Below are positions 1 to 64,000 of a stretch of DNA of 64,000 nucleotides, piece after piece (positions within the stretch are counted from its first letter, which is position 1; each line of letters opens with the position of its first letter). Source of the stretch: Nocardioides eburneiflavus. Lineage in GTDB: Bacteria; Actinomycetota; Actinomycetes; Propionibacteriales; Nocardioidaceae. The notes beneath the pieces were generated by a model. That model saw only the letters and a program-made list of their open reading frames with translations, had not been told where the DNA came from and made no database searches. The stretch lies in contig NZ_SRRO01000001.1 in the NCBI RefSeq assembly GCF_004785795.1, positions 992,001-1,056,000 on the forward strand, in the 5' to 3' direction. Position numbers and translations under genes: made by a program.

Positions 1-98
1 GGTAACTCGGCGTGACACCGCCTCTCGGGTGTGTGCGCCGGTCGGCCGCGGTGGTTGCGTCGGTGGTTCGGCACAACCGAACCCCCTGGGAGGGAATC

Positions 99-443
99 AT
101 GAGTGACACAGTGTGGAGCTACCGCGACACCTCGTGGAGCCAGGACAGCGACCTCATCGGCTACGACGTCGAGGCCAGCGACGGGTCGATCGGCAAGATC
201 GACGAGGCGAGCAACGACGCGGCCGGCCAGTGGCTGGTCGTCGACACCGGCTTCTGGATCTTCGGCAAGAAGCGCCTGATCCCGGCCGGCGCCGTCACGG
301 GCGTCGACCACGACGGCAAGAACGTGATCGTCAACCTGACCAAGGACGAGATCAAGTCCGCGCCGGACTACGACAAGGACGACTGGAACGACGACTCCCG
401 GGGTCGTCACACCGACTACTACACGCCGTACTCGTCCCGCTGA
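99..443 (+). CDS. PRC-barrel domain protein
   Basis: A 114-residue soluble protein. Residues about 17-85 look like a PRC barrel: an opening DLIGYDVEASDGSIGKIDEA stretch, then a WLVVDTGFWIFGKKRLIPAGAV core. PRC-barrel proteins of this kind are small cytoplasmic or ribosome-/photosystem-associated modules. In actinobacteria the stand-alone versions are often linked to stress, but their function is unknown. The tail is acidic and rich in Asp and Tyr. I chose the ATG at 99 because GGGAGGG lies just upstream; an upstream extension to base 12 has no such site and reads as Arg-rich noise. It is convergent with the isomerase gene, with two hairpins between them. Confidence 0.85.
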   Translation: MSDTVWSYRDTSWSQDSDLIGYDVEASDGSIGKIDEASNDAAGQWLVVDTGFWIFGKKRLIPAGAVTGVDHDGKNVIVNLTKDEIKSAPDYDKDDWNDDSRGRHTDYYTPYSSR

Positions 444-456
444 CCCAGCGGGACGA
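432..456 (+). terminator. hairpin overlapping the stop codon of the PRC-barrel gene
   Basis: An 11-bp perfect stem (432-442 with 446-456) and a 3-base loop that includes the last base of the TGA stop codon. No U-run follows, as is usual for high-GC actinobacterial terminators. Confidence 0.5.
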
Positions 457-464
457 CACGTTCC

Positions 465-501
465 CCGACGCCCCGGCCGACACGCTCGGCCGGGGCGTCG
501 G
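465..501. terminator. strong bidirectional hairpin between convergent genes
   Basis: A perfect 16-bp GC-rich stem (465-480 with 486-501) around a 5-base loop (CACGC). It lies between the stops of two convergent genes, so it can serve both strands. Confidence 0.75.
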
Positions 502-521
502 CGCGTCCGGGGCTCGCGCGG

Positions 522-1211
522 TCAGGGCGCCAGCGCGCCGGACAGCAGCTCGGCGGCCTGCGGGTCGAGCGTCGAGGTGTCGGCGCGGTGCCAGAGCAGT
601 CGCAGGAGCACCTCCGCGCGGTCCCGGACCTCGACCTCCGTGCCCGACCCGATCGTGACGTCACCCGGGACGTCGGTCGCGACGAGTCGTACGGCCGCCG
701 CGAGCGGGTCGACGCGACCGAGCCGCACCTGCCGCGGGTAGAGCACCTCGGCCACCTCGAGCACGCCGTCCCAGGCGAGCGCGGGGTCGTACGCCGTCGG
801 TGCGCCGGCAGCCTCCTCGGCGTCCCACGTGTGCATGGCGACCTCGTGGACCTGGCGTCGCCGCCAGGACCCGGCGGTGCGGTCGGCCGCGTCGAGGGTC
901 CACGCGGGCGCGTCCGGGGGCGTGGACGCGAGCACGTCGAGGAGGTGCGCCGCCTGCGCGGCGTACCAGGCCGCGAGGTCGGGCTCGTCAGGCGCCGGTG
1001 GAGTCGGCTGCAGGTCCGGGGTGCCGGCCGTCACGGCGTGCGCCGCCCACTGGTGCACGCCGCCGAGGTGCACCACCAGGTCGCGCACAGACCAGCCCGG
1101 GCAGTGCGTCACCGGGGCGTCGGGGTCGGCGGACGCGACCACCGCGGCGAACCTGGCGGTGTGCGTGCGCAGCAGTGCGAGCCAGTCAGCACCGCCCACC
1201 TCGTCGCGCAT
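522..1211 (-). CDS. maleylpyruvate isomerase family, mycothiol-dependent-type enzyme
   Basis: A 229-residue DinB-like protein of the actinobacterial mycothiol-dependent maleylpyruvate isomerase family. The N-terminal four-helix part has the family signature CPGWSVRDLVVHLGGVHQWA (residues about 37-56), with the first conserved metal-ligand-type His. Further His residues lie in the QVHEVAMHTWDAEEAAG stretch. A C-terminal alpha/beta domain follows. True substrates of most members are unknown; mycothiol-S-transfer or detoxification is the family expectation. The ATG start at 1211 overlaps by one base the TGA of the upstream HIT-like gene, so the two are probably translationally coupled. Longer forms starting at 1589 read in the wrong frame through that neighbour. 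Confidence 0.85.
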   Translation of the reverse strand: MRDEVGGADWLALLRTHTARFAAVVASADPDAPVTHCPGWSVRDLVVHLGGVHQWAAHAVTAGTPDLQPTPPAPDEPDLAAWYAAQAAHLLDVLASTPPDAPAWTLDAADRTAGSWRRRQVHEVAMHTWDAEEAAGAPTAYDPALAWDGVLEVAEVLYPRQVRLGRVDPLAAAVRLVATDVPGDVTIGSGTEVEVRDRAEVLLRLLWHRADTSTLDPQAAELLSGALAP

Positions 1212-1849
1212 CACGCCTCCCAGGCCGGTCCCTCGCCGCCCACGCGTTCCAGCAGCCGACGCCCGACGTGGCCGGCGTTGGCGAGGCGTACGTCCTCGGG
1301 GACCGCGGGGAGGTTCTCCTCCCAGTCGAGCAGGCACGAGCCGCGCAGCTGCAGCATCCGCGCGGGCCGGCCGAAGAAGAACGGGTGGGCGTGCGCGCCG
1401 CCGTCGCCGTAGCGTCCGACGTGGCAGCGCCCGACGCTCGGCAGCTCCTCGATCGCGGCGGTGACGCGGACCATCAGCACGCCCAGCTCGGCGGCCATCT
1501 CGACGGGCAGGTCCGCGAGGTCGTAGTGCTGGACGGGCCGGAGGATGAAGGACACGGGGAGCTTCATGTCGAGCGCGACCAGCAGCCACCGCTCGTTGCG
1601 CCAGGCGACCCGCGCAGCGCGCTCGGGCGGCATCGGGTGCTGGCAGAAGCAGTCAGCCGGGTCCTCGCCCTCGCGCGGCGGCTCGGCGTCGGCGAGCGGC
1701 TCCAGCGGCTTGACCCGCAGCCCGTCGAGCTCGAACGGGAAGATGTCCCACCCGGGCATCGCCTCGATCGCGACCGGCAGCCGGCCCTCGTCGTCGGTGG
1801 CCGCGGCGACGCGGGCGTGGAACTCCTCGGCGGTCTCGAGCTGGCTCAT
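1211..1849 (-). CDS. HIT-like hydrolase/transferase family protein
   Basis: A 212-residue protein with weak similarity to the HIT fold. A CFCQH segment (about residues 67-71) precedes a long core, PVSFILRPVQHYDLADLPVEMAAELG, which resembles the helix-strand layout of HIT proteins. It ends in GGAHAHPFFFGRP, where His-Ala-His stands in for the histidine triad. The third His of the canonical HxHxHxx triad is not visible, so catalysis may differ or be lost. It is the first gene of a two-gene unit with the isomerase homologue. The hexamer upstream of ATG 1849 (TTGACT, 7 bases before the start) only loosely fits the leaderless pattern seen elsewhere here. Confidence 0.6.
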   Translation of the reverse strand: MSQLETAEEFHARVAAATDDEGRLPVAIEAMPGWDIFPFELDGLRVKPLEPLADAEPPREGEDPADCFCQHPMPPERAARVAWRNERWLLVALDMKLPVSFILRPVQHYDLADLPVEMAAELGVLMVRVTAAIEELPSVGRCHVGRYGDGGAHAHPFFFGRPARMLQLRGSCLLDWEENLPAVPEDVRLANAGHVGRRLLERVGGEGPAWEA

Positions 1850-1888
1850 GGCGCCGAGTCAATCAGGTCTACGTGGCGGACGCGTCGG

Positions 1889-3400
1889 TCACCAGGGCGA
1901 GGGCTGGTAGTCCTTGACGAAGCAGCCGAACAGGTCAGTCCCGGACTCGCCGAGCACGATCGGGTCGTAGACGCGCGCGGCCCCGTCGACGAGGTCGAGC
2001 GGCGCGTGCCAGCCCTCGGCGGCGATCCGCAGCTTCTCGTGGTGCGGCCGCTCGTCGGTGATCCAGCCGGTGTCGACGGCGGTCATCAGGATGCTGTCGG
2101 TCTCGAACATCTCGCCCGACGAGGTGCGGGTCATCATGTTGAGCGCGGCCTTGGCCATGTTGGTGTGCGGGTGCCCGGGGCCCTTGTAGCGGCGGGAGAA
2201 CTGGCCCTCCATCGCCGAGACGTTGACGACGTACGCCCGACCCGAGGTCGCCGCCGCAGCCGCCGCCGCGAGGGCCGGGCGCAGCCGCGAGACCAGCAGG
2301 AACGGCGCGATCGAGTTGCACAGCTGCACCTCGAGGAGCTCCAGCGGGTCGACCTCGCCGACGGTCTGGGTCCACGAGTTGTTCGTCTGGACGTCTGGCA
2401 GCAGGCCCCCGGCGTCGACGGCGGTGCCGGCGAGGTGCGCGTCGAGCGAGGCGTGCCCGGCCTTGAGGGCCAGCGCGGTGAGGGTCGCGGCGTTGTGGAC
2501 GGCCATCGCGTGCTCGGCCGACTCGCCCTCGTGGTGGGCCACGGCGGTGTCGCGCAGGGCGCCGGCGATGGCCGCGGGGTGCGCCTCCGAGATCCGGTCG
2601 AAGGTCACCAGCTCCGGCACCGAGTCGTCGGGCAGCGGCAGCGACTCGGCCTCGACGAGGGGGGCGTACGCGCCGGGCGTGCGGCGGACCGTCTGGCAGG
2701 CGTTGTTGATGAGGATGTCGAGCGGACCGGCCGCGGCGACGTCGTCGGCCAGGGACACGACCTGGGTCGGGTCGCGCAGGTCGATGCCGACGACCTTGAG
2801 CCGGTGCAGCCAGTCGTCGCTGTCGGGCATCGCGCTGAACCGGCGCACCGCGTCCTTGGGGAAGCGGGTGGTGATCGTCGTGTGGGCGCCGTCGCGCAGC
2901 AGCCGCAGCGCGATGTACATCCCGATCTTCGCGCGGCCGCCGGTGAGCAGCGCCCGCTTGCCGGTGAGGTCGGTGCGCTGGTCGCGCTTGGTGTGGCTCA
3001 TCGCCGCGCAGCTCGGGCAGAGCCAGTGGTAGAACGCGTCGACGAGCGTGAAGTCCTGCTTGCAGATGTAGCACCCGCGCGCGGTGATCAGCTCACCGGC
3101 GAAGGCGCCGGCGGTGTTCGACACGAGCGGGATGCCGGCGGTCTCGTCGTCGATGCGCATCGGCGAGCCGGTGGCCGTGCGCGCGATGATGTCGAGGTCG
3201 TGCTGCTGGCGCTCCAGGCGGATCTCGGCGCGACGCTGCTTCTTGATCAGCTTGTACATGTAGGACGCGGCGCGCTTCATCGTGCGTACGTCGTCGTGGT
3301 CGGGGTGCAGCGCCGACACCTCGCGCAGCACCTCGAGGGCGATCGCCATCCGGGCAGGGTCGATTCGGGGCGAGTCAGGACCGGGGTGCTGCTGGTTCAC
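1889..3400 (-). CDS. zinc-ribbon plus short-chain dehydrogenase/reductase
   Basis: A 503-residue fusion. Residues about 1-90 are helical and basic, with KRAASYMYKLIKKQRRAEIRLERQ. A zinc ribbon follows: CYICKQ, then CPSC about 20 residues on. After it comes a Rossmann SDR domain. The nucleotide loop is LLTGGRAKIG, the NNA motif is ILINNACQT, and the catalytic pair lies in the NVSAMEGQFSRRYKG and NMAKAALN region (Ser and Lys visible; the Tyr is displaced from strict YxxxK). Substrate is unknown. GTG 3400 is preferred because a TACCCT hexamer sits six bases upstream, fitting a leaderless mRNA. An ATG 17 codons further in is the alternative. Confidence 0.75.
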   Translation of the reverse strand: MNQQHPGPDSPRIDPARMAIALEVLREVSALHPDHDDVRTMKRAASYMYKLIKKQRRAEIRLERQQHDLDIIARTATGSPMRIDDETAGIPLVSNTAGAFAGELITARGCYICKQDFTLVDAFYHWLCPSCAAMSHTKRDQRTDLTGKRALLTGGRAKIGMYIALRLLRDGAHTTITTRFPKDAVRRFSAMPDSDDWLHRLKVVGIDLRDPTQVVSLADDVAAAGPLDILINNACQTVRRTPGAYAPLVEAESLPLPDDSVPELVTFDRISEAHPAAIAGALRDTAVAHHEGESAEHAMAVHNAATLTALALKAGHASLDAHLAGTAVDAGGLLPDVQTNNSWTQTVGEVDPLELLEVQLCNSIAPFLLVSRLRPALAAAAAAATSGRAYVVNVSAMEGQFSRRYKGPGHPHTNMAKAALNMMTRTSSGEMFETDSILMTAVDTGWITDERPHHEKLRIAAEGWHAPLDLVDGAARVYDPIVLGESGTDLFGCFVKDYQPSPW

Positions 3401-3406
3401 CGGAGC

Positions 3407-3412
3407 AGGGTA
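3407..3412 (-). promoter_or_regulatory. -10 element TACCCT, leaderless start of the SDR gene
   Basis: TANNNT hexamer, then six bases, then GTG at 3400. No Shine-Dalgarno is present. The -35 is not recognisable. Confidence 0.5.
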
Positions 3413-3422
3413 CGGCGGTACC

Positions 3423-5705
3423 TCACTCCCGCCACAAAGGACGGAACGAGCGGCCGAACCACCCGAGGCCCGAGCCCTTCGGCGCGCGCGGCAGCTCCGC
3501 CCCGCCGTACGTCGCGCGCCGGGCGGTGCCGTACTCGAGCCAGGTCCGCGCCGGCCGCTGGCCGATCCCGGGCCGCGCCCAGTCGCAGACACCGCCGGCG
3601 AAGACCGCCTGCAGGCGTGCCCACTGCGCGTCGGTGAACGGCACCGGCAGTCCGCCGGGCAGGCGGTAGGTCGAGCGGTCGAGCGGCTGGAGCCGGCAGG
3701 CGAGGACGTCGTTGGCCGCCGGGCCGCCCGCCTCCTGGCGCGGCGTGGAGAGGTTGGTGGTCGCGAGGTCCGCGCGGCACACCACGCCGGGGACGCCGTC
3801 GGCGAGGCAGCGGTCCTGCAGCGACGCGGGCCGGCCCTCGACGACCTTCTGCGCCAGCGGGACGGCGCGCCGGTCCTTCTCGACCCGGGTCAGCCAGCGG
3901 TCCATCGCGATGAACGCCTCGGTCGGCCAGCGCACGTCGCCGAGCAGCGGGGTCGGCCCGAACCACTCGACGCGGTTGTCGGTGTGGCCCTGCGAGCGCT
4001 GGAGCCGGAGGTGGCTCCAGACGGCGTGGGCGTAGTCGTGGGCGATGCCCGGGTCGGGCCCGGCGTGGTTGATCATGGCCACGCCGCTGGTGTTGCTGAA
4101 CTCGTTGAGCAGGCCGGTGCGATAGGCGTTGGCGATCGACGCCGGGTCGCCGGCGGTGCGCGCGGCGATCGGGTCGGCGTTGACGTCGAGGCCGCCGATC
4201 TTCTCGTTGAGGTCGGCGAACTGCTCCGGCGTGATCCGCCCGCCCTTCAGCGCCTCCAGCCCGTACTGGACGCCGCTGTTGCCGAACGGCAGCCCGGCGA
4301 ACCCGCGTCCGGCCGCCTGCTCCTGCACGCTCCACACCGACTCCGGTCGCGGGCCGAGCTGGTTGCGCATCAGCGTGAGGATGTCGCAGCGCACCCCGCC
4401 GGGGTTGGTCTCGGAGTCGAAGCGGGTGCGGGGGTCGCCGGCGACCGGCTCGGGGATCCCCGGGCACGCGTGCTCGGGGTCGATCGCGCTCTTGAACAGG
4501 CCCTCGTCCGCGGTGATCGCGTTGACCGGCGTGAGGTGGCCCTCGACGTCGGCGATCTGCGTGGGCGACCAGAGCACACCCGGCCCCCACGACGCCGGGT
4601 CCTCGAAGTAGCCCCGCATCAGGTGGTAGTCGGCGAACTGCGAGCCGGGGCTCATCACGTCGGGGTAGGAGCAGGTGGTCACCAGCCCCTGGTAGATCCC
4701 GGGGTACGCGTTGGCGACGGTGTGCTGCGCCACCGACCCGCCGCTGCAGCCGGTGCCGATCGTGTAGCGGATCGTGCCGTACTGCTCGACGAGGCGCTCC
4801 TTGGCCATCATCAGCGACTCGGCGTTGTGCGCGACGTTGCAGTTGTGGCCGGTGTTGGCCAGCGCCGTCGACATCACCGCGAAGCCGCGCCGCAGCGCCT
4901 CGACGTACGAGTTCTCCAGCAGCGGCACCGGGATCGCGTCGAGCGTGCCCGACGCGTCGTCGAGCGGCGGCTCGGCCGGGGCGTAGCTCGCCCCGCAGCC
5001 GCCGCCGTGGGTGATGAGCACCTTGCGGTTCCACTGCCGCTGCGGCTTCCACGCCGTCCACCGCCGGCCGGGGGTGAAGAGGGTGAGGATCGCGTAGCGG
5101 TCGCGGTCCTGGTAGCCGTCCTCGCGCCGCACCACGAACGGCACCGTCCGGCCCTGGTCGGTGGTCGCGGTGTCGACGTCGCTCGGCGGGGCCGCGGGGT
5201 CGTACGGCTCGAGCGCCGAGCGCCCGACCGGCTTGTAGAGGAAGGAGTACGTCGCCGGCTCGTTGCACAGGGCGTCGCGGGCGGTGTCCTGGCAGTCGTA
5301 CGCCGCGGCGACGGGGCCGCTGAGGACGGGGCCGCCGTTGCGGTGGTTCGTGATGACGACCCGGTCGGGCCGCGCGCTGCCGGCCCGGGCCCGCAGCACG
5401 TTGCGGCCGTTGTCGAGCCCCTTCAGCAGGACCACCGAGCGGTGGCGGAACCTCCGTGACACGTCGCGGCCGTCGAGGGTGACGCGGAGCCGGCCGGCCT
5501 TCCGCGGCGCGGTGATGCGCACGAGCACGTCGCCGCCGGAGACGAGCTCGGCGCGGTTGGAGAGGACCTGGATCCGTACGCTCCCGCGCTCGGCCTGCGG
5601 CGCCGCGGTGCCCGCAGGGGGTCCGGCGACGAGCAGTGCGGCCACCAGGCCGAGGGCGAGCGCGGCCACGCAGGCGCGGACGGTGGGGCGGGACGGGTGC
5701 GGCAC
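3423..5705 (-). CDS. secreted DUF6351 family protein (putative alpha/beta hydrolase)
   Basis: A 760-residue exported protein. Residues 1-37 form a signal peptide (hydrophobic core ACVAALALGLVAALLVAGPP, then an Ala-rich cleavage zone). The body resembles the actinobacterial DUF6351 family. IGTGCSGGSVAQH at mid-protein has the look of a nucleophile elbow, and HGGGCGASYAP could form an oxyanion region. Later HAGPDPGIAHDY may supply the His. Substrate is unknown; an esterase-like role outside the cell is an inference. The GTG start at 5705 is set by a perfect AGGAGGT seven to eight bases upstream. That site sits inside a 9-bp inverted repeat. The gene follows a LuxR regulator gene by 63 bp in the same direction. 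Confidence 0.75.
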   Translation of the reverse strand: MPHPSRPTVRACVAALALGLVAALLVAGPPAGTAAPQAERGSVRIQVLSNRAELVSGGDVLVRITAPRKAGRLRVTLDGRDVSRRFRHRSVVLLKGLDNGRNVLRARAGSARPDRVVITNHRNGGPVLSGPVAAAYDCQDTARDALCNEPATYSFLYKPVGRSALEPYDPAAPPSDVDTATTDQGRTVPFVVRREDGYQDRDRYAILTLFTPGRRWTAWKPQRQWNRKVLITHGGGCGASYAPAEPPLDDASGTLDAIPVPLLENSYVEALRRGFAVMSTALANTGHNCNVAHNAESLMMAKERLVEQYGTIRYTIGTGCSGGSVAQHTVANAYPGIYQGLVTTCSYPDVMSPGSQFADYHLMRGYFEDPASWGPGVLWSPTQIADVEGHLTPVNAITADEGLFKSAIDPEHACPGIPEPVAGDPRTRFDSETNPGGVRCDILTLMRNQLGPRPESVWSVQEQAAGRGFAGLPFGNSGVQYGLEALKGGRITPEQFADLNEKIGGLDVNADPIAARTAGDPASIANAYRTGLLNEFSNTSGVAMINHAGPDPGIAHDYAHAVWSHLRLQRSQGHTDNRVEWFGPTPLLGDVRWPTEAFIAMDRWLTRVEKDRRAVPLAQKVVEGRPASLQDRCLADGVPGVVCRADLATTNLSTPRQEAGGPAANDVLACRLQPLDRSTYRLPGGLPVPFTDAQWARLQAVFAGGVCDWARPGIGQRPARTWLEYGTARRATYGGAELPRAPKGSGLGWFGRSFRPLWRE

Positions 5706-5710
5706 GGCGT

Positions 5711-5733
5711 ACCTCCTGAGGGGTTCAGGAGGT
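5711..5733 (-). promoter_or_regulatory. perfect inverted repeat containing the Shine-Dalgarno of the DUF6351 gene
   Basis: Arms 5711-5719 and 5725-5733 are perfectly complementary over 9 bp, with a 5-base spacer. In the mRNA sense the downstream arm is TCAGGAGGT, so folding would bury the ribosome binding site. As DNA it could instead be an operator. A TTGAC sequence directly precedes it on the transcribed strand. Confidence 0.5.
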
Positions 5734-5768
5734 CAAACGACGCGGGTGCGCGGCTGGTTACTGGGCGG

Positions 5769-6416
5769 TCACTCGCGGGCCGGCGACCCGTTGATCCGGA
5801 CCCGGTCGGCGCGCATGCCGTGCTCGACGCCCCACAGCACCGCCTTGGAGCGCGAGTCGACCTCGATCTTGCGGTAGGCCGAGCGGATGTAGGACTTGAT
5901 GGAGTTGAGCGAGAGCAGGGTGCGCTCGGCGATCTCCTGGTTGCTCAGCCCCATGGTGATGAGTGACAGGACCTCGGCCTCGCGGGCGGTCAGGCCCTCC
6001 TCGCGCCCGGGCCAGTCGCCGCCGACGAGCGCGGACCGGCCCCGCGAGGGGGAGACCACGAGCTGGCCGGCGGCGATCGCGCAGATCGCGTCGACCAGGC
6101 GCGCGGCCGGGAGGCTCTTGGAGAGATAGCCGCGCACCCCCTGGTTGAGGGTCTCGCGGGTGAGCCACGGCTGGAAGTTCCAGGTGTAGACCGCGACCGT
6201 GCGCACCTGGGCGTTCTGGACGAGGTGCTGCACGGCGGGACCGTTGCCCTGGCCCATCCCGAAGGTGTCGTAGAGGGCGACGTCGACCGGCTGACCGACC
6301 GGTTTGCCGGCCACCAGCTCGACGACCTCGACCCGGTGGCCGTAGCTGCGCATCATGGCGTCGAGGCCGCGGACGACGACCTCGTCGTCGTTGACCAGCG
6401 CGACTCGAATCACCAT
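5769..6416 (-). CDS. LuxR/NarL-family response regulator
   Basis: A 215-residue two-domain regulator. The receiver (about 1-118) has the acidic pair in ALVNDDEVVV, the phosphoacceptor Asp in VALYDTFG, a Thr in VAVYTWN and the conserved Lys in GYLSKSL. A LuxR HTH (about 145-205) carries LTAREAEVLSLITMGLSNQEIAE and LLSLNSIKSYIRSAYRKI. No histidine kinase gene is adjacent. It is divergent from the ABC exporter operon across about 60 bp, so that operon is its most likely target. ATG 6416 lies six bases after TACGTT, matching a leaderless promoter. Confidence 0.9.
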   Translation of the reverse strand: MVIRVALVNDDEVVVRGLDAMMRSYGHRVEVVELVAGKPVGQPVDVALYDTFGMGQGNGPAVQHLVQNAQVRTVAVYTWNFQPWLTRETLNQGVRGYLSKSLPAARLVDAICAIAAGQLVVSPSRGRSALVGGDWPGREEGLTAREAEVLSLITMGLSNQEIAERTLLSLNSIKSYIRSAYRKIEVDSRSKAVLWGVEHGMRADRVRINGSPARE

Positions 6417-6422
6417 GCGCCC

Positions 6423-6428
6423 AACGTA
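6423..6428 (-). promoter_or_regulatory. -10 element TACGTT, leaderless start of the LuxR regulator
   Basis: TANNNT hexamer six bases before ATG 6416. On the opposite strand TATGTT (6441-6446) could serve the divergent ABC operon, giving back-to-back promoters in one short gap. Confidence 0.5.
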
Positions 6429-6479
6429 CTGCCGTTTATGTATGTTGAACCCCTTGTTCGAGAGAGTGGGGGGCAACGC

Positions 6480-7367
6480 GTGCGGGAGAGCGCGACTGCG
6501 GTGGAGGAGACCCGCACCGGGGGACTCGGCATCCGCTGCGAGGGGGTCGTCCACCTCTACAAGACCTTCGGCGGTCACGACGTCGTCGCGCTGCGCGGCG
6601 TCGACCTGACGATCCGCCCCGGCGAGCGGGTCGCCTTCCTCGGCCCCAGCGGCTCCGGCAAGTCGACCCTGCTGGCCCTCCTCGGCGGCATCCAGAAACC
6701 CAGCGCCGGCAGGATCTACCTCGGCGACGAGGAGGTCTCGCGGATGGGCGAGCGCTACCTCGCCCGGATCCGCTCCCGCCAGGTCTCCACGATGCTCCAG
6801 GGCGCCACCCGCAACCTGCTGCCCTATGCCACGGCCCGCCAGAACATCGCCTTCGCCCGGCTGTCCCTCTCCAGCGGTGCTCGCGAGCAGGGGATCCCCG
6901 ACGTGGAGCTGCTCGACCGCGTCGGGCTGCTCGACCAGGCCGACCAGGTCGTCTCCACCATGTCCGGCGGCCAGCGCCAGCGCCTGGCCCTCGCCTGCGC
7001 GGTGTCGACCTCCCCGCGCCTGCTGCTCGCCGACGAGCCGACCAGCCAGCTGAGCCACGCCGACCGCGACCACGTCCTGCACCTGATCCACTCCCTCGGC
7101 GACGACTTCGGCACCACCATCGTCGTGGTCACCCACCAGCCCGAGGTCGCCGCGACGTTCCCGCGCACGGTCACCATGAAGGGCGGCCGGGTCGGCGCCG
7201 AGGGCCACGGCGGGTCCGAGTACGCCGTGGTCGGCGAGGACGGCGTGCTGCACCTGCCCGGCCACATCGCCGCCGAGTGGCCGCCCGGCACGCTCGTCCG
7301 GTTCGAGGACGACGAGCAGGGCCGCATCATCGTGACCCGCGCCAGCAGCGAAGGGGCGCCGACATGA
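6480..7367 (+). CDS. ABC transporter ATP-binding protein (exporter, subunit 1)
   Basis: A 295-residue ABC ATPase of the MacB/LolD type. Walker A is GPSGSGKST (about residue 57), the signature is MSGGQRQRL, Walker B is RLLLADEPT and the H-loop is VVTHQ. A C-terminal extension of about 50 residues, FEDDEQGRIIVTRA, is unusual for this class. It energises the large FtsX-like permeases encoded downstream. GTG 6480 is chosen because a G-run (GTGGGGGG) lies about seven bases upstream; an in-frame ATG at 6438 has no ribosome site. The stop overlaps the next start as ATGA. Confidence 0.85.
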   Translation: MRESATAVEETRTGGLGIRCEGVVHLYKTFGGHDVVALRGVDLTIRPGERVAFLGPSGSGKSTLLALLGGIQKPSAGRIYLGDEEVSRMGERYLARIRSRQVSTMLQGATRNLLPYATARQNIAFARLSLSSGAREQGIPDVELLDRVGLLDQADQVVSTMSGGQRQRLALACAVSTSPRLLLADEPTSQLSHADRDHVLHLIHSLGDDFGTTIVVVTHQPEVAATFPRTVTMKGGRVGAEGHGGSEYAVVGEDGVLHLPGHIAAEWPPGTLVRFEDDEQGRIIVTRASSEGAPT

Positions 7368-8002
7368 ACGAGCTCACGCTCGACGCGATCACCTACGTCA
7401 ACGGCCGTACGCTCCTCGACGACGTGAGCGTCACCTTCCCGGCCGGCAAGGTGACCGCCCTGTCGGGGCCGAGCGGCTCCGGCAAGACCACCCTGCTCTC
7501 CATCGCCGGCGGCCTGCTCCAGGCCACGTCCGGCACCGCTGCCCTCGACGGTCGCGAGATGTGGACCGGCAGCGGCGACCCGCTGCCCGAGGTGGCGTTC
7601 GTCCTCCAGGTCTACGGCCTCGTCCCCATCCTCTCGGCCCGGGAGAACGTCTCCATCGCGCTGCGCGCCCGAGGGGTCGCCCCTGCCGACGCCGACGAGG
7701 CCGCCGAGGCCGCGCTGGCCCGGTTCGGCATCGCCGACCTCGGCGAGCGCCAGGTCGAGGAGCTGTCCGGAGGCCAGATGCAGCGCGTGGCCTGCGCCCG
7801 CGGGTTCGTCGTCGGCGCAGAGGTCCTCCTCGCCGACGAGCCCACCTCCGAGCTCGACGAGGGCAACCGCGGCGTCGTCCTCGCCGAGCTGCGCGAGGAG
7901 GCGGCGCGCGGAGCCGTCGTCGTCGTCGCCACCCACGACCCCGCCGTCGTCGAGGCGTGCGACCTCCACGTCGCGCTCGACGAGGGGCGGGTCGTCCGTT
8001 GA
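7364..8002 (+). CDS. ABC transporter ATP-binding protein (exporter, subunit 2)
   Basis: A 212-residue ATPase made of the core domain only. Walker A is GPSGSGKTT, the Q-loop is FVLQVYGLVP, the signature is LSGGQMQRV, Walker B is VLLADEPTSELD and the switch is VATHD. It overlaps the preceding ATPase gene (ATGA) and the following permease gene (TTGA), so all are co-translated. Two different ATPases plus two different permeases suggest one heteromeric complex, or two exporters sharing an operon. MacB/LolCDE relatives move lipoproteins, peptides or antibiotics without a conventional transmembrane path. Confidence 0.87.
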   Translation: MNELTLDAITYVNGRTLLDDVSVTFPAGKVTALSGPSGSGKTTLLSIAGGLLQATSGTAALDGREMWTGSGDPLPEVAFVLQVYGLVPILSARENVSIALRARGVAPADADEAAEAALARFGIADLGERQVEELSGGQMQRVACARGFVVGAEVLLADEPTSELDEGNRGVVLAELREEAARGAVVVVATHDPAVVEACDLHVALDEGRVVR

Positions 8003-10359
8003 GCCGTGTCCTCCGGGGCGCCTGGAGCCGCCGAGGCGCGCTGACGACCCTGGTCCTGATGACCGTGGTGGTCGTCGGCGGCGCCGTCACCGTCCTCCAG
8101 TTCGCCGGGGCCGCCGGCACGTCGCCGTGGCTCACCGCACCCCTGCTCCTGCTCGGTGCCGTCGCGGTGCCCAGCATCGGTGCTGAGCTCGCGGTCGCCC
8201 GTCGCGAGGAGATCGGCCTGGCCCGGCTGCGCGGCATCCACGGGCTCCGCCTGTGGCGCTTCCTGCTGGTCGAGCCGCTGCTCGCCATCACCCTCGGCGC
8301 CCTGGTCGGACTGGCGGTCGGAGCTGCCGGGACGCTGCTCGCGACGTCCACCTGGCTGGACGGGTCGGCGCCCGCGATCGGCCGACCCGCACTGCTGGCC
8401 GCCGCGGGCATCGCGGGCGCCGGTCTCGTCATCGTCGGGCTCTCGGCAGGGGCCGCGCTGCGCGAGCCGCTGGCGGCCCAGGTGTCGGCCCGTCGCCGCC
8501 CGCGCCGGGCGACGACCCTCGCCGTGTTCCTGAGCGTCCTCGTGCTCGTCGGCGCCGGCGTCGCGGCCTACCGCAGCCGCACGGGCGACGGCGAGCCAGA
8601 CCTCCTCGTGCTCCTCGGCCCGGCCCTGGTCGGCCTGGCGCTCGGGCAGGTCGCGACCTGGGTGGTCCGGATCGCCGCGCGTGGCCTGACTCCGGCCACC
8701 GAGCGACGCGGCCTCGGCGCCTTCCTGGCCGCCCGGCGGCTCGCCCGCGCCGACGACCTCGTCACGCCCATCCGCCTCGTCGTCGCAGCCGCCGTCGTGG
8801 GCTCGCTCGCGCTCAGCGGCGCCGTCGCCGTCAGCGGGTGGACCGCCGAGCAGGCCGCGGTCGAGGTGCCGGGTGCCTGGACGATCGACGCCAGCGAGCT
8901 CGGCGCGATGGGAGCCGTGGACCTGACCGAGCGCGCCGACCCCGAGGGCCGCCACCTCCTCGCGACGGCCATCGTCCGCAACGAGACCCGGCTGCCCGAG
9001 CGCCGGGCGTACGTCGACGCAGCGCGCTGGGACGCCGTCGTCGGCGACTTCTACGACGGGACCCCGGCACGTGCCGCCTCCGACGCGGTCTCCCGCCTCG
9101 ACACGGGGATGGCTCCCGTGCAGGTCACCGGTGAGCGGCTCGACGTGACCATGACCGGCCTCGAGGTCCCCGGGGTGCGCACCTTCCGCGGGCCCGATGG
9201 CCAGGACGTACGGGTCGGGGGCGGGCGCCTGGTGCTGACGCTCAGCTTCGTGAGCGCGGCCAACACCTCCGGCGCGGTGGCGGTGAACCTCGCCGTCCCC
9301 GACGACGGCACTCCCGTCCGCCGGTCGGTCCGCGTGCGAGCCTGCGCGGAGGGCTGTGTCGTCACCGGCCTGACGATCGACCGCGACAGCAACGGGCTCC
9401 TCGACGACAGCGACTTCGTCGTGCTCGTCGAGGAGCTCGCCCTCGGCGACGACGACCTGCTCGCCGAGGCCTGGACGCCCGACCCGTCGTCCGTCGAGTC
9501 GGCGCTCAACAACCGTTTCATCCGCAGCTACGAGCCGCCCGACGTGATCGCGGTCAACCGGGCCGACGGTCTCCAGCTGGCGCTGCTGCCGGGGGTCCCG
9601 CTCGCGCTCGACCTCGACCTCGGCCCCGCCGAGGTGCCCGTGCTCGTGGCGGACGAGGCCGCACCCCAGGCGCTCGACCTGGGCGGCGACGACCGCGTCA
9701 CCGAGGTCCTCGGCGTGGCCCGGTCGATGCCGCTCGTCGGCACCGTCGGGACCCTCGCCGACATCCGTGCGTCCGCGGTCGGCTCCGGCCCCACCGTCCC
9801 GTCAGCCGAGGTCCAGATCGTCGCCGCGCCCGGCACCCCGCAGTCCGTGCTCGACGAGGTCGCTGCGGCCACCAACGCGCAGTGGCGCACGAGGCAGGCC
9901 GTGCGGGAGTCGCTCGGCGAGCGCTTCGGCGGCGCCCAGTTCGTGGCGTACGCCCTGACCGCCCTCGCGTGTGCTCTGGTCGCGCTCCTCGCCCTGGGCG
10001 CCGGCGTGGCGCGGCACCGGCGCGACTACCGCCGCGACGTCGCCTCGCTGCGCGTGCTCGGCATCTCGACCGGCACCGCCCGCCGCGCGGGGCGCGCCGA
10101 GCTGGTGAGCCTGACCGTCCTCGTGCTCGCCGGCGTCGTCGCCGGAGGATGGCTCGCGGTGACGCTGCTGCTCGACGGCCTGCCCCTCCTGACCATCCCC
10201 GTCGCCGGGCTGGCCCTCGACACGGCCCCGCACGCCTGGCCGCTCGCGATCCCCGCGCTGGTCTCGGCCGCCGCCGTCGTGGTCGTCGGCGGGCGGGCCC
10301 GCGCCGTACGCGCCGCCACCACCCGACCCAGCCTGCTGCGCGAGGAGGACGGCGCGTGA
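7999..10359 (+). CDS. FtsX-like ABC transporter permease 1
   Basis: A 786-residue membrane protein with about ten predicted helices. Seven fall in the first 300 residues, for example ALTTLVLMTVVVVGGAVTVL and LLVEPLLAITLGALVGLAVG. A roughly 370-residue extracytoplasmic domain (residues about 310-660) follows, then three C-terminal helices with the FtsX-like pattern ALTALACALVALLALGAGVA. The start is a TTG at 7999 that overlaps the upstream stop as TTGA; there is no closer ATG or GTG in frame. Its end overlaps the next gene as GTGA. Substrate is unknown. Confidence 0.82.
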   Translation: MSRVLRGAWSRRGALTTLVLMTVVVVGGAVTVLQFAGAAGTSPWLTAPLLLLGAVAVPSIGAELAVARREEIGLARLRGIHGLRLWRFLLVEPLLAITLGALVGLAVGAAGTLLATSTWLDGSAPAIGRPALLAAAGIAGAGLVIVGLSAGAALREPLAAQVSARRRPRRATTLAVFLSVLVLVGAGVAAYRSRTGDGEPDLLVLLGPALVGLALGQVATWVVRIAARGLTPATERRGLGAFLAARRLARADDLVTPIRLVVAAAVVGSLALSGAVAVSGWTAEQAAVEVPGAWTIDASELGAMGAVDLTERADPEGRHLLATAIVRNETRLPERRAYVDAARWDAVVGDFYDGTPARAASDAVSRLDTGMAPVQVTGERLDVTMTGLEVPGVRTFRGPDGQDVRVGGGRLVLTLSFVSAANTSGAVAVNLAVPDDGTPVRRSVRVRACAEGCVVTGLTIDRDSNGLLDDSDFVVLVEELALGDDDLLAEAWTPDPSSVESALNNRFIRSYEPPDVIAVNRADGLQLALLPGVPLALDLDLGPAEVPVLVADEAAPQALDLGGDDRVTEVLGVARSMPLVGTVGTLADIRASAVGSGPTVPSAEVQIVAAPGTPQSVLDEVAAATNAQWRTRQAVRESLGERFGGAQFVAYALTALACALVALLALGAGVARHRRDYRRDVASLRVLGISTGTARRAGRAELVSLTVLVLAGVVAGGWLAVTLLLDGLPLLTIPVAGLALDTAPHAWPLAIPALVSAAAVVVVGGRARAVRAATTRPSLLREEDGA

Positions 10360-13300
10360 ACCAGCTGTCCTCGATGCTCGGTGCGATCCTGCGCGGCCTG
10401 CGGGCCCGGGCCCTGCTCAGTGCGGGCTCGGTGCTGCTCACCGCCCTCGCGGTCGCCTCGGCGGTGCTCGGTCCGATCTTCGCGGCCGCGGTCACCAACT
10501 CCTACGTCGTCACCCGGTTGCGGGAGGCGCCGCCCGCGCTGACCGGGCTCAGCCGGGTCTTCGCCCCGGACTCCCCGTCGTCCAGCGCCGACGCGGTCGC
10601 CCAGGCCGTCGCGGGCACCGAGTCGCTCAACGAGGGGCCTTGGGGCGGGACGGCAGCGATCGTGCAGTCCGAGCGGGTCATGGCCCTGCGCGGCTCGGTG
10701 GAGTTCTGGGCGCGCGACGGCGGCTGCGAGGCGCTGGAGGTCACCGGCCGGTGCCCCGAGCGCGACGGAGAGGTGCTGCTGCTCGAGAAGGCCGCCGAGC
10801 AGCAGGGGGCCGAGGTCGGGGAGCAGCTCGAGCTGGTCGGCTTCGAGCCGCCGGCGTTGCAGCAGCTCGGGCTGCCCCGCCCGGGGCTCCGGACGGTCAC
10901 GGTGGTCGGCACGTACGCCACCCCCACGGACGCCACCGACTGGCTGGTCCCGCAGCGGCTGACGTCCACCAACGAGGCGGTCAGCGACAACCCGGGCGGC
11001 GGCTACACGCCGTACTCCCCGGGTCCGGTCATCACGACCCCCGGCACCGTGGAGGCGATGGGCGACTGGACGGTCCGCGTCGACACCTTCCTCGACGTGC
11101 CGGCCGACATCACGCCCGCCGAGCTCTCCGTGGCGGCGCGCTCGGCCGCGACGATCCCCGACGACGAGGCGGTCGAGGTCGAGGGCGGCACGCTGGTCGA
11201 CGACGGCACCAACGACCTCGCCGCCGTCCTCGACGAGGTCCGCACCCAGCAGGACACCGCCCGCAGCTCCATCGCCCCCGCCGTCCTGTCGCTCGTGCTG
11301 GTCGCGCTGGCGCTGCTCATGCGGCTGCTCAACGCCGCCAGCGAGCTGCGGGTGCCGGAGCTCGCCCTCGCGTCCCTGCGCGGGGTCACCTCGCGCCGGC
11401 TGTGGGGGCTCGGGCTCGCCGAGCCGCTCACCATCCTCGTCATCTCCGCCCCCCTCGGCATCGCCCTCGGGCTCGGCAGCGGCCTGCTGCTGGTGCGCTC
11501 CTGGCTGGTCCCCGGACTGCCGCTGCCCGTCGTGGCGACGAGCTGGGTGGCGGCGGCGCTGGTGCTGCTGGCCGCCCTCGCCGTCGCGTGCGTGGCCATC
11601 GGGCTGGTGGTCCGCGAGTCGCTCGCGTCCCAGCTCGCGGGCGTACGTCGGCCCGCCGCGGCACGGCGCTGGTCGGTCATCGCCCAGCTCACGCTCGTGG
11701 CCCTCGCGGCGGCGGTGCTGCTCAGCAAGCTGTCCGGCACCGGCGGCGGTGACCCGGACGCCACCGACCTCCTGCTCCCCGTGCTGCTGGCGGTCGTGGC
11801 CGGCCTCGCCGCGACCAGGACCACCGCGGCGCTCGCCACCTGGTGGACCCGTCGCTCGCGGGGTCGGTCGCTCAGCGGCTTCGTCTCCTCGCGCGCGATC
11901 TCGCGGCGCCAGGAGGGCACCCTGATCATCCTGCCGATCACCGCCGCGATCGCGGTCTCGGTGTTCGGCGCCGGCGTCTACGACTCGGCCGCGGCGTGGC
12001 GCACGAGCGTCGCGGCGACGGTCTCGCCGGCCCACACCACGTGGCACTCCCCGGTGAGCTATGCCGAGACGCTGGAGCTGACCCGACGCGTCGACCCCGA
12101 GGGCGAGTGGGTGATGGCCGCGGGGTCCGTGCTCAACCCGGGTGCGCACTTCTCCGTGGTCGACAGCAGCCGTCTCGCCCGGGTCGCGACGTGGCCGCCG
12201 ACGTGGAGCCCGGGACGCGACGTCGAGCAGGTCGCCGAGGACATCGCCCCGCCGGGCGCGGTGCCCACGTTCTCCGGCAGGCGGATCTCGGTCACCGTCG
12301 ACAGCCGGGTGGAGAGCGACGAGCCGCTCGCCCTCGAGGTCCGGTTCGGCCGCCGCGACGGCATCCCGCTGAAGGTCTACCTCGGCCCCTACGGCACGGG
12401 TGAGTCCACGCGGTCGGCCAAGGTGCCGTGGTGCCGGGACGTCCCGTGCCCGATCGAGGGGATGACTCTCGGCGGCGGCGCGGGCACCAACACCGCGATG
12501 TCCGGCGAGGTCGCGGTGACCGCGGTCCTGGCCGACGGCCGGCCCGTGCCCGGTGTCATCGAGGGAGCGGACTGGGTCGCGACCCCCGACCCCGCCGTAC
12601 GCTCCTCGATCACCGACCTCCGCGAGGTCGACGGCACCCTGGAGATGACGGTCGACACGGGCGACTCGGTCGGCATGGCGCGCCTGACCGCCGGCGGCAT
12701 CGTCGCGCAGCGCCCGGCCCTCGCCGGTCCCAAGGTCCAGGACACGGCCCTCGCCAAGCTCGAGGAGGGGTTCGGCCTCGTCCGGGTCGAACCGCTCGGC
12801 GGCATCGGCGCGGTGGAGGGCATGCCGTTCACCGGCCCGTCCGGCCTGCTGGTCGACTACTCGTCCTTCATCACCGACCGGCCCGTCTACAACAGCAACC
12901 TCGACACCCGCGTGCTCCAGCGCGAGGGGGCCCCGGCCGAGATCACCGACGCCCTCTCCGCGGCCGGGCTCACCGTCGAGACCACGCTCGCCCAGGAGCA
13001 GCGCGTCCTCGACCAGAGCGCGTACGCCCTGGCGCTGCGGCTCTACGCCGTGGTGGCCGCGCTCGTGCTCCTGATGGCCCTCGCGGGACTGTTCGTCAGC
13101 GCCGCCGTGCAGCTGCCCGCCCGTCGTCGCGACGCCGCGGCGCTGCGCGTCGTCGGCGTGCCGCGCTCGTCGGTGATGGGGGCAGTGGTGCGCGAGCTCG
13201 CCGTGGTCCTCGGCGGCGCCGCGATCGCCGGCATCCTGGCCGGCTCGCTGGCGCAGTGGGTCGTGCTGCGCTCGATCACGCTGGGGTACGCCGAGGGGCT

Positions 13301-13454
13301 GGCGACGCCGGCCCTGGTGGCGACCATCTCACCGCTGCGCCTCGTCGTGCTGGCGCTGCTCGCGGCGGCCGTCTTCGGAGCGGTCGCCCTGCTCAGCGCG
13401 TCGATGACCGTACGGGGAGCGCGGGGGGCGACGTTGCGCGAGTCGGCCCGCTGA
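10356..13454 (+). CDS. FtsX-like ABC transporter permease 2
   Basis: A 1032-residue paralogue of the preceding permease, with the same plan. Helices at about 15-40, 310-340, 370-440, 470-520 and 530-560 enclose large exported domains, and a C-terminal FtsX module runs LRLYAVVAALVLLMALAGLFVSAAVQ to LRLVVLALLAAAVFGAVALLSAS. GTG 10356 overlaps the previous stop (GTGA) and is preceded by GAGGAGG. The last gene of the operon, it ends only three bases from the stop of a convergent response-regulator gene with no hairpin between, so transcripts may run into each other. Confidence 0.82.
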   Translation: MNQLSSMLGAILRGLRARALLSAGSVLLTALAVASAVLGPIFAAAVTNSYVVTRLREAPPALTGLSRVFAPDSPSSSADAVAQAVAGTESLNEGPWGGTAAIVQSERVMALRGSVEFWARDGGCEALEVTGRCPERDGEVLLLEKAAEQQGAEVGEQLELVGFEPPALQQLGLPRPGLRTVTVVGTYATPTDATDWLVPQRLTSTNEAVSDNPGGGYTPYSPGPVITTPGTVEAMGDWTVRVDTFLDVPADITPAELSVAARSAATIPDDEAVEVEGGTLVDDGTNDLAAVLDEVRTQQDTARSSIAPAVLSLVLVALALLMRLLNAASELRVPELALASLRGVTSRRLWGLGLAEPLTILVISAPLGIALGLGSGLLLVRSWLVPGLPLPVVATSWVAAALVLLAALAVACVAIGLVVRESLASQLAGVRRPAAARRWSVIAQLTLVALAAAVLLSKLSGTGGGDPDATDLLLPVLLAVVAGLAATRTTAALATWWTRRSRGRSLSGFVSSRAISRRQEGTLIILPITAAIAVSVFGAGVYDSAAAWRTSVAATVSPAHTTWHSPVSYAETLELTRRVDPEGEWVMAAGSVLNPGAHFSVVDSSRLARVATWPPTWSPGRDVEQVAEDIAPPGAVPTFSGRRISVTVDSRVESDEPLALEVRFGRRDGIPLKVYLGPYGTGESTRSAKVPWCRDVPCPIEGMTLGGGAGTNTAMSGEVAVTAVLADGRPVPGVIEGADWVATPDPAVRSSITDLREVDGTLEMTVDTGDSVGMARLTAGGIVAQRPALAGPKVQDTALAKLEEGFGLVRVEPLGGIGAVEGMPFTGPSGLLVDYSSFITDRPVYNSNLDTRVLQREGAPAEITDALSAAGLTVETTLAQEQRVLDQSAYALALRLYAVVAALVLLMALAGLFVSAAVQLPARRRDAAALRVVGVPRSSVMGAVVRELAVVLGGAAIAGILAGSLAQWVVLRSITLGYAEGLATPALVATISPLRLVVLALLAAAVFGAVALLSASMTVRGARGATLRESAR

Positions 13455-13457
13455 CGG

Positions 13458-14216
13458 TCAGGGGCAGCAGGGGTCGAAGCGGAACCCGACGCCGCGGATC
13501 GTCCGGATCCACTCGTTGCTCGCAGCGGCCCTGCGCAGCTTGCGGCGCAGGTTGGCCAGGTGCACGTCGACGACGTGGGTGCTGTCGGGGACGAAGTCGC
13601 TCGCCCACACCGCACGCATCAGGTCCTGGCGCGCGACGACGACCCCCGGGTTGCTGACCAGGTGGGCCAGCAGGTCGAACTCGGTGCGCGTCAGGTCGAT
13701 CTCCTCGCCGCCGACGAGGACCTCGCGAGAGCTGCGGTCGAGGGTGAGGTCGCTGCAGCCCAGTGCTCTCGTCGGACCTGGCGTGGGGTCGGTCCGGGCA
13801 TCGGCGACGGCCGGCTGCTCGACGCCCACGCCCATGACGTCGCTGGTGCGCGGGCGACGGAACAGCGCCGCGACCCGCGCCTGCAGCTCACGCATCGAGA
13901 ACGGCTTGACCAGGTAGTCGTCGGCGCCGACCTCGAGGCCGACGAGTCGGTCGACCTCGTCCGTACGTCCGCTGACGACGATGACGTAGCAGTCGCTCGT
14001 GGTCCGGATCCGGCGGCAGACCTCGACCCCGTCGATGTCGGGCAGCGTGAGGTCGAGCGTCACCAGGTCGGGCTGCACCTCGTGAACGAGGGCCAGCGCC
14101 TCGGCGCCGGTGTGCGCGACGACGACGTCGAACCCCGCCAGGTCGAGGAGCTGGGAGATGGCGTCGCCGACATCGCGGTCGTCCTCGACGACCACGGCTG
14201 TCCGTGCGTTCATCAT
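13458..14216 (-). CDS. OmpR/PhoB-type response regulator (tandem copy A)
   Basis: A 252-residue regulator. Receiver residues are the acidic pair in VVVEDDRDV, the phosphoacceptor Asp in DLVTLDLTLPD, a Ser in VIVVSGR and the Lys in DYLVKPFS. A linker of about 40 residues leads to a winged helix with EEIDLTRTEFDLLAHLVSN and HVVDVHLANLRRKLRR. A short Cys-Cys-Pro end is unusual. It is a close paralogue of the next gene upstream, and no kinase lies beside either. ATG 14216 (or the adjacent ATG 14213) follows GGGGAG. Confidence 0.9.
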   Translation of the reverse strand: MMNARTAVVVEDDRDVGDAISQLLDLAGFDVVVAHTGAEALALVHEVQPDLVTLDLTLPDIDGVEVCRRIRTTSDCYVIVVSGRTDEVDRLVGLEVGADDYLVKPFSMRELQARVAALFRRPRTSDVMGVGVEQPAVADARTDPTPGPTRALGCSDLTLDRSSREVLVGGEEIDLTRTEFDLLAHLVSNPGVVVARQDLMRAVWASDFVPDSTHVVDVHLANLRRKLRRAAASNEWIRTIRGVGFRFDPCCP

Positions 14217-14293
14217 CCGCGTGCTCCCCAGTTGACGCTTCCACTACCCGATGGCGCCAGGTCCAAACCCCGGTCTTTCCAAGCGGGCGCGAG

Positions 14294-14327
14294 CCACCCG
14301 CTGCCGATGCTAGGCGGCAGCGGGTGG
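14294..14327 (-). terminator. hairpin between the tandem response regulators
   Basis: A 12-bp perfect stem (14294-14305 with 14316-14327) and a 10-base loop, about 60 bp beyond the stop of copy B. It suggests the two regulators are separate transcripts. Confidence 0.6.
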
Positions 14328-14389
14328 TTGCGTGGTCGTTCTGGGTGCAGCACCCCCCGACGGAGGCTCGTAGCCCGCTCGTGAGCGGA

Positions 14390-15226
14390 TCAGAAGTCCA
14401 GGCCCCGGGCCCAGTCCTCGGAGTCGATCCGGGCCACGAGGTACGGGCCGCCGCCGGCGCGGCGATCCTGCTGGCCACCGTCCTCGCGGTCCATCCGGTA
14501 GCCGATGCCGCGGATGGTGTGGATCCACGTGGCGTCGGAGTGCCGGCGCAGCTTGCCGCGCAGGTTGGCCACGTGCACGTCCACGAGGTGGTGGTCGTGC
14601 GTCAGCGCGCTGCTCCAGATCGCCATGACCATCTCCTCGCGGGTGCAGACCCGTGAGAGGTGGCTGGCGAGGTACTCCAGGACGTCGTACTCGATGCGCG
14701 TCAGGTCCACGATCGATCCGTCGACCTGCACCTCGCGGCGGGCCGAGTTGATGACCAGCCCGGCGCCCGCGTTGATCGTGGTCGGCTCGTCGGCCGGCTG
14801 CGACGGGCTGGGCACGTGCGGCACGTGGTTGGCCGACGCGTCCTCGGCCGTCGCGCCGGAGCGCGGGCGGCGGAAGAGTGCCGCCACCCGGGCGCGCAGC
14901 TCGCGCGGCGAGAACGGCTTGAGGACGAAGTCGTCCGCCCCGACCTCCAGGCCGATCAGCTTGTCCACCTCGTCGGACCGCGCGGAGACGATCACGATGT
15001 AGCAGTCGCTGGTCTCCCGGATGCGGCGGCACACCTCGATGCCGTCCATGTGCGGCAGCGTCAGGTCGAGCGTCACGAGGTCGGGTGGATCGGCTGCCGC
15101 CACGCCCACCGCTGCCCGTCCGTCGCGCGCCGAGGTGACCCGGAAACCAGCCCCCTCCAGGGTCTCCACCAGCGCGGACGAGATGTCCGGATCGTCCTCG
15201 ACGACCAATGCATGTAGTTCTTGCAC
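14390..15226 (-). CDS. OmpR/PhoB-type response regulator (tandem copy B)
   Basis: A 278-residue paralogue of copy A. The receiver has VVEDDPDI, DLVTLDLTLPH, VIVSARSDEV and DFVLKPFS. A linker rich in Pro and Ala leads to the winged helix SIVDLTRIEYDVLEYLASH and LVDVHVANLRGKLRR. It ends with about 30 extra residues absent from copy A (GGQQDRRAGGGPYLVARIDSEDWARGLDF region). GTG 15226 aligns best with the start of copy A and is preceded by a G-run. ATG 15241 is possible. The cognate kinase, if any, is outside the window. Confidence 0.88.
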   Translation of the reverse strand: MQELHALVVEDDPDISSALVETLEGAGFRVTSARDGRAAVGVAAADPPDLVTLDLTLPHMDGIEVCRRIRETSDCYIVIVSARSDEVDKLIGLEVGADDFVLKPFSPRELRARVAALFRRPRSGATAEDASANHVPHVPSPSQPADEPTTINAGAGLVINSARREVQVDGSIVDLTRIEYDVLEYLASHLSRVCTREEMVMAIWSSALTHDHHLVDVHVANLRGKLRRHSDATWIHTIRGIGYRMDREDGGQQDRRAGGGPYLVARIDSEDWARGLDF

Positions 15227-15294
15227 GTCAAACCCCCACATATGCGAAGGCAAGGGCCCCACGCCCTCGCCGTGGCGCCGCCCGATCGGCGTCG

Positions 15295-15315
15295 GTTGAT
15301 GTTAATCCCATCAAC
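15295..15315. promoter_or_regulatory. interrupted palindrome upstream of response regulator B
   Basis: GTTGATG, seven bases, then CATCAAC: a perfect 7+7 dyad with 14-bp centre spacing inside an A/T-richer patch. On the minus strand TAACAT lies across the centre and could be a -10. This could be an autoregulatory site. Confidence 0.4.
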
Positions 15316-15417
15316 GGTCCAGAGATAGGGAAGTTCGAGCGGACGAACAGGTTGTCTAGACCGGGCGCTTTGACGGAATCTTTTGCTGCGGACGATGCAA
15401 ACTGCGCTTTCCATGGT

Positions 15418-16353
15418 CTATAGCAGGTCGATAGCGCGATTGACCCACACGCTCTCCGTCTGCATCCCCACCCTTTGGTAGAGGCCGAGCGCACCCGTCC
15501 GCGAGTCGGTGCTGAGCTCGGAGGTGGTCGTGCCGTGTGCGCGCGCCTGGGCGAAGGAGTCGACCAGCAGCGCCTGGGCGATCCCGCGGCCGCGCTGGTC
15601 GGCCCGCACGGCGAGCCGGTCGACGTACCCGGTCGCGCCGTTGTCGGAGACCAGGACCAGCGAGACGCCCACGACCTGCCCGGCGCCGTCGACCGCGACG
15701 CGCAGGTTCCACGGCTCGAAGCCCGGCCGGCCGAAGGTCGCCGCGGCGAAGTCCTCGTACGGCTCGCGCTCGCGCACCGACCACTCGAGGAACGCGTCCT
15801 CGAGGACGTCGTGGGCTGCCCTCGCGTCGTCCGGCCCGGCCGTGCGGATGGCGTACCCCTCCGGCAGGTCGCGCTCCGGGATGGTGGCTCCCTCGGGCAG
15901 CCGGAGCACCCAGCTGGTCCAGCGCACCCGGAAGCCGAGCTCCTCCAGCAGCCGGTCGCCGGGCGAGCCCTGCGGGACGGGCATCCCGACCACGCTCGAG
16001 CCCACGCGACGACCGAGGTCCTGGAGCCAGCGGGCCAGCCAGGCGCCGATGCCGCGTCCGCGGTGGCTGGGCAGCACCGACGTGTCCGCGCGGTCGGCCC
16101 CCATCAGCTCGGCGTACGCCACCAGGGTGTCGCCGTCCCAGACGCCGATCGAGCGCGCGCCGAGGTCGTGGCTCGGCTTGGCCCAGTCGCTGACGATGTC
16201 GGCCTCCTCGATGACGACCTCGCCGATGTCCTCGAGCTCCTGCGCGGCCATCAGCCGGTGGACGGCGGTGGCGTCGGTGGTGCGGAGCGGGCGGGTGGTC
16301 AGTCCCGCGGGAAGGCCGGGCGTCTCGGGCATGGGCAGAGTGTGCTGCGTCAC
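15418..16353 (-). CDS. tandem GNAT acetyltransferase
   Basis: A 311-residue protein with two GNAT folds. The first acetyl-CoA loop is VLPSHRGRGIGAWL (about residues 91-104). The second is VRADQRGRGIAQALL (about 247-261), followed by the typical N-x-x-x-x-x-LYxxxGF-like GALGLYQRVGM. The arrangement recalls mycothiol synthase MshD, but the mycothiol-specific context is missing, so the acceptor substrate is unknown. GTG 16353 has only a weak G-rich ribosome site. The gene is divergent from the DEAD-box helicase. Confidence 0.82.
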   Translation of the reverse strand: MTQHTLPMPETPGLPAGLTTRPLRTTDATAVHRLMAAQELEDIGEVVIEEADIVSDWAKPSHDLGARSIGVWDGDTLVAYAELMGADRADTSVLPSHRGRGIGAWLARWLQDLGRRVGSSVVGMPVPQGSPGDRLLEELGFRVRWTSWVLRLPEGATIPERDLPEGYAIRTAGPDDARAAHDVLEDAFLEWSVREREPYEDFAAATFGRPGFEPWNLRVAVDGAGQVVGVSLVLVSDNGATGYVDRLAVRADQRGRGIAQALLVDSFAQARAHGTTTSELSTDSRTGALGLYQRVGMQTESVWVNRAIDLL

Positions 16354-16414
16354 GTGCCCCGCTGTCGCGCGGTTATCCGGCCCTCGAGGAATGTCCTGAT
16401 CCCCCGTGAAGCCC

Positions 16415-16420
16415 TACCGT
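16415..16420 (+). promoter_or_regulatory. -10 element TACCGT, leaderless start of the helicase gene
   Basis: TANNNT hexamer, seven bases, then GTG at 16428. Two other in-frame GTG codons at 16419 and 16422 fall in or next to the hexamer and would not be transcribed. Confidence 0.5.
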
Positions 16421-16427
16421 GGTGAGC

Positions 16428-18152
16428 GTGAACGACGAGCATCCCGCGCCCGAGCAGACCTTCTCCGACCTCGGCCTCTCCGCCGAGGTGCTCAAGGCGC
16501 TCTCGGACGTCGGCTACGAGACCCCCTCGCCGATCCAGGCGCGCACCATCCCGCCGCTGCTCGAGGGGCGCGACGTCGTCGGCCTCGCCCAGACCGGCAC
16601 GGGCAAGACCGCTGCCTTCGCACTGCCGATCCTCTCTCGCCTCGACCTCTCGCAGAAGAAGCCGCAGGCCCTCGTCCTGGCCCCGACCCGCGAGCTCGCG
16701 CTCCAGGTCTCTGAGGCCTTCGAGCGCTACGCCGCGCACCTGCGGGGCGTGCATGTCCTCCCGATCTACGGCGGCCAGGGCTATGGCGTCCAGCTGTCCG
16801 CGCTGCGCCGCGGCGTGCACGTCGTCGTCGGCACGCCGGGCCGCGTCATGGACCACCTCGAGAAGGGCACGCTCGACCTCAGCGAGCTGCGCTTCCTGGT
16901 GCTCGACGAGGCCGACGAGATGCTCAACATGGGCTTCGCCGAGGACGTCGAGACGATCCTGGCCGACACCCCCTCCGACAAGGACGTGGCGCTGTTCTCC
17001 GCCACCATGCCGAAGGCGATCCGCCGCATCGCGGAGAACTACCTCTCCGACCCGGTCGAGATCTCGGTCAAGGGCAAGACCTCGACGGCGTCCAACATCA
17101 CCCAGCGCTACCTCATCGTGTCGTACCCGCAGAAGGTCGACGCCCTGACCCGCATCCTCGAGGTCGAGAACTTCGAGGCGATGATCGTCTTCGTCCGGAC
17201 CAAGAACGAGACCGAGACCCTGGCCGAGAAGCTGCGCGCCCGGGGCTACTCCGCGATGGCGATCAACGGCGACGTCGCCCAGGTGCAGCGCGAGCGCACG
17301 GTCAACCAGCTCAAGGCCGGCAAGCTCGACATCCTCGTCGCCACCGACGTCGCGGCCCGCGGCCTCGACGTCGAGCGGATCAGCCACGTCGTCAACTACG
17401 ACATCCCCACCGACACCGAGTCCTACGTCCACCGCATCGGCCGTACGGGACGCGCCGGGCGCAGCGGGGACTCGATCGCCTTCGTCACCCCGCGTGAGCG
17501 GCACCTGCTGCGTGCGATCGAGAAGGCCACCAAGCAGCCGCTCACCCAGATGCAGCTGCCGACCGTCGACGACGTCAACGCCACGAGGCTCACGCGCTTC
17601 GACGACCAGATCACCCAGGCGCTGGCGCAGCCGGAGCGCATCGACTTCTTCCGCGACGTGGTCGCCCACTACGTCAGCGAGCACGACGTCGCCGAGGTCG
17701 ACGTGGCCGCCGCGCTCGCCGCGGTGATGCACGGCGAGCAGCCGCTGCTGCTCGAGGCCGAGCCCGAGCCGCGCCAGCGCTCCTTCGAGGAGCGCTCGAG
17801 CCACGGCGGCAAGGCCGACCGGTCGCCCCGCGAGTCGCGCAGCGGTCAGCCGATGGCGGCGTACCGCATCGAGGTCGGCAAGCGGCACAAGGTCGAGCCG
17901 CGCCAGATCGTCGGCGCCCTGGCCAACGAGGGCGGCCTCTCGCGCGGGGACTTCGGCTACATCTCGATCAAGCCGGACTTCTCCGTCGTCGAGCTCCCCG
18001 CCGACCTCCCCGCCGGCACCCTCGACCGGCTCGCGAGCACCCGGATCTCCGGCAAGCTCATCGAGATCAAGCCCGACAACGGTCCGTTCCGCGGCCGTCC
18101 GGGCGGCGGACACCGGAAGGGCGGCGGCTACAAGGGCAAGAACCCCCGCTGA
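16428..18152 (+). CDS. deaD: DEAD-box ATP-dependent RNA helicase (DeaD/CsdA type)
   Basis: A 574-residue RNA helicase. All motifs are visible: Q motif SPIQARTIPPLL, I AQTGTGKT, Ia PTRELALQV, Ib GTPGR, II DEAD, III SAT, V ATDVAARGLD and VI HRIGRTGRAG. A DbpA-type RNA-binding domain fills residues about 470-550 (YRIEVGKRHKVEPRQIVGAL). The tail GGGHRKGGGYKGKN is basic and Gly-rich. The expected role is remodelling structured RNA in ribosome assembly and cold adaptation. The start at 16428 rests on the leaderless promoter pattern. It ends immediately before a tandem repeat array. Confidence 0.93.
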   Translation: MNDEHPAPEQTFSDLGLSAEVLKALSDVGYETPSPIQARTIPPLLEGRDVVGLAQTGTGKTAAFALPILSRLDLSQKKPQALVLAPTRELALQVSEAFERYAAHLRGVHVLPIYGGQGYGVQLSALRRGVHVVVGTPGRVMDHLEKGTLDLSELRFLVLDEADEMLNMGFAEDVETILADTPSDKDVALFSATMPKAIRRIAENYLSDPVEISVKGKTSTASNITQRYLIVSYPQKVDALTRILEVENFEAMIVFVRTKNETETLAEKLRARGYSAMAINGDVAQVQRERTVNQLKAGKLDILVATDVAARGLDVERISHVVNYDIPTDTESYVHRIGRTGRAGRSGDSIAFVTPRERHLLRAIEKATKQPLTQMQLPTVDDVNATRLTRFDDQITQALAQPERIDFFRDVVAHYVSEHDVAEVDVAAALAAVMHGEQPLLLEAEPEPRQRSFEERSSHGGKADRSPRESRSGQPMAAYRIEVGKRHKVEPRQIVGALANEGGLSRGDFGYISIKPDFSVVELPADLPAGTLDRLASTRISGKLIEIKPDNGPFRGRPGGGHRKGGGYKGKNPR

Positions 18153-18300
18153 GCGGGCGCGTCCTGACGACGTCCGCGCGGCGAGTGGGCGCGTCCTGAC
18201 GACGTACACGCGTCGAGTCGGCGCGTCCTGACGACGTACGCGCAGCGAGTGGGCGCGCCCTGACGACGTACACGCGTCGAGTCGGCGCATCCTGAACGCG
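18151..18300 (+). repeat. 32-bp tandem repeat array between convergent genes
   Basis: Four full 32-bp units (18151-18182, 18183-18214, 18215-18246, 18247-18278) and a partial fifth (18279-18300). The consensus opens GAGTSGGCGCGTCCTGACGA and continues with a CGTACACGC-like end. The first unit overlaps the helicase stop codon. Units touch each other with no spacers, so this is not a CRISPR array. Confidence 0.9.
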
Positions 18301-18323
18301 AAGTTGTCAGGATGCGCCGACTC
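18279..18323. terminator. 17-bp stem hairpin formed by direct and inverted repeat copies
   Basis: The partial fifth unit (18279-18295) pairs perfectly over 17 bp with an inverted copy (18307-18323); the loop is 11 bases. A second inverted partial copy begins at about 18337. Its position between convergent helicase and YceI genes suits a bidirectional terminator. Confidence 0.75.
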
Positions 18324-18357
18324 GGGGGTGAGGCGGTGTCAGGATGCGCCTACTCGG

Positions 18358-18924
18358 TCAGGCCTTGATGGCGGAGACGTCGAACTCGAGCTTGATCTTC
18401 TCGGAGACGAGCACGCCGCCGGTCTCGAGCGCGGCGTTCCAGGTGAGGCCCCAGTCCTTGCGGTTGATGGTGGTCTCGCCCTCGAAGCCGACGCGGACGT
18501 TGCCGAAGGGGTCCTGGGCGGAACCGGTCTGCTCGAAGTCGATGGCGACCGACTTGGTGACGTCCTTGATGGTCAGGTCGCCGGTGATGGTCCAGTCGCT
18601 GCCGTCACGCTTCACGTCGGTCGAGACGAAGGTGATGGTCGGGTAGGTCTCGGCGTCGAAGAAGTCGCCGGACTTGAGGTGGCCGTCGCGGTCCGCGCTG
18701 CCGGTCTCGATCGAGGCGACCTGGATGGTGAGGTCGACCTTGGACGCGGCGGGGTCCTTCTCGTCGATGTGGGCGGTGCCCTCGAAGGCGCCGAACTGGC
18801 CACGGACCTTGGTGACCATGGCGTGGCGGGCCACGAAGCCGAGGCGGCTGTGGCTGACGTCGAGGGCGTAGTCGCCGGTGATGTCGTCGATGGCGGTGGT
18901 GGGGGCGTCGAAACCAGTGGTCAT
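18358..18924 (-). CDS. YceI family protein
   Basis: A 188-residue YceI-like beta-barrel lipocalin fold that binds isoprenoid-type lipids in known members. Landmarks are YALDVSHSRLGFVARHAMVTKVRGQF (about 21-46), SGDFFDAETYPTITFVS and GDLTIKDVTKSVAIDFE. No signal peptide is visible, so it should be cytoplasmic, as most actinobacterial versions are. ATG 18924 follows AGGAG by about eight bases; an upstream ATG at 18969 lacks this. It may act in stress responses, but the ligand is unknown. Confidence 0.93.
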   Translation of the reverse strand: MTTGFDAPTTAIDDITGDYALDVSHSRLGFVARHAMVTKVRGQFGAFEGTAHIDEKDPAASKVDLTIQVASIETGSADRDGHLKSGDFFDAETYPTITFVSTDVKRDGSDWTITGDLTIKDVTKSVAIDFEQTGSAQDPFGNVRVGFEGETTINRKDWGLTWNAALETGGVLVSEKIKLEFDVSAIKA

Positions 18925-19038
18925 GTCAGATGCTCCTGCGTGGGTTGGGTTGGTAGAACTTTCAACCACCGTAACGACCGATCCCCGCGGTCCATTCCCG
19001 GCCGCACGGATTTCTTCGAGCTCCTCCGGAAATGCCCG

Positions 19039-19068
19039 CGAGCCACGCCCCGGACGGGGCGTGGCTCG
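19039..19068 (-). terminator. hairpin after the 41-residue gene
   Basis: A perfect 13-bp stem (19039-19051 with 19056-19068) and a 4-base loop, 28 bp beyond the stop of the small gene. It is one of the clearest terminators in the window. Confidence 0.75.
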
Positions 19069-19095
19069 TGCGTGTGAGCTGAGTGCGACTGACGG

Positions 19096-19221
19096 TCAGG
19101 CGGCCTGCGTGGCGACTGCCCCGGCCACCGACCAGCGTGCCTCCATGTGGGTGCGACCCGACTCGTCGGTGACGGCGACCCAGGTGCAGACCGGCTTGCC
19201 GGTCATCGTCTGCTTGCTCAT
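19096..19221 (-). CDS. small protein of 41 residues, unknown function
   Basis: A short protein beginning MSKQTMTGKPVCTWVAV, with the phrase DESGRTHMEARW before an Ala-rich end. The reading frame is well supported. GGGAGGT lies five bases before ATG 19221, a 13-bp terminator hairpin follows the stop, and codon third positions are GC-biased in this frame. A single Cys and an aromatic core suggest a small folded module. No family is recognised from sequence alone. Two direct CCGTTCAC repeats (about 19232-19250) lie in its promoter area and might bind a regulator. Confidence 0.7.
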   Translation of the reverse strand: MSKQTMTGKPVCTWVAVTDESGRTHMEARWSVAGAVATQAA

Positions 19222-19411
19222 GTGACACCTCCCGTTCACTGTCCGTTCACCTACGATAGCACCTCCCCACTCTCACACCACGATTTCCCTCGATCCCGGT
19301 CCACGACCTCCACCTGCGCACCCGTGCGTGCGCGCGACGGCCCTGTGTCCCCCACTTGGGGGTGGTGGGACTGGCCCTGGAGGACCTTGTCGAGGCCATA
19401 CGTACCCAATC

Positions 19412-19427
19412 TGCCCGATATCGGGCA
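19412..19427. promoter_or_regulatory. perfect 16-bp palindrome upstream of the 98-residue gene
   Basis: TGCCCGATATCGGGCA is a perfect dyad that ends five bases before the proposed TTG start at 19433. It is well placed to be an operator. Confidence 0.45.
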
Positions 19428-19432
19428 AGAAG

Positions 19433-19729
19433 TTGGCCATCGTTGGTGACAACGCGCAGACTCTCCGGGTGCCCGATCCTGCGCTCGTCTCCCACGTCGT
19501 CGCCACGACCTCGTTGACGGCGGGTGAGGCCGCCCGGGTGATCGAGGACGTGATCGCCTTCCACGCCCAGCCCGTGGAGGTCTACGTCCGGGCCCGCCAC
19601 GCGAGCCTCAAGGCGTACGGCGCCCGGAACCCCGAGATCTTCGCGCGCATCGCCGAGGAGCTCGCCCACCGGGTCGTGGCCGCGCCGGAGCTCTCCGAGC
19701 GCCAGCTGCGACGCATCGTCTACGGCTGA
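19433..19729 (+). CDS. conserved-looking helical protein, unknown function
   Basis: About 98 residues with clear coding character from SHVVATTSLTAGEAARVIEDV to the end ERQLRRIVYG, mostly alpha-helical. No motif is recognised. The start is uncertain. TTG 19433 is the first plausible codon after a 16-bp palindrome, GTG 19470 is the alternative, and no strong ribosome site precedes either. It lies 75 bp upstream of glmS on the same strand, separated by an imperfect repeat element, so it might be co-transcribed with glmS. Confidence 0.55.
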   Translation: MAIVGDNAQTLRVPDPALVSHVVATTSLTAGEAARVIEDVIAFHAQPVEVYVRARHASLKAYGARNPEIFARIAEELAHRVVAAPELSERQLRRIVYG

Positions 19730-19731
19730 CC

Positions 19732-19768
19732 GTGGTCTCGAGGCTCGCTCCGCTCGCACCTCGACCAC
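19732..19768. repeat. imperfect palindromic repeat before glmS
   Basis: GTGGTCTCGAGG (19732-19743) pairs imperfectly with CCTCGACCAC (19759-19768) around a CTCGCTCCGCTCGCA centre. A decayed piece occurs at about 25570-25592, and related sequences occur at 27.65-27.95 kb and 33.34-33.50 kb. Confidence 0.6.
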
Positions 19769-19804
19769 CGAACCCCAACCGCACCTAGAGGAGAACCAGG
19801 AAAC

Positions 19805-21628
19805 ATGTGTGGAATCGTCGGCTACATCGGCGGCCAGGAGGCCGCTCCGGTCGTCCTCGAGGGCCTCACCCGCCTCGAGCACCGCGGGTACGACTCGGCC
19901 GGCGTCGCGGTCCTGGGCGGCCGCGGCATCCGGGTCGCCAAGCGCGCCGGGCGCGTACGCGACCTCACCGGCGCCCTGCCGAAGCGGTTCGCCGGCAGCA
20001 CGGGCATCGGCCACACCCGGTGGGCCACCCACGGCCCGGCGAGCGACGTCAACGCCCACCCGCACACCGACGAGACGGGCCGCGTGGCCGTCGTGCACAA
20101 CGGCATCATCGACAACTCGGCCGCCCTGCGCGCCGACCTCACCGGTGCGGGCGTCGAGCTGACCAGCGACACCGACACCGAGGTGCTCGCCCACCTCGTC
20201 GCGCGCAGCGACGCCGACACCCTCGAGGGCAAGGTCCGCGACGCGCTCGGCGCGGTCGTCGGGACGTACGGCCTCGCGGTGCTGCACGCCGACTTCCCCG
20301 ACCGCATCGTCGTCGCCCGCAACGGCAGCCCCCTCGTGGTCGGCGTCGGCGACAAGGAGATGTACGTCGCCTCCGACCTGGCCGCGATCGTGCGCCACAC
20401 CACGACCGTCGCGATGCTCGACGACGGCGAGATGGCGACCGTGACCGCCGCCGGCTTCACCACGATGCGCCACAGCGACCTCGCGTCCACCGGCAAGACC
20501 GCCGAGGTGGTCGACATCGACGCCTCGGCCTATGACGCCGGGGAGCACGAGTCGTACATGCGCAAGGAGATCCTCGAGCAGCCCACGACCGCCCAGGCGG
20601 TGCTGCGGGGGCGGCTCGACGAGCGCTTCGGCACCGCGCACCTCGGTGGCCTCGACATGGACGCCCGCGACCTCCGCGCCGTGCGCCGGGTGAAGATCCT
20701 GGGCTGCGGCTCGGCCTACTACGTCGGGCAGATGGGCGCGGCGCTCATCGAGGAGCTCGCCCGCATCCCCGCGGACGCCGAGGCGGCCAGCGAGTTCCGC
20801 TACCGCGACCCGGTGATCGAGCCGGACACCCTCTACGTCGCGGTCAGCCAGTCCGGCGAGACCATCGACACCCTGCTCGCGGTGCAGGAGATCCGCCGCA
20901 AGGGCGGGCGCTGCGTCGGGCTGGTCAACGTCGTCGGCTCCGCGATCGCGCGCGAGTGCGACGGCGGCATCTATCTCCACGCCGGCCCCGAGGTGGCGGT
21001 CGCGAGCACCAAGGCGCTGACCAACATGTTCCTCGGCTTCGCGCTGCTCGCCCTCCAGCTCGGGCGGGTGCGCGACCTCTCGATCGCCGACGGCAAGCGC
21101 CTCGTCGCCGGGCTGGAGCGGCTGCCCGGCCAGATCGAGGAGGTCCTCGCCGCCGAGGCCGACCTCGTCGACGTCGCGAAGGAGCTGGCCGAGGCGCGCA
21201 GCCTGTTCTTCATCGGCCGGGTGCGGGGCTTCCCGGTGGCGCGCGAGGGCGCGCAGAAGTTCAAGGAGATCAGCTATCGCCACGCCGAGGCCTACCAGAC
21301 ATCGGAGCTCAAGCACGGCCCGCTCGCGCTGATCGACCCCGAGGTGCCCACCGTGGCCCTGGTGCCCTCCGACGAGCTGACCGAGCGCAACATCGGCGCG
21401 CTCCACGAGATCGACGCGCGGCAGGGTCCGCTGGTCGTGATCACCCACGAGGACGTCGACCTGGGCGAGATCGGTGCGCGCCGCATCGTCGTGCCCCGTA
21501 ACGAGCCCGAGCTCGACCCGATCCTGCTGACGATCCCGCTCCAGCTGCTCGCCTACCACGCCGCGCAGCACCTCGGCCACGACATCGACAAGCCCCGCAA
21601 CCTCGCGAAGTCGGTCACCGTCGAGTAG
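19805..21628 (+). CDS. glmS: glutamine--fructose-6-phosphate aminotransferase (isomerizing)
   Basis: A 607-residue GlmS, which makes glucosamine-6-phosphate from fructose-6-phosphate and glutamine, the entry to UDP-GlcNAc, peptidoglycan and mycothiol. The N-terminal glutaminase begins MCGIVGYIG with nucleophile Cys2 (first after processing) and contains LEHRGYDSAG and GHTRWATHG. Two SIS domains follow, with ILGCGSAYYVGQ, VSQSGETIDTL and FIGRVRGFPVAREGAQKFKEI, and it closes with the typical NLAKSVTVE. GAGGAG precedes ATG 19805. No glmS ribozyme is expected in this group and none was seen. Confidence 0.98.
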   Translation: MCGIVGYIGGQEAAPVVLEGLTRLEHRGYDSAGVAVLGGRGIRVAKRAGRVRDLTGALPKRFAGSTGIGHTRWATHGPASDVNAHPHTDETGRVAVVHNGIIDNSAALRADLTGAGVELTSDTDTEVLAHLVARSDADTLEGKVRDALGAVVGTYGLAVLHADFPDRIVVARNGSPLVVGVGDKEMYVASDLAAIVRHTTTVAMLDDGEMATVTAAGFTTMRHSDLASTGKTAEVVDIDASAYDAGEHESYMRKEILEQPTTAQAVLRGRLDERFGTAHLGGLDMDARDLRAVRRVKILGCGSAYYVGQMGAALIEELARIPADAEAASEFRYRDPVIEPDTLYVAVSQSGETIDTLLAVQEIRRKGGRCVGLVNVVGSAIARECDGGIYLHAGPEVAVASTKALTNMFLGFALLALQLGRVRDLSIADGKRLVAGLERLPGQIEEVLAAEADLVDVAKELAEARSLFFIGRVRGFPVAREGAQKFKEISYRHAEAYQTSELKHGPLALIDPEVPTVALVPSDELTERNIGALHEIDARQGPLVVITHEDVDLGEIGARRIVVPRNEPELDPILLTIPLQLLAYHAAQHLGHDIDKPRNLAKSVTVE

Positions 21629-21653
21629 GTCCGACCGGCCGGAGATGGACTGG

Positions 21654-21687
21654 GCGCCCCTTGCCGCATGGGGTCGGCAAGGGGCGC
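21654..21687. terminator. hairpin between convergent glmS and glpD
   Basis: A perfect 12-bp stem (21654-21665 with 21676-21687) and a 10-base loop, 26 bp after the glmS stop and 53 bp after the glpD stop on the other strand. Confidence 0.7.
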
Positions 21688-21739
21688 GCCGAGCAGAACC
21701 TTCCCACCAGTCCTGCGTCCTGTCCGGGGATCACCCGAA

Positions 21740-23356
21740 CTACCGGCGGATTTTGCTGTGGTGTGGACCACCGGTCCTGTGGGGCGACCACGCGCGAGCG
21801 CTCCGGGACCTCTCCGCGAGGTCGAGGGCGCGCCGCGCGAGCGGCTCGGCGACGGTCCGGTCGGCGGCGACCAGGCCCACCCGTGTGCGTCGCTCGAGCA
21901 GGTCGTCGACGTCGTGGGCGCCCTCGTGCGTGACGGCGAACACCAGCTCGGCGAGGGTCACCGGCACGTCCTCCGACACCGGGGCGAGCAGCTCGTCGTC
22001 GCCGAGGCCGGTGACCTCCCGCGCAGTGGCGAGCACCAGCGCGGCGTCGGTGCCGAAGCGGCGTACGAGCCGGGTCGGCGCGGGGACCCGCCGCAGGGCG
22101 TCGGGAGCGGCGGCGCCGAGCAGCGGTAGCGTCGCGGTCCGGCTCGGCCCGGCCTCGAGCCGGCCCGCCGAGACGAGCGCGTCGAGAGTGTCCTCGGCCA
22201 TCCGGCGGTAGGTCGTCAGCTTGCCCCCGACCACCGTCGTCACGCCGGTGCTCGAGGTGAGGATCGCGTGGCGGCGCGACAGGTCGGCGGTCGCGTCCGT
22301 GCCGGCCACCTCGAGCAGCGGCCGCAGCCCGGCGTACGCCCCGACGACGTCGTCGCGCGTCGGCGGCGTGGCGAACGCCGAGGCCACGACGCCGAGCAGG
22401 AAGTCGATCTCCGCCTCGCTGGGCACGGGCACGTCGGGCACCGGGCCGGTGACCGGCTCGTCGGTGAGTCCGACGTAGATCGTGCCGTCGGGCTGGGGGA
22501 GCACCATCGCGAACCGCGCTCCCGTCCCCGGGATCGGCACCATCACCGCGACCCGGGTGTGGGGCAGCGTCGTCCCGCGCAGGACCAGGTGGGTGCCGCG
22601 GCTCGGCCGCAGCCGGACCTGGTCGTCGAGGTCGCCGGCCCACACGCCGGTGGCGCTGACCACGGCCCGCGCCCGGACCGCACGGGTGGCACCGGTCAGC
22701 CCGTCGACGAGCTCGACGCCCGTGCCCGTCGCTGCGACGACGCGGGCGCGGGTGCGGACGTGGGCACCGTACGAGGCCGCGGTCCGGGCGACAGTGACGA
22801 CGAGGCGGGCGTCGTCCTCGAGCTGCCCGTCCCAGGCGAGGAGGCCGCCGCGCAGGGTGTCGGCGCGCAGGGCGGGGGCGAGGCTGAGCGCCTCGGTGGC
22901 GTTGAGCCGGCGCGGACGGGGGAGCGTACGGGCGGTGGTGCGGGCCGCGCGGCGCAGCGCGTCGCCGGCGTGGAGTCCGCCCCACGTGAGGGCGGCGCGG
23001 CCGCGGGGCATCGCGTCGTTGACCGGGGTCAGCATCGGGAGCGGGTGGACCAGGTGCGGGGCCGTGACGTCCATCAGGATGCCGCGCTCGACGGCGCTCT
23101 CGTGGGCGATCGCGAGCCGGCCCTGGGCGAGGTAGCGCAGGCCGCCGTGCACCAGCTTCGACGACCAGCGCGAGGTGCCGAACGCGAGGTCGTGCGCGTC
23201 GACGGCGAGCACCGACAGCCCGCGGGTCACCGCGTCGAGGGCGACCCCCGCGCCGGTGATGCCGAGCCCGACCACGACCACGTCGACCTCGCCGGGGACC
23301 CCGGCGAGGCCCGGCGTGATCCGGTGCTCGACCGGGGTGGTCACTGGGGTGGTCAC
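21740..23356 (-). CDS. glpD: FAD-dependent glycerol-3-phosphate dehydrogenase
   Basis: A 538-residue flavoprotein oxidising glycerol-3-phosphate to dihydroxyacetone phosphate at the membrane, passing electrons to quinones. The FAD loop is VVVVGLGITGAGVALDAVTRG (about 25-45). GTSRWSSKLVHGGLRYL is the GlpD signature, and VVSATGVWAGD and TTVVGGKLTTYRRMAED are the distal FAD motifs. GTG 23356 overlaps the stop of the TetR gene as GTGA, so the two are coupled. A second in-frame GTG lies four codons on. Pairing with TetR and a divergent alkyl-DHAP-synthase-like gene suggests a lipid-head-group role rather than simple glycerol catabolism. Confidence 0.92.
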   Translation of the reverse strand: MTTPVTTPVEHRITPGLAGVPGEVDVVVVGLGITGAGVALDAVTRGLSVLAVDAHDLAFGTSRWSSKLVHGGLRYLAQGRLAIAHESAVERGILMDVTAPHLVHPLPMLTPVNDAMPRGRAALTWGGLHAGDALRRAARTTARTLPRPRRLNATEALSLAPALRADTLRGGLLAWDGQLEDDARLVVTVARTAASYGAHVRTRARVVAATGTGVELVDGLTGATRAVRARAVVSATGVWAGDLDDQVRLRPSRGTHLVLRGTTLPHTRVAVMVPIPGTGARFAMVLPQPDGTIYVGLTDEPVTGPVPDVPVPSEAEIDFLLGVVASAFATPPTRDDVVGAYAGLRPLLEVAGTDATADLSRRHAILTSSTGVTTVVGGKLTTYRRMAEDTLDALVSAGRLEAGPSRTATLPLLGAAAPDALRRVPAPTRLVRRFGTDAALVLATAREVTGLGDDELLAPVSEDVPVTLAELVFAVTHEGAHDVDDLLERRTRVGLVAADRTVAEPLARRALDLAERSRSARAWSPHRTGGPHHSKIRR

Positions 23357-23967
23357 TGGGGCTCCAGCGTCCGGGCGATGAGGCGGGTGTACTCGTCGTC
23401 GAGGTCGTCGAGCCCGATCCGGTCGTCGGTCATCGTGAGCGCGGAGAACACGAAGCCGTGACCGGCCAGCGTCAGGGACCGGGCCATCAGCACCGGGTCG
23501 CCGGCACGGACGGAGCCGCCCTCCTGGCCGGCCATGATCCCGGCCGCGAGGATCTCGATGAGCGCCTCCTGGGAGCGGCCGCGGCGGTGGAGGAGGTAGG
23601 GGAGCATCAGGTCGGGGTCGAGCTCGACGATGCGGACGAACAGCTCGTTGTCGCGCAGCGCGCGCACCGTCGACAGGGCTGCGGTGGCGATCCCCTCAGG
23701 GGTCGTGGCGGCCGCGGCGTCCGCGGCGGCGGCCTGCGTCGCGGCGGCGATCCCCACCCACTCGCGCGTCATCAGGTCGCCGAGCAGCGAGCCCATGTCG
23801 GGCCACGCGCGATAGATCGTCATCCGGGAGACGCCGGCGCGGCGGGCGACCTCGGTGAGGGTCGTACGCCGCCACCCGACGTCGAGGATGCAGGCGCGCG
23901 CCGCGTCGAGGTAGGCGTCGAGCCGTGGGTCGCCCGACGGACGGTCGATGTGACGAAGTGACGACAT
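23353..23967 (-). CDS. TetR/AcrR-family transcriptional regulator
   Basis: A 204-residue repressor-type protein. The N-terminal HTH spans about 20-65, with TTLTEVARRAGVSRMTIYRAWPD. The C-terminal helices form the ligand pocket. It sits between glpD (co-directional, overlapping) and the alkyl-DHAP-synthase-like gene (divergent, start only 18 bp away), so it probably represses both from one site. The 17 bases between the two starts hold an imperfect dyad (TGTCACACTGTAAC) and the -10 of this gene. The ligand is unknown; a fatty-acyl or lipid effector is an inference. Confidence 0.9.
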   Translation of the reverse strand: MSSLRHIDRPSGDPRLDAYLDAARACILDVGWRRTTLTEVARRAGVSRMTIYRAWPDMGSLLGDLMTREWVGIAAATQAAAADAAAATTPEGIATAALSTVRALRDNELFVRIVELDPDLMLPYLLHRRGRSQEALIEILAAGIMAGQEGGSVRAGDPVLMARSLTLAGHGFVFSALTMTDDRIGLDDLDDEYTRLIARTLEPQ

Positions 23968-23974
23968 GTGTCAC

Positions 23975-23980
23975 ACTGTA
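23975..23980 (-). promoter_or_regulatory. -10 element TACAGT, leaderless start of the TetR gene
   Basis: TANNNT hexamer with seven bases to ATG 23967. The opposite strand has a weaker CACACT (23972-23977), seven bases before ATG 23985, so both divergent genes may be leaderless with interlocked promoters. Confidence 0.5.
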
Positions 23981-23984
23981 ACGC

Positions 23985-25568
23985 ATGGACCACCAGACGC
24001 CCACCACCGAGATGCACCCGCAGCGCTGGGGCGACCCCGCGTCCGCCGTCGAGCTGCCCGAGTCCGCGCGCGGTCTGGTCGACCTCGCCTTCGGCCTCCA
24101 GGACCGGCCGGCCACGACCGGGGCGACCCCGCCCCCGTCCGTCCTCGACGACGACCTGCTCGACGGGCTGCGCACGATCGTGGGCCGCGAGCACGTGCTC
24201 GTCGACGACGCGACCCGCGCCCTGCGTACGCGTGGCAAGTCCACCCCCGACCTGCTCCGTGCGCGGGCAGGCGACCTCTCCGACGCACCGGACGCGGTGG
24301 TGCGCCCCGACGGGCACGCGGAGGTCGAGGCGGTGCTGGCGTGGGCGGACGAGCACCGCGTCGCGGTGGTGCCGTTCGGCGGCGGCACCTGCGTGACCGG
24401 CGGCCTCGCGGCCCGGCGCGACGGCTTCGCCGGGCTGGTCTCCCTCGACCTGGTGCGGATGAAGCGGCTGCTCGCCGTCGACGACGTCTCGATGACCGCG
24501 ACGCTCCAGCCGGGCCTCCGCGGCCCCGAGGCGGAGGCGCTGCTCGCGGCCCACGGACTCACCCTCGGTCACTACCCGCAGTCGTTCGAGCACGCCTCCA
24601 TCGGCGGCTTCGCCGCGACGCGCTCCAGCGGGCAGTCCAGCGCCGGGTACGGCCGCTTCGACGCGATGGTCGTCGGGCTCACCGCGGCCACCCCGACCGG
24701 CTCGCTCGACCTCGGCTCGGCGCCGGCCAACGCCGCCGGCCCCGACCTCCGCCAGCTGGTGCTCGGCTCGGAGGGCGCCTTCGGGGTGATCACGTCGGTG
24801 ACCGTCCGCGCCCGCCGACTCCCGGAGGTGAAGGCGTACGAGGGCTGGCGGTGGCCGTCCTTCGACGCAGGCGCCGATGCGATGCGCACGCTCGCCCAGG
24901 CGGGCCTGCTGCCGACGGTGCTGCGGCTCTCCGACGAGTCCGAGACAGCGATCAACCTCGCCGACCCCTCGTCCATCGGGGGTGCCGACGACCCCGGCTG
25001 CCTGATGATCACCGGCTACGAGGGCGCCGCCGCACAGGTCGCCGCCCGGCGTGAGGCCGTCACCGCCGCGCTGACCGGGCTCGGCGGGACCCCACTGGGC
25101 ACCGAGCCGGGGGAGAAGTGGGTGCAGGGACGGTTCCACGCGCCCTACCTGCGCGACGCGCTCCTCGACCACGGCGTCCTCGTCGAGACCCTCGAGACCG
25201 CGACGTTCTGGTCCGACCGCGAGCGCCTGTACGCCGACGTCAAGGCCGCGCTCACCGACGTGCTCGGCGAGGGCGTGCTCGTGCTCTGCCACGTCTCGCA
25301 CGTCTACGAGACCGGCTGCTCGCTCTACTTCACCGTCGCCGCCCGGCAGGGCGAGGACCCGATCGCCCAGTGGCAGGCCGCCAAGGCCGCCGCCAGCGAC
25401 GCGATGATCGCGGCCGGCGCCACCATCACCCACCACCACGCCGTCGGCACCGACCACCGGCCGTGGTTGGCCGAGGAGGTCGGCGAGGTCGGCGTACGGA
25501 TGCTGCGCGCGGTCAAGGCCGAGCTCGACCCGGCAGGGATCCTGAACCCCGGAGTCCTCATCCCGTAG
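23985..25568 (+). CDS. FAD-binding oxidase, alkyldihydroxyacetonephosphate synthase-like
   Basis: A 527-residue FAD_binding_4/FAD-oxidase-C protein. The FAD segment is VVPFGGGTCVTGG (about 128-140) and the second is SIGGFAATRSSGQSSAGYG. The C-terminal ITHHHAVGTDHRPWL holds the His cluster of alkyl-DHAP synthases (AGPS), which swap the acyl chain of acyl-DHAP for a fatty alcohol and so create ether lipids. AGPS-like proteins in actinobacteria are common, but few are proven. Its divergent neighbour GlpD can supply DHAP, which fits. The start is ATG 23985, with no ribosome site. Confidence 0.85.
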   Translation: MDHQTPTTEMHPQRWGDPASAVELPESARGLVDLAFGLQDRPATTGATPPPSVLDDDLLDGLRTIVGREHVLVDDATRALRTRGKSTPDLLRARAGDLSDAPDAVVRPDGHAEVEAVLAWADEHRVAVVPFGGGTCVTGGLAARRDGFAGLVSLDLVRMKRLLAVDDVSMTATLQPGLRGPEAEALLAAHGLTLGHYPQSFEHASIGGFAATRSSGQSSAGYGRFDAMVVGLTAATPTGSLDLGSAPANAAGPDLRQLVLGSEGAFGVITSVTVRARRLPEVKAYEGWRWPSFDAGADAMRTLAQAGLLPTVLRLSDESETAINLADPSSIGGADDPGCLMITGYEGAAAQVAARREAVTAALTGLGGTPLGTEPGEKWVQGRFHAPYLRDALLDHGVLVETLETATFWSDRERLYADVKAALTDVLGEGVLVLCHVSHVYETGCSLYFTVAARQGEDPIAQWQAAKAAASDAMIAAGATITHHHAVGTDHRPWLAEEVGEVGVRMLRAVKAELDPAGILNPGVLIP

Positions 25569-25579
25569 CCGCTCGCACC

Positions 25580-26278
25580 TCAACCACCGAGGGATGCGAA
25601 GGACCAGACCAGCAGCTCGGTCTGCTCGCTCGCGGTGACGACGTGGCCGGGCTCGTCGGAGAGCCGTACGGCGTCACCGGCCCCGAGTTCCAGCCCGGCG
25701 AGCGAGGCCGCACCGGTGGCGGCGAAGACGTGCTGGCGCGGGTCGTCGGGCAGGACCACCGAACCGCCCGGCTCGAGCCGGGCGACGAGCAGGCGGGCGC
25801 CGGCGGCACCGACCGGGAGGCCGCTGCGGCCGGCCACCTCCACGAGCCCCGACGCCGGTTGCGGCGCATCGCCCACGACGTACGACGGGTTCGCGCCGGG
25901 CGCCGACGGCGTCAGCCACGCCTGGACGAAGCGGCACCGCCCCGACTGCGGGTCGGCGACCTCGCTGTGGCGGATGCCGGTGCCGGCCGAGAGCACCTGC
26001 GCGCGCCCGGCCTCCACGACGTGCTGCGCGTCTGGACGAGCCGAGTCGGTGTGGACGAGCGCCCCCTCGAGCACCCACGTGACGATCTCCAGCTCGGAGT
26101 GCGGGTGGTCGGGATAGCCGGCGCCCGGGGCGATCTCGTCGTCGTTGTGGCAGACCAGCGGGCCGAACCCGAGGTTGGTGGGGTCGAAGTGCGGGCCGAA
26201 GGAGAAGGAGTGGCGCGTCAGGCGCCCCCTGACGGCCTCCGACGACCTGTCCGATCCGGCGTACAGCGCCACTGTCAT
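25580..26278 (-). CDS. pirin family protein (bicupin)
   Basis: A 232-residue bicupin. The N-terminal cupin carries the metal ligands in YPDHPHSELEIVTWVLEGALVHTDS and the later HSEVADPQSGRCRFVQAWL. The second cupin is shorter. Pirins bind iron; some degrade quercetin, others act as redox-sensing partners. There is no direct hint of which applies here. It ends 11 bp after the AGPS-like gene, convergent, and is divergent from the GH1 gene with only 18 bp between start codons. Confidence 0.9.
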   Translation of the reverse strand: MTVALYAGSDRSSEAVRGRLTRHSFSFGPHFDPTNLGFGPLVCHNDDEIAPGAGYPDHPHSELEIVTWVLEGALVHTDSARPDAQHVVEAGRAQVLSAGTGIRHSEVADPQSGRCRFVQAWLTPSAPGANPSYVVGDAPQPASGLVEVAGRSGLPVGAAGARLLVARLEPGGSVVLPDDPRQHVFAATGAASLAGLELGAGDAVRLSDEPGHVVTASEQTELLVWSFASLGG

Positions 26279-26283
26279 GCCGA

Positions 26284-26289
26284 TATCTT
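26284..26289 (+). promoter_or_regulatory. -10 element TATCTT, leaderless start of the GH1 gene
   Basis: TANNNT hexamer, seven bases, then GTG 26297. The overlapping minus-strand GAAGAT (26285-26290) lies six bases before the pirin ATG at 26278. The two divergent promoters therefore overlap almost completely. Confidence 0.5.
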
Positions 26290-26296
26290 CGCGGGT

Positions 26297-27646
<1,350 letters not shown>

Positions 27647-27984
27647 CCTTGGTTTCGACTCGGGCTCGTTCCTCGCCCGGCTCAACCAGCGGTGGGCGGG
27701 TGGTGGCCGCTGGTGGAGCAGCCGGGGTGGCCGCTGGTTGAGCAGCGAGCGCAGCGAGCGTGTCGAAACCGCGGACCGGCTGGCCTTGGTTTCGACTCGG
27801 GCTCGTTCCTCGCCCGGCTCAACCAGCGGTGGTCGTTCCTCGCCTGGCTCAACCAGCGGTGGTCATTCGTCCCCCGGCTCAACCAGCGGTGGTCGTTCCT
27901 CGCCCGGCTCGACCAGCGGTGGTCATTCGTCGCCCGGCTCAACCAGCGGCGGAGCCAGGGAGACCCACCGATAGGCTGCGAGAC
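27647..27984. repeat. repeat-rich gap: dispersed element copies and a 30-bp tandem array
   Basis: This 338-bp gap holds no gene of its own. Two near-identical direct copies of an element beginning CCTTGGTTTCGACTCGGGCT run at 27647-27692 and 27784-27829. An inverted relative (GCTGGTTGAGCAGCGAGCGC onward, ending GTGTCGAAACC) lies at 27733-27770. From 27805 to 27952 five 30-bp units follow head to tail, each ending GGCTCAACCAGCGG or a close variant. Because 30 is divisible by three, a false open frame runs through the array into the sulfotransferase gene. Confidence 0.85.
27972..27977 (+). promoter_or_regulatory. -10 element TAGGCT, leaderless start of the sulfotransferase gene
   Basis: TANNNT hexamer, seven bases, then ATG 27985. 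It lies just after the tandem repeats, so the array occupies the -35 and upstream region. Confidence 0.5.
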
Positions 27985-29058
27985 ATGACCAAGAGGCGCG
28001 TCGTGTTCGTCGTGGGCTCGGGCCGCAGCGGCACGAGCACGATGGCCGGAACCCTGCGCACGCTGGGCCTGCACGTGCCCCAGCCCGAGGTCGTCGCGGA
28101 CGCCACCAACCCCAAGGGCTTCGGCGAGCCGCGGTGGGTGGTCGACCTGCACACCGAGCTGCTCGCCCGCAGCAACGTGCAGGTCTCCGACGCCCGCCCG
28201 CGCGCGTGGCTCGACACCGGCACCACCAGCGGGGACCACGCCACCCGCGAGCGGGTCGCGGCCTGGCTCGACGAGCAGTTCGCGGTGGGCGACGAGCTGG
28301 TGATCAAGGACCCACGTGCCTCGTGGTTCCTCGGCCTCTGGCGCGCGGCCGCCGACCGCTGCGACGCCACGTCGTCGTACGTCACCATGCTGCGCCCGGT
28401 GACGGAGGTGGTCGGCTCCAAGCAGACCTACTACGGCCCCACTGGAGGGCAGAGCGGTGCCGGGTCCGACCAGGGCGCGATCACCCGCACCGCCGCCTGG
28501 GTCAACATGATGCTCCACACGGAGCGTGCGACCCGCGGCCAGCAGCGCGCCTTCGTCCGCTACGGCGACCTGCTCGACGACTGGACCCAGCCCGTCTTCG
28601 CCCTCGGCGAGGCCTTCGACCTGCAGGGTGTGAAGACCGCGATGGCCGTCGACATCGCCGAGGTGCACCGCTTCATCGACCCCTCGCTGCGCCGAGTGAC
28701 GATGACGTGGGACGACATCGGGGTGCCCGACCGCCTGCGCGACCTGGCCGACGAGACCTGGCAGGCGCTCGACGCGATCGCCTCCGACGACTCCGCGAAG
28801 AACCAGGAGTGGTGCGACCAGCTCCGCACCGCCTACGCCGGGCAGTACGCCGAGGCGGAGGCGTTCGCCCACTCGACCGTGGTTGCCCAGCGGCGCCGTG
28901 CCGCGGCCGACGCCCGCCGCGAGGCGACGGCCCAGCCCGATCGCAGCGTCGCCGACCGCGTGCCCCACGCCGTACGGGCCATGGTGCCGCCGGCCGCCCG
29001 CCAGAAGCTCCGCAAGGCGCTGCGTCGGGAGCGATCGTCCCGGCAGGATCGGGCCTGA
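27985..29058 (+). CDS. sulfotransferase family protein
   Basis: A 357-residue PAPS-dependent sulfotransferase-like protein. The 5'-phosphosulfate loop is FVVGSGRSGTSTMAGTL (about 8-24). ELVIKDPRASWFLGLW and SYVTMLRPVTEVVGSKQ match the 3'-phosphate-binding region. The C-terminal 60 residues are basic and helical (RQKLRKALRRERSSRQ). The acceptor is probably a cell-surface glycan, given three glycosyltransferase-like genes downstream. Its stop overlaps the next ATG by one base (TGATG). The start is set by the leaderless -10; a longer frame back to 27760 is repeat DNA. Confidence 0.85.
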   Translation: MTKRRVVFVVGSGRSGTSTMAGTLRTLGLHVPQPEVVADATNPKGFGEPRWVVDLHTELLARSNVQVSDARPRAWLDTGTTSGDHATRERVAAWLDEQFAVGDELVIKDPRASWFLGLWRAAADRCDATSSYVTMLRPVTEVVGSKQTYYGPTGGQSGAGSDQGAITRTAAWVNMMLHTERATRGQQRAFVRYGDLLDDWTQPVFALGEAFDLQGVKTAMAVDIAEVHRFIDPSLRRVTMTWDDIGVPDRLRDLADETWQALDAIASDDSAKNQEWCDQLRTAYAGQYAEAEAFAHSTVVAQRRRAAADARREATAQPDRSVADRVPHAVRAMVPPAARQKLRKALRRERSSRQDRA

Positions 29059-29996
29059 TGCCCGACATCGCGTCGCTCGAGGGGGACCCGGCGTACGACG
29101 TCACCTGGCCGTGGACGTCCGGCGAGCCGCTGGTGCCCGGGCTCACCTGCGTCTTCCGGGTCCGCAACGAGGCGCGCAACCTGCCGTGGGTGCTGCCGCC
29201 GATCTTCGCCGCGGTCGACCACGTCCTGCTCGTGGACAACGGGTCCGACGACGGGACGGCCGACGTGGCACGACGGGTCGCGGACGAGTGCGGGGCGAGC
29301 GACCGCCTCACCGTCCTGGACTACCCCCACCGGGTCGCCCGCGCCGGCGGCGAGCACCTCGCCACCCCGTCGACGAGCGTCCACTCGCTGACCCACTTCT
29401 ACAACTGGTGCTTCTCCCACGTCCGCACGACCTACTCGATGAAGTGGGACGGCGACATGGTGCTCACGCCCGAGGGCACCGGCATCCTGCGCGACCTCGC
29501 GTGGCAGCTGCAGTCGACGCGCGCGATCGTCGCGATGCCGCGCCACCCGCTCACCGTCGTCGACGAGTCGACCGGCTGGCTCGACCTGTCGCTGCGCTTC
29601 CTCGAGCCCTGGGTCTACCCGATGGGCCCGGACTTCACCTTCGTGAAGGCCTTCGACTGGGAGCTGCGCGAGTTCCCTCCCGGCGTCGAGCGGATCGTGC
29701 TCCAGCAGGGCCTCGTCCTCGAGGTGAAGTGGCTCGACGCCGACGAGTACGCGCACTGGCGCCGCGACGGGGTCGACTTCACCAACACCCGGCTCTACCG
29801 CAAGCTGCGCGAGTTCGAGGTCGACGAGGCCATCCGCAACGGCGACCCGGACGCGCTCGGCGGGCTCGTGAAGGTCACTGCGCCCGAGGGCGTCCACATC
29901 ATCGACCACGTCAGCCGCGACTGGCTCTGGCGCCAGCCGCGACCGCTGGTGCAGCACTCCCTGCCCGCCACCCTGAAGGAGCGCGTGCGACCGTGA
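29058..29996 (+). CDS. glycosyltransferase family 2-like protein
   Basis: A 312-residue putative GT-A glycosyltransferase. GLTCVFRVRNEARNLPWVLPPI and HVLLVDNGSDDGT (about 25-66) match the start of GT2-type domains. MKWDGDMVL carries the DxD metal site. No membrane segment is visible. It overlaps the sulfotransferase stop and its own stop overlaps the next start (GTGA), so the block is one operon. The sugar donor and acceptor cannot be read from sequence. Confidence 0.8.
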   Translation: MPDIASLEGDPAYDVTWPWTSGEPLVPGLTCVFRVRNEARNLPWVLPPIFAAVDHVLLVDNGSDDGTADVARRVADECGASDRLTVLDYPHRVARAGGEHLATPSTSVHSLTHFYNWCFSHVRTTYSMKWDGDMVLTPEGTGILRDLAWQLQSTRAIVAMPRHPLTVVDESTGWLDLSLRFLEPWVYPMGPDFTFVKAFDWELREFPPGVERIVLQQGLVLEVKWLDADEYAHWRRDGVDFTNTRLYRKLREFEVDEAIRNGDPDALGGLVKVTAPEGVHIIDHVSRDWLWRQPRPLVQHSLPATLKERVRP

Positions 29997-31768
29997 CGCA
30001 TCCCCTCCACGACCTCCGGCTGCCGGGGCCCACGCTGGTCCTGGTCGACGACTCCGACGGCCTCGCGCTCGACGCGCTGCGGGGCATCGAGGACGTGCCC
30101 GGGATCGAGCCGACCGTCGTCCCGCTGTCGACGCTCGACGGCCCGCGCAAGGGTTGGGGCTCGGTGCTCGTGGTCGCCGCCGACCGGGCCCGGCTGCGCC
30201 GGATGGCGAGCGCCGTGCCGCTCCTCGGGCAGTGCAAGGCGGTCGCCTGCTGGCTCACCGACTCACCGACCCCGTGGGTGCTGGTGCCCCGGCCCGAGTG
30301 GCCGCGGCTGGTGCACCTCGCGGCCCGGGAGACGGGCGACCGTGGCGTGCTGACCGTGGCCCGCTTCGCGTCGGGCGCGCGCGCCCAGCTCGTCGTGATG
30401 GAGATGGCCCGGCAGGCCGCCGGGCCCGGCGACACCACGCACGGCGGCCTCGTCGTGTCGTACGCCGGCCGTCCCGCCGCACCCGGCCTCGACGCCCGGT
30501 CGGTGCTGCTGCCCGACGTCGCCGGCGCGGGCGATCCGGCGCGCGACGTGCCGCCGGACGTGGTCGTCGCGCGCCGCGGCGGGGCGCCGGTGGAGGTCGC
30601 CGAGCACCACGTCATCGACCGCGCGCCGACCGTCGTCACCGACCCCGGCCCCGAGCCGGTCGACGAGCGGGTCTTCAACCCGATCGGCTTCCGCAAGGAC
30701 TGGGACCACCCCGTGGTCGACCTCGCGAGGCTGGTCGACCGGGTGGGCCCGGGTCCTGTCACCGAGGGCGTCGTCGCCGCGGCCCGCGCGTTCCAGGGCG
30801 TACGCCTCCCCGCCGACACCCGCACCGCCGACCTGCTCGCCCTCGCGATCTCCGGCGTCCCGCTCGTCACCGAAGGCGTGCTCGACGTGGCGCCCCCACT
30901 GGCCGAGGCGCTCGACGCCGAGGTCGACCTCGACGACCCGCTGCGGCGCGAGGAGCACAGCCTCGCCGTGCGCCGCGCCGCCTTCGACCACCACTCCACG
31001 CTCGCCTGGCGCTCCGCGCTGGCCTCGCGCGCCGGCGTACGCCACGTCGCGCTGCCCCCGGTCAGCGCGCTGCTGCCCACCAAGCGCCCCGAGATGCTCG
31101 ACTTCGCGCTGCGGCAGGTCGCGCGCCAGCGGGGCGCGGAGGTCGAGCTGGTCCTCGCCGCCCACGGTTTCGAGCCCGACCGCGAGCTCGTACGTCGTGC
31201 GCTCGGCGACCGTCCGCACCAGGTGCTCACCTTCGACGAGTCGGCCTTCTTCGGCGACGTGCTGACCGCCGCCGCGCACGCCGCGTCGAGCGAGGTGCTG
31301 CTCAAGGTGGACGACGACGACTGGTACTCCCCCGACGCGGTCCACGACCTGCTGATGGCCCGTCGCTTCTCCGGCGCGGACGTCGTCGGGATGCCGTCGG
31401 AGTTCGTCTACCTCCACCGCAGCGACCTCACCGTGCGCCGCATCCACCCCTCCGAGCTCTTCGCCCGGTTCGTGGCCGGCGGCACGCTCCTGCTCGACCG
31501 CGGCCTGCTGCGCTCGCTCGGCGACTTCCGGCGGGTGCGCAGGTTCGTCGACGCGCAGCTGCTCGCCGGGGTCGAGGCGGCCGGCGGTCGCATCTACCGC
31601 ACGCACGGCCTCGGCTACGTCCTGCGACGCACCGGTGCGGGACACACCTGGCAGCGCGACGACGAGGAGTTCCGCCGACCTGACATCGTGGCCTCCGAGT
31701 GGAAGGGGTTCCGACCCAGCCTGGCGCTGGAGGCCGATCCGCTCGACATGCCTGACGGGGGGAGCTAG
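29993..31768 (+). CDS. large glycosyltransferase-like protein
   Basis: A 591-residue protein. Residues 1-350 are not recognised; they contain FNPIGFRKDWDHPVVDLARL, which resembles the spore-maturation/CgeB-like family. The C-terminal 240 residues look like a GT-A fold: ALLPTKRPEMLDFALRQVARQ, then the acidic site VLLKVDDDDWYSPDAVHDLL, then FVAGGTLLLDRGLLR. It is probably a glycosyltransferase for surface polysaccharide. GTG 29993 overlaps the preceding stop. Alternative: a bifunctional enzyme with an unknown N-terminal half. Confidence 0.7.
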   Translation: MTHPLHDLRLPGPTLVLVDDSDGLALDALRGIEDVPGIEPTVVPLSTLDGPRKGWGSVLVVAADRARLRRMASAVPLLGQCKAVACWLTDSPTPWVLVPRPEWPRLVHLAARETGDRGVLTVARFASGARAQLVVMEMARQAAGPGDTTHGGLVVSYAGRPAAPGLDARSVLLPDVAGAGDPARDVPPDVVVARRGGAPVEVAEHHVIDRAPTVVTDPGPEPVDERVFNPIGFRKDWDHPVVDLARLVDRVGPGPVTEGVVAAARAFQGVRLPADTRTADLLALAISGVPLVTEGVLDVAPPLAEALDAEVDLDDPLRREEHSLAVRRAAFDHHSTLAWRSALASRAGVRHVALPPVSALLPTKRPEMLDFALRQVARQRGAEVELVLAAHGFEPDRELVRRALGDRPHQVLTFDESAFFGDVLTAAAHAASSEVLLKVDDDDWYSPDAVHDLLMARRFSGADVVGMPSEFVYLHRSDLTVRRIHPSELFARFVAGGTLLLDRGLLRSLGDFRRVRRFVDAQLLAGVEAAGGRIYRTHGLGYVLRRTGAGHTWQRDDEEFRRPDIVASEWKGFRPSLALEADPLDMPDGGS

Positions 31769-31771
31769 GAC

Positions 31772-33337
31772 ATGGCGCGGCAGGCGGTGGTGCGGCACAA
31801 CGACTGGGGGTCGCTGGATCCTCCGGCGCTCGGCCAGTGGGAGCCGACGCTGTCGGTGACCGTCGTCGTGCCGACCTTCAACTACCAGCGCACGCTGCCC
31901 TACGTCCTGGCCGCGCTGGCCGGGCAGTCCTACCCCTCGCACCTCCTCGAGGTCCTCGTCGTCGACGACCAGAGCCAGCCTGCGCAGGAGCTGCCGGAGG
32001 TGCGTCCCGACCACACCCGGCTGATCCGGGTCGAGGAAGGCTGGGGCCGCGCCAACGCCTGCCACCTCGGCGCGCTCGCCGCCGACGGCGACGTGCTGCA
32101 CTGGTACGACGCCGACATGCTGGCCCACCGCGAGGAGGTCGAGGCGCACGCCCGCTGGCACCACCTCGTCGACTACGCCGTGCCCGGGGGCCACAAGCTC
32201 TTCGTCGACCCGACCTCGCTCCTCGGCGCCGACCCCGCGTCCGTACGCGACCGCGTGGCGGCCGGCGAGGCGGGCGACCTCTTCCCCGGCCAGGAGCACG
32301 AGCCGCACCAGTGGGTCGAGGACTACTGGGCCAAGACCGACGACCTCCGCACCGCCGGTCCGCGGGCGCAGCGCTACCACATCGGGATGACCGGATCGGT
32401 CACGAAGGCGCTCTACCTCGACTCCGACGGCTTCGACCGCACGCTGCGCCTCGGGGAGGACATGCACCTCGGCCACTCGCTCGCGCAGGCGGGCGGCGTC
32501 TTCGTCGTCGACCGCGAGGCGCGCAGCTGGCACCTCGGCCGGTCGCAGGTGCTGCGGCGGGCCGAGCAGGTCAACCGCTTCAACGACCCCTACCTCGCCG
32601 ACCTCGTGCCGACGATGCGGCCCAAGCGCAACCGCCGCGGACGCGCCTACCAGGTGCCCTACCTCGAGGTGGTCCTCGCGGCCGGCCCCGCCGACGAGAC
32701 CATCCACGTGGTCGACTCGCTGCTCGACGGCGACGTGCCCGACCTCCGGGTCACGGTCGTCGGGCCGTGGAGCACGGTCCACGACGACCGCGTCCAGCCG
32801 GTCGAGGACCCGGTCCTGGAGACCCGGCTGGTGCACCGCTCCTACCTCCACGAGCCCCGCGTGCGCCTCGTCGAGTCGGCCCCGGCCACCTCCGACGCGG
32901 AGTTCGTGCTGACCCTCCCCGACGTGTCGATGGCTCCCCTCCCGTCGGCGCTCGCGGCCCTCCTCGACGACCTCGAGCGCACCCACCACGGCGTCCGCGT
33001 GCTGGCGTACGGCTCGGGCGTGGCAGCGCGGCTCGAGCGCACCTCGGCCCTGGCGCGGGTCGAGCGGCTGGCCGGCGAGGGCGACGACCGCGAGGCGCTG
33101 CTCGACGAGTCGTTCGGCGTGAAGACCTATCCCGCCTCGGACGTCGGCTGGGTGCCGGTCGACCAGCGCGTCGTCGAGCGGTTCGTGCTCGGTGCCCGAC
33201 CGCCGATGGACCCCGACAAGTCGGAGAACCGGCTGCGCAAGGCGCTCCGCAAGGCCGACGGCGAGGGCGTCGTACGCCCCGCAGAGGTGCCCGCCGAGGG
33301 TGACGGCAAGCGGGGGTTGTTCGGCCGGCGCCGCTGA
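31772..33337 (+). CDS. glycosyltransferase family 2 protein
   Basis: A 521-residue enzyme. The GT2 core is at residues about 28-260: SVTVVVPTFNYQRTLPYVLAAL, VLVVDDQS and the DxD-type HWYDADML. A later RLGEDMHLGHSLAQAGG gives the ED acid motif of inverting GT2 enzymes. The remaining 260 residues are unassigned, with a basic Lys/Arg-rich end. A GGGGGGAGCTAGGAC ribosome site precedes ATG 31772, four bases after the previous stop. It is the last gene of the glycan operon. Confidence 0.85.
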   Translation: MARQAVVRHNDWGSLDPPALGQWEPTLSVTVVVPTFNYQRTLPYVLAALAGQSYPSHLLEVLVVDDQSQPAQELPEVRPDHTRLIRVEEGWGRANACHLGALAADGDVLHWYDADMLAHREEVEAHARWHHLVDYAVPGGHKLFVDPTSLLGADPASVRDRVAAGEAGDLFPGQEHEPHQWVEDYWAKTDDLRTAGPRAQRYHIGMTGSVTKALYLDSDGFDRTLRLGEDMHLGHSLAQAGGVFVVDREARSWHLGRSQVLRRAEQVNRFNDPYLADLVPTMRPKRNRRGRAYQVPYLEVVLAAGPADETIHVVDSLLDGDVPDLRVTVVGPWSTVHDDRVQPVEDPVLETRLVHRSYLHEPRVRLVESAPATSDAEFVLTLPDVSMAPLPSALAALLDDLERTHHGVRVLAYGSGVAARLERTSALARVERLAGEGDDREALLDESFGVKTYPASDVGWVPVDQRVVERFVLGARPPMDPDKSENRLRKALRKADGEGVVRPAEVPAEGDGKRGLFGRRR

Positions 33338-33343
33338 GAGCAG

Positions 33344-33503
33344 CCTTGGTTTCGACACGGGCTCGTTCCTCGCCCCGCTCGACCAGCGGCCTGTTGCTCA
33401 ACCAGCGGCCTGTTGCGCGACCGGCGGCCCGTTGCCCGACCGGTGGGTCCGATGCCTCGCTGGTTGAGCAGTGAGCGCAGCGAGCGTGTCGAAACCGAGG
33501 GCT
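33344..33503. repeat. dispersed element pair with 19-bp tandem units
   Basis: This is the same element family as at 27.65-27.95 kb. A direct copy lies at 33344-33389 (CCTTGGTTTCGACACGGGCT onward) and an inverted copy at 33459-33496 (ending GTGTCGAAACC). Between them are three 19-bp units, 33382-33400, 33401-33419 and 33420-33438, built on ACCAGCGGCCTGTTGC. It separates the glycan operon from the convergent ugd gene. Confidence 0.85.
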
Positions 33504-33509
33504 CGGGCG

Positions 33510-34682
33510 TCAGTCGGAGCCGAACAGGTCGCGCGTGTAGACCTTGTCCTTCACGTCCGCGAGCTCGTCGGCCATCCGGTTGGCGACGATCACGTCGGCA
33601 CGCTCCTTGAAGGCGGCGAGGTCGTCGGTGACCTCGGAGCCGAACCACGAGTCCTCGCCGAGCTCGGGCTCGTAGACGACCACCTCGACGCCCTTGCCCT
33701 TGAGCCGCTTCATGATCCCCTGCACCGACGACTCGCGGAAGTTGTCCGAGCCGGCCTTCATCAGGAGGCGGTGGATGCCGACGACGCGGGGCTCGCGGTC
33801 GAGGATGTCGAAGGCGATGAAGTCCTTGCGGGTGGTGTTGGCCTCGACGATCGCGGAGATCAGGGTCTGCGGGACGTCGGAGTAGTTGGCCAGCAGCTGC
33901 TTGGTGTCCTTGGGCAGGCAGTAGCCGCCGTAGCCGAACGACGGGTTGTTGTAGTGGCTGCCGATCCGCGGGTCGAGGCCGACGCCGTCGATGATCGCCC
34001 GCGAGTCGAGGCCGCGGGAGAGGGCGAAGGAGTCGAGCTCGTTGAAGTAGGCCACCCGCATCGCGAGGTAGGTGTTGGCGAACAGCTTGATCGCCTCGGC
34101 CTCGGTGGGCTCGGTGAACAGCACGGGCACGTCGTCGGCGTCCGCGCCCTTGACCAGCAGCCCGGCGAAGGCACGGGCCCGGTCGGAGTCCTCGCCGACG
34201 ACGATCCGGGCGGGGTGGAGGTTGTCGTGCAGGGCCCGGCCCTCGCGGAGGAACTCGGGGGAGAAGATCACCGCGTCGGTGCCCAGGCGCTCGCGCACGT
34301 CCTCGACGTAGCCCACCGGCACGGTCGACTTCACGACCATCGTCGCGGCGGGGTTGATCCGCAGGACGTCGCGCATCACCGCCTCGATCGAGCTGGTGTC
34401 GAAGTAGTTGGTGACGGGGTCGTAGTTGGTCGGGGTCGCGATCACCACGAAGTCGGCGCCGGCGTGCGCCTCCTCGGCGTCGGTCGTGAAGGCGAGGTCG
34501 AGGTCCTCCTCGGCGAGGAAGCGCGAGATGTCGTCGTCGTGGATCGGGCTCCTCCCGTCACGGAGGGTGTCGATCCGGTCGGCGTCGAGGTCGAGGCCGA
34601 CGACGGCGTTGTGCCGCGCGAGCAGCACGGCCATGGACAGGCCGACGTAGCCGAGGCCGGCGACGGAGATCTTCGTGGTCAC
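33510..34682 (-). CDS. ugd: UDP-glucose 6-dehydrogenase
   Basis: A 390-residue NAD-dependent enzyme oxidising UDP-glucose to UDP-glucuronate for surface polysaccharide. The Rossmann loop is [18 protein letters not shown], the linker is [24 protein letters not shown], and the catalytic Cys is in [19 protein letters not shown] (about residue 258). The closing [11 protein letters not shown] matches the short enterobacterial-type Ugd class of 388-390 residues. GTG 34682 starts five bases after the TGA of the C39-like gene, so the pair is co-transcribed. It can supply UDP-GlcA to the adjacent glycosyltransferases. Confidence 0.95.
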
Positions 34683-34687
34683 GGGCC

Positions 34688-35425
34688 TCAGTCTGCCGCA
34701 GCCGCTCGGCCCGCGGTCGGCAGCACGGCGAACCACGGCTCCGACCACCCCGCGACCCGCAGGTCGCCGCGCACGAAGTCCTCGCGCGGCAGCCGGACCA
34801 GGCGCCCGCTGCTCGGGTCGTACGCCGCCAGCCACGGCTCGTCGACGCCGGCGGCCACGTCGACGACGAGCACGACGTGGCGTGGCAGGAGCCGGTTGCC
34901 GACGTAGAGCGGGACCGCGTGTCCGTTCGCGACGGCGCGCGCGACCGCGTCGTACGCCTCCCCGCGCCGCCGCGGCGAGATGGTCCGCACCCGGTGGCCG
35001 GTGCCCGGCGGCGTGGTGCCGCCGGTGGCGCTGAGCTCCTGGACGAGCGCCCACGGGGTGGTGCCCAGCCCGCGTGGCCAGGGCCACCGCAGCCGCCCCG
35101 CGGCGTCGGTCCACCGGTTGGTCCGGAGGTGCGTGGCGAGCACCTCGTCGGCGAACCTGCGCCCCGGCGTACGCGGGTCGCGCGCGCGTCCCCCGACCTC
35201 GCCGGTCTCCAGCCAGGCGGCGTACGACGGGTCGCCGAGCGCCCGGGCGGCGACCAGGCAGGCCGACCCGCACGTGGTCCGGTCCGGCTGCACCCAGCCG
35301 GCGCGCAGCGGCGGGCGGGAGTCGACGAGCGGCGCCGGGGCCGGGTCCGCCGCCCCCGGAGCGGACGACGACCGCCCGGCCAGCGCGTCGCGCAGCCGGG
35401 CGGTCAGGTCCTCGATCAGGCGCAC
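34688..35425 (-). CDS. C39-peptidase-like protein
   Basis: A 245-residue protein with a papain-like/C39 pattern. The putative nucleophile Cys is in [16 protein letters not shown] (about residue 52), the His is in [12 protein letters not shown] (about 187), and the following Asp is in [19 protein letters not shown]. These three match the Cys-His-Asp order of C39 proteases and transglutaminase-like folds. There is no signal peptide or ABC domain, so it is not a bacteriocin exporter. Its role beside ugd is unknown. GTG 35425 follows TAGACA by six bases, a near fit to the leaderless pattern. Confidence 0.6.
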
Positions 35426-35473
35426 GTCCCCTGTCTACCGCAGGGCAGTGCGTCCGTGCGATGGGTCGGCAGG

Positions 35474-36199
35474 TCAGCCGCGGTCGGAGGAGTCCCCGGT
35501 CACCACGACGTAGAACCGCTTGCGGTTGCCGTCGGTCGTGACGCTCCCGTCGCTGTTGCGCGGGCTGACCACGAGGTGGTGGGAGTTGCCCGTGCCGGGG
35601 GGTGCGCAGTTGACGACGCCGGGCTGGCACATCGCCGCGGAGATCTCGCCGGAGAACTCCGGGTTGGCGTCCTCGCCGGGGGCGCGGCCGTTGGTGATCG
35701 TGTCACCGTTCTGGTCGACGGTGTTCTGCAGCGCGACCACCGCGAGGATGCCGTTGTCGGCGAGGTCCTCGCCGGCGTTGATGTAGACGTTGCCGTTGGC
35801 GCGCAGCCCGGTGACGTCGGCGCCCATCGGGGCGAGGGTCGGATAGGCAGCGGTCACGCTGAAGCCGCCGGACTGGGCGACGATGGCGCCGGCCGCGTCG
35901 ACGAGCGCCCAGCGGCCCACACCGGCCGGGCCCTGCGCGCCGGCCGGCAGCTGGCCCTCCTTGAAGTCGCGGGCGCGCAGCGAGCCGTCCTTGACCTGCT
36001 TGGCGCCGATGGTGCCCTTCTTGACGTCCTTGCCCTGGATCGTCCGGTTCTTGATGTCCTGGGACTGGACCGAGTTGTTCCTGATGTCCGCCGAGCCGAT
36101 GAGCCCGGTGGCGTACGACGTCCCGGTGGACGCCACGACCAGGGCCATCACGGCGACGGCCATGGACGGGGAGGGGCGGCGGATGGAGGGGAGGCGCAT
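35474..36199 (-). CDS. secreted protein with short hydrophilic repeats
   Basis: A 241-residue exported protein. Residues 1-35 give a signal peptide ([21 protein letters not shown]). Next comes a run of approximate 10-residue units of the form (I/V)-x-(N/G)-x-(S/T)-(V/I), e.g. [20 protein letters not shown], then a short GAQGPAG collagen-like remnant. About 150 residues of unrecognised beta-rich domain follow. Related proteins are frequent in actinobacteria as surface or spore-associated proteins of unknown role. ATG 36199 is preceded by AAGGG. The longer frame to 36343 lacks a ribosome site. Confidence 0.7.
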
Positions 36200-36433
36200 G
36201 TGTCTTGACCCTTCGTCGACGAGGCCGTCGGGGTCGACGGCTCGCGGGGGGTTCGGAGTGAGCTGCGTCACGGATGGGTGCGTGGTCGTGCCGACCGGCG
36301 GCCCTTCCGACAGTCCCTTGTGTGCGCTTCTCGGCCGTTGCAACGGACTGGAGGCGCAGGGATCACCGGTTCACCGGTGGTTCCGGCGACACCGACCCAC
36401 TCACCCGTTGGGGTGACTGGCAGGGTGGGGGAC

Positions 36434-36571
36434 ATGGGAATGGCAAAGAAGATCGCGGTCCTCGGGATCGCCAAGAAGGTCTACGACGAGGCACGCAAGC
36501 CGCACAACCAGGCCAAGATCAGGGCGGCCGTGCAGAAGGTGCAGGAGCACCGCAGCGGCAAGCGCTACTGA
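36434..36571 (+). CDS. small basic protein of 45 residues, unknown function
   Basis: MGMAKKIAVLGIAKKVYDEA followed by a Lys/Arg-rich amphipathic helix to HRSGKRY. GGTGGGGGAC lies just before ATG 36434; ATG 36440 is also possible. It could be a nucleic-acid- or membrane-binding helix. Its last seven bases overlap the end of the convergent DUF998 gene. It is probably a real gene because the frame keeps strong GC-third-position bias and a fitting ribosome site. Confidence 0.6.
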   Translation: MGMAKKIAVLGIAKKVYDEARKPHNQAKIRAAVQKVQEHRSGKRY

Positions 36572-37173
36572 GCCGAGGCCGCCCGCGGGCGGTGCTGCCA
36601 GGCGTACGCAGCGAGCCCGAGCAGCACCGGCCACAGCGCGGCACGCTCGAGCGCTCCCGCCGCCCGGCCCTCGCCGGTGAGGGCGAAGCCGACTGCTGCG
36701 GCGGCGGTGACGGCGCCGGTCGCCAGGAGGGCCGCCCCAAGGCGCGGGCCCTGCGCGCGGACCCGGGCGCCGAGCAGGAGCAGCGCGACCGGCTGGGCGA
36801 CGAACAGGGGCGTCGCGGCGATCGCGTGCAGGGTGGCGTCCTGGTCGAGCGGCGCCAGCCCCGTGGCGTACGAGCTCACCCCCGAGACCACCAGCAGCCC
36901 GGTCACCCAGGGGCCGAGCGGCCGCGCCAGCAGCAGCGCCCCGGCGGCGAGGGCCACGCCGTACGCCATGAACGACCCGTTCATCACCTCGTGCCGCGGC
37001 GAGCAGTACGCCGCCGAGCACCCGACCTCGCCGAGCCTGCTGACCGAGTCGGAGACGAAGCTGTAGCCGCCCGTCGTGGCGGCGGCGGTGACGACCTCGG
37101 TCGCGATGTAGGTGGGGCGCAGCAGGAACACCAGCGCGCCGAGCTGCATCGCACGGGAGGGGACGTCGGGCAC
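36565..37173 (-). CDS. DUF998 family membrane protein
   Basis: A 202-residue integral membrane protein with six predicted helices. It carries the family features YSFVSDSVSRLGEVGC near the first loop and SGVSSYATGLAPLDQDATLHAIAA in the middle. The function of DUF998 is not established. GTG 37173 lies six bases after TAGGTT on the coding strand, so it is probably leaderless. Its stop lies inside the convergent small gene (7-bp overlap). Confidence 0.88.
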   Translation of the reverse strand: MPDVPSRAMQLGALVFLLRPTYIATEVVTAAATTGGYSFVSDSVSRLGEVGCSAAYCSPRHEVMNGSFMAYGVALAAGALLLARPLGPWVTGLLVVSGVSSYATGLAPLDQDATLHAIAATPLFVAQPVALLLLGARVRAQGPRLGAALLATGAVTAAAAVGFALTGEGRAAGALERAALWPVLLGLAAYAWQHRPRAASAQ

Positions 37174-37179
37174 GCGGCC

Positions 37180-37185
37180 AACCTA
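37180..37185 (-). promoter_or_regulatory. -10 element TAGGTT, leaderless start of the DUF998 gene
   Basis: TANNNT hexamer with six bases to GTG 37173 and no ribosome site. Confidence 0.5.
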
Positions 37186-37254
37186 CTGGCGCCACCCCAT
37201 CACTCAGGGTGGGGCGGCGTTGCCACCGCGCGTGAGGAGGCGTAGGACGGACGG

Positions 37255-37386
37255 ATGACCACCACACCGATGGAGCCCGAGTCCGACCCGCAGGTCGTGC
37301 CGTCCGGCGATCCTGCTGTCAACCCGATCGACCCCGGCCGGGAGCCCGACGCCCCCGTCCCCGAGACCGAGCCCGAGCCGGTCTGA
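37255..37386 (+). CDS. small acidic Pro-rich protein of 43 residues
   Basis: MTTTPMEPESDPQVVPSGDP onward to a PEPEPV end, with no Lys, one Arg and nine Glu/Asp in 43 residues. It is presumably disordered. GAGGAGG lies about 18 bases upstream of ATG 37255, and TAGGAC six bases upstream is close to a leaderless -10. It precedes the DUF1810 gene by 10 bp and may be co-transcribed. It has no known function, and its composition alone could arise by chance. Confidence 0.5.
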   Translation: MTTTPMEPESDPQVVPSGDPAVNPIDPGREPDAPVPETEPEPV

Positions 37387-37396
37387 CGCACGGCAC

Positions 37397-37822
37397 GTGA
37401 GCAACGACCTCGAGCGCTTCGTCCGCGCGCAGGACGAGCGCGGCACCTACGGCCGCGCGCTCGCCGAGCTGCGCGCGGGCCGCAAGACCAGCCACTGGAT
37501 GTGGTTCGTCTTCCCGCAGGTGGCCGGGCTCGGGCACAGCCCGATCGCGCAGGCCTACGCGATCGCCGATCTCGCGGAGGCCCGGGCCTACCTGCACCAC
37601 GACACGCTGGGCCCGCGGCTGCTGGAGTGCTGCCGCGCGCTGCTCGACCTCGACGACGACCTCACGGCCGAGTGGGTGCTCGGCGGGACCGACGCGATGA
37701 AGCTCCGCTCGTCCATGACGCTCTTCGCGCTCGCCGACCCCGACGAGCCGACGTACGACGAGGTGCTGGCGCGCTTCTTCGACGGCGAGCCGGACGAGCG
37801 CACTCCGGCCCTGCTGGTGTGA
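37397..37822 (+). CDS. DUF1810 family protein
   Basis: A 141-residue protein matching the DUF1810 (calpastatin-like named) family along its length: LERFVRAQDERGTYGRALAEL, then KTSHWMWFVFPQVAGLGHSPIAQAYAI, HHDTLGPRLLECCRALL and DAMKLRSSMTLFALA. The family is small, soluble and lacks a defined biochemical role. GTG 37397 has no clear ribosome site and follows a small acidic gene. Confidence 0.9.
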   Translation: MSNDLERFVRAQDERGTYGRALAELRAGRKTSHWMWFVFPQVAGLGHSPIAQAYAIADLAEARAYLHHDTLGPRLLECCRALLDLDDDLTAEWVLGGTDAMKLRSSMTLFALADPDEPTYDEVLARFFDGEPDERTPALLV

Positions 37823-37835
37823 CGACCTCCATGCC

Positions 37836-37841
37836 TATGCT
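37836..37841 (+). promoter_or_regulatory. -10 element TATGCT, leaderless start of the ketoacyl synthase gene
   Basis: TANNNT hexamer, six bases, then ATG 37848. Confidence 0.5.
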
Positions 37842-37847
37842 CGCCCC

Positions 37848-38852
37848 ATGACCATCCAGCAGCCGACCGACCTGACCCCCGCAGCCATGCTCGGCCTCGG
37901 CGTCCACCGCCCCGAGCGCGTCGTCACCAATGACGAGATCTGCGAGGTCCTGGACTCCTCCGACGAGTGGATCCAGACCCGGTCGGGCATCCGGACGCGC
38001 CGCTTCGCAGGCGAGGGCGAGACGCTCATCGGCATGTCGGTCACGGCGGCCGAGAAGGCGCTCGCGGCCGCCGGCGTCGACGCCGGACAGGTCGGCTGCG
38101 TCATCGTCGCCACCTCGACGCACCCCGAGCACACGCCCGCCTCCGCCCCGCAGGTCGCGACCGCGCTGGGCATCAACGCCGCGGCGTTCGACATCTCCGC
38201 CGGGTGCGCCGGCTTCTGCCACGCCCTCAACCTCGCAGCGTCGATGGTGCGCTCCGGTGCGGAGTCGCACGTGCTGGTGATCGGCGTGGAGCAGCTGAGC
38301 CGCTTCATGGACCCGACCGACCGCGGCACCGCGTTCATCTTCGCCGACGGCGCAGGCGCGGTCGTCGTCGGACCGTCGGAGACGGCGGGGATCGGGCCGA
38401 CGGCGTGGGGCTCGGACGGCTCGCAGGCCCACGTCATCACCCAGACCCCGAGCTGCATGGGCGTCCGCGAGCACACGGACGCCGACCACCCGGTGGTGCA
38501 GATGGAGGGCACGGCGGTCTTCCGCTGGGCGCCCTTCGCGATGGCCAAGGTCGCGCACGAGGCGCTCGACCTCGCCGGCGTCTCGGTCGACGACCTCGAC
38601 GCCTTCATCCCCCACCAGGCCAACCTGCGCATCACGCAGACCCTCGCCAAGAACATCCAGCTCCCCGACTCGGTCGCCGTCGCCACCGACGTCGTCGACT
38701 CGGGCAACACCTCGGCGGCGTCGGTGCCGCTCGCGATGGAGGCGATGCTGCGCAACGACGAAGCGGCGGTCGGGGACACCGCGCTGCTGATCGCGTTCGG
38801 TGCGGGGCTGTCGTACGCCGGGCAGGTCGTGACGCTGCCGCCGCTGGGCTAG
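37848..38852 (+). CDS. fabH: beta-ketoacyl-ACP synthase III
   Basis: A 334-residue thiolase-fold condensing enzyme. The catalytic triad is complete: Cys in FDISAGCAGFCHAL (about 122), His in FIPHQANLRI (about 254) and Asn in VDSGNTSAAS (about 285). EWIQTRSGIRTRRFA is the usual N-terminal active-site wall. It condenses acyl-CoA with malonyl-ACP to start fatty-acid synthesis. It stands alone, without fabD, acpP or fabF, so it may be a second FabH or a pathway-specific enzyme. The stop shares CTAG with the convergent hydrolase gene. Confidence 0.93.
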   Translation: MTIQQPTDLTPAAMLGLGVHRPERVVTNDEICEVLDSSDEWIQTRSGIRTRRFAGEGETLIGMSVTAAEKALAAAGVDAGQVGCVIVATSTHPEHTPASAPQVATALGINAAAFDISAGCAGFCHALNLAASMVRSGAESHVLVIGVEQLSRFMDPTDRGTAFIFADGAGAVVVGPSETAGIGPTAWGSDGSQAHVITQTPSCMGVREHTDADHPVVQMEGTAVFRWAPFAMAKVAHEALDLAGVSVDDLDAFIPHQANLRITQTLAKNIQLPDSVAVATDVVDSGNTSAASVPLAMEAMLRNDEAAVGDTALLIAFGAGLSYAGQVVTLPPLG

Positions 38853-39625
38853 CCGCGAGCGAGCCGGTCCGCCACGACCGCCCACACGTCCGGGTCGACG
38901 CCCATCCCGATGTGGGTGGAGGAGACCTCGACGTGCTCGGCGTCGGGGGAGGTGTGGTCGAGGCAGGCCTGCCACGCCACGATCCCGTCCCGCCTGGAGA
39001 AGAGGATCGTCAGCGGCACCGGGATCGGCGCCGTCGGGTCGAGGCGCTCGGCGACCCGGTGCGCGTCGGCGTCCGGGCCACGGCGGTAGGCCCGGGCGAC
39101 CGTCGTGTGCCGCGGCCCGCCGGTGACCGGAGTGCCGTAGGTGACGACGCGACGTACGGCGTCGGGGTGGCGGCGCGCGACCTCGCGGGCGATGACGCCG
39201 CCGAGGCTCCAGCCGACGAGGGAGGCCGGCTCGCCCTTCGCGTCCAGCAGCTCGAGCACGCTCCTCGACAGGCGCTCGACGTCGCGGCGCGGGTCGCCGG
39301 TGTTGGTGCCGAAGCCCCAGCCGCGGGCGTCGTACCCCAGCCGCCGGAGGTAGGCGCGCAGCGGCGCCCCGGTCAGCTCGGGTGCCCGCCAGCCGGGAAT
39401 GTCGACGACGAGGTGGCCGTCGCCCCGTGGCGCGGCCGAGAGCCGCGGCAGGGCCCCGACCAGGCGTACGCCGTCGAGCGCCGACCCGAGCTCGCCGAGC
39501 GCGGCACGCGTCGACGGCGGGCCGCTGGGGTGCCCCAGACCGGTCGGGTCCGCGCGGTGCCGTGCGCGGGAGCGGACGCCCGCTGCGGCCAGCAGGTGGT
39601 GACCGGGCAGCGGGAGGCGTGGCAT
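38849..39625 (-). CDS. alpha/beta hydrolase fold protein
   Basis: A 258-residue lipase-like hydrolase. The nucleophile elbow is LVGWSLGGVIAR (Ser about 144), the acid candidate Asp is in LFSRRDGIVAW (about 214) and the His is in VSSTHIGMG (about 238). GYDARGWGFGTNTGDP resembles the lipid-esterase lid region. The substrate is unknown. ATG 39625 is six bases after TACAGT, a leaderless promoter. Confidence 0.85.
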   Translation of the reverse strand: MPRLPLPGHHLLAAAGVRSRARHRADPTGLGHPSGPPSTRAALGELGSALDGVRLVGALPRLSAAPRGDGHLVVDIPGWRAPELTGAPLRAYLRRLGYDARGWGFGTNTGDPRRDVERLSRSVLELLDAKGEPASLVGWSLGGVIAREVARRHPDAVRRVVTYGTPVTGGPRHTTVARAYRRGPDADAHRVAERLDPTAPIPVPLTILFSRRDGIVAWQACLDHTSPDAEHVEVSSTHIGMGVDPDVWAVVADRLARG

Positions 39626-39631
39626 GCCGCG

Positions 39632-39637
39632 ACTGTA
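39632..39637 (-). promoter_or_regulatory. -10 element TACAGT, leaderless start of the hydrolase gene
   Basis: TANNNT hexamer with six bases to ATG 39625. Confidence 0.5.
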
Positions 39638-39763
39638 CGGACCGGTCGGTCGCGCATGTACAGCCGCAGGGAGCGGGCGTAGCGTGGGATCCCCGGTCGT
39701 ACGCGCTCCACGGCGTCGCTGCGGCGGAGCGACAGTGCGGCTCTTCCCCCCCAGGAGGTCGAC

Positions 39764-40216
39764 ATGTTCACGATCACGCGCGTCGTCGGCGCGCTCGCCT
39801 CAGGGGTCGTCGCCAGTGCGCTCCTCGCCAGCCCGGCGAGTGCCGACGGTGGTGCGATCCCGCTGAACGCCGGACAGGAGACGCCGGGTGCCGTGAGCGG
39901 CGCGAGCGGCTTCTTCGACTACACCGTGTCCGGGTCCACGCTCTGCTACACCCTGCGGGTGCGGAACCTCACCGCCGCCCCCGTCGCCGCGCACATCCAC
40001 CTCGCGCCGCGCCACGTCGCCGGCCCCGTGGTCGTCCCGCTGGCGACTCCTCCGGCCGCGACGAGCACGGTCAGCGCCTGCCTCACGGCGGCCGAGGGCG
40101 GGGCGATGACGCCGGCCGAGCTGGCCGCGATCACCGCCGACCCCGGCGCCTACTACGTCAACGTGCACACGCCCCAGTGGCCCGCCGGCGAGGTCAGGGG
40201 ACAGCTGAAGAAGTAG
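39764..40216 (+). CDS. secreted CHRD domain protein
   Basis: A 150-residue exported protein. The signal peptide is at 1-28 (VVGALASGVVASALLASPASA). A CHRD domain follows: IPLNAGQETPG, then SGFFDYTVSGSTLCYTLRVRNL, AAHIHLAPRHVAGPVVVPL and DPGAYYVNVHTPQWPAGEVRGQL. The CHRD fold is found in chordin and in bacterial surface proteins, where its role is unknown. AGGAGG precedes ATG 39764. The last 23 bases overlap the 3' end of the convergent molybdoenzyme gene. Confidence 0.92.
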   Translation: MFTITRVVGALASGVVASALLASPASADGGAIPLNAGQETPGAVSGASGFFDYTVSGSTLCYTLRVRNLTAAPVAAHIHLAPRHVAGPVVVPLATPPAATSTVSACLTAAEGGAMTPAELAAITADPGAYYVNVHTPQWPAGEVRGQLKK

Positions 40217-42395
40217 GCGCACCGGGAGCAGCGGACGCCTCGAGGGGGGAGACGTCGCAGACCGACGCGCGCAGGGGCGAGCTCCCGCTGATCGGATCGC
40301 TCGGCGTCTGGCGCAGCACCAGGTTGAGGTTGGCGCTGCCCGCCCCGTAGGGCGGGTAGCCCGGCAGCCCCAGCTCGTCGCAGGCGTCCCACCAGCCGTG
40401 CTCGCCGAACACGACCCCCGGATCCAGATTGGCGTTGAGCCTGGCGCGGGCCCGCACACTGCCGTACGGCGTGTCCAGCGACACCCAGTCGCCTGCGGAG
40501 ACACCGCGGGCGGCGGCCGTGGACGGGTGCAGCTCGACGTGCGGGTCGGGTGCGCTCTTGCGCAGGGCGGCGATCTGGCGGTGCTGGGTCTCGCAGAAGA
40601 ACAGCGACTTCGCACAGCTGAGCACGAGCGGATAGCGGTCGGCGAGGTCCGGTCGGGAGCGGGGGCTCGTCAGTGGCTCCTCGAACGTCGGCAGCGGGTC
40701 GTAGCCGTGGGCCGCCAGGGTCGCCGAGTACAGCTCCACCTTGCGGGACGGGGTGTCGAACCCGGTGTCGGCGTACTTGCGGTGGCGCGTCGTCAGCGGC
40801 ACCCGGACACCGGCCGGGTCGGCCCGCAGCTCCTCCAGGGTGACCCCGCTCGGAGCGAGCTGGTGGCGGAACGCCGCCTCGATGTCACCGTCCCAGAAGT
40901 GCGCGCCCAACCCGAGGCGCGTCGCGAGGTCGAACACGATCTGCAGGTCCGAGCGAGCCTCACCGCGGGGAGGGACGAGGGGCTGTCGCAGCTGGACGAG
41001 CGACTGCGCCTCCTGGCTGTACTCGAAGCCGATCTTCAGTGCCTCGGACTCGAACGGAGTCGTCACGGGCAGCACGATGTCGGCGAGCTGCGCGGTGGGG
41101 GTCATGAACAGGTCGGCCTGGACGAAGAAGTCCAGGCTGCGCAACGCGTCTCGGCCGCGGCGGCTGTCGCCGTGGGCCATGACCATGTTGCCGCCGAAGC
41201 TGACCAGCCGCTTGATCCGCCGGTCGAGGACCGCGGTGTAGAAGTCCTCACCCGTGACGAACCCGAACCTGGCCGGCCCGAGCGGCCGCGTGTCCACGCC
41301 GACGGCCGGCGCGAGCGCGTCGGATAGGAGCTCCGTCCCGTCGATCGGGTTCGACGGGACCGACTCGAAAAGCACGTTCCCGCCGGGGACGTCCAGGCTG
41401 CCGGTCAGGGCGTACATGACGTTGATCGCGCGCATGGTCTGCGTCGTGCCGCTGTGCTGCTCGAGCCCGCTCCACGTGTAGAACGCGAGCGGTCGAGCCT
41501 CCCAGAGGGTCCTGGCGGTGGCGACGATGTCGCCGGCCGGCACTCCGGTGATCCCTTCGGCCACCTCGGGTGGGTACTCCGCACACCGCGCCACGAGCAG
41601 GTCCCACACCAGCTCCTCGCCGACCCGGTCCCCCGCGTTGGTCCAGTCGCGCACGAAGTCGGCGTCGTACCAGCCGTTGTCGATCATCACGTGCGTGAGG
41701 GACAGGGCGAGCGCTGCGTCGGTGCCGGGCCTGACGCGCAGCCAGTGGTCGGCCTTGGCGGCGAGGCCCACCTTGCGAGGGTCGACGACGACCAGCTTCG
41801 CGCCGCGCGCGACGGCGGCCACCGTGCTCGTCGCGTGCGCCAGCCGGGCGACGGAGGGGTTGTAGCCCCAGAAGAGGATGCAGCCGGCGTTGTCGAGGTC
41901 CGGCAGGTAGACCCCGGGCACCGAGGCGCCGAACGTGTAGAGCGGTGCCAGGTAGCGGCCCCAGCCGCACAGCTCCATGTAGGTGCAGTAGTTCGGGCTG
42001 CCGAAGGCACGGATCAGCCGCTGCACCCAGTCGACCGCGTCGCTGATCGCCGAGGTCGAGGGCGAGCTCGAGCTGAATCCGACCGACTCAGGTCCGTCGA
42101 CCGCCGCTGCCCTCGTGAGCTGCTCGGCGACCGTGCCCAGCGCCTCGTCCCAGCTGATGCGCTCCCACCCCGGGTCGTCGGCGTCCTTGGGCGCCGTCCG
42201 CCGGAGCGGGTGCAGCAGCCGCGACTCGTGGTGGACGATCTGCGGCGCGGCCTTGCCCTTCACGCAGATCGCCTTGCCGGTCGGGTGCGACGGATCGGGG
42301 AGCAGCGCCCGGAGGACGCCGTCGTCGACCTCGGCGCGCGCCCCACACCGTGAGACACACAACGGGCAATACGTCGCGACAGGGTCCCTGCCCAT
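40194..42395 (-). CDS. molybdopterin oxidoreductase (DMSO reductase family catalytic subunit)
   Basis: A 733-residue Mo/W-bisMGD enzyme. The N-terminal 4Fe-4S site is CPLCVSRC, then a Cys in AICVKG about 27 residues on. A Cys in YMELCGWGRY (about residue 144) sits where the metal ligand is expected. SGLEQHSGT and PGGNVLFE follow, with a C-terminal MGD-binding domain (LVLSCAKSLFFCETQHRQ, GDWVSLDTPYGSVRARA). No Tat signal is visible, and no iron-sulfur or membrane-anchor subunit is adjacent, so it is probably cytoplasmic with unknown partners and substrate. ATG 42395 lies six bases after GACAAT. Confidence 0.9.
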   Translation of the reverse strand: MGRDPVATYCPLCVSRCGARAEVDDGVLRALLPDPSHPTGKAICVKGKAAPQIVHHESRLLHPLRRTAPKDADDPGWERISWDEALGTVAEQLTRAAAVDGPESVGFSSSSPSTSAISDAVDWVQRLIRAFGSPNYCTYMELCGWGRYLAPLYTFGASVPGVYLPDLDNAGCILFWGYNPSVARLAHATSTVAAVARGAKLVVVDPRKVGLAAKADHWLRVRPGTDAALALSLTHVMIDNGWYDADFVRDWTNAGDRVGEELVWDLLVARCAEYPPEVAEGITGVPAGDIVATARTLWEARPLAFYTWSGLEQHSGTTQTMRAINVMYALTGSLDVPGGNVLFESVPSNPIDGTELLSDALAPAVGVDTRPLGPARFGFVTGEDFYTAVLDRRIKRLVSFGGNMVMAHGDSRRGRDALRSLDFFVQADLFMTPTAQLADIVLPVTTPFESEALKIGFEYSQEAQSLVQLRQPLVPPRGEARSDLQIVFDLATRLGLGAHFWDGDIEAAFRHQLAPSGVTLEELRADPAGVRVPLTTRHRKYADTGFDTPSRKVELYSATLAAHGYDPLPTFEEPLTSPRSRPDLADRYPLVLSCAKSLFFCETQHRQIAALRKSAPDPHVELHPSTAAARGVSAGDWVSLDTPYGSVRARARLNANLDPGVVFGEHGWWDACDELGLPGYPPYGAGSANLNLVLRQTPSDPISGSSPLRASVCDVSPLEASAAPGAPTSSAVP

Positions 42396-42435
42396 CGGTC
42401 GATTGTCGCGCGCGCGTTGCCTGCAGGCAACGGGC

Positions 42436-43329
42436 TCAGGGCAGGCCCCGGGCCTGCTCCCGGATCCAGTCGCCGGCGGCGCGCGGAGTGATGCCCCTGT
42501 CCCGGAGAGGGGCGTCGTCCCACGTGAGTGGCAGCAGGTCCAGCATCAGGCCGGTGCCGAAGATCGTCGCCATCGCCGGCGAGGGACGGGCCAGGATCCG
42601 CATGCCCGCCCGGGCCACGCCGCGCGGCATGCGCTGGACCTTGAACCTCCGTCCGCTCGCCTGCTCCGCGATGCGGACGGCCTGGTTGCGGCTGATGGCC
42701 TCCGGCCCGCCGAAGGTCACGACGTCAGGGGGGTCGACCTCGGTGGCGACAGCGGCGACGAGCGCTGCCACGTCCTCGGTCGCGACCCACCTCCGCGCGG
42801 TGTCTCCCGTCCCGAACACCGCTGCTTTGCCGGAGCGGATGTCGAAGCGTCCCAGGGGCGCCAGGTGGACCTCCTGGAACGCGTCCGGGCGCACCACCAC
42901 TCGTCGCATCGAGGACCGGGCGAGCCGTCGCTCGATCCCCGCCTTCGCGCGCTCGAGCGGGGTGCCGAGCGACGCGTCGACGCCCGCGTACGACACGTAG
43001 ACGAACCGCTCCACGCCTGTGCGCTCCGCGGCGTCGACGAGCGATGCCATCCCGACCTCGTCGACCTCGTGGATGCCGGGACGTCTGGCGCCCGCGAGCA
43101 CCCGACCGATCGCCGTGGCCGACGCCACGACGGTCTGCGCTCCCTGGCACGCCGCGGCGAGGCTGGCAGGCTCGGTGAGGTCGCCGGGCACGACCTCGAC
43201 CCCCAGCTCGCGCAGCACGGAGGCGTCCGTGCCCGGGCGTACGAGGCACCGGACCTGTGCCCCGTCCGTACGCAGGCGTCGCACGATGCGACTCCCGAGG
43301 TCACCTGAGCCACCGACGACCAGGATCAT
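42436..43329 (-). CDS. NmrA/SDR-type NAD(P)-binding protein
   Basis: A 297-residue atypical SDR. MILVVGGSGDLGSRIVRRL is the nucleotide loop. RFVYVSYAGVDASLGTPLERAKAGIERRLA is the YxxxK-free NmrA-type core, and VVRPDAFQEVHL follows. It may sense redox state or reduce a quinone or isoflavonoid-like substrate. ATG 43329 is preceded by GAAGGCGG. It is 40 bp upstream of the molybdoenzyme gene in the same direction, so the two could be one transcript. Confidence 0.85.
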   Translation of the reverse strand: MILVVGGSGDLGSRIVRRLRTDGAQVRCLVRPGTDASVLRELGVEVVPGDLTEPASLAAACQGAQTVVASATAIGRVLAGARRPGIHEVDEVGMASLVDAAERTGVERFVYVSYAGVDASLGTPLERAKAGIERRLARSSMRRVVVRPDAFQEVHLAPLGRFDIRSGKAAVFGTGDTARRWVATEDVAALVAAVATEVDPPDVVTFGGPEAISRNQAVRIAEQASGRRFKVQRMPRGVARAGMRILARPSPAMATIFGTGLMLDLLPLTWDDAPLRDRGITPRAAGDWIREQARGLP

Positions 43330-43497
43330 GGCGTGCCGCCTTCGGGCGATGGGAACGGCCTGGACCTTCAGCATGCTCGTGTGGGGCCCGAAGGGCAACG
43401 GACCCGCACCGCCCTGCTCGTGCCCCGTAACGCCGGCCACGGCGCCGCGTTGATCCGGTAGCCGCCCGACACCCAGGGCGCCCCGAAAGGAACGACC

Positions 43498-46131
43498 GTG
43501 CGCAGGATCTCGTCCCTCGTGCTCGCCCCACTCCTGGCGAGCGCATCCCTGGTCGCCCCGACCCTCATCTCGACCGTCGCCGCCCAGGCCAGCCCGGGCG
43601 ACGACTACGTCGGCCCCTACTTCGGCGACGGCAACCTGCCACCCGGATGCATCAAGGACATGAGCCGGGACAACCCGGACAACATCTGCTTCCACGGCAA
43701 GCTGGGACTCAACGCCCTGGACTCCCCCCAGGTGGACGTCGCCATCCTCGTGCCGGTCTCTCCGACCGCAGAGCGTGACATGCGGATCATGCGCCAGGCA
43801 GTGAAGTCCTGGGAGGGCGGCATCGACTACCTCTCCGACGAGATGGGCCTGGACTGGCTCGCCGATGGTGTCGACTTCCACGTCACCGTCGACGAGATCG
43901 ACCTCACCGGTGACAACGGCGGCGAGTTCACGACGTACCCCCTGGTGGACCCCGAGATCGTCGTGATCGCCACCAACCCCGTCGGCGGCATCGGCATCGG
44001 CGTCGATCCGGTCTACCTCGGCGGGGAGCTGGGCATCCTCGACGAGGACGGCGTCCCCTGCACCAACATCGAGAACCCCTTCGACATGGACTCCTGGGAG
44101 ATGATCCCGGGCTTCAACTCCCACCACGAGACGCGCGGCGGCACGTACGTCGAGGACTGCGGCGGCCAGGGCGGCAACGTCTGCTTCTCGGTCAACGGCG
44201 CCATCGACCCCGTGCCCGGCAGGACCGACACGTTCTCGCTCTACGACCTGGTGCTGCACGAGACCGGCCACTGCCTGACGCTGGGCCACGTCGGCGACGG
44301 CGCCGAGGGTGAGTGGGGCCCGGTCCCCACGACCGACATCATGGCCTACAGCGCCGACCCGGCCGGACAGAACAAGTGCGTCTCGACGCTCAACGTCGAG
44401 GCTTTCGCCACCCGGATGAGCAACTACCTCGACGTCGACGGCGACGGCGAGGTCACCGAGGCCGACCGGCTGGAGCCCAACGACGTGGCCGGTGACGGGA
44501 CGAACTCCTTCCAGGTCCAGCATCCCGACGACCACCTCTACGCCTCCTCGACCGGCTCGGTGTGGGACTGCCCGCAACCCGACCTCGGCCTCGTTCCCGG
44601 CGAGCCCGTGGACTTCTCCCCGGAGCCGGCCGAGACCAGCACGCCGTCGCTGACGCTCAGCACGCCGGCGCACGGCGCCGAGACCCCGGACGGGCAGGTC
44701 CAGGTCGCCGGCACCGTCGAGCGCCTCGCCAACGACGCTGGGCCCACGTCGGCGACTGCCGCGCACGACGACGGGCTCGGCGACTCGTTGAGCCCGGTCA
44801 CGGACATCTCGAACCTCCAGGTCGAGGTGACCGACCTCGACGTCGTCGCCACGGTGAAGGTGGAGGAGCTGTGGCCGGCAGGTGTCCCCGGCGCCGCGAA
44901 GTACGGCGTGAGCATCGACGGCCGCGAGATCGAGTCGACGGTGCCCGACCCGAGGACGCCCGGCGACGTGGTGACGTACGACCACTCCATGGAGACCTAC
45001 CTGCCCAGCGACTGGTCGACGTGGGATGCCGCGGCCGGCGCCGTCACCTTCCGCGTCCCGCGCAGCTACCTCACCGCGGCGAAGGTCACGGCTCCGTACG
45101 ACGTCTTCGCGCTGACCAGCTATCGCTCCCCGTCGCACATGTGGACCGTCGTGGCCGACGACCGGGCGCCCGACAAGGGTGGCGTCGGAGTCGCCGCACC
45201 TGACGGCACGGCGCAGGCCCCGGCCACGACTGGCACGTCCACGACCACGAGCGGTGGGACCGGCAGCGGCAGCCTGCTCAACCCGGTGGTCCTCGAGCGA
45301 CCCGGTGGCAACACCTTCATGGTCACCGACAGCACCCTCGGTGTGACGGGTGGACCGGTCCACACCTTCAGCCTGGACGTGCCGGAGACCAGCACGGTCG
45401 AGCTGCTGATGTCGTGGCCGGACGCCAGCGACCTCGACATGTGGGTGACCGGCGCGGCATCGGGCTCGGCGGCCACCGCCGGCCAGCCGGAGCGGCTCGT
45501 GCTCGAGGACGTCCGGGGCAGCCTGGACATCGCGGTCGACCCCTACCTCGTCGTCGGAGTGCCGTCGACGACCTACACGCTCCAGGCGACCATCGTGCCC
45601 AGTGGCCCGGTGGACGGTGAGACCCCGGTCGACACCGACGGCGACGGCGTCGCCGACGGGGACGACGCGTGCCCGGACGTGCCGGCGGCCGGGAGCAGCG
45701 GCTGCCCGGTGCCCTCCGACGAGACGGTGACGGTGTACGTCGACGGTGTCGAGGTGGGCAGCCAGGACGTCGAGTCCAGCAACGGTCCGGACGCGTTCGC
45801 GGTCGACGTCGTGGTGCCCGCCGGGTCCCACGAGGTGAGGACCGTCTGGACCCAGGACGACGAGGTCCTGGCCACTGACGTACGCAATGTCGTCCACACC
45901 GCCCCCGGCACCGACCGCGACGGCGACGGCGTCCTCGACGCCAGCGACAACTGCGTCCAGCAGCCCAACGCCGACCAGGCGGACCTCGACCGTGACGCAC
46001 GGGGCGACGCGTGCGACAACGACATCGACGGCGACGGGCACGCCAACGCCAAGGAGAGGCAGCACGGCACCGACCCCTACGACGCGGCCTCCTACCCGAG
46101 GAAGAAGGGTGGTACCGGTCTCCTCGGGTGA
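43498..46131 (+). CDS. secreted metzincin-like zinc metalloprotease with calcium-binding repeats
   Basis: An 877-residue exported protease. The signal peptide is about 1-31. The catalytic zinc motif HETGHCLTLGH is at 254-264, with Met-turn DIMAY about 20 residues later. A DVDGDGEVTEADRLE loop (about 312) resembles a dockerin/EF-hand calcium site. A beta-sandwich middle follows, then pre-peptidase-like domains (about 630-720). C-terminal thrombospondin type-3-like loops include DTDGDGVADGDDACPDVP and DRDGDGVLDASDNCVQQPNADQ. It probably degrades extracellular protein. GTG 43498 follows AAGGAA. There is no sortase or membrane anchor at the end. Confidence 0.85.
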   Translation: MRRISSLVLAPLLASASLVAPTLISTVAAQASPGDDYVGPYFGDGNLPPGCIKDMSRDNPDNICFHGKLGLNALDSPQVDVAILVPVSPTAERDMRIMRQAVKSWEGGIDYLSDEMGLDWLADGVDFHVTVDEIDLTGDNGGEFTTYPLVDPEIVVIATNPVGGIGIGVDPVYLGGELGILDEDGVPCTNIENPFDMDSWEMIPGFNSHHETRGGTYVEDCGGQGGNVCFSVNGAIDPVPGRTDTFSLYDLVLHETGHCLTLGHVGDGAEGEWGPVPTTDIMAYSADPAGQNKCVSTLNVEAFATRMSNYLDVDGDGEVTEADRLEPNDVAGDGTNSFQVQHPDDHLYASSTGSVWDCPQPDLGLVPGEPVDFSPEPAETSTPSLTLSTPAHGAETPDGQVQVAGTVERLANDAGPTSATAAHDDGLGDSLSPVTDISNLQVEVTDLDVVATVKVEELWPAGVPGAAKYGVSIDGREIESTVPDPRTPGDVVTYDHSMETYLPSDWSTWDAAAGAVTFRVPRSYLTAAKVTAPYDVFALTSYRSPSHMWTVVADDRAPDKGGVGVAAPDGTAQAPATTGTSTTTSGGTGSGSLLNPVVLERPGGNTFMVTDSTLGVTGGPVHTFSLDVPETSTVELLMSWPDASDLDMWVTGAASGSAATAGQPERLVLEDVRGSLDIAVDPYLVVGVPSTTYTLQATIVPSGPVDGETPVDTDGDGVADGDDACPDVPAAGSSGCPVPSDETVTVYVDGVEVGSQDVESSNGPDAFAVDVVVPAGSHEVRTVWTQDDEVLATDVRNVVHTAPGTDRDGDGVLDASDNCVQQPNADQADLDRDARGDACDNDIDGDGHANAKERQHGTDPYDAASYPRKKGGTGLLG

Positions 46132-46215
46132 CCGAGCGGGGCGGTGGACCGACCGTGGGGCCGGCCCACCGTCCGCATCATCTGCTGTTGCCAGCCCGTC
46201 AGGAGTACGCCGCCC

Positions 46216-46719
46216 ATGAGCCAGTCAGGCGCTGCTCGCCGCAGCGGTGACCCCCGGAGGCGCGCATCGGCCGGGGCGCCGTCACAACCGCGCGGCCGGC
46301 GCCGGCTGGTGGTGGCGGCGCTCGTCGGGGCCGTCGCGCTGGTCGCGCTCGCCGCCGCGTCAGCCCGAACCGATCAGTCCGGTCGGACGGCTCCAGTCGC
46401 ACAGCCGGACGGCGCAGCGGCCGTGGACGACCAAGCCTTGCTGCACGCCACGGTGGCGTGCGACCTCACGGGCAAGGCGGAGCAGGCGGCTGAGACCTCG
46501 GAGGTGGGAGCGCGGGCTCGCTACGCCGCGGCCGTGCTGCTGCTCGACCAGGCCATCGTCGAGTCGGCCCGTGGCGCGGAGTCCGACCCCCGCCTGGCCG
46601 GGCTCGACGCCGCGCTGCAGGCGGTCCACACGGCCGGGCACGAGGGCGATCACACTCGGTGGCAGGAGGCACTCGTCATCGCGAACGGCGAGTGCCGGAC
46701 CGTGCTCGACCGAGCATGA
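46216..46719 (+). CDS. membrane-anchored protein of unknown function
   Basis: A 167-residue protein with one N-terminal helix (RRLVVAALVGAVALVALAAASA, about 34-55) after a basic cytoplasmic tail, giving an exported C-terminal domain. That domain is helical and contains VACDLTGKAEQAAETSEVGARARYAAAVLLLDQAIVES and the conserved-looking pair of Cys (CDLTG and GECRTV). Unknown family. AGGAG lies 12 bases before ATG 46216. It stands between two exported-protein genes. Confidence 0.65.
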   Translation: MSQSGAARRSGDPRRRASAGAPSQPRGRRRLVVAALVGAVALVALAAASARTDQSGRTAPVAQPDGAAAVDDQALLHATVACDLTGKAEQAAETSEVGARARYAAAVLLLDQAIVESARGAESDPRLAGLDAALQAVHTAGHEGDHTRWQEALVIANGECRTVLDRA

Positions 46720-46866
46720 CGGTCGTGCGCAGAGCACCTCGAAACCCCATTTCCCCAAGTTGTGGGAGTGTCCACCTCGGGTGAGCGGGTACGGCCTCGG
46801 GATGGGAACACTTTCGGTGGCACGTCGGCCGATCGTCGCGGTGCCGCCCGGCCTGGGGAGGTACTC

Positions 46867-47478
46867 GTGATCACTCGTGTCTCGGCTCGATCGTGGCGGC
46901 GTCGTGCGGCGGTCGGCCTCATCGGCGTCCTGGCGGCGACGCTGTCGGCGTGCGACGGCCGCGGGGGAGGACAGCTGGCCCCGAGCGCCCCGCTGTTCGC
47001 CGCCCCGGCCTCGTTCGGGTTCAGCTTCAGCTGCGAGCGCTCGTCGTCGAGCGTGCAGACGAACCCACCGACCGGCAGGTTGCGCATCCAGCTCTCCTAC
47101 ACCGAGCACGGCACGAACCCGCTGGGCTCCGGCTTCTCCGTGCACGGCACGGTGGACACGCTCGACGCCGTCCTGGAGTCGGCGATCTGCATCGGCCAGG
47201 AGCCCCCGCCGGGCGGCAACGAGCTGATCTTCCTGGGCCGCTACCGGACGACGAGCTCGGCGCCGACGGGGTTCGCCCCGTCCTGCGCCACCTCGTCACC
47301 GCTGTGCCGCTTCGAGGTCATCGTGCGGGACGACGACGCCGACGGCGGACCCTCGGCAGGGGACTTCTTCTCGATCAAGCTCTCCAGCGGGACCGCGCTG
47401 ACGTCCGAGCTCGACCCGGCACTCGTGTTCTACGCCAGGGCGGGCGTGCTCAGCAGCGGCAACCTGACGGTCGACTGA
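46867..47478 (+). CDS. putative lipoprotein of unknown function
   Basis: A 203-residue exported protein. The lipobox LSAC (residues about 26-29) follows a hydrophobic helix, so it should be anchored to the outer face of the membrane by a lipid. The rest is beta-rich with five further Cys (SFSCERSSS, SAICIGQE, PSCATSSPLCRFE). The end resembles a beta-sandwich. GGAGG precedes GTG 46867. It lies 27 bp upstream of the haem peroxidase gene and may act with it outside the cell. Confidence 0.7.
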   Translation: MITRVSARSWRRRAAVGLIGVLAATLSACDGRGGGQLAPSAPLFAAPASFGFSFSCERSSSSVQTNPPTGRLRIQLSYTEHGTNPLGSGFSVHGTVDTLDAVLESAICIGQEPPPGGNELIFLGRYRTTSSAPTGFAPSCATSSPLCRFEVIVRDDDADGGPSAGDFFSIKLSSGTALTSELDPALVFYARAGVLSSGNLTVD

Positions 47479-47505
47479 CACCGGCCCGGGCCGGAAGGAG
47501 GCACA

Positions 47506-49086
47506 GTGATGAGTCGTACGAGACGACACGCGACCGGCCCGCTCGGGCACTTCGGGAGACGCGCCGTGCTGGCCGGCGCGGCCGGGATCTCGGCCGGGGC
47601 GATCGTGGGCCGGATGCGCACGGCAGCTCGTGCCGCGACCCTCGCGGCGGCGGGGACCGGGGCCGTCCACGGGACCGAGCCGCGCGGCCTCTACCTCACG
47701 ACCCAGAACCGTCTCGCCGAGGGGCGCTTCGGCCTGATGTTCAAGAAGCTGCCGGTGTACGCGCCCAGCGACGCGCTGCTCGACGGCCTCGCCCGGACGA
47801 TGGTCGAGGACCAGACGGTCCCGGACGACAGCCTCCTCAACACCAGTCAGCGGCTCTTCGCGGGCTTCACGTTCATCGGGCAGTTCATCGACCACGACAT
47901 CACCTTCGACAACACCCCGCTCGACCAGCAGGAGGCGGACCCCTACGCCACCACCAACTTCCGCACCCCGCGCTACGACCTCGACTCGGTGTACGGGCGA
48001 GGTCCCGCCGGCGACCCGCAGTTCTACGACCCGACGGACCCCGACAAGCTGCTCGTGACGCCCAACGTCCACGGCGTGCTGGACGTGCCGCGCGACGCCG
48101 CCGGTCGCGCGATCATCCCGGAGCTCCGCAACGACGAGAACCTGATCGTCGTCCAGCTCCACCAGGCGATCGCGCGGTTCCACAACCGGGTCGTCGACCA
48201 CGAGCGCTCGCAGGGCGTGCGGCGCGAGTGGGTGTTCGAGGCCGCGCGGCGACTGGTCCGCTGGCACTACCAGTGGGCGGTGATCCACGACTTCCTCCCG
48301 CGCATCGTCGGCGACGCCCTCGTGGGCCCCGCCGGGACTGTCTACAAGGAGGTCGCCGGCAAGCCGCCGGTCATCAACCTGAAGTACTACCGGCCCACCA
48401 ACAAGGACGGCCGACCGTTCATGCCGGTCGAGTTCGCCGTCGCCGCCTACCGGTTCGGCCACAGCCTCATCCGGCCCTTCTACGTCATCAACCAGGCGTC
48501 GCTGGACCGCGGCGGCGTGCCCGTCTTCGGCGAGGACGGCGGCTTCAACCTCAACGGCGGACGGCCCGTGCCTGCGGACCTGGTCATCGAGTGGAAGTAC
48601 ATCCTCCCGGTCGACCCCACCTTCCCGGCCCGGAAGCCGCGCCGGCTCGACACCCGGCTCTCGCTCCCGCTGACCACCCTGCCCGGCTCCGTCGTCCCGC
48701 CACCTGACCCGACGGTCCACCTGGCCGTGCGCAACACGTTGCGCGGCAAGCACGTCGGGCTCCCGTCGGGTCAGCAGGTCGCCCGCGCGATGAGGGAGCC
48801 GGTGCTCAGCAACGCCACCCTCGGCCTCTCCGGCGATCCGGGATGGGGCGGTGAGGCCCCGCTCTGGTACTACGTCCTCAAGGAGGCCGAGCTGCCGCCG
48901 AACAACGCCGAGCGCCTCGGCGCGGTGGGTGGGCGGATCGTCGCCGAGGTGCTGGTCGGCCTCCTGCAGCGGGACCCGACCTCGTACCTCTACCTGGATC
49001 CCGCCTGGAAACCCACGACGCCGATAGCACCCACGACCGGTCAGTTCGGCTTCGCGGAGCTGCTGAAGTTCGCCGGGGCGGCGTGA
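47506..49086 (+). CDS. animal-type haem peroxidase (peroxidasin/cyclooxygenase-like)
   Basis: A 526-residue PF03098-type peroxidase. The N-terminus has a twin-arginine-like motif with a hydrophobic stretch (FGRRAVLAGAAGISAGAIVG), so Tat export is likely. The distal His is in GFTFIGQFIDHDITFD (about 128) and the proximal His in VAAYRFGHSLIRP (about 315). Such enzymes oxidise halides or phenols with hydrogen peroxide; the bacterial function is unclear. GTG 47506 or ATG 47509 follows GGAAGGAGG. The gene may be co-transcribed with the lipoprotein. Confidence 0.9.
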   Translation: MMSRTRRHATGPLGHFGRRAVLAGAAGISAGAIVGRMRTAARAATLAAAGTGAVHGTEPRGLYLTTQNRLAEGRFGLMFKKLPVYAPSDALLDGLARTMVEDQTVPDDSLLNTSQRLFAGFTFIGQFIDHDITFDNTPLDQQEADPYATTNFRTPRYDLDSVYGRGPAGDPQFYDPTDPDKLLVTPNVHGVLDVPRDAAGRAIIPELRNDENLIVVQLHQAIARFHNRVVDHERSQGVRREWVFEAARRLVRWHYQWAVIHDFLPRIVGDALVGPAGTVYKEVAGKPPVINLKYYRPTNKDGRPFMPVEFAVAAYRFGHSLIRPFYVINQASLDRGGVPVFGEDGGFNLNGGRPVPADLVIEWKYILPVDPTFPARKPRRLDTRLSLPLTTLPGSVVPPPDPTVHLAVRNTLRGKHVGLPSGQQVARAMREPVLSNATLGLSGDPGWGGEAPLWYYVLKEAELPPNNAERLGAVGGRIVAEVLVGLLQRDPTSYLYLDPAWKPTTPIAPTTGQFGFAELLKFAGAA

Positions 49087-49119
49087 GGGCGGACCGGCGC
49101 GTGGCGCCGCCCGGCTCAG

Positions 49120-49977
49120 CTACGTGAGTCGCTTCCGGAGGAACCCCTCGACGGTGACGGCGGTCGGGAGGAGCGACCGGGTCAGGCTGACGTCGGCCTC
49201 GACGTCATGGGTGGCGAGCCAGCGCCACATGCGCGTGAGGTCCTGGCCGACGAAGCGCTCGAACAACCACACCGGCATCGGGAGCCGTCGTGGGTTGCGA
49301 CCGGTGACCGCGCGCCACTCGGCACGGCACTGCGCGAGGGTGCGCACGTCCGCGGCGAGACCGAGGTCCTGCCCCACGTAGGTCGCCGGGTCGCCGAAGA
49401 CGTGCGCCGCGATCGCACCCAGGTCGTCGGCGGACAGCCACGGCAGCGGCCTGTCCTCGCCGACGATCCGAGGCATCAGGTGCCATGCCGCCACCGCCGG
49501 GTAGAGGTCCTTGTCGGTCATCAGCTCCATGAAGGCCATCGGCCGCAGCACGGTCAGCGACAGGCCACGGCTGCGCGCGTACGCCACCACCTCGAGCTTG
49601 TCGTCCCAGGCCGCGACACCGGTGCCGGGGGTGCCGGGGCCGGCGGAGCCGTGGACGAGGTGGGCGACGCCGGCGTCCGTCGCCGCGGTCGCCACGTTGC
49701 GTCCCTGGGCGACCTCGCCCTCCGCGGAGGCGATCATGGGGTTCTGGACGCTGTAGACCCCGTACGCCCCGGCGAACGCGCGACGCAGCGCCTCGACGTC
49801 GCCCATGTCGCCAGTGACGACCTCGACTCCACGACCGGCGAGCTCGCGAGCGGCCGGTGACGTCGCCGTACGCGTCACTCCGCGCACGCGCCATCCGTCG
49901 GCGAGGAGGTGTCGCGCGACCGCACCGCCCTGGCGGCCGGTCGCGCCGGTGACCACGATGAGCTCGTCGCGCGCCAC
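49120..49977 (-). CDS. NmrA-family NAD(P)-binding protein
   Basis: A 285-residue SDR-like protein. The nucleotide loop is LIVVTGATGRQGGAVARHLL. YGVYSVQNPM and VAHLVHGSAGPG are typical NmrA positions. It is similar in type to the NmrA-like protein at 42.4-43.3 kb but is not an obvious close paralogue. GTG 49977 is preceded by GAGGAGGTGG. It probably senses or reduces small redox molecules. Confidence 0.88.
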   Translation of the reverse strand: MARDELIVVTGATGRQGGAVARHLLADGWRVRGVTRTATSPAARELAGRGVEVVTGDMGDVEALRRAFAGAYGVYSVQNPMIASAEGEVAQGRNVATAATDAGVAHLVHGSAGPGTPGTGVAAWDDKLEVVAYARSRGLSLTVLRPMAFMELMTDKDLYPAVAAWHLMPRIVGEDRPLPWLSADDLGAIAAHVFGDPATYVGQDLGLAADVRTLAQCRAEWRAVTGRNPRRLPMPVWLFERFVGQDLTRMWRWLATHDVEADVSLTRSLLPTAVTVEGFLRKRLT

Positions 49978-50024
49978 GGGCCACCTCCTCGATCGCCGCG
50001 CTCGACTCCCAGTGTGCCGCGAGA

Positions 50025-50474
50025 TCAGCTGGGGAGGGAGCCCTTGGTGAGGTCCTCGGCCAGCATCACGAGTATGCCGCTGGGGCCGCGGAGGTAGGTG
50101 AGGCGGTAGGCGTCCCCGTACCTCGCCACGCCCCGCAGCGGATGGCAGCCGTGCCGCACGGCGATCTCGAGGGCCTCGTCGAGGTCGTCGACCGAGAACG
50201 CCACGCGGTGCATGCCGATCTCGTGGGGCCGCGTGGGCTCGGTCTCGATGGCGTCGGGGTGGAGGTACTGGAAGAGCTCGAGGCGACCCCTGCCGTCGGG
50301 CGTCTGGAGCATCGCGATGTCGGCATGGTTGCCGTCGAGGCCGACGGCCGTGTCGGCCCACTCCCCGCTGACGGTGTCACGGCCGAGGACGGTGAGCCCG
50401 AGGTCGGTGAAGAAGGCGATGGCCTCGTCGAGGTCGCGGACGGCGATCCCGACGTTCTCGAGGGTGATGGGCAT
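50025..50474 (-). CDS. VOC (glyoxalase/bleomycin-resistance fold) protein
   Basis: A 149-residue single VOC module pair. NVGIAVRDLDEAIAFFTDLGL begins the first beta-alpha-beta unit and IGMHRVAFSVDDLDEALEIA the second. Metal-ligand candidates are the Glu/His in RLELFQYLHP and HRVAFSV. The function cannot be told from the fold. ATG 50474 is leaderless (TAACGT six bases upstream). Confidence 0.9.
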   Translation of the reverse strand: MPITLENVGIAVRDLDEAIAFFTDLGLTVLGRDTVSGEWADTAVGLDGNHADIAMLQTPDGRGRLELFQYLHPDAIETEPTRPHEIGMHRVAFSVDDLDEALEIAVRHGCHPLRGVARYGDAYRLTYLRGPSGILVMLAEDLTKGSLPS

Positions 50475-50480
50475 GCCCGC

Positions 50481-50486
50481 ACGTTA
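50481..50486 (-). promoter_or_regulatory. -10 element TAACGT, leaderless start of the VOC gene
   Basis: TANNNT hexamer with six bases to ATG 50474. It lies inside the short gap after the homocysteine methyltransferase-like gene. Confidence 0.5.
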
Positions 50487-51389
50487 CCGATCAGGAGTGC
50501 CCGGGGAGGCTGGGAACAAGGTGGCGCCCATGGCGGCGACGTGCGCCGGCGTCGAGCCGCAGCAGCCGCCGACCAGGTCGATCCCGAGCTCGGCCAGCCG
50601 GGTGGCGTGCACGGCCATGTCACCGGCGGTGGCGTCGTACTCGAAGTGGTCGCCCACCACCTGCGGCAGGCCGGCGTTGGACTGGGCGACCAGGAGGACG
50701 TCGTCGGTCCGGGCCTGCGCCATCTCCGCGGCGATGACCTCCATCTCCGCCGGACCGCGCCCGCAGTTGGCCCCCACGGCGTCGGCGCCAGCCGCGGCGA
50801 GGTGCGTCACCGCGTCGCCCGGGCGGACGCCCATCATGGTGCGCAGATTGGTGTCGAAGCTCATCGTCACGGCAACCGGAAGCCCGGGCGCGACCTCGCG
50901 CGCCGCGGCGAGGGCCGCGTCGGCCTCGGCGAGGTCGCTCAGCGTCTCGACCAGCACCAGGTCGATCCCGCCCTCCACCAGCGCAGCGAGCTGCTCGGCG
51001 AACAGCGCCTGGGCCTCCTCGGGGGTCAGCGTGCCGAGCGGCGCCAGCAGCTCGCCCGTCGGGCCGAGGCCGCCGGCGACGAGCAGTCCGTGCTCGTCAG
51101 CCACCGACCGTGCGAGCTCTGCCGCCGCCCGGTTCACCTCGCCGACGCGCTCGCCGAGCCCGTGCAGGTCCAGGCGCGGGCGGGTGCCCCCGAAGGAGTT
51201 GGTCGTCAGCAGCCGCGCCCCCGCGTCGGCGTACGCCGCGTGCGCCGCGCGGACCTCGTCGGGGTTCTCCAGGTTCCAGAGCTCTCCGGGCACACCGGCC
51301 TCGAGGCCGCCGTCCTGGAGCAGCGTGCCCATGCCGCCGTCGAGCAGGACCGGACGGCCCGCGCCCAGGAGCGCCCGGAGCCGGTTCAT
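50484..51389 (-). CDS. homocysteine S-methyltransferase family protein
   Basis: A 301-residue zinc methyltransferase TIM barrel. PVLLDGGMGTLLQDGG opens it. NSFGGTRPRLDLHG, AVGANCGRGPAEM (first zinc Cys) and LVGGCCGSTPAHVAAM (Cys pair) give the three zinc ligands. It resembles the N-terminal domain of MetH or methyltransferases of the BHMT group. ATG 51389 overlaps the stop of the upstream small gene (ATGA). A role in demethylation or methionine supply is likely, but the methyl donor is not defined. Confidence 0.9.
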   Translation of the reverse strand: MNRLRALLGAGRPVLLDGGMGTLLQDGGLEAGVPGELWNLENPDEVRAAHAAYADAGARLLTTNSFGGTRPRLDLHGLGERVGEVNRAAAELARSVADEHGLLVAGGLGPTGELLAPLGTLTPEEAQALFAEQLAALVEGGIDLVLVETLSDLAEADAALAAAREVAPGLPVAVTMSFDTNLRTMMGVRPGDAVTHLAAAGADAVGANCGRGPAEMEVIAAEMAQARTDDVLLVAQSNAGLPQVVGDHFEYDATAGDMAVHATRLAELGIDLVGGCCGSTPAHVAAMGATLFPASPGTPDR

Positions 51390-51679
51390 TGGCCCAGCCC
51401 GTCGAGATAGGCGGCGATCCTGTCGGCCGGCCACTGCGCGTCGAGCTCGGCGGCGACCCGGTCGAGCACCTCGCTCGGCGTACCGTCGGCCTCGGTCCAG
51501 GGAGACCGTTCCCAGCCCGCCAGGTAGTCGTCGGCCCCGGTGTCACCGAGCCGCATCGCAGCCTCGTCGATCGCCTCCTGGAACCGCGGCGCGAGCTGCG
51601 ACTTCACGGTCTCCTCGTCGGCTCTTGCGGCCACCATCGAGGGAAGGTCGCGCCACCGGGTCACCTGGTACTCCGCCAT
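51386..51679 (-). CDS. PF13769-like (virulence factor domain) small protein
   Basis: A 97-residue protein starting MAEYQVTRWRDLPSMVAAR, as in the PF13769 family named virulence factor. It has a helical body and the end ADRIAAYLDGLGQ. Relatives occur next to methyl-transfer enzymes, which fits the overlapping homocysteine methyltransferase-like gene downstream. It may be an assembly or regulatory partner of that enzyme. The start at 51679 lies seven bases after TAGGCT. Confidence 0.75.
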   Translation of the reverse strand: MAEYQVTRWRDLPSMVAARADEETVKSQLAPRFQEAIDEAAMRLGDTGADDYLAGWERSPWTEADGTPSEVLDRVAAELDAQWPADRIAAYLDGLGQ

Positions 51680-51686
51680 CTGGCGC

Positions 51687-51692
51687 AGCCTA
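51687..51692 (-). promoter_or_regulatory. -10 element TAGGCT, leaderless start of the PF13769-like gene
   Basis: TANNNT hexamer with seven bases to ATG 51679; the identical hexamer and spacing occur at 27972. Confidence 0.5.
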
Positions 51693-51744
51693 GTTCCGGT
51701 GCCGCGTCTGGTGCGGGGTCGTCCGCCGAGTGGCCGTCCTCGCC

Positions 51745-52107
51745 TCAGCGCTCGTCCTCGAAGACGACGTGCCCTGTCGGCAGCACCGAGCCGTCGTACT
51801 GGGTCCTGAAGACGTCCTCCAGCACCCTGCGCACCCGGTCACGCTGCGACTCGTCGCACTCGATTCGGATGCACTCGACCATGCCGAGGCGATCGTGACC
51901 TGAGTTGAAGCCCGCCAGGGCAAGCGCGGTCTCGGGGGTCACGGGATCCACTCCCGCGGGGATCGCGAAGGCAACGGTGTGCGTGCGCGGGTCCCTCAGG
52001 TGCGCCTCGCGCCGCGACTCCTCGCGGACCCAGCTGCGCAGGAAGAGGCTGAGGGCGATGCTGCCGCCCACCACGACGACCACCAGAAGCACGATTGCTG
52101 CGGCCAT
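51745..52107 (-). CDS. single-pass membrane protein, unknown function
   Basis: A 120-residue protein. An N-terminal helix (AAIVLLVVVVVGGSIALSLFL) is followed by a soluble part, SWVREESRREAHLRDPRTHT and a compact C-terminal region (VECIRIECDESQRDRVRRVLEDVF). That second part looks like a small ferredoxin-like fold. The family is not recognised. GGAGGAG precedes ATG 52107. Confidence 0.65.
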   Translation of the reverse strand: MAAAIVLLVVVVVGGSIALSLFLRSWVREESRREAHLRDPRTHTVAFAIPAGVDPVTPETALALAGFNSGHDRLGMVECIRIECDESQRDRVRRVLEDVFRTQYDGSVLPTGHVVFEDER

Positions 52108-52805
52108 GACTCCTCCTCGGTCGCTGGTCGGGGTACGTCTCGACCATGCCCGCCGACAGGGGCGCAGCGGCAGTGCCACCTGTCACCCGGTCGGGGGTCT
52201 CTGGGCCCGAGTGCCGACGAGCCTGGGTCGGAACGCGACTTGGTGTGGTGGTCCCGGGTTCTCGGGGCACGAGGAGCTGCAGGACGGGATGCCTGCGCCG
52301 CTTCGCGGCGGTTTGACGCACGTGCTCGCGGCGCTCGTCTCGCAACTGAGCGCGTGCCGGTGAGTGAACGAAGAGGTCCGTGCTGCCGCCTTCGTCGCCT
52401 GCCCGGGACCGGTGGGACCTGCGCGCGGGATGGTCACGCTCTTGACCAGCAGCAATCCTGCTCGCTGCGACAGCACCTCACGCCGTTGATGACGCGGTCA
52501 CCCACCGAGAAGCGCGGGAATCCCGGCCGGCGTGGGTGTCATTGCCGTCAACGGTGCAGCGGAGTTAGCGTGCGAGCGGAGGCGGGTACCCGATTTGTGC
52601 CTATACACCTGCGCCGCCTTACCGCGCATGGCTTCCTCCGCCGCGCACATAGTGAGGGGTGGGCGCGAGTGCCGATATAGTCGGAGCGAACCTTCGCGAC
52701 CCATTGATGACTCCTCCTTGGGCATCCGCCCCTCGCGGAGTCGCCGGATCTCACCATTGAACTCGATTCAGGCCGTCCACGAAGACGGTGGAAACGTGGT
52801 AATCG
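52108..52805. other. 698-bp gap, boundary of a compositionally different region
   Basis: No supported gene. Base composition changes from about 52500: more A/T and isolated runs such as TATACA (about 52600) and TATAGT (52676-52681). Several short open frames of up to about 100 codons occur but lack codon bias. A 6-bp stem at 52296-52310 is the only notable hairpin. A tRNA-like attachment site was looked for and not found. Confidence 0.6.
52676..52681 (+). promoter_or_regulatory. candidate -10 TATAGT upstream of the three-gene operon
   Basis: A near-consensus -10 about 125 bp before the first gene of the 52.8-54.9 kb operon. The -35 match is poor. It would leave a leader of roughly 115 nt. 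Confidence 0.3.
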
Positions 52806-53204
52806 ATGACGCAATCACCGGATGAGGCGTTAGATACCGAGATTGACTACTCCGAAGAAGTGCGGGCCGAGGACACCGACAAAGCTCCATCCACTGTGAC
52901 GTTCACCTTCTTCCCGAATGATGACCGGCCATGGGCGATCGACTTCGCAGGCGCATGTCCCCGATGTGGGCATAACCAACCGGTCTTGCGACGACAATTG
53001 GTCACGATCGCGGGCGCCAGCAAGATGAACGAAGCGCAGCGTCGCCGCGCAGAAGCCGAACTTGCAGACTTCGGGATCGACCTATCGCGGGGAGACGAAA
53101 CGTTTCCCCTCAGGTGTTCCTGCCAGAACCGCCATGGCAAGAGGCCTAGCGGAAAGGCCGGTTGCGGGTCGTCCTACAACGTGCGAGTGGTGTGGGAACC
53201 GTGA
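52806..53204 (+). CDS. Cys-rich zinc-ribbon-like protein, unknown function
   Basis: A 132-residue soluble protein. ACPRCGHNQP (Cys51, Cys54) and RCSCQNRHG (Cys104, Cys106, His110), then GCGSSY (Cys120), could form one or two zinc sites. The N-terminal 30 residues are acidic. A helix SKMNEAQRRRAEAEL separates the Cys pairs. It is not recognised as a named family. Its TGA overlaps the next start (GTGA). Codon use is less GC-biased than the flanks. Ribosome site GGTGGAA is weak. It may bind nucleic acid or a protein partner. Confidence 0.7.
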   Translation: MTQSPDEALDTEIDYSEEVRAEDTDKAPSTVTFTFFPNDDRPWAIDFAGACPRCGHNQPVLRRQLVTIAGASKMNEAQRRRAEAELADFGIDLSRGDETFPLRCSCQNRHGKRPSGKAGCGSSYNVRVVWEP

Positions 53205-53842
53205 CGCCTGCTCGCTTTGAGCCACCGCTGGTCCCGGTCACTGCAGTTGCTGAGGAGTTCGAGCGGCAGTGGTTGTCATTGGCCGACAAGCAGTTAGAGT
53301 CCGTACGCAAGATGGCCGAGAACTGGCGCACGGGCCTTGCTGCCCTTCTTGGGCTCGTCTCCATCTTCTCCGTTGTCAAGGCTCCGACTGCGACTGCGGA
53401 CATGGACACTTGGGCGATTTGGACGACCGGCGGGCTGCTCTTTACCTCGGCCCTCCTTGCAGTGCTCGGCGCCGACCAAGCAATGCGAGCTGCCTACGGG
53501 GTGCCACAGCGGATGGTCCGGGCCAAGTTCTTCCAGATCGGTGGAACGCAGGGGATCAATCTCGCGCAGGCTGAAGATGCCCGGTCGGCATTGCGCGTTG
53601 CGCGGATCATGACCTACGTCGCCTTGGCCGCGCTCGCCGGGTCCGTAGCGATGACCTGGTGGGGTCCTGGCTCCGATTCCGATCAGGTGCGGGCGACCAC
53701 GTCGCAAGGACTAGTTGTCTGCGGCACGCTGGTGGAATCAGCCGACGGTGTCATACAAGTCGACTCGAAGACCGCGGGACCGCAGCGCGTGAAACTCACT
53801 CAGGTTGTAAAGCTTGAAGCGGTGAGTACGTGTGATGAGTGA
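53201..53842 (+). CDS. three-pass membrane protein, unknown function
   Basis: A 213-residue membrane protein. The N-terminal 40 residues form an amphipathic helix (VAEEFERQWLSLADKQLESVRK). Helices lie at about 43-60, 71-92 and 136-155. A C-terminal soluble domain carries Cys174 and Cys211, which could pair. The helix-loop-two-helices layout loosely resembles small effector-type membrane proteins of defence systems, but no motif proves this. GTG 53201 overlaps the stop of the zinc-ribbon gene (GTGA). Its end overlaps the metallopeptidase start by 8 bp. Confidence 0.7.
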   Translation: MTPARFEPPLVPVTAVAEEFERQWLSLADKQLESVRKMAENWRTGLAALLGLVSIFSVVKAPTATADMDTWAIWTTGGLLFTSALLAVLGADQAMRAAYGVPQRMVRAKFFQIGGTQGINLAQAEDARSALRVARIMTYVALAALAGSVAMTWWGPGSDSDQVRATTSQGLVVCGTLVESADGVIQVDSKTAGPQRVKLTQVVKLEAVSTCDE

Positions 53843-54932
53843 CGACGCGCTCCCGGGCGACCCCACCAATCAGCTTGAGCGCGCCCTGATCAACATCGTT
53901 CACGGACTTGGATTCGATCCGCCGGACCGGAAGGCCATGCTTCTTCCGCCTCAGACACGAATCGTGAAGTCCACGGGCAACGACTACAAGTGTTTCACTA
54001 TGTGGTTCGGCGGCCAGGCCACAGTACGGATGGGCGGGTCTACTTACAACGCTCTCAGCGCACTGACCAGGGCGGCTGCGACCTTCTTCGTAGCGGACGA
54101 CCGTGGCGAGAAGCCGTCAACGTCTTGGCCGGCCGCTCGAGATCAGCTCGCCTCGGCCATCGATTGGTGCGCCTCGCCCGCGCGCACACCGCACATCGTC
54201 ATTCCAAAGGTGACCAAGTCCCAGCACGTGCCGGCAACCGCCTTTGCTCAATACGCCTATCGGTTCATCATCTGCCACGAACTGGCGCACATTGTGCTGG
54301 AGCACCGGGATGAATTGAAAAAGGATTCCGACGCCGAGGACACCTCGACCCTCCGGGCATCACAGCAGCAAGAACTGGAAGCCGATGAATTCGGCTTCCG
54401 GATGCACGTAGAGTCGCGGCCGCAACCAGAAATGCTCGTGACTGCCTTGGCCTCTCCAATCTACTTCGTATACCTGCTTCGAGCGTTCGACGACTATCGG
54501 CTCGCTGCGCTGGCCAATCTGGTTGACTACAAGGCCTGGAAGATCGAGTACAACTATCCGCCATACCTTCAGCGCATCTTTGGTCTCATGGGGCAAGCCC
54601 AAGACATGGCCGGCGCGAATGCAGCGAAGGGGCTTCAGATGGTCCATGAAGGACTGTCGGAGGTTGTAGGTCAAGCATGGGAAGCATCTGAGCGCCTCCG
54701 TACAGAGGTGGCGGAGCAGACGACCCACGTCATCGCCTCTCGCAAGCGGGAGGCGGCCAACGAGTTGCGCTCGCTGCTCGAGCGAAGCCCGATCGGAGTA
54801 CTGGAGGCGCTCGACGTTGACCGGCAGCGGTCTTGGGAGACCCATGGCTGGCCGTTCGCGGAAGTACTTCCACCAGAGTTCCCGAATTTCCTCCGATTGG
54901 ATCAGGCGGAGCGTGCACGACTCCTCGCATGA
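53835..54932 (+). CDS. HExxH zinc metallopeptidase, unknown specificity
   Basis: A 365-residue putative metallopeptidase. IICHELAHIVLEH carries the zinc histidines His148 and His152 and catalytic Glu149. About 30 residues later QQELEADEFGFRMH offers Glu180 or Glu182 as the third ligand. This spacing is shared by gluzincin-like and M48/IrrE-like peptidases. Before it lies a helical segment with few Cys. The C-terminal 150 residues are predicted helical with a coiled-coil-like stretch (AWEASERLRTEVAEQTT). No signal peptide is visible, so it should act in the cytoplasm. ATG 53835 overlaps the membrane-protein gene; GTG 53832 is possible. Confidence 0.75.
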   Translation: MSDDALPGDPTNQLERALINIVHGLGFDPPDRKAMLLPPQTRIVKSTGNDYKCFTMWFGGQATVRMGGSTYNALSALTRAAATFFVADDRGEKPSTSWPAARDQLASAIDWCASPARTPHIVIPKVTKSQHVPATAFAQYAYRFIICHELAHIVLEHRDELKKDSDAEDTSTLRASQQQELEADEFGFRMHVESRPQPEMLVTALASPIYFVYLLRAFDDYRLAALANLVDYKAWKIEYNYPPYLQRIFGLMGQAQDMAGANAAKGLQMVHEGLSEVVGQAWEASERLRTEVAEQTTHVIASRKREAANELRSLLERSPIGVLEALDVDRQRSWETHGWPFAEVLPPEFPNFLRLDQAERARLLA

Positions 54933-55024
54933 GCGGACTGCCATCATCCTTCACATCAGGGCTTGTGATCTGTCTCGGATGCGCCTTCGACACTGAGCCA
55001 AACCAACAAGCTGGCCAGGGGGTC

Positions 55025-55048
55025 ACCCGCTCGCACACTTGAGCGGGT
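55025..55048 (+). terminator. hairpin after the metallopeptidase gene
   Basis: An 8-bp stem ACCCGCTC/GAGCGGGT (55025-55032 with 55041-55048) and an 8-base loop, about 95 bp after the stop. Confidence 0.4.
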
Positions 55049-55116
55049 TCGTGCGACACGAGTTCGGACCACAACCGCCGGAGTGACGCACCTTCTCCAG
55101 AGCCCGGATCGAGGCA

Positions 55117-55124
55117 TGTCAGTG
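55117..55124. repeat. target site duplication, left copy (TGTCAGTG)
   Basis: An 8-bp direct repeat flanking the insertion sequence, identical to 56534-56541. Eight bases fits the IS256 family. Confidence 0.85.
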
Positions 55125-56533
55125 GGTCAAGTCCCTTGGCGTGGTGTACGACGGTGATTCGTCGTTGATGGTGGTCAGGCGCTGATCGCGCCGGCGGTGA
55201 TGGCGTCCTCCTCTTCGGGCTCGGTGGTGATGAGGGTGAGGCGGCTCTTGGCCAGGACGTCGAGTCCGAGGTAGCGGCGTCCGTCGGCCCATTCGTCGTT
55301 CTGCTCGGCCAGCACGGCTCCAACGAGCCGGATGATCGAGCCTCGGTCGGGGAAGATCCCGACGACGTCGGTACGGCGACGGATCTCGCGGTTGAGGCGC
55401 TCGTTGGGGTTGTTGGACCAGATCTGGCGCCACACGGCCTTCGGGAACGCGGTGAACGCGAGCACGTCGTCGCGGTGGGCGTCGAGGTGGGCGTGGACCT
55501 CGGGCAGCTGCGTGGTGTTGTCGAGGAGCTTGTCGTACTGGGCGTGGACGGCGTCGGTGTCGATCTGGTCGAACACCGAATGCAGCATCGCCTTCACCCC
55601 GCCCCAGGCGTGTTTGGGACAGATCGACATCAGGTTCGCGGCGTAGTGGGTACGGCACCGCTGCCACGACGCCCCAGGCAGGGTCGCCCCGATGGCGTCG
55701 ACCAGCCCGGCGTGGGCGTCGCTGGTGACCAGAGCGACCCCGGACAGGCCACGGGCAACGAGGTCCTTGAAGAAGGAGTTCCAGCCGGCACCGGACTCCG
55801 CGGTCGAGGTCGCGACGCCGAGGATCTCGCGGAACCCGTCGGCGTTGACGCCGGTGGCGACCATGACCGCGATCTTGATGACCCGGCCACCTTCGCGGAC
55901 CTTCATCGTCAGCGCGTCGGCGGCCACGAACGTGTACGGGCCGGCGTCGAGGGGGCGTTCGCGGAAGTCGCGGACCAGCTCGTCGAGATCCCGGGCCATC
56001 ACACTGACCTGGGACTTCGACAGCCCGGTGATGCCCAAGGACTGCACCAGTCGATCCATCCGCCGGGTCGAGACGCCGAGCAGGTAGCAGGTCGCGACCA
56101 CCGACGTCAGGGCTGCTTCGGCGCGGCGGCGTCGCTCGAGGAGCCACTCGGGGAAGTAGGAACCCTCCCGCAGCTTGGGGATCGCGACGTCGAGGGTGCC
56201 GATCCGGGTGTCGAGGTCGCGGTGCCGATAGCCGTTGCGGCGGTTGGACCGCTCGGGGTCACGGGCGCCGTAGGAGGCACCGCAGACGCTGTCGGCATCG
56301 GCGGAGAGCAACGTGTTGATGAAGCCCTGCATCAGCTCGCGGAGCAAGTCAGGGCTGGCCTGTGCCAGGTGCTCGTTCAGAAAGTCGGCGGGGTCGATAC
56401 TGGGACCAGCGGTCATCGCTGTGCCTCTCTTCGAGTGGGTTGTAGGAGATTCCTCGAAGAATCACGCGGTGACCGCGCCAGCGTCTATGCCAGGGCCGTC
56501 ACCACGTCATACACCACTCTGCTGGACTCAACT
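55125..56533 (-). mobile_element. IS256-family insertion sequence
   Basis: A 1409-bp element with one transposase gene. The ends form imperfect inverted repeats: about 30 bp at the left (GGTCAAGTCC, then GTGGTGTACGACG) and the right (on the other strand AAGTTGAGTCC, then GTGGTGTATGACG). Target duplications flank both sides exactly. It inserted between the metallopeptidase gene and the EamA gene without breaking a recognisable gene. The intact ends and duplication suggest a recent insertion. Confidence 0.9.
55175..56416 (-). CDS. IS256-family transposase (DDE, Mutator-like)
   Basis: A 413-residue transposase. The N-terminal RNRRNGYRHR-like segment (SNRRNGYRHRDLDTRIGTL) is typical. DDE candidates are Asp in TFVAADALTMKVRE, Asp in GVALVTSDAHAGL and Glu in NNPNERLNREIRRRTDVVGIFP. 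It includes the family phrase WQRCRTHYAANLM. The protein is full length with no frameshift, so it is probably active. ATG 56416 lies inside the right end region. Confidence 0.95.
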   Translation of the reverse strand: MTAGPSIDPADFLNEHLAQASPDLLRELMQGFINTLLSADADSVCGASYGARDPERSNRRNGYRHRDLDTRIGTLDVAIPKLREGSYFPEWLLERRRRAEAALTSVVATCYLLGVSTRRMDRLVQSLGITGLSKSQVSVMARDLDELVRDFRERPLDAGPYTFVAADALTMKVREGGRVIKIAVMVATGVNADGFREILGVATSTAESGAGWNSFFKDLVARGLSGVALVTSDAHAGLVDAIGATLPGASWQRCRTHYAANLMSICPKHAWGGVKAMLHSVFDQIDTDAVHAQYDKLLDNTTQLPEVHAHLDAHRDDVLAFTAFPKAVWRQIWSNNPNERLNREIRRRTDVVGIFPDRGSIIRLVGAVLAEQNDEWADGRRYLGLDVLAKSRLTLITTEPEEEDAITAGAISA

Positions 56534-56541
56534 TGTCAGTG
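56534..56541. repeat. target site duplication, right copy (TGTCAGTG)
   Basis: An exact match to 55117-55124, adjoining the right terminus of the insertion sequence. Confidence 0.85.
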
Positions 56542-56593
56542 CGGGACCAACAGCACGCGTCGCAACGCGCATCGGCTCGGTTCACATGTGCTG

Positions 56594-57520
56594 CTACGTG
56601 CCGGAGACCGAGGGTTCCCCAGTGTCGCCCGAAGGAGGGGAGAGGTGCCGGATCGCAGCAGCTCCAGCGGCCACGATCACCAGGACAGCGCCGACCCACT
56701 GGCGCTCGATGAGACGGTCGCCAAGCAGATGTCCCGCGGCAAGCCCAAAAACCGGGATCAGAGGCAGGAAGCTCCCTGCGACCGAGGCGGGTACACCCCT
56801 GAGGCCGCCCACGAAGAACCAGAACGCGAAGCCGTAGTAGACCATCCCGGACGCTGCCGCGAGTGCCCACGTCGCCACATCATCCGGCAGGTCGAGGTCA
56901 GCGGCGCCAATCACCGATGCGATACCGGCAACAACGATGGCGAAACACAGGGCGGCGACCTGCTGCACAAGGACCACGGCCAGGGAACTGTCGTCGAGGA
57001 GCAGCCTGCGGGTGAGCACCGCATAGAACGCGCAGGCCGAGACCGCGGCCACGGTCAACGCCACACCCATGACATCCCCAGATGCTCTCGGGCGGTAGAT
57101 CACCAGCAGTACCCCGACCAGTGCCGTGGCCACCGCTGCCGTTGTGGCCAGTGCGATCCGCTCTCGCAACACGAGGACTGCGAGCAGCATGATCAGGATC
57201 GGTTCGGTGGCCCACAACAACACCGACATGCTGGCCGTGATGCTCACCAACCCCAGCAGGCCGAGGGCGTAAGCCAAACCGGGGTTGAGGACGCCAAGAA
57301 GGGCGAGCGTGACCATGGCTGGTGACGAGTTCAGCCGCACCCGGAGCAGCAGCATGGCAAGCAGCAAGAGGAGAGCGCTGGCGGCGAGCTCAACGGCAAG
57401 CAAGGTCAGTGGCGCGACGCCACGATCGAGAACATGTTTGCTCAGCACGGTGCCGCACCCCCAGCAGGCAGTGGCGGCAACCAGCAGAAGGACATGACGG
57501 TACGACGGCGAGACGGGCAC
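56594..57520 (-). CDS. EamA/DMT family drug/metabolite transporter
   Basis: A 308-residue permease with ten predicted helices in two repeats of about 150 residues (first ATACWGCGTVLSKHVLD, second SACAFYAVLTRRLLLDD). It is the standard EamA size. It may export a small metabolite or amino acid. GTG 57520 has a weak GGAG. Codon use is a little less GC-biased than the main body of the window. The stop lies 52 bp beyond the right end of the insertion sequence. Confidence 0.9.
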   Translation of the reverse strand: MPVSPSYRHVLLLVAATACWGCGTVLSKHVLDRGVAPLTLLAVELAASALLLLLAMLLLRVRLNSSPAMVTLALLGVLNPGLAYALGLLGLVSITASMSVLLWATEPILIMLLAVLVLRERIALATTAAVATALVGVLLVIYRPRASGDVMGVALTVAAVSACAFYAVLTRRLLLDDSSLAVVLVQQVAALCFAIVVAGIASVIGAADLDLPDDVATWALAAASGMVYYGFAFWFFVGGLRGVPASVAGSFLPLIPVFGLAAGHLLGDRLIERQWVGAVLVIVAAGAAAIRHLSPPSGDTGEPSVSGT

Positions 57521-57769
57521 GGCTGTGACTCCGGTCAGAGAGACGAGTGGATGGGCTCGAGTGCTCGGCTGACGCGCGGAGATACGTCAGCTCTCAGTCC
57601 GCTCGACACTCGTCGTCACAGCAGTCATACGAGGGCAGTCGACAGCGCCGTCCAGCCATCGCAGACCCGCCCATGGCGACCATCGTACGTCTCGACAGCG
57701 GGGGTCGACACTCGCCTTCACACGCGCCCCAAGCCAGCCCTCAGCTCGGCAACTCCGGTAACTGACTCG
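57521..57769. other. 249-bp gap with no recognised feature
   Basis: Reads as non-coding. A short open frame on the plus strand (57547-57765) has no codon bias or ribosome site. No hairpin stronger than six bp was noticed. Confidence 0.5.
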
Positions 57770-58345
57770 TCAGGGCAGCGCCAGAGGTGCCTCGTGCACG
57801 AACCATGCGAGTGCGACGCAGTTGGCAATGACCGTGAACCAGAAGATGGTGCGGAACGGTTGCTTGGTCGTCTTGTGTCGGAAGACCTGCTGCGCGACCA
57901 GCGCACCCGGCCAACCACCAATGACGGCGAGCGTGTGGAGGGTGGACTCCGACGTGCGCCACCTGCCCTGTTCCGCTGCGGACTTGTCGGCGCGATACAT
58001 CAGGAACGCAACTGCGCTGAACAGGCCGTACACACTCAGCAGCGTGACTGGCAGCTCGTCCAGCACGAGAAGGCCCAATAGGAAGGTGAAGAACAGCGCC
58101 GCGGCGGCGAGCGCCGTGGGCACTCCAGGCGCGCCTGCACGGCTGGCCGATACGGCGCCGACGTATCGCACATCAGATGCGCGCGCCCGGTTCCGCTCGT
58201 CTCGAAGCTCGGCGTAGGTGACCTCGCACCCGGCGACTGGCCGCCGACCACCAGGAAACGCACTCACGTGCGCGAACACGCGGGCGCCTCCAGCAGCCGG
58301 CGTGATGAAGCCGAAGCCTCGGTCGTCATTCCAATCCGCCAGCAA
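57770..58345 (-). CDS. cold-shock-like domain plus DUF1294 membrane protein
   Basis: A 191-residue fusion. Residues about 1-50 match the start of a cold-shock domain (LADWNDDRGFGFITPAAGGARVFAHVSAF). Residues about 75-191 are DUF1294 with four helices and the motif ADKSAAEQGRWRTSESTLHTLAVIGGWPGAL. Such fusions are known in many bacteria; their function is unclear. The start is TTG 58345 after AGAGGGG; an in-frame stop lies just upstream, so it cannot be longer. Confidence 0.85.
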   Translation of the reverse strand: MLADWNDDRGFGFITPAAGGARVFAHVSAFPGGRRPVAGCEVTYAELRDERNRARASDVRYVGAVSASRAGAPGVPTALAAAALFFTFLLGLLVLDELPVTLLSVYGLFSAVAFLMYRADKSAAEQGRWRTSESTLHTLAVIGGWPGALVAQQVFRHKTTKQPFRTIFWFTVIANCVALAWFVHEAPLALP

Positions 58346-58597
58346 CCCCTCTGGCGCCCGACGACGTCGTCAGCAGTCACGCGATCGGCTCCTTGGCTCA
58401 GGTGACGAGTACAGGTGATCGGCATTATGCGTCGTTCGCATTCGCGAGGGGGCGAACTCGAGAAGCACAGTCCGACGCGGCGGAGCGTCGCTCTCCAGCT
58501 CCAGGGTCCGCGCGAAGAGGCGTGGACAGTTGGGAGAGGTCTGGAGGATTCTGAGAGGTGGTCTCGGGTCCTGTTCGTCGCCGCGATCGGAGGTCCT

Positions 58598-61552
58598 GTG
58601 AGCGCGCTTCCTCGCCCGGACTTGCCCAGCGGCGCGCATCGTGACCTGGTCGCCGCGCTCCACGACCTGCATCACCGTGCAGGCTGGCCGTCCCTCCGTA
58701 CCCTTGCCGCTGAGACAGGCGTCTCGCACACCACCGTCTCCAAGGTCTTCTCGGCGCCGATCCTCCCGAGGTGGGGCACGCTGGAGCTCCTCGTCGAGGC
58801 GATGGACGGGGACACCACCGCCTTCCACGCGCTCTGGCTGAGCGCCTCGGCCCCGGCGGGGCATGCCAGCCACCATGAGCCGCGGATCGCCGGGCGACGC
58901 ACCGAGCTGGCCGCCGTGCACCGCCACCTCGAGGCCGGCAACGGGCTGCTCCTCGTCACCGGCGAGGCCGGCATGGGCAAGACGGCTCTCGTCGAGTCCG
59001 CGAGCGCCGACGTTGACTGCTTTGTCGCCCGCGGCCACTGCCTTCCACTGTCCACCGAAGTGCCGATGCTGCCGATCGTGGACGCATTGCGCTGCATCCT
59101 GGACAGCGACGACGGGCGGTGGCTCGACGAGGCCGTGGCCGGCTGTCCCGGCTATGTGGGCAGTGCCCTTGCCGAACTCCTGCCCAAGCTCGCCGCGGCA
59201 GCCGAGCCCATCCGGCAGCGCGACACCACTGGACGGCAGCGCCTTTTCGTCTCCATCGCGTCACTTCTGCGGTCTCTTGCCTCGAGCCATCCGCTCGGAC
59301 TGCTTGTGGAGGATCTCCACTGGGCCGACACCGGCACCCTGGACCTCCTCGAACACCTGCTGACCACCCCGCAGCGACTCGCCGTGGTCGGCACGTGGCG
59401 CGTCGAGGACGTCACCACGGACGCCGGGCACGTCGAGTGGTTCGCACGGATGACGCGGTTGTCGAAGGTGAGACAAATCGAGCTGTTGCCACTTTCCGAG
59501 GGCGAGACCCGTGAACAGCTGAGCCTTCTCGGTGTGGACCTTCGCGATGACCTGGCAGCCCGTGTGCACAGCCGCACAGGGGGACAACCTCTCTTCACCG
59601 AGCAGCTGGCAGCGCACCTCGAGGACGACGCGCCGCTTCCGCGGCTCCTTCGCGACCTCCTCGACCAGAGATTCGCCGGTATCTCCCAGGCAGCCTGGTC
59701 CATCACGCGCGCGCTGGGTGTGGCCGACCGGTCGCTGACAGCCGACGTGCTCGTCGCAGTCACCGGGCTACCGCACGAGCGTCTCGTCGGTGAGCTGCAC
59801 GAGCTACACGGTCGTCGCCTGGTTCGTACGACCCGTCTCGGCGCCGCGGAGCTGGCGCACCCGCTTCTCGCCGAGGCAACCCGCCGACGACTCGTGGCGG
59901 GCGAAGCGCGTCAGGTGCACCGCGCTCTCGCCGGGGTGCTCGGCGCTGAACCGGACGCCTCACCGGCCGAGGTCGCCACTCACTGGGAAGGCGCGGCAGA
60001 ACCGGGTCGAGAGATCGCGTGGCGAATCGCCGCCGCGCGGTCGTCGGCGGAGAGGTACGCGGTCGCCGGGGAGGCCGAGCAGTGGCTCCGGGCCCTGCAA
60101 ATCTGGCCCTCTGATCGCGCGACCGCCGGTACACCGCCCGTCACGCGTGCCGAGGCGTACCTGGCGGCGATGGATGCCCTGCGGGTCTCGCTGCAGTTCG
60201 ACCGAGCCGCGCAGATGAGTGACGAGTCCGGGGACCGCTTGGGCGCCGTCGACCCGCTCACCCGCGCCCATCTCCTTCGTCGAGCCGCCGACTATCGAGG
60301 GCAACGCGAGGGGCCCGAGGTGGGGCTGGCGGTCATCGAGGAGGCCATCGCGGCTTATGAGGCCCTGCCGGTGGACGTCGGGATGGTCCATGCACTTCTC
60401 CGGAAGGAGGCCCTGCTGCAAGCGACCGGTCGATACGTCGAGGCCGGAGACGTCGCCCGGTTGGCGGCGCGGGTGGGCGAACGGGTCGGGGACGCCCGGG
60501 CGCAGCGGACCGCTCTGAGCTGGGTGGCCTGGCACGAAGGTGTGGAGGGCTTCCAGGAACAGGCGATGCGAACGATGCGCCGGGCGGCTTCCCTTGTCCC
60601 AGCCGGCTCCGATCCCGAGGGCGACATCCGGCAGGCCGTACTGCTCACCGACGTGTTGTTGCAGACGGGGAGCAGCGCCGATGATGTCGAGCTGGCCGGG
60701 CGACCCGCACTGGAGGTCGCCGAGCGTTGGAAGATCGAGAGCTACCACGTCCTGCTCGTCCGCTCTAACGTCGTAAGAGCACGGATCCGCCAAGGTCGCG
60801 TCGCCGAGGCGGCCAGCTTGGTCGATCTCGCGTCCGAGGGACCAGTCGACATCGACCGGTGGCCGCTCCACCTGGATCGCGCGATGCTCGATTGCCTGCG
60901 CGGTCATGTCGATCTTGCGCGGGCTCGGGCCACCTCACTAATGGACGGCTTCGGTGACCGAGTCGTCGGCGACGACCTGGAGTTCCTCAGCGACGTCGCA
61001 ACTGTTCACCTCTGGAGCGGGGAGCCGGACAAAGCCGTCGCGATGCTCCTTCCTGCACTCGATGCCATGGTGGAAGGGACCCCGGCCAACCTCACGCGCC
61101 CAGCCCTTCTCGTTGCGGCACGCGGGGCAGCCGAGGCTACGGCGCCGGAGTCGCCGCTCGGACGGCACTATCTGGACACGCTCGTGACACTCGCCGCTCG
61201 GCTTCCCACCGACCAAGGGGGACGCGAGCGCGGGGACCGGCGGATACCAGCCGCCTATGCTCGAGCGCTATCCGCCCAGTGGACAGCGGAGATAGCGCGC
61301 TTGAGTGGCGCAGGGACCGTCGCCCGTTGGGTCGCGTCTGGAGACGCATGGGATGCGCTGTCCCGGCCTCACGACGCCGCCTACTGCTGGTGGCAAGCTG
61401 CACAGGTGGCCCTACAGGAAGGTCAGGGCACTGTCGCGACCAAGCTGCTCAAGCGTGCAGCCAGGGACGCCCGCGAGCACGTACCACTGCTCGACGCCAT
61501 CACGAAGACCGCGGCTGGGATCGCACAAGAATCGCTGAACTCCCCCGAGTGA
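58598..61552 (+). CDS. HTH-AAA transcriptional regulator (AfsR/LAL-like, no C-terminal LuxR)
   Basis: A 984-residue protein. Residues about 15-75 hold an XRE-like helix-turn-helix (LRTLAAETGVSHTTVSKVF). Walker A is TGEAGMGKTALV (about 121-132) and Walker B is LGLLVEDLHWAD (about 232). The C-terminal half is TPR-like and alpha-helical. The usual C-terminal LuxR HTH of LAL regulators is absent; the last residues are ITKTAAGIAQESLNSPE. It may sense a signal and regulate the neighbouring island or DUF222 gene. GTG 58598 follows GGAGGT; the open frame reaches back to 58415, but those residues look like leader. Confidence 0.8.
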   Translation: MSALPRPDLPSGAHRDLVAALHDLHHRAGWPSLRTLAAETGVSHTTVSKVFSAPILPRWGTLELLVEAMDGDTTAFHALWLSASAPAGHASHHEPRIAGRRTELAAVHRHLEAGNGLLLVTGEAGMGKTALVESASADVDCFVARGHCLPLSTEVPMLPIVDALRCILDSDDGRWLDEAVAGCPGYVGSALAELLPKLAAAAEPIRQRDTTGRQRLFVSIASLLRSLASSHPLGLLVEDLHWADTGTLDLLEHLLTTPQRLAVVGTWRVEDVTTDAGHVEWFARMTRLSKVRQIELLPLSEGETREQLSLLGVDLRDDLAARVHSRTGGQPLFTEQLAAHLEDDAPLPRLLRDLLDQRFAGISQAAWSITRALGVADRSLTADVLVAVTGLPHERLVGELHELHGRRLVRTTRLGAAELAHPLLAEATRRRLVAGEARQVHRALAGVLGAEPDASPAEVATHWEGAAEPGREIAWRIAAARSSAERYAVAGEAEQWLRALQIWPSDRATAGTPPVTRAEAYLAAMDALRVSLQFDRAAQMSDESGDRLGAVDPLTRAHLLRRAADYRGQREGPEVGLAVIEEAIAAYEALPVDVGMVHALLRKEALLQATGRYVEAGDVARLAARVGERVGDARAQRTALSWVAWHEGVEGFQEQAMRTMRRAASLVPAGSDPEGDIRQAVLLTDVLLQTGSSADDVELAGRPALEVAERWKIESYHVLLVRSNVVRARIRQGRVAEAASLVDLASEGPVDIDRWPLHLDRAMLDCLRGHVDLARARATSLMDGFGDRVVGDDLEFLSDVATVHLWSGEPDKAVAMLLPALDAMVEGTPANLTRPALLVAARGAAEATAPESPLGRHYLDTLVTLAARLPTDQGGRERGDRRIPAAYARALSAQWTAEIARLSGAGTVARWVASGDAWDALSRPHDAAYCWWQAAQVALQEGQGTVATKLLKRAARDAREHVPLLDAITKTAAGIAQESLNSPE

Positions 61553-61776
61553 TCTGGCGAGAGATCCGTGCCCTCGTTTGCGGTGCGGACGACGGCGCGC
61601 CCGCGCCCGGCATCAGCGAGGTCCACTACAGCCGGGTGAACGTCGGCGCCATCGCGGCGAACTGGGCGTCGCCCCGCAGCCCGTACCTCGCCGACCATCG
61701 AAGCCTGTGGAGCACTCCCGCCAGTCCAAACCCAATGTCCGGGGTGACTGTCGGTGCCCTCTGGAAGAGTGCCTTC

Positions 61777-63039
61777 ATGACAGCGATCCCGCACTTCGAC
61801 GACCACCATCTGGTGGCCTTCGCGAAGTCCCTGGAGGCCGACCTTGCGGCCTTGGGGGAGCGCCCGCTGTGGTCGATGTCGACTCAGGACGCGGAGGACG
61901 CGCTGGTGTCGCTGACGCGGGCACGCGGTCAGCTCGATGCCTTGCTGATGCGCGTGCTGCGGCAGGCCGAGGCGGTGGGTGCGGGCCTCGACACGGGTGC
62001 GACATCGACGGTCAACTGGTGGTCGCACGTCACGCGCACCTCCCGTGCGGAGGCTCACCGCACGGCACGGCTGGCCCGGTCACTGGAGGACCACGCGGAG
62101 GTCTCCCAGGCGTTGGTCGCCGGCGACGTGCGGACCGACCAGGCGAGAGTGGTCGTCGAGTCGGTCGACGACCTCCCCCAGACGGTCGCCGACTGGGTGC
62201 CCGAGGCGGCGACCCGGTTCCTGCTGGGCAAGACCGGTGAGCACGACGCGAAGGCGCTCCGCGTCCTGGGCCGTCGCGTGCTCGAGGTGGTCGACCCGGT
62301 TGCCGCGGACGTCGAAGAGGCACGTCGGCTGGAGGCCGAGGAAGCAGACGCCCTGGCGGCAGCGTCCTTCACCATGGTCGACGACGGCCACGGGTCGTGC
62401 CACGGCCGGTTCACCATCCCCTCCCTGCACGGGGCGATGCTCGCCAAGGACCTCAAGGCGCGCGCCGCGCGGAGGGTCGACGCGTCCACCCACGCCGAGG
62501 ACGGCTCCGACGCGGGCGCTGCTCGGCTCGGCCGGCACCGGATGGGGCTCGCACTCGTGGACTACATCGAGACTCGTCCCCGCCAGTCGGTGCCCACGGC
62601 AGGTGGCCTCGCTGCCACCGTGGTCGTGACGATGGAGCTCGAGGCGCTGCTCGGCGGGCTCAAGGCCGCGTCGCTCGACACCGGCGGGCGGATCAGCGCC
62701 GGCGAGGCGCGTCGGCTGGCCTGCCGCGCGGGGATCATTCCGGTGGTGCTGGGCGGGCCGAGCGTCCCCCTCGACGTCGGACGCAGGCGACGGTTCCACA
62801 CCGAGGCCCAGCGCATCGCGATGGGGATCCGGGACGGGGGCTGCACCGCCGACGGCTGCGACGCCCCACCGGGCATGACCGAGGCCCACCACGACGAGGT
62901 GCCGTGGTCGCGGGGAGGACGGACGAGCGTCACGAAGGGGCGGCTGCTCTGTCCTCCGCACCACCGACGCATCCACGATCCCGCCTTCCAGCACCACCTC
63001 GACAAGCACGGCAAGGTCCGCTTCACCAGGCGGACGTGA
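61777..63039 (+). CDS. DUF222 and HNH endonuclease domain protein
   Basis: A 420-residue protein typical of actinobacteria, where it is often multicopy. An N-terminal DUF222 (about 25-280, helical, LARSLEDHAEVSQALVAGDVRTDQARVVVE) is followed by an HNH domain (CTADGCDAPPGMTEAHHDEVPWSRGGRTSVTKGRLLCPPHHRRIH, split zinc Cys and His). It is often linked to mobile elements, but activity is unproven. ATG 61777 follows GGAAGAG by about ten bases. Confidence 0.93.
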   Translation: MTAIPHFDDHHLVAFAKSLEADLAALGERPLWSMSTQDAEDALVSLTRARGQLDALLMRVLRQAEAVGAGLDTGATSTVNWWSHVTRTSRAEAHRTARLARSLEDHAEVSQALVAGDVRTDQARVVVESVDDLPQTVADWVPEAATRFLLGKTGEHDAKALRVLGRRVLEVVDPVAADVEEARRLEAEEADALAAASFTMVDDGHGSCHGRFTIPSLHGAMLAKDLKARAARRVDASTHAEDGSDAGAARLGRHRMGLALVDYIETRPRQSVPTAGGLAATVVVTMELEALLGGLKAASLDTGGRISAGEARRLACRAGIIPVVLGGPSVPLDVGRRRRFHTEAQRIAMGIRDGGCTADGCDAPPGMTEAHHDEVPWSRGGRTSVTKGRLLCPPHHRRIHDPAFQHHLDKHGKVRFTRRT

Positions 63040-63194
63040 GGGACGCCGCCGATCGTGGATGCCGGCTCCCCTCGCCCCGACTAACCTGAGAGGCCTCGCC
63101 TCACCCCTGGGGCGGCCGGGCTCCGCAGGCCGACCTGCGCGGCGACCGGGATCCGTGAACAGTGGTCCGACCACATCGGCAGGGGTTGCCCGGC

Positions 63195-63216
63195 GGCCGG
63201 GTCGCACGACCCGGCC
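63195..63216 (+). terminator. hairpin after the DUF222 gene
   Basis: A perfect 9-bp stem GGCCGGGTC/GACCCGGCC with a 4-base loop, extendable after a bulge by GGCG/CGCC. It separates the DUF222 gene from the transporter. Confidence 0.55.
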
Positions 63217-63288
63217 CGCCGGTGCCGGAGGGCCTCAGCCGCGCAGTCGTACGGCACCGCCCGAGGCGGGGCCACGATCAGGGTCGCC

Positions 63289-63317
63289 TTGACATCCGCC
63301 GAGGCGGTCCGAATGGT
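63289..63317 (+). promoter_or_regulatory. candidate sigma-70-type promoter of the fatty-acid transporter
   Basis: TTGACA (63289-63294), a 17-bp spacer, then AATGGT (63312-63317). The spacer contains CCGCCGAGGCGG (63296-63307), a perfect 12-bp dyad between -35 and -10 that could be a repressor site. Confidence 0.5.
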
Positions 63318-63355
63318 GGCCCCGACCCGTGTCCCCAGGATGAGGAGCTCCCGCC

Positions 63356-64000
63356 ATGCCCAGCACCAGCACCAGCCCGAGACAGCGATCATCGGGACTC
63401 TCCGGGGTGATGCGGCCGGTCAACTCCGTCGTCGAGCGCTTCATCCCCAGTGCGCTGGTCTTCGCCATCGTGCTGACCTTCGTCGTCGCGATCCTCGCGC
63501 TGCTCCTCACCGACACCGGCCCCGTCGAGGTCACCCGGGGCTGGGGCGAAGGGCTCTCGGGCCTGCTGGAGTTCATGACGCAGATGGCACTGATCCTGCT
63601 GCTCGGCCACACCCTGGCCAACACGGGTCCGGTGCGCAGGCTGCTGGCGTCGCTGGGCGGGTTGCCGAGGACGGCCCTCCAAGGCTACCTGTTCGTCTTC
63701 GCGGTCGCCGCCGTGGCGTCCCTCATCACCTGGGGCCTGGGCCTCGTGGTCGGTGTGCTGCTTGCCGTCGAGGTCGCCCGCCAAGGCCGCGAGAAGGGGC
63801 TCGAGCTCCACTTCCCGATGCTCGTCGCGGCCGGCTACAGCGGCTACGTCATCTGGCACATGGGCTACTCGGGATCCGGCACCCTGACAGCCGCCACCGA
63901 GGGGTCGTTCATCGCCGAGCAGCTCGGTGAGACCGTCCCGATCGCCGAGACCACCTTCGCCTGGTGGAACATCCTCGCGATCGTCGTCACGATCCTCGCG
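63356..64000 (+). CDS. short-chain fatty acid transporter, AtoE family (partial)
   Basis: The first 215 residues of a membrane protein cut by the window edge. VERFIPSALVFAIVLTFVVAILALL, GLSGLLEFMTQMALILLLGHTLANT and SLITWGLGLVVGVLLAVEVARQ form helices. HFPMLVAAGYSGYVIWHMGYSGSGTLTAATEGSF is the characteristic AtoE-type loop. It should import short-chain fatty acids for catabolism. ATG 63356 follows GAGGAG by nine bases. Confidence 0.88.
   Translation, partial: MPSTSTSPRQRSSGLSGVMRPVNSVVERFIPSALVFAIVLTFVVAILALLLTDTGPVEVTRGWGEGLSGLLEFMTQMALILLLGHTLANTGPVRRLLASLGGLPRTALQGYLFVFAVAAVASLITWGLGLVVGVLLAVEVARQGREKGLELHFPMLVAAGYSGYVIWHMGYSGSGTLTAATEGSFIAEQLGETVPIAETTFAWWNILAIVVTILA

Follow-up and report, generated by a model that had tools for sequence, protein, structure and literature searches.

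Genes A and B of Nocardioides eburneiflavus form a strict two-gene module, and a candidate protease adjoins this module in 75 of the 78 A+B loci that we compared. In the reading that we prefer, which is quite possible though short of probable, A-B is the unchanging half of a modular membrane system coupled to proteases, the overlapping third gene C supplies the protease of this host genome, and the protease switches A/B. The device looks like an undescribed protease-driven defense or cell-death system. We infer that the protease acts on A/B, with the opposite direction nearly as likely.

Layout and composition of the locus

The three genes lie within the window, the 64,000-nucleotide stretch of contig NZ_SRRO01000001.1 that was analyzed (Table 1). 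The overlaps seen in an earlier sequence-only reading agree with the coordinates, at 4 nt between A and B (GTGA, with the start of B within the stop of A) and 8 nt between B and C. The atypical codon use described there is borne out by GC3 values of 0.669 for A, 0.710 for B, and 0.705 for C; the 31 other predicted genes in the window of at least 200 aa and outside 52.0-58.4 kb average 0.909 (sd 0.064, minimum 0.757). The low-GC stretch beside an insertion sequence is also present, with GC contents of 0.620 and 0.605 in the 53-54 kb and 54-55 kb intervals compared with 0.678-0.782 over the first 52 kb, and with a Mutator/IS256-type transposase gene next to the trio. Long terminal inverted repeats of this insertion sequence were looked for and not found, and homologues of two flank genes left an insertion boundary unplaced. 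A cold-shock and DUF1294 protein (window 57770-58345) adjoins the low-GC island; among the 19 other genomes searched, only 1 has a full-length match to it, at 80% identity.

Table 1 Coordinates in the window of the three genes, their predicted functional residues, and the neighboring transposase.
Feature	Coordinates	Strand	Description or basis
Gene A	52806-53204	+	132 aa, zinc-ribbon-like; homologue family
Predicted metal ligands of A (C51, C54, C104, C106, H110, C120)	52956-53165	+	Alignment conservation
Gene B	53201-53842	+	213 aa, three-span membrane protein; GTG start at 53201
Invariant C174 (53720-53722) and C211 (53831-53833) of B	53720-53833	+	C-terminal small-barrel domain
Gene C	53835-54932	+	365 aa from ATG at 53835; M48/U49-like zinc metallopeptidase (predicted), HExxH
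Predicted catalytic motif HELAH of C (H148, E149, H152)	54276-54290	+	Invariant in 9-row alignment
Mutator/IS256-type transposase	55175-56416		Pfam Transposase_mut, E 8.9e-133

Recurrence of the trio

The same A-B-C order is found in L002/L024, where the overlaps are 4 and 11 nt and the peptidase is identical to the Kribbella jejuensis peptidase P0004. The Rhodococcus opacus megaplasmid pLPS8 carries A, a B divided between two frames, and a C with 30.6% identity to the C described here. Records of equal size suggest that the trio also occurs in Kribbella sp. NPDC059898 (P0005, P0020) and on a 3501-base metagenome contig (P0002, P0010). Such recurrence means that the arrangement goes beyond chance. 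The earlier suggestion of a binder, a membrane component, and a protease that together recall a regulated-proteolysis module fits both this recurrence and the coupling of A-B to proteases across Actinobacteria. In the R. opacus plasmid the B sequence (L008:7196-7961), split in two reading frames, lacks annotation.

Predicted features of the three proteins

Protein A carries the motifs CPRC, CSC, H, and GCG, and its family has five invariant cysteines and one near-invariant histidine. In ungapped rows among 74 aligned rows, C51 and C54 are each conserved in 67/67, C104, C106, and C120 each in 68/68, and H110 in 67/68, a pattern from which metal binding is predicted. Solved structures searched by sequence with A gave no credible match.

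The hydropathy of the B family shows three hydrophobic peaks, the first of them weaker, and its charge pattern points to an N-in/C-out topology. This topology agrees with the natural A-B fusions, in which a cytosolic zinc ribbon would be fused to the N terminus of B. In a structural model of one fusion (P0022), B consists of three long helices (29-53 residues) and a small Sm/SH3-like barrel, and the C-terminal barrel of B resembles Hfq/SH3 in the model. Within this predicted outer barrel, C174 is conserved in 68/68 and C211 in 62/62 ungapped rows among 75 aligned rows, and the two cysteines probably form a disulfide. Neither B nor its scanned relatives match a Pfam family over the cut-off, solved structures searched by sequence with B gave no credible match, and similarity to a known pore former was not found. 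A SLATT label was rejected as insignificant (NCBIfam SLATT_1, E 1.1, 9.2 bits against a cut-off of 41). The holin match of B was insignificant too, and so were the MscS/CorA rows obtained with the A-B structural model. Genome contigs searched with B gave 24 pattern matches, of which 0 were confirmed, and viral contigs searched with one short pattern gave no B relative. Among plasmids, the L018 B protein had no match, and P0025 matched its own record alone.

For protein C, the HELAH motif is also invariant in an 8-row alignment that includes R. opacus, and E180 (54372-54374) is presumably the third zinc ligand, with the role that it has in M48 peptidases. The structural model of C has the zincin fold of solved M48 peptidases, and a zincin active site is predicted. 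C itself scores 19.5 bits with Pfam Peptidase_M48 against a cut-off of 20.3, P0006 clears this cut-off with 23.4 bits, and 7/7 members of alignment A4 match the family at E up to 1 (best 2.8e-6). The sequence-only reading recognized none of the three proteins, and for C this judgment stands only in part: a protein database lists PF10463.16 (Peptidase_U49, the Lit family) for C and its 8 listed homologues, yet C lies far under the Lit equivalog cut-off of NCBIfam (E 1.9e-5, 24 bits against 274). In our Pfam searches PF10463 was unlisted for C at E up to 5, and 2/7 members matched it in the Pfam copy used (best E 0.041). The PADLOC Lit model matches C at E 6.7e-4, and the top PADLOC matches are capP (E 1.6e-7, 29 bits), which covers the active-site stretch, and peptidase_U41 (E 6.3e-7, 27 bits), which spans much of C, both with low scores. 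C thus models as an M48-type zincin, and its link to Lit/U49 is weak. An obvious sensor domain is lacking in C.

The only match to C in the host genome is C itself, and full-length C is rare, occurring in 2/391 genomes of the order, the host included, with only partial matches in 5 others; Kribbella-like genomes belong to this order as well. Genome contigs gave 572 pattern matches, of which 0 were confirmed, relatives looked for in phage records and viral contigs were not found, and solved structures searched by sequence with C gave no credible match. A supposed B-C fusion, P0009, was rejected; its N terminus looks unrelated and it lacks part of the domain, which makes a degenerate gene or an assembly artefact the probable explanation.

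The A-B module and its distribution

A and B overlap by 4 nt in 65/78 loci, a count favored by choosing the B start nearest to such an overlap, and are fused in 2/78, with P0022 and P0023 as further natural fusions; gene calls in fetched loci came from a simple GC-frame script. Overlap and fusion also suit a toxin-antitoxin-like arrangement in which B would be toxic, A would neutralize it, and the protease would degrade A, and degradation of the antitoxin would explain the swapped protease families. We consider this very unlikely, because a toxin and an antitoxin joined in a natural fusion could hardly come apart without a cut in the linker.

The B profile matched 67/392 Streptomyces-like genomes (the genus of G741), 19/394 genomes of the class, 6/198 of the family, and 3/38 of a Kribbella-like genus, and an earlier, narrower profile matched 7/396 genomes of the phylum. 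The Streptomyces search gave 77 B matches, from which 60 loci were analyzed, with G572 and G741 besides; the other 15 (at most 76.4 bits, 8 with an internal stop) were left out. Later searches supplied 6 and 10 loci, the 10 from the class search, leaving out G055 (family search) and G1256, G1271, and G1299 (class search). A lies directly upstream of B in 59/60 Streptomyces loci, and on Streptomyces and Mycolicibacterium plasmids B relatives adjoin an A relative and a CHAT protease.

Patchy presence in Streptomyces and the class argues against the view that the module serves stress or developmental regulated proteolysis in actinobacteria, in which the protease would process the membrane pair to signal envelope state and would have no part in defense. 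Foreign composition at the Nocardioides locus, plasmid-borne copies, and single cases adjoining an ietAS-like pair and a TIR protein also stand against it. Some Streptomyces groups do share flanking genes and look vertically inherited (L068, L070, and L073, for example), as such a function allows, and on balance we regard it as unlikely.

Nine loci have B only (L021-L023, L114, L126, L127, and L154-L156); the search for A used alignment A2 for L021-L023 and A7 for the others, and tblastn found no caspase or CHAT in the stretches fetched. In L127 a subtilase-like gene, identified by eye, lies ~3 kb from B. The standalone three-span B-like proteins of L021, L022, and L023 retain the C-terminal CG...C pattern.

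Candidate proteases adjoining A-B

The partners belong to the caspase+GHKL, CHAT, EAD1-trypsin, and subtilase (ietAS-like) families and to HExxH proteins including C. Among the 60 Streptomyces loci, 23 have caspase+GHKL, 28 CHAT, 4 a HEYGH protein, and 1 an ietAS-like partner. The remaining 4 have no intact protease (L072, L098, L108, and L114, the last also without A), with a caspase remnant in L072, a CHAT remnant in L108, and neither in L098. Of the 10 loci taken from the class search, a caspase or CHAT is present in 7/7 with A and B and absent from 3/3 without A. One caspase partner matches Peptidase_C14, iHD-CE, HD-CE, and wHTH-HSP90_Na-assoc in Pfam, with HATPase_c under the cut-off (E 0.038). 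L019 has the EAD1-trypsin partner, and in L128 a fused A-B is followed by a caspase identified by PADLOC (E 2.1e-5), with no Pfam match.

In two distant genomes a large protein near A-B combines an HExxH motif with a dCTP-deaminase/dUTPase-like domain (L020:5422-7353 and L125:6532-8877). These HExxH-deaminase (HExxH-DCD) partners and the HEYGH partners have no peptidase family match in Pfam or PADLOC; the former are called putative metallopeptidases from the motif alone, and the latter from the motif and a profile comparison that links them moderately to C (hhalign probability 60, E 8e-5). The weakest links are L057, where the CHAT gene is 4.5 kb off with genes between, and L070, where the HEYGH gene is ~1.7 kb from B; those in L019 and L125 (convergent) and L020 (two intervening genes) are also looser. 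An EF-G-like GTPase gene (L068:10383-12407, the one locus where the domain was checked) precedes A-B in 3/4 HEYGH-type loci (L068, L070, and L073).

The ietAS pair, the AAA protein IetA and the subtilase IetS, is an anti-phage system. In L112 an IetA/IetS-like pair (10482-14026; PADLOC IetS E 4.5e-101 and IetA E 4e-66), with a low GC3 of 0.57, lies 26 nt from a divergent A-B. The IetS model gave weak matches only among 121 Streptomyces genomes (best 69.5 bits), so the link of ietAS to A-B stays a single case. In L148 a gene for a TIR protein with an AAA/NB-ARC-like domain (7460-8758) lies downstream of A-B, and a CHAT gene precedes A-B.

A caspase or CHAT lies within 6 kb in 51/59 Streptomyces A+B loci. 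In 12 hand-picked control genomes (~103 Mb; the host genome, 8 with A-B, and 3 without), we counted 37 CHAT and 28 caspase matches, a density that gives a random point a ~0.75% chance of a caspase or CHAT within 6 kb. The loci are non-independent: clustering at 70% identity reduces the 78 B sequences to 48 clusters. The partner label, with 'none' counted as one, changes 10 times on the B tree, compared with 34.6 times when shuffled (0/200 shuffles as low). The trio's B sequences (support 98), the HEYGH loci (91), and the caspase-GHKL loci with two 'none' loci (96) form clades, and most CHAT loci fall in two clades (99, 99); the tree is a quick one with no bootstrap, and its long branches make deep placements unsure. 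Protease class therefore follows the B tree, with partner-specific protease lineages.

A constant membrane part with swapped proteases would also suit a common sensor. In this alternative, A/B would be sensor and anchor and the protease the executioner: the B barrel would sense envelope damage, A would relay the signal, and the docked protease would cut a cytosolic host target. For Lit this target is EF-Tu, which it cleaves on a phage trigger. The weak C-Lit matches and the invariant cysteines in the outer domain of B are both in keeping with such a role. Against it, C is far under the Lit cut-off, and many partners own likely sensing or switching domains: 23/23 Streptomyces caspase partners have GHKL, and other tested cases show TPR, EAD1, or an accompanying AAA protein. 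We hold a sensor role for A/B to be possible but doubtful.

Proposed mechanism and comparison with known systems

The likely sensing or switching domains already carried by many partners favor the reading in which the protease acts on A/B. In this mechanism, A would be a cytosolic zinc-ribbon protein held at the N terminus of B, and B would cross the membrane three times, with its N terminus inside and its Sm/SH3-like barrel outside. The protease would be the switch, which in the relatives has domains of the GHKL/HD-CE/wHTH, TPR, or EAD1 kind or is paired with an AAA protein; at the Nocardioides locus, C, a Lit/M48-like zincin, would itself receive the trigger. Phage or damage would trigger the protease to cut A or the cytosolic part of B, and B, once released, might depolarize or permeabilize the membrane and so stop the infected cell, in the way that proteases release bacterial gasdermins. 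The gene neighborhood by itself fits A/B upstream or downstream of the protease alike.

Lit is a single gene, whereas C, an HExxH zincin with the PF10463 label, is tied to A and B. The gasdermin fold is unlike the modeled B of fusion P0022, with its three long helices and barrel, and A has no gasdermin counterpart. The likeness is one of gene arrangement: genes for caspase-like and other proteases are frequent neighbors of bacterial gasdermin genes (PMC9612521), and here, too, a candidate membrane effector gene stands beside proteases of differing families. This pairing of a membrane effector with varied proteases also favors action of the protease on A/B, with B as the putative effector. Caspases and trypsins with regulatory domains, similar to the A-B partners, occur in conflict systems of mostly multicellular bacteria, and the A-B pair is undescribed in the accessible parts of these sources (PMC7159879, PMC8195603). 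We found no description of the pair in the literature searched, which covered few subscription papers.

Association with caspases, CHAT, EAD1-trypsin, one ietAS-like pair, and one TIR protein suggests that the module may act in defense. More specifically, and with some doubt, A-B could be a membrane executioner that is widespread in actinobacteria, has no name so far, is no relative of the gasdermins, and has been wired in turn to caspase, CHAT, trypsin, subtilase, and zincin, of which the trio would be the metallopeptidase-driven form. A-B would then be common to three catalytic classes of protease: cysteine, serine, and metallo. If the proposal is true, A-B would be the common endpoint or sensor of many uncharacterized caspase/CHAT loci in Streptomyces and relatives, and orphan bacterial proteases would gain a directly testable substrate or partner.
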